7,375 nt of DNA from Deltaproteobacteria bacterium RBG_13_61_14 (GTDB lineage Bacteria; RBG-13-61-14): assembly GCA_001797815.1 (NCBI GenBank), contig MGQK01000082.1, positions 13,058 to 20,432 of the forward strand, given 5' to 3'. Under the pieces are notes generated by a model, which saw nothing but the letters and a program-made list of their open reading frames with translations, did no database searches and had not been told where the DNA came from. How positions within the stretch are numbered: the stretch's first letter is position 1; each line of letters starts with the position of its first letter. A program made the translations under genes and the position numbers. Below, in pieces: positions 1 through 7,375 of the stretch.

Positions 1-57
1 AAATTGCGGACAATTTATACTTGCTTTTTCTATTGGCTTCAAAGTAAACTGAATTCC

Positions 58-633
58 ATGTCAGCCCACGTGAAAACCCACCGAGGCACTCCTCTCTCCG
101 AAAAGGTCATTTTTGCCATCGCTCTCATTTTGCTGACCGGATTCCAACTTCAATACCTGAGCAAAGAAAAGAAAGAAAAGGGCGAGTCGCTGGCCATCCG
201 GACCGGTGAAAAGGTCCAGGATTTTGAACTTTCTCTCTTGGACACGGATACGGTTACCCATTTATCTCAGCTCTGCGCCGAGAAGCCGGTCTTGCTCCTG
301 TTCATGATGCAAGGCTGCCAGCCTTGTGAGATGCAGTTGAATAACTTGAGCCGGGAAGTAACGGCTGAAGATAAATTTCAAGTGGTGCTGGTGACCTCGG
401 ATTCCGAGACATGGATTCGAAAAGAAGTTAAAAAACGTAAACTGACATTTCCGGTAATCCTGGACAAGGATCGAGCTCTCACTAATACCTTCCGGGTCCA
501 TGCTTATCCGACCACGGTTTTGCTCGGACAAGACCGCACCATGCTCTCTTTCCGCATTGGTTACGACCCGTCGTTGATTTTCGTTGTGAAAATGGGACTG
601 GAAGACAAGGAATTGCGCCGTGATTCGGATTGA
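58..633 (+). CDS. Membrane-anchored thioredoxin-like protein (TlpA/ResA/AhpC-TSA type)
   Basis: Predicted 191-residue thiol-disulfide oxidoreductase, probably tethered to the membrane with its catalytic domain outside the cytoplasm. Seen: a short charged N-terminus, one hydrophobic segment at about residues 16-33, a Lys/Glu-rich linker (34-43), then a thioredoxin-like domain. The CXXC active site is CQPC at 87-90, preceded by a hydrophobic strand (VLLLFMM), and the cis-proline loop is YPTT at 150-153. This order is typical of TlpA/ResA proteins that reduce or oxidise cysteines of exported proteins, for example in cytochrome maturation. The ATG at 58 is chosen because it places the anchor near the N-terminus. 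The frame is open further upstream with a TTG at 4, and the SD before 58 is weak, so the start is uncertain. The 3' end overlaps the ABC ATPase gene by 14 bp, so the two are probably co-translated. The substrate cannot be read from the sequence. Confidence 0.85.
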   Translation: MSAHVKTHRGTPLSEKVIFAIALILLTGFQLQYLSKEKKEKGESLAIRTGEKVQDFELSLLDTDTVTHLSQLCAEKPVLLLFMMQGCQPCEMQLNNLSREVTAEDKFQVVLVTSDSETWIRKEVKKRKLTFPVILDKDRALTNTFRVHAYPTTVLLGQDRTMLSFRIGYDPSLIFVVKMGLEDKELRRDSD

Positions 634-1549
634 GGGACTGATTAAGGACTACCGGGTCGGCTTTACCCGCGAGCCCAAGCGCGCCCTCTCGGGATTGGAC
701 TTCCAGCTGGATCCTGGTGAGAGTGTAGCTTTGCTCGGTCCAAACGGAGCAGGCAAGACCACCATCCTGCGCATCCTTTTCAGCCTGATCGAGGCCACGG
801 CCGGAACTCTCATGGTTTTTGGCATGCCCCATGACGAACACGAATGGCGAAAACGCGCAGGATTCCTTTCCGAGTTTTTCAAGCCACCGGTATTCTATAC
901 CGGCAGGGGTTTCCTCCGATTGATCGGCCGGCTTCAAGGAATGGCCGATAACTTACTGGAAGCCAGAATCCAGGAATTGGCCGAAACGCTTGGGCTCACC
1001 GATGTCCTGGCCCATCGCATCGGCCGTTACTCGCGGGGCATGATGCAAAAGATCGGCCTGGCTCAGGCCTTGGTCAATGATCCGGATCTTTTAGTCTTAG
1101 ACGAGCCGACCGCCAACCTCGATGCCGTCGCCCGCAAGCGCCTGCGCGACTATCTGGCCGCTCGCAAGGAGCGCGGTAAATCGCTCTTGATTTCTTCACA
1201 CGTGCTTTCCGAGGTCGAGGGATTGACCGACCGGGTGGTGTTCTTATTGGATGGAAAGATTCGGGAACAGACCAGCATGCGCGACCTGCTCCATCCCACG
1301 GAAAAATACGAGATCCATTTCCGACTGCCGCCGGGGACGAAGGCGGATGGCTGGCCCGGGCCGGATAGCGTTCTCCATCCGCCATCCCATCCCGGAGAGC
1401 CGGAGCAAATGGAAGTAGAAGGTGAGGCGGCTAAAGATCAAGCGGTGCAGAAGATTGTGGCGCTGGGCGGGCAAATCCTGCAAGTAAGCCGCAAACAACG
1501 CAGCCTGGAACAGCAGTTTTTAGAATGGGTTGGGGCAGCCCGGCCATGA
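620..1549 (+). CDS. ABC transporter ATP-binding protein (ABC-2/NosF-like)
   Basis: 309-residue ATPase that should power the permease encoded immediately downstream. Seen: Walker A GPNGAGKT at 40-47, signature region YSRGMMQK at 137-144 (a degenerate form of LSGGQ, common in ABC-2 exporters), Walker B LLVLDE at 157-162 followed by PTANLD, and the H-loop SSH with His194. The usual Q-loop glutamine is not obvious; the region reads FLSEFF (83-88). The start is GTG 620, with AAGGA at 607-611 as a well-spaced Shine-Dalgarno; it lies inside the end of the thioredoxin gene. The C-terminus ends in a regulatory-type domain (about 228-305). That domain is interrupted by a Pro/Gly-rich stretch at about 241-262, which coincides with a DNA inverted repeat. 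The stop overlaps the permease start (ATGA), indicating translational coupling. The family resembles NosF-like ATPases, but the transported substrate is unknown. Confidence 0.93.
   Translation: MIRIEGLIKDYRVGFTREPKRALSGLDFQLDPGESVALLGPNGAGKTTILRILFSLIEATAGTLMVFGMPHDEHEWRKRAGFLSEFFKPPVFYTGRGFLRLIGRLQGMADNLLEARIQELAETLGLTDVLAHRIGRYSRGMMQKIGLAQALVNDPDLLVLDEPTANLDAVARKRLRDYLAARKERGKSLLISSHVLSEVEGLTDRVVFLLDGKIREQTSMRDLLHPTEKYEIHFRLPPGTKADGWPGPDSVLHPPSHPGEPEQMEVEGEAAKDQAVQKIVALGGQILQVSRKQRSLEQQFLEWVGAARP
1342..1383. repeat. 9-bp perfect inverted repeat inside the ABC ATPase gene
   Basis: GGCGGATGG (1342-1350) and CCATCCGCC (1375-1383) are perfect reverse complements separated by 24 bases. The spacer contains the 10-bp palindrome GGCCCGGGCC (1353-1362). 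The segment encodes about residues 241-255, a Pro/Gly-rich stretch in the C-terminal domain. It may be a small palindromic element absorbed in frame, or simply a G+C-rich linker; the DNA symmetry is seen, the origin is inferred. Confidence 0.5.
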
Positions 1550-2343
1550 ACGACGTCCGGCTGATGGGCTACTTCTTCCGCCGCCTCCTCTTCCAGAAAC
1601 TCCTCTGGGCGTTTTTAGCTGTGTTTGCGATCACCACCTTTTTTTCTATTTTCTCTTTTGCGATGACCCTGTTCTTTACCCGAGATGCTTCTGCCGAAAA
1701 CCGGGAAATGATTCTTGGATTCGGGCTTATTACCACAGAATCTGCAATTTCGTTTCACGGTGCACTCTTGGCTCTGGTTCTGGCCGGATTCGCCGCCGCG
1801 GCATTGAAATCCCCGGACTTGGAACCCATCTTGTCGAAATCTACAACACGGGAACAGCTTTTTGGAACAGCGATCTTTGCCCACTTTATTCCCGTTGTGG
1901 TGTATTGGCTCTGCTTCTATTTGTTCTTTATTTATTATATTCGCTATTTTGGACTGACTATTTCCGAGGTAATTATTTATGGGATTTTCATGCGTCTGGT
2001 AATGTTCTCGATCCTTTATTTCGGAGCGGCTTTCCTCGGAACTTCTTTATCTTTGGGTCTTGCTTTTGCTCTCGTGTTTATTCTGATCGTATATGCCCAA
2101 GTGGCCCCGATGCTGCTTTCGTTTCGTTCCATGGATCAGATCTACCAGTTTTGGATCAAGGTCGTTCTCTTTTTTATTCCGGACTTGAGCCAACTGGATT
2201 TGCTCATGAAATCTTTCCGCACGAATATTGAAAGCGATTGGAGCGCCATCGCGGGTTCGATTATCTACGGCTTCCTCTGGTGCTTGGCGCTGGTTATGGC
2301 GGCCTTGATGGTTTATCGGAGGAAAGAGTTTCAGGCTATGTAA
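1546..2343 (+). CDS. ABC-2 type transporter permease (NosY-like)
   Basis: 265-residue integral membrane protein, the membrane partner of the preceding ATPase. Seen: about six hydrophobic segments at roughly residues 19-45, 68-87, 107-132, 141-162, 165-190 and 235-256, plus a hydrophobic patch near 205-212. After the second segment comes a cytoplasmic-loop motif, PILSKSTTREQLFG (94-107). It resembles the LSKP-x-SR loop of NosY/ABC-2 permeases that contacts the ATPase. The start chosen is ATG 1546, which overlaps the ATPase stop as ATGA; an in-frame ATG at 1525 would add seven residues but has no ribosome-binding site and a longer overlap. It is the last gene of the operon and ends 38 bp from the convergent helicase gene, with no convincing terminator between. 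Together the three genes suggest an ABC exporter or membrane-protein maturation system with a thiol-redox helper, as near nos/cytochrome loci; the substrate is unknown. Confidence 0.87.
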   Translation: MNDVRLMGYFFRRLLFQKLLWAFLAVFAITTFFSIFSFAMTLFFTRDASAENREMILGFGLITTESAISFHGALLALVLAGFAAAALKSPDLEPILSKSTTREQLFGTAIFAHFIPVVVYWLCFYLFFIYYIRYFGLTISEVIIYGIFMRLVMFSILYFGAAFLGTSLSLGLAFALVFILIVYAQVAPMLLSFRSMDQIYQFWIKVVLFFIPDLSQLDLLMKSFRTNIESDWSAIAGSIIYGFLWCLALVMAALMVYRRKEFQAM

Positions 2344-2381
2344 TTTTGCCCTTCGCCATCAGGAGTTGATCTCTCCTTGTC

Positions 2382-5336
2382 TTATTTCAATCCGTAGGCT
2401 TTAAGAAATTTTTCCAGGTTCCAGTCCACGGCCAGCTCCATCAGGCGGCCTTGCTTATCGGCGAAGATCAGCTTGCGGTGCTCAAGTCCGTGATAGAAGA
2501 GGTCGCGGGTGATGGCGACATCGTCCCGGCAGTATCGCTCCACCAGGTCCATCCGGCCCTCTTTCACCCAGCGGAGCGACTGGAGCCCGTCCGCGGTCTT
2601 GCGCCTGCCCAGCGTCTTTTCGGCCAGGTGGCCCAGGCTGAGGCGGTAATTCAAGCGGCGAAAGACGTCCACCAGCATGTCGAAAGTCGGGAGCTTGCGG
2701 AGGTCAAAGGCGGTGTAAGCGCGGAGCACGAGGTAATCGAAGCTCAGCAGGTTGAAACCCACTACCAGGTCGGCCTGGCGAAGCTTGGTCACCAGCGCCC
2801 CCGCCTCTTTCTCGAAGAACGAGTGCATCTCCTGGTCCACGCTGTCCCAGACCACGCCCACGGCCAGGCCCATCAGTTCGGTGTTGTTCCAGCCGCCCAC
2901 CTCCTCGGCCCCCCGCAAGGTCTCGAGATCAAACACCATGATCCGCGGACCCTGGGTCTCTTCTTTCGCCACCGGCAATGCCTCGATCCGGAGCGGCGGC
3001 TCTTCCTCGATCGGACCCGCCGGCGCCACCAGCTCCGGCGCTAACCCCAACAGCATCTTGAGCACCGCGACTGCCGCTTGTTTATCCAGGGGCACGTTGC
3101 CGCTTCCGCACTTGCTCGAATGCACGCAGCCCGGGCAGCCGTCCTCGCACTCGCAGGTCTCCACCACCTCCAGGGTCTTCCGCAACAGCTCTTCGATCAC
3201 CTCGAAGCAGCGCTCCGCCAGCCCGATGCCGCCCGGATAACCGTCGTAAATGAAGATCGCGCTTTTCTTCACCTGCTCGTGGAACGGGGTGGAGATGCCG
3301 CCCACGTCGTCGCGGTCGCAGAGCGCGAACAGCGGGAAAAGCCCGATGGCCGCGTGCTCGACCGCGTGGATGCCGCCCATGAAGTCGCGGCCCAGCCGCT
3401 TGATGGCATGGGGCACAAAGTCCTCGAGCTCGATCCACAGGCCCACGGTTTCAAAAATGAATGGCGGCAAATCCAGCTCGTGCACCGAGAGCCGCTCCTG
3501 GCCGGAGATGCGGCGCTTCTCGTAGCCCTGGATCCATTCCGTGACCTTGAGCTCGCCCAGCCGGACCACGAAGGTTTTGACCGGCTTGCTTGCCCGGACT
3601 TTCAGGATCTCGGTTTCTTTCTCGGACCGGGGCCGGGTGTAGTAGTTGACCGTGACCGGCCGGGCAAAGACGTTCTTGCGGCCCAGGTCCATGCGCATCA
3701 CCTGGTATTGCTGAGCGCGGTGCAAATAGATCGCGCCCTGGTGGCCCTCGGTAAAGGCGCGCTTGCCGTCGAGTGAGCCGATCACCCGCGGCTTCTTGCC
3801 CTCGGGCAAGGGCTTCATCGGCTCCTCAAAGATGGTCCAGGCCTCGCCGATCCCGCGCAGGCTCACCTCCCGCTGCGGATAGCGCCGCCGGCTGTGCCAG
3901 GTCGCCTCGTCCACCGACTTGAGCAGCCGGTTCTCCTGCAGGAGCTCGCGCAGGGCCTCGGCTGAGCTGGCTTGTAAAAAGTGAGGGTCGTCCGCGGACA
4001 GGGGCAGCTCGGCCGCGGCGCAGACCAGGTGCTCTTTCAAAATGGGAAGGTTCTTCGGGTCCACCACCGCGGCTTCGTAGGAGCTTTGGAAAAAAGCTTC
4101 CGGGTGCTTCATGAAATACTGGTCGAGCGCGTCGGGCTGGGCGAGCAGCACGATCAGCGATTCCCGGTCCTGCCGGCCCACCCGGCCGCCGCGCTGCCAG
4201 GTGGTGGTGATGGTGCCGGGGTAGCCGCAGAGCAGGCACACGTCCAGTCCGCCGATGTCAATGCCCATTTCCAGGGCCGAGGTGCTGACCACGCCCTTGA
4301 GCTCGCCGGTAAAGAGCTTCTGCTCGATCTCCCGCCGCTCCTCGGGCAGGTAGCCGGCCCGGTAGGCGCTGATGGCGCGGCGCAGGTCCGGCCGCGATTG
4401 GGTCACCCAGGTGTAGATCAGCTCGGTCACCTTGCGCGCCTTGGTGAAGCAGATGGTCTTGAAGTCCTGGTCCACGGCCAGCCGGAGCAGACGCGCGGCC
4501 GCGGTGCTGGTGCTGAGCTGCATGGGGTTGACGAACAGGAAGTGGCGGCCGGCGGCCGGAGCGCCGCTCCGGTCCTTCACGGTGAAGGGCCGGCCGGCCA
4601 GACGCTCGGCCAGTTCGCCCGGGTTCTGGATGGTGGCGGAGCAGGCGATGATTTGCGGCCGGCTGCCATACAGTTCAGCAATGCGGAAGAGCCGGCGCAG
4701 CACCTGGACGATGTGCGAGCCGAACACGCCCTTGTAGGTGTGGAGTTCGTCGAGCACCAGGAAGCGGAGCGAGCGGAAGAAGGCTTCCCAGTTGGCGTGG
4801 TAGGGCAGGATGGCGGCGTGGACCATATCCGGGTTGGAGAGCACCACGGCCGGCGGGTTGAGGGTGATCTTCTTGCGGCGGTGCGGGGGCGTGTCCCCGT
4901 CGTAGATTTCGGCTCTGATGGGGTCAGGTCTTGACATTTGACATTCAGCCGCCTCGACCAAAGCGCGGAAGGCTTTGATTTGGTCCTGCTCCAGGGCCTT
5001 GATCGGGAAGAGGTAGAGGGCATGGGCCGAAGGATCGTCGAGCCGGCGCTGGATCACGGGCAGGTTGTAGCAAAGCGTCTTGCCCGAAGCCGTAGGCGTG
5101 ACCACCACCACGTTCTCGCCGGCGAGCGCGGCGGTGACGGCCTCGGCCTGGTGGGTGTAGAGCCGGTCAATGCCTTGAGAAGCGAGCGCTTGCTGAAGGA
5201 TGGGCGATAGGGTAGGGGGCCACTCGGCCCATTGGGGTTTTCGCTCGGGGATTTCCTGGTGATGGACGACCTGGCCTTTGAAGTCGGGATCGGCTTTGAT
5301 GGCGGCGATGTAGTCGCGGAGGTTCACTAGGGCCAT
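2382..5336 (-). CDS. DEAD/DEAH helicase with DUF1998 Cys cluster fused to a C-terminal DEDD exonuclease (MrfA-MrfB-like fusion)
   Basis: 984-residue cytoplasmic helicase-nuclease, probably acting in DNA repair. Seen: a YTHQ Q-type motif (60-63); Walker A PTASGKT (81-87); DEAH-type motif II DELH (196-199); motif III SAT (233-235); motif V around STSALEMGID (351-360); motif VI QRGGRVGR (381-388). A DUF1998/MZB-like region follows, with clustered cysteines at 728, 730, 734, 737 and 743, a likely metal site. From about 797 there is an RNase-H-like exonuclease with D803-x-E805, D867 (GFN...FD), Y935 and D939 (YCRDD). Known: B. subtilis MrfA (YprA) is a helicase with this Cys-containing domain, and its partner MrfB (YprB) is a separate DEDD exonuclease; here both lie on one chain. 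ATG 5336 is chosen because family-like sequence begins there. The frame stays open 83 codons further upstream, but that part overlaps hicB and looks non-coding. No strong SD is seen. Residues 131-139 look inserted. Confidence 0.92.
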   Translation of the reverse strand: MALVNLRDYIAAIKADPDFKGQVVHHQEIPERKPQWAEWPPTLSPILQQALASQGIDRLYTHQAEAVTAALAGENVVVVTPTASGKTLCYNLPVIQRRLDDPSAHALYLFPIKALEQDQIKAFRALVEAAECQMSRPDPIRAEIYDGDTPPHRRKKITLNPPAVVLSNPDMVHAAILPYHANWEAFFRSLRFLVLDELHTYKGVFGSHIVQVLRRLFRIAELYGSRPQIIACSATIQNPGELAERLAGRPFTVKDRSGAPAAGRHFLFVNPMQLSTSTAAARLLRLAVDQDFKTICFTKARKVTELIYTWVTQSRPDLRRAISAYRAGYLPEERREIEQKLFTGELKGVVSTSALEMGIDIGGLDVCLLCGYPGTITTTWQRGGRVGRQDRESLIVLLAQPDALDQYFMKHPEAFFQSSYEAAVVDPKNLPILKEHLVCAAAELPLSADDPHFLQASSAEALRELLQENRLLKSVDEATWHSRRRYPQREVSLRGIGEAWTIFEEPMKPLPEGKKPRVIGSLDGKRAFTEGHQGAIYLHRAQQYQVMRMDLGRKNVFARPVTVNYYTRPRSEKETEILKVRASKPVKTFVVRLGELKVTEWIQGYEKRRISGQERLSVHELDLPPFIFETVGLWIELEDFVPHAIKRLGRDFMGGIHAVEHAAIGLFPLFALCDRDDVGGISTPFHEQVKKSAIFIYDGYPGGIGLAERCFEVIEELLRKTLEVVETCECEDGCPGCVHSSKCGSGNVPLDKQAAVAVLKMLLGLAPELVAPAGPIEEEPPLRIEALPVAKEETQGPRIMVFDLETLRGAEEVGGWNNTELMGLAVGVVWDSVDQEMHSFFEKEAGALVTKLRQADLVVGFNLLSFDYLVLRAYTAFDLRKLPTFDMLVDVFRRLNYRLSLGHLAEKTLGRRKTADGLQSLRWVKEGRMDLVERYCRDDVAITRDLFYHGLEHRKLIFADKQGRLMELAVDWNLEKFLKAYGLK
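4920..4946 (-). repeat. Repeat-like in-frame insertion within the helicase gene
   Basis: On the minus strand this stretch contains a tandem ATGTCAA ATGTCAA followed by GACCTGACCCC. It encodes nine residues, ECQMSRPDP (131-139), between helicase motifs Ia and Ib, just before the conserved IYDGDTP segment. It is 27 bp, a multiple of three, so the frame is kept. From memory, strings of the type TGTCAAGACCTGACCCC recur in intergenic repeats of several environmental bacteria, often near REP-associated (Y1-type) transposases. That link is recalled, not tested here, and no transposase gene lies in the window. Confidence 0.45.
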
Positions 5337-5371
5337 TATAACCGGGAGTGAAGAATTTTCCAGCGAAGTGC

Positions 5372-5419
5372 GGGTGGGGGCACCCACGCCCCTAAAGTCC
5401 GCGACCGAAGCGCGGTCGC
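5372..5419. repeat. Two small hairpins between hicB and the helicase gene (REP-like)
   Basis: The first pair is GGGTG (5372-5376) with CACCC (5381-5385). The second is GCGACCG (5401-5407) with CGGTCGC (5413-5419), a perfect 7-bp stem with a 5-base loop. They fill the 101-bp gap between the hicB stop and the helicase start. They could act as a weak transcription barrier after hicB or be remnants of dispersed palindromic repeats. There is no T-run, so an intrinsic terminator is not supported. Confidence 0.55.
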
Positions 5420-5437
5420 CTCTGTAACACGAGCCGG

Positions 5438-5653
5438 CTAAGGTAAAGTCACTTCTTGATATTGCGCGTAAGCTTCGGGCGGGTGGGGCGGGGTGCCATC
5501 TGCTTTCAGGCCTTGGAGGTGAAAGACAATCGCGGCCCGAATGTTCTTCTCCACTTCTTTTCGAGTCTTGCCCGTGGCAACGCATCCCGGCAGATCCGGA
5601 ACGTAAGCGGAATAATTCCGGGGACCTTTTTCCACCACAAACAGGTATTTCAT
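5438..5653 (-). CDS. hicB: HicB-family antitoxin
   Basis: 71-residue antitoxin of the HicB family, which in intact modules binds and blocks the mRNA interferase HicA and often represses the operon. Seen: an N-terminal strand and the family core, with a YSAYVPDLPGCVATG segment (14-28) followed by a TRKEVEKNIRAAI helix (30-42), giving the partial RNase-H-like fold. The start ATG 5653 follows a purine-rich SD (GGGAGGAT) and overlaps the hicA stop as ATGA, the usual toxin-antitoxin coupling. The protein ends soon after the core and shows no added C-terminal ribbon-helix-helix or HTH domain, so its ability to bind DNA is doubtful. The upstream hicA is truncated, so this may be an orphan antitoxin, possibly kept because it neutralises HicA elsewhere or merely not yet lost. 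It is probably transcribed from the promoter-like repeat at 5815-5842. Confidence 0.88.
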   Translation of the reverse strand: MKYLFVVEKGPRNYSAYVPDLPGCVATGKTRKEVEKNIRAAIVFHLQGLKADGTPPHPPEAYAQYQEVTLP

Positions 5654-5787
5654 TTTAAATCCTCCCTCGAGAGGCCGGCCTGTTTCAGAATACTATTCAA
5701 GGTGCCGGGCATCAAGTCATCTCCCGGATGGCCGGCGATGGTAACCCGGCCCGGCTTGGAGGAATGCTTATACTGACGGTGGCTTCC
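5650..5787 (-). pseudogene. hicA: N-terminally truncated HicA toxin remnant
   Basis: 45 codons read as the C-terminal two thirds of HicA, beginning GSHRQYKHSSKPGRVTIAGH and ending NSILKQAGLSREDLK. This contains the family's GSH motif, whose histidine is the proposed catalytic residue of this small double-stranded-RNA-binding-fold ribonuclease. The usual first ~20 residues (first helix and strand, before GSH) are absent. Upstream, the same frame runs only through about seven unrelated codons derived from a GGTGTCCCC-type string and then meets TAA. I see no start codon that would restore a full protein, nor the missing N-terminus in the next ~170 bases. The stop overlaps the hicB start. It is most likely an inactive remnant created by a deletion or repeat insertion between promoter and toxin core. 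A short product from an internal start cannot be excluded. Confidence 0.82.
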
Positions 5788-5808
5788 CCGGGGAAATTCG
5801 GGGACACC
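5784..5808. repeat. Palindromic scar at the hicA breakpoint
   Basis: It contains the perfect 12-bp palindrome TTCCCCGGGGAA (5784-5795), then ATTCGGGGACACC up to the promoter-like repeat. CGGGGA occurs twice in tandem orientation. The string lies exactly where hicA homology stops and where the upstream promoter repeat begins. I recall GGGGACACCTTACTAA-type strings as a recurrent intergenic repeat in environmental genomes; this is a memory, not a search result. Confidence 0.5.
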
Positions 5809-5844
5809 TTACTAATTTTAATCTATCGAGATTAAGGGTCAAGC
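5809..5844 (-). promoter_or_regulatory. Promoter/operator repeat, copy 1 (upstream of hicA remnant and hicB)
   Basis: Reading leftward (minus strand): -35 TTGACC (5842-5837), a 16-base spacer, then -10 TAAAAT (5820-5815), each one mismatch from the sigma70 consensus. The spacer and -10 overlap a perfect inverted repeat, TTAATCT (5818-5824) and AGATTAA (5829-5835), with a 4-base loop; this is a plausible repressor operator. The block is nearly identical to 6422-6458. Transcription would start near 5808 and enter the hicA remnant and hicB almost immediately. Confidence 0.65.
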
Positions 5845-5957
5845 GGGGCAGGGAGGGATGAGGAGACTTGCCTTGGGAATGACCAGCCTGATCTGCCTCT
5901 TTGGATTCTTGGGAATAGAACATTTTCAGGGTCCGGCCCCGTCCTGCGGGAGGATGG

Positions 5958-6211
5958 TCAAAGGGCATAGATCTCTTTTCGATGGCCGACGGCATGGATC
6001 ACCATCACATCTTTTTCTATTGCGTAGATAACCCGCCAATCCCCGACTCTGATCTTATAAGTGCCGCTCAATTCCCCGGCTAAAGGTTCCGGGACCAGAT
6101 GGTCGAAATGCCGGGAGACCAGCTTATTTTTTTGAGGACGCGCCGTTGGATGAAGGAATCCAGTTTTTCGAGGTCCGCCAGGGCATCCTCGGTCCATTCG
6201 ACTCTAGCCAA
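5958..6211 (-). pseudogene. RelE/ParE-superfamily toxin with an apparent -1-base frameshift
   Basis: Two frames together give one ~84-residue toxin. The first frame starts at TTG 6211 and reads LARVEWTEDALADLEKLDSF then IQRRVLKKISW. The rest lies in the other frame: SRHFDHLVPEPLAGELSGTY then KIRVGDWRVIYAIE, with a C-terminal VIHAVGHRKEIY. This is the normal RelE/ParE order, including the GDWRVIY strand and the final H-R-x-x-Y element of this mRNA-interferase or gyrase-inhibitor fold. The junction is near 6117-6121: one extra base after the TGG codon would give KKISWLSRHF, matching the family pattern. A run of seven A (minus strand) lies just upstream, so slippage or sequencing error is also possible. 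The start overlaps the antitoxin stop by 8 bp, typical of TA operons. As written it is a broken gene; the later frame alone, from an ATG near 6197, would carry an unrelated N-terminus. Confidence 0.8.
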
Positions 6212-6392
6212 GTCTTTTCACGACCTCCTGATGAGAAGTCATTTTCGAACTTTTCTTCAGTATGGATTCCAGTTTCTTTCTAAAGGCAGGTTTCAAGGCC
6301 AGACCCGCATCCGGGTCGCCGAGGATTTCCACCACCTTGTGCTCGATGAACTGCTCCAACTCATCCACAGTCATCTCTTTAATTTTAGCCAT
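6204..6392 (-). CDS. Antitoxin of the RelE/ParE-type module
   Basis: 62-residue acidic/basic helical protein. Seen: an N-terminal MTVDELEQFI helix, then VVEILGDPDAGLALKP, a Lys-rich segment (FRKKLESILKKSSK) and a C-terminal SHQEVVKRLG. The GDPD-x-GL-x-L-(K/R)P pattern is one I associate with small antitoxins that precede RelE/ParE toxins; no name beyond that is justified. The start ATG 6392 has a clear SD, GGAGG at 6403-6399, and a promoter about 30 bases upstream. The stop TAG overlaps the toxin TTG start, so the toxin would be translated by coupling. There is no obvious ribbon-helix-helix or AbrB-type motif, so whether it binds the upstream inverted repeat is unknown. The antitoxin frame is intact although the toxin is frameshifted. 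Confidence 0.8.
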   Translation of the reverse strand: MAKIKEMTVDELEQFIEHKVVEILGDPDAGLALKPAFRKKLESILKKSSKMTSHQEVVKRLG

Positions 6393-6421
6393 AGAACGCC
6401 TCCGTAAATTTCCAGGCCATT

Positions 6422-6458
6422 TTACTAATTATGATCTTATCGAGATTAAGGGTCAAGC
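6422..6458 (-). promoter_or_regulatory. Promoter/operator repeat, copy 2 (upstream of the RelE-type TA module)
   Basis: On the minus strand: -35 TTGACC (6456-6451), a 17-base spacer and -10 CATAAT (6433-6428). Both hexamers match sigma70 at five of six bases. The predicted start of transcription is near 6421, giving a leader of about 28 bases that carries the SD of the antitoxin. An inverted repeat, TGATCT (6432-6437) and AGATTA (6443-6448), overlaps the spacer with one wobble-type mismatch. The 20 bases at 6439-6458 are identical to 5825-5844. Confidence 0.72.
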
Positions 6459-6477
6459 CGATGTTCAGGTTCAAGGT

Positions 6478-6505
6478 CTCAAGCCTCTCGCCTCATGCCT
6501 CGGGC
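6478..6505. repeat. Heptamer tandem repeat CTCNNGC, four units
   Basis: Four consecutive 7-base units read CTCAAGC, CTCTCGC, CTCATGC and CTCGGGC. Each keeps CTC--GC with two variable central bases. It lies between the cysC stop and the TA promoter, so it is non-coding on both strands as far as I can see. No function is evident. Confidence 0.7.
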
Positions 6506-6535
6506 CTATCTCGGACACGTTCCCGGGGTCGGTTA

Positions 6536-7138
6536 TCAGATATAGCCCAGATCCCGCAGCCGCTCCTTGATTTTCTCTTCCTCTGCGGGAGCGTAATCCC
6601 CGACCTCGCCGGTCGAGGGGATGTAGCCCATCAGCTCCAGCGTCCGGATGATCTTGGCTACGCTCTGGTCCACGGTCTCCTTGTCCGACTCGATCACGAT
6701 CTCCGGCTTCTCCGGCGGCTCGTAAGGGTCGTCCACCCCGGTAAAGCCTTTGATCTCGCCCCGCAGCGCCTTCTCATACATGCCCTTGGGGTCGCGCTTC
6801 TTGAGCACTTCGATCGGGCAGCGGCAATAGACCTCGACAAAGCGGCCGATCATTTTGCGGTTCTCGTCCCGGATCGCCTGGTAAGGCGAGATCGCCGCGC
6901 CGATGGCCACCACGTCGTTGCGGGTGAGGATGTGGCAGACCCAGCCGATGCGGCGGATGTTGGTGTCGCGGTCTTCCTTGGAAAAGCCCAGGCCCTTGCT
7001 CAGGTTGGTGCGGACCACGTCGCCGTCCAGCACCTCCACCTTCATTCCCCGCTCCAGGAAGATCTCCTCGCAGCGGTTGGCCAAAGTGGTCTTGCCCGCG
7101 CCGGAAAGACCCGTGAACCACAGCGTAAATCCTTTCAT
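6536..7138 (-). CDS. cysC: Adenylylsulfate (APS) kinase
   Basis: 200-residue cytoplasmic kinase that phosphorylates adenosine 5'-phosphosulfate with ATP to give PAPS, the sulfate donor for assimilation or sulfotransferases. Seen: P-loop GLSGAGKTT (10-18), LDGDVVR (37-43), GFSKEDRDTNIRRIGWV (51-67), the ISPY segment with Ser84 at the position of the phosphorylated serine in other APS kinases, and late family motifs CPIEVLKKRDPKGMY (107-121) and KGFTGVDDPYEPP (130-142). In many homologues ISPY is followed by Arg; here it is Gln. A ~30-residue tail with GYIPSTGEV and a charged helix follows the core. ATG 7138 is chosen because an excellent SD (AAGGAGGAG) precedes it; the 18 codons upstream in frame run through the hairpin repeats and are not coding. 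No sulfurylase (cysN/cysD/sat) is visible in the window. Confidence 0.95.
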   Translation of the reverse strand: MKGFTLWFTGLSGAGKTTLANRCEEIFLERGMKVEVLDGDVVRTNLSKGLGFSKEDRDTNIRRIGWVCHILTRNDVVAIGAAISPYQAIRDENRKMIGRFVEVYCRCPIEVLKKRDPKGMYEKALRGEIKGFTGVDDPYEPPEKPEIVIESDKETVDQSVAKIIRTLELMGYIPSTGEVGDYAPAEEEKIKERLRDLGYI

Positions 7139-7155
7139 CTTCTCCTCCTTAGTGG

Positions 7156-7174
7156 CACAGATTTTCAATCTGTG
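7156..7174. repeat. 8-bp hairpin CACAGATT/AATCTGTG
   Basis: Perfect inverted repeat, 7156-7163 with 7167-7174, and a 3-base loop. It sits immediately upstream of the cysC SD and 3 bases from the 28-bp palindrome. This style (GGCACAGATT...AATCTGTGGC) is one I recall as a dispersed repeat in several bacterial phyla. It could also shape the cysC leader. Confidence 0.7.
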
Positions 7175-7177
7175 GCA

Positions 7178-7205
7178 GTAGGGGCAAGGCATGCCTTGCC
7201 CCTAC
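7178..7205. repeat. Perfect 28-bp palindrome (REP-like)
   Basis: Bases 7178-7205 equal their own reverse complement: GTAGGGGCAAGGCA followed by its exact mirror. It lies in the 71-bp gap between the phosphodiesterase stop (7210) and cysC (7138). RNA from either strand could fold into a 12-14-bp stem. It has no T-run, so it is more likely a dispersed palindromic element than a classic terminator, though it could stabilise the upstream mRNA 3' end. Confidence 0.8.
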
Positions 7206-7209
7206 CAGA

Positions 7210-7374
7210 TCATTTTATCAGAGATCGCCCGATCATGTCCCCCGGCACCGGCACGCCGAAATAAGTCAAAATCGAAGGCGCAACATCGTAAATGCTGAAC
7301 TGTTTCTTCGGTTCGACAAATCTTTCGCGCGGCAGGTTCCAAATAAAAATCCCTTCCTCGGCGTGGTTGGCGTC
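7210..7374 (-). CDS. Alkaline phosphatase superfamily protein (type I phosphodiesterase/nucleotide pyrophosphatase-like), C-terminal fragment
   Basis: Only the last 54 codons are in the window; the gene continues beyond 7375. Seen: an HAEEGIFIWNLP segment, then SIYDVAPSILTYFGVPVPGDMIGRSLIK and TGA. The pairing of an H-x-x-x-G-(I/V)-(F/W) strand with a later Y-D-(V/I)-A-P-(S/T)-(I/V)-L helix and a GVPVP--M-GR-L tail is typical of the C-terminus of alkaline-phosphatase-superfamily sulfatases, phosphodiesterases and phosphoglycerate mutases. The first residues would hold a late metal-ligand histidine, consistent with DANHAEEG. The substrate cannot be determined from this end. It is followed on the same strand by cysC after 71 bp. 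Confidence 0.75.
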   Translation of the reverse strand, partial: DANHAEEGIFIWNLPRERFVEPKKQFSIYDVAPSILTYFGVPVPGDMIGRSLIK

Positions 7375-7375
7375 G

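Follow-up and report, generated by a model that had tools for sequence, protein, structure and literature searches.

A YprA/MrfA-family helicase joined on one chain to a predicted DEDDy exonuclease that differs from MrfB

The gene at positions 2382-5336 on the minus strand of the 7,375-nucleotide stretch analysed here (the window) raises the question of whether the two partners of the MrfA-MrfB (YprA-YprB) system of Bacillus subtilis have been joined into one protein. MrfA is a 3'-5' helicase with a repair role, according to a 2025 preprint (PMC12458937), and MrfB is a 3'-5' exonuclease that acts with MrfA on mitomycin damage (PMC11194089; PMC12458937). The window protein likewise combines a helicase of this family, including its zinc domain, with a DEDD exonuclease, but on one chain instead of in two genes.

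The chain and its helicase half

Translation of the minus strand gave a single open reading frame of 984 residues, which starts at an ATG at 5336 and includes the stop codon within 2382-5336. This start is a choice, because the frame stays open further upstream; a start near it is backed by relatives, whose homology begins close to there. The sequence-only reading had placed helicase motifs and a complete exonuclease set on one 984-residue chain, and this was confirmed by the translation, by Pfam, NCBIfam and PDB matches and by conservation; every residue number it gave (five cysteines within 728-743, D803, E805, D867, Y935 and D939) proved right. We assign the chain, from its sequence, as a MrfA/YprA-family helicase joined to a DEDDy 3'-5' exonuclease other than MrfB.

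The helicase takes up residues ~1-765 of the 984. In a PDB sequence search, the solved MrfA chain 6znp matched residues 18-740 with an E value of 1.5e-159. TIGR03817 (NCBIfam) scored 718.6 bits, under its curated cut-off of 874.1, and the window helicase is accordingly assigned to the wider family, outside that hypothetical equivalog. The RecA1 (DEAD) domain (residues 61-238; 4623-5156, minus strand; PF00270, 99.4 bits) contains the Walker A SGK at residues 84-86 with K86, DELH at 196-199 and SAT at 233-235, and the RecA2 (Helicase_C) domain (residues 284-388; 4173-4487, minus strand; PF00271, 49.4 bits) ends in QRGGRVGR (381-388). These are followed by a Hrq1-type winged-helix domain (residues 425-496; 3849-4064, minus strand; PF22982, 48.7 bits, cut-off 27) and by the MrfA zinc-binding domain (MZB/DUF1998; residues 659-738; 3123-3362, minus strand), where the expected match of the helicase half to PF09369 was found at 87.9 bits, above the cut-off of 24.2. 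The five-Cys cluster already pointed out (C728, C730, C734, C737 and C743; 3108-3155, minus strand) lies within or beside the MZB match, and each cysteine was invariant in 36/36 fused relatives. The same 36 relatives showed no change at S84, G85, K86, D196, E197, H199, S233, T235, Q381, R382, R385 and R388. The SF2 core, the MZB domain with its Cys cluster and the full-length similarity to MrfA together identify the protein as a member of the YprA/MrfA family, and at E 1e-80 it is the single YprA helicase of the window genome.

Helicase and exonuclease are connected by a linker (residues ~764-796; 2949-3047, minus strand), seen as a gap of 79 nt between the two profile matches and as a region of low pLDDT (about 40 for residues 785-794 in the AlphaFold2 model of the C-terminal domain). 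A full-length AlphaFold2 model built from three sequences (pLDDT 53.9, pTM 0.44) was too poor to judge the domain geometry or a canopy OB fold/connector.

YprA helicases with C-terminal nucleases are also components of Druantia, ARMADA and TALON, and by this analogy the chain could be an antiviral effector; antiphage systems do contain helicases from further YprA branches that end in a nuclease (PMC12458937). However, the same preprint puts the MrfB-linked YprA helicases in a DNA-repair branch, and the best PADLOC matches of the window protein were mainly to the helicase core common to such proteins, as with BrxH (139.6 bits, residues 43-393). The neighbouring genes, which encode a thioredoxin-like protein, an ABC transporter ATPase, a membrane protein, toxin-antitoxin proteins and an APS kinase, suggested neither a defence island nor a repair operon. 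An antiviral role is considered unlikely.

The exonuclease half and its family

The C-terminal domain (residues ~797-984; 2385-2948, minus strand) was delimited by an AlphaFold2 model, fold matches and a family profile, and the conservation of its residues was scored over 66 homologues, of which 40 were fused and 26 stood alone. In the Exo I motif D803-L-E805 (2922-2930, minus strand), each of the two acidic residues was kept in 39/40 fused and 26/26 stand-alone homologues, and the Exo II aspartate D867 in GFNxxxFD (2736-2738, minus strand) was kept in all 66, as was D939 (40/40 and 26/26 in both cases). Y935 of the Exo III motif Y935-C-R-D-D939 (YX3D; 2520-2534, minus strand) was Tyr in 37/40 fused and 26/26 stand-alone homologues, and 63/66 domains of the family carried YCxxD. 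Such conservation is far beyond chance, and the DEDDy signature proposed earlier from Tyr935 held in these 63 of 66 domains. The exceptions were an Arg in a decayed fusion copy (L195) and a His in the fused homologues L110 (G099) and L112 (G365), which share a family code and in which DEDDy has naturally turned into DEDDh within the clade.

The exonuclease domain model, from six sequences, was of good quality (pLDDT 91.4, pTM 0.88), and Y935 and D939 (model residues 151 and 155) fell in one long predicted helix (145-169). The MrfB study describes a Tyr in a long helix as the DEDDy arrangement, although it also states that MrfB has the longer helix (PMC11194089). Among the fold matches listed (Foldseek was also run), the best solved chains, aligned over their exonuclease domains, were T7 polymerase (Z 15.0) and family B polymerases of archaea (Z 14-15), with some 17-19% of the aligned residues identical. 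The modelled domain thus resembles polymerase proofreading exonuclease domains. A PDB sequence search with the exonuclease profile returned insignificant matches only, with T7 polymerase at E about 0.4 and viral glycoprotein noise. The top PHROG was phrog_403, 'DNA polymerase exonuclease subunit' (E 1.5e-12), and distant family members with the same YCxxDV motif were found on three viral contigs. The predicted fold and DEDDy active site are shared with family B/T7 polymerase proofreading domains and phrog_403, but in the window protein no polymerase is attached. Taken together, the D-x-E, Asp and Y-x3-D set and the DnaQ-like fold predict a C-terminal domain with DEDDy 3'-5' exonuclease activity.

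The label of a single-chain MrfA-MrfB enzyme given by the sequence-only reading could mean that ancestral mrfA and mrfB genes were joined and that the nuclease His later became Tyr. In the preprint, some YprA helicases are described as 'fused to' MrfB/YprB homologues (PMC12458937), and a distant relationship of the two nucleases was found: the match to RNase_H_2 (PF13482), the Pfam family of MrfB, was weak, and profile-profile comparison of the fused family with MrfB by hhalign gave E 1.2e-9, indicating remote homology. The RNase_H_2 profile scored 23.4 bits with the exonuclease domain alone and 19 bits with the whole fusion protein, against a cut-off of 22, so that the family match anticipated for this half barely passed the cut-off with the domain alone and fell short of it in the whole protein, whereas genuine MrfB genes adjoining helicases in other genomes scored 117-137 bits. 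Neither the window domain nor the family profile matched the MrfB structure 8UN9 at E 10, whereas one genuine adjacent MrfB, which carries TPRs, matched it at 8.4e-33. The 50 fold matches listed for the exonuclease model do not include 8UN9, which counts in neither direction. No TPR match was found in the fusion protein with Pfam, and the chain ends about 45 residues past D939.

The motif and the phylogeny pointed in the same direction. MrfB is DEDDh (PMC11194089), as the earlier reading had noted, and every MrfB-type ORF whose motif could be read, 33 in number, had HNxxD, the DEDDh signature; a further five had no readable motif. By hhalign, MrfB grouped with other RNase_H_2 proteins at E 3.1e-25, far closer than with the fused family, and a HMMER cross-check gave the same order. 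In the exonuclease tree, a quick tree drawn with midpoint rooting, the fused, stand-alone and phage relatives stood apart from MrfB/RNase_H_2, and the very long branch between the two groups measured 3.95 changes per column (SH-aLRT 100). The His in L110 and L112 would favour a His ancestor of the fused nuclease, but it is a late change, because both sit within the Tyr-bearing clade. In the helicase tree, too, the fused proteins lay in a different part from the helicases that have MrfB as a neighbour. A true MrfA-MrfB fusion is largely refuted by the exonuclease tree and is regarded as very improbable. The MrfA/YprA helicase named in the original label stood, with its match to 6znp, and the MrfB part did not: by the refuting condition set in the earlier reading, a C-terminal domain that matches another exonuclease family, it fails on the marginal RNase_H_2 score, the 8UN9 search, the separate clade and the polymerase folds. 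Annotation of the C-terminus as MrfB was likewise ruled out by the DEDDh motif survey, hhalign, the tree and the 8UN9 search. There is no separate adjacent mrfB gene in the window, where the nuclease lies on the helicase chain, and the window genome gave no PF13482 match at E 0.001.

Distribution and origin of the fusion

A sample of 386 genomes, roughly at family depth and with 3 from the window's own phylum, was surveyed for the YprA helicase at E 1e-80 and for the exonuclease family profile at E 1e-20. The helicase was found in 129 genomes and the exonuclease in 61; both were present in 40, and in 38 of these they formed one open frame, across 33 family codes. In the other two, the nuclease ran off the contig end (G228), or a decayed fusion copy was accompanied by a separate YprA helicase (G363). 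A scan of genome contigs gave one relative, L013, from a Proteobacteria MAG. The fusion is not an assembly artefact, because it recurs in 38/386 genomes; it is a genuine join, and these sequence matches show it to be widespread among prokaryotes.

In 21 genomes the nuclease occurred by itself, and a YprA helicase was absent from all of them at E 1e-80, so the nuclease also has a role of its own. Some stand-alone nucleases are left-overs of the fusion: in G226, a catalytically intact exonuclease sits on a 311-aa frame that starts in the last piece of a lost helicase (L181:3129-4064), and in G355, which has the same genus code, the fusion is intact. Other stand-alone copies are basal in the midpoint-rooted family tree, where the direction of change is not proven.

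In the helicase tree, 37 fused and 3 unfused rows formed a clade with an SH-aLRT of 100; one of the unfused rows was cut by its contig end, and two were genuine. These two YprA helicases (L221:3084-5360 and L226:3192-5489), which lack the exonuclease and are nearest to the fused clade or nested in it, may represent the state before the fusion or a later loss. Before pruning, the fused character took 4 changes on the helicase tree; without L195 (decayed), L004 (cut by its contig end) and two long unfused rows, it took 2. In this reduced set, when all 37 fused helicases were constrained to one clade, the likelihood was above that of the free tree, and the constraint was not rejected (p-AU 0.863). 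All sampled helicases with an adjacent MrfB fell outside the fused clade, so that one fusion is the simplest reading and the pairing with MrfB is a separate event. These trees fit a fusion that arose once. Compared with MrfA-MrfB, the fused proteins thus have their own helicase clade as well as a DEDDy nuclease of another family without TPRs.

Two further loci were observed in the survey. In L195:3498-6332 (G363), both active sites of the fusion have decayed, with GSGRG at Walker A, C and S in place of D803 and E805, and R in place of Y935, in an otherwise open frame of 944 aa, which possibly encodes a structural or regulatory paralogue. On a contig from a viral collection (L246:1880-5310), the gene for a 786-aa MrfA-like helicase is immediately preceded by a DEDDh MrfB-like gene (HNRQD), so that the usual MrfA/MrfB order is reversed.

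Proposed function and surroundings of the gene

The reading we favour, at a probability of about 65%, is that the chain is a self-contained helicase-nuclease, most likely of DNA repair, in which digestion is coupled to unwinding, both on one strand. The helicase half would, as MrfA does, translocate 3' to 5' along one strand, so the 3' end of that strand would trail behind the motor. The two-metal DEDDy domain, tethered by a linker about 33 residues long, could then trim this trailing 3' end, and a stretch beside a nick or lesion would be removed and then resynthesised. By analogy, the fusion would be functionally parallel to MrfA plus MrfB, with a different, proofreading-like nuclease. The chain appears to be the window genome's only enzyme of this type, because the genome has a single YprA helicase and no RNase_H_2 match. 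It is also reasonable to suppose that a single chain would fix the stoichiometry of unwinding and digestion. Repair is the role we infer; the open-access literature searched yielded neither biochemical nor genetic work on a member of the fused family.

On the origin of this enzyme, we lean, a little less firmly, towards at least two independent gains of a 3'-5' exonuclease by YprA repair helicases: one, through a gene next door, would have brought the DEDDh MrfB, and another, through a single ancient fusion event, a DEDDy nuclease resembling polymerase proofreading domains. With members in dozens of families, the fused clade would then be a separate, uncharacterised repair enzyme and a prokaryotic analogue of WRN. 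WRN is a eukaryotic RecQ helicase with an exonuclease domain. The likeness lies in an SF2 3'-5' helicase and a DEDDy 3'-5' exonuclease on one chain, but WRN is of the RecQ family and its exonuclease is N-terminal and RNase D-like; this exonuclease belongs to the DnaQ superfamily (PMC11194089). Another one-chain helicase-exonuclease, Staphylococcus aureus DinG (SaDinG), is needed for DNA crosslink repair (PMC12345164); unlike the window protein, it combines a DinG-type helicase of 5'-3' polarity with an N-terminal DEDDh exonuclease. That the same helicase has been combined with 3'-5' exonucleases of two distantly related types suggests that what selection favours is the coupling of 3' digestion to a helicase, and the single chain makes the coupling of helicase and nuclease easy to test.

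A degradosome-like RNA-processing helicase-nuclease could also use a DEDDy domain, since RNases, RNase D and NrnC for example, are found among the DEDDy enzymes (PMC11194089), but this is hardly probable, as MZB and Hrq1-type winged-helix domains occur in DNA helicases, the nearest folds listed are DNA polymerase proofreading domains, and the phage relatives of the nuclease match a family named polymerase exonuclease subunit.

The fusion as such is not new, because the 2025 preprint mentions YprA helicases 'fused to' MrfB homologues (PMC12458937). These share the architecture of a repair-branch helicase with an exonuclease on the chain, and they are possibly the same proteins as the fused family described here; that text calls the nuclease MrfB/YprB, whereas in our comparisons it tests as a different family. 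A description of the fused nuclease as a DEDDy protein of a different family was not found in the open-access literature, including the accessible part of that preprint, and this assignment appears to be unreported. Two things under one label, MrfAB and the fused helicase-DEDDy nuclease, can now be separated. If the fusions are annotated as MrfAB, a function in mitomycin repair is assigned to a protein whose nuclease belongs to another family.

Several small elements were observed next to the fusion gene. A hicB-like antitoxin gene (5438-5653) has directly upstream of it the 3' remnant of a hicA-like toxin gene without a start (5654-5795, minus strand), recognised by eye from the translation, and the two make up a broken toxin-antitoxin pair. 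Further along, a ParE-type toxin gene (5958-6392, minus strand) lies beside a 62-aa ORF without a family match, which is probably its antitoxin. Between hicB and the helicase gene is a palindromic REP-like repeat (5335-5440; GACCGCGCTTCGGTCGCGGAC...GGGTGCCCCCACCC), which is partially matched at 23 other places in the genome.
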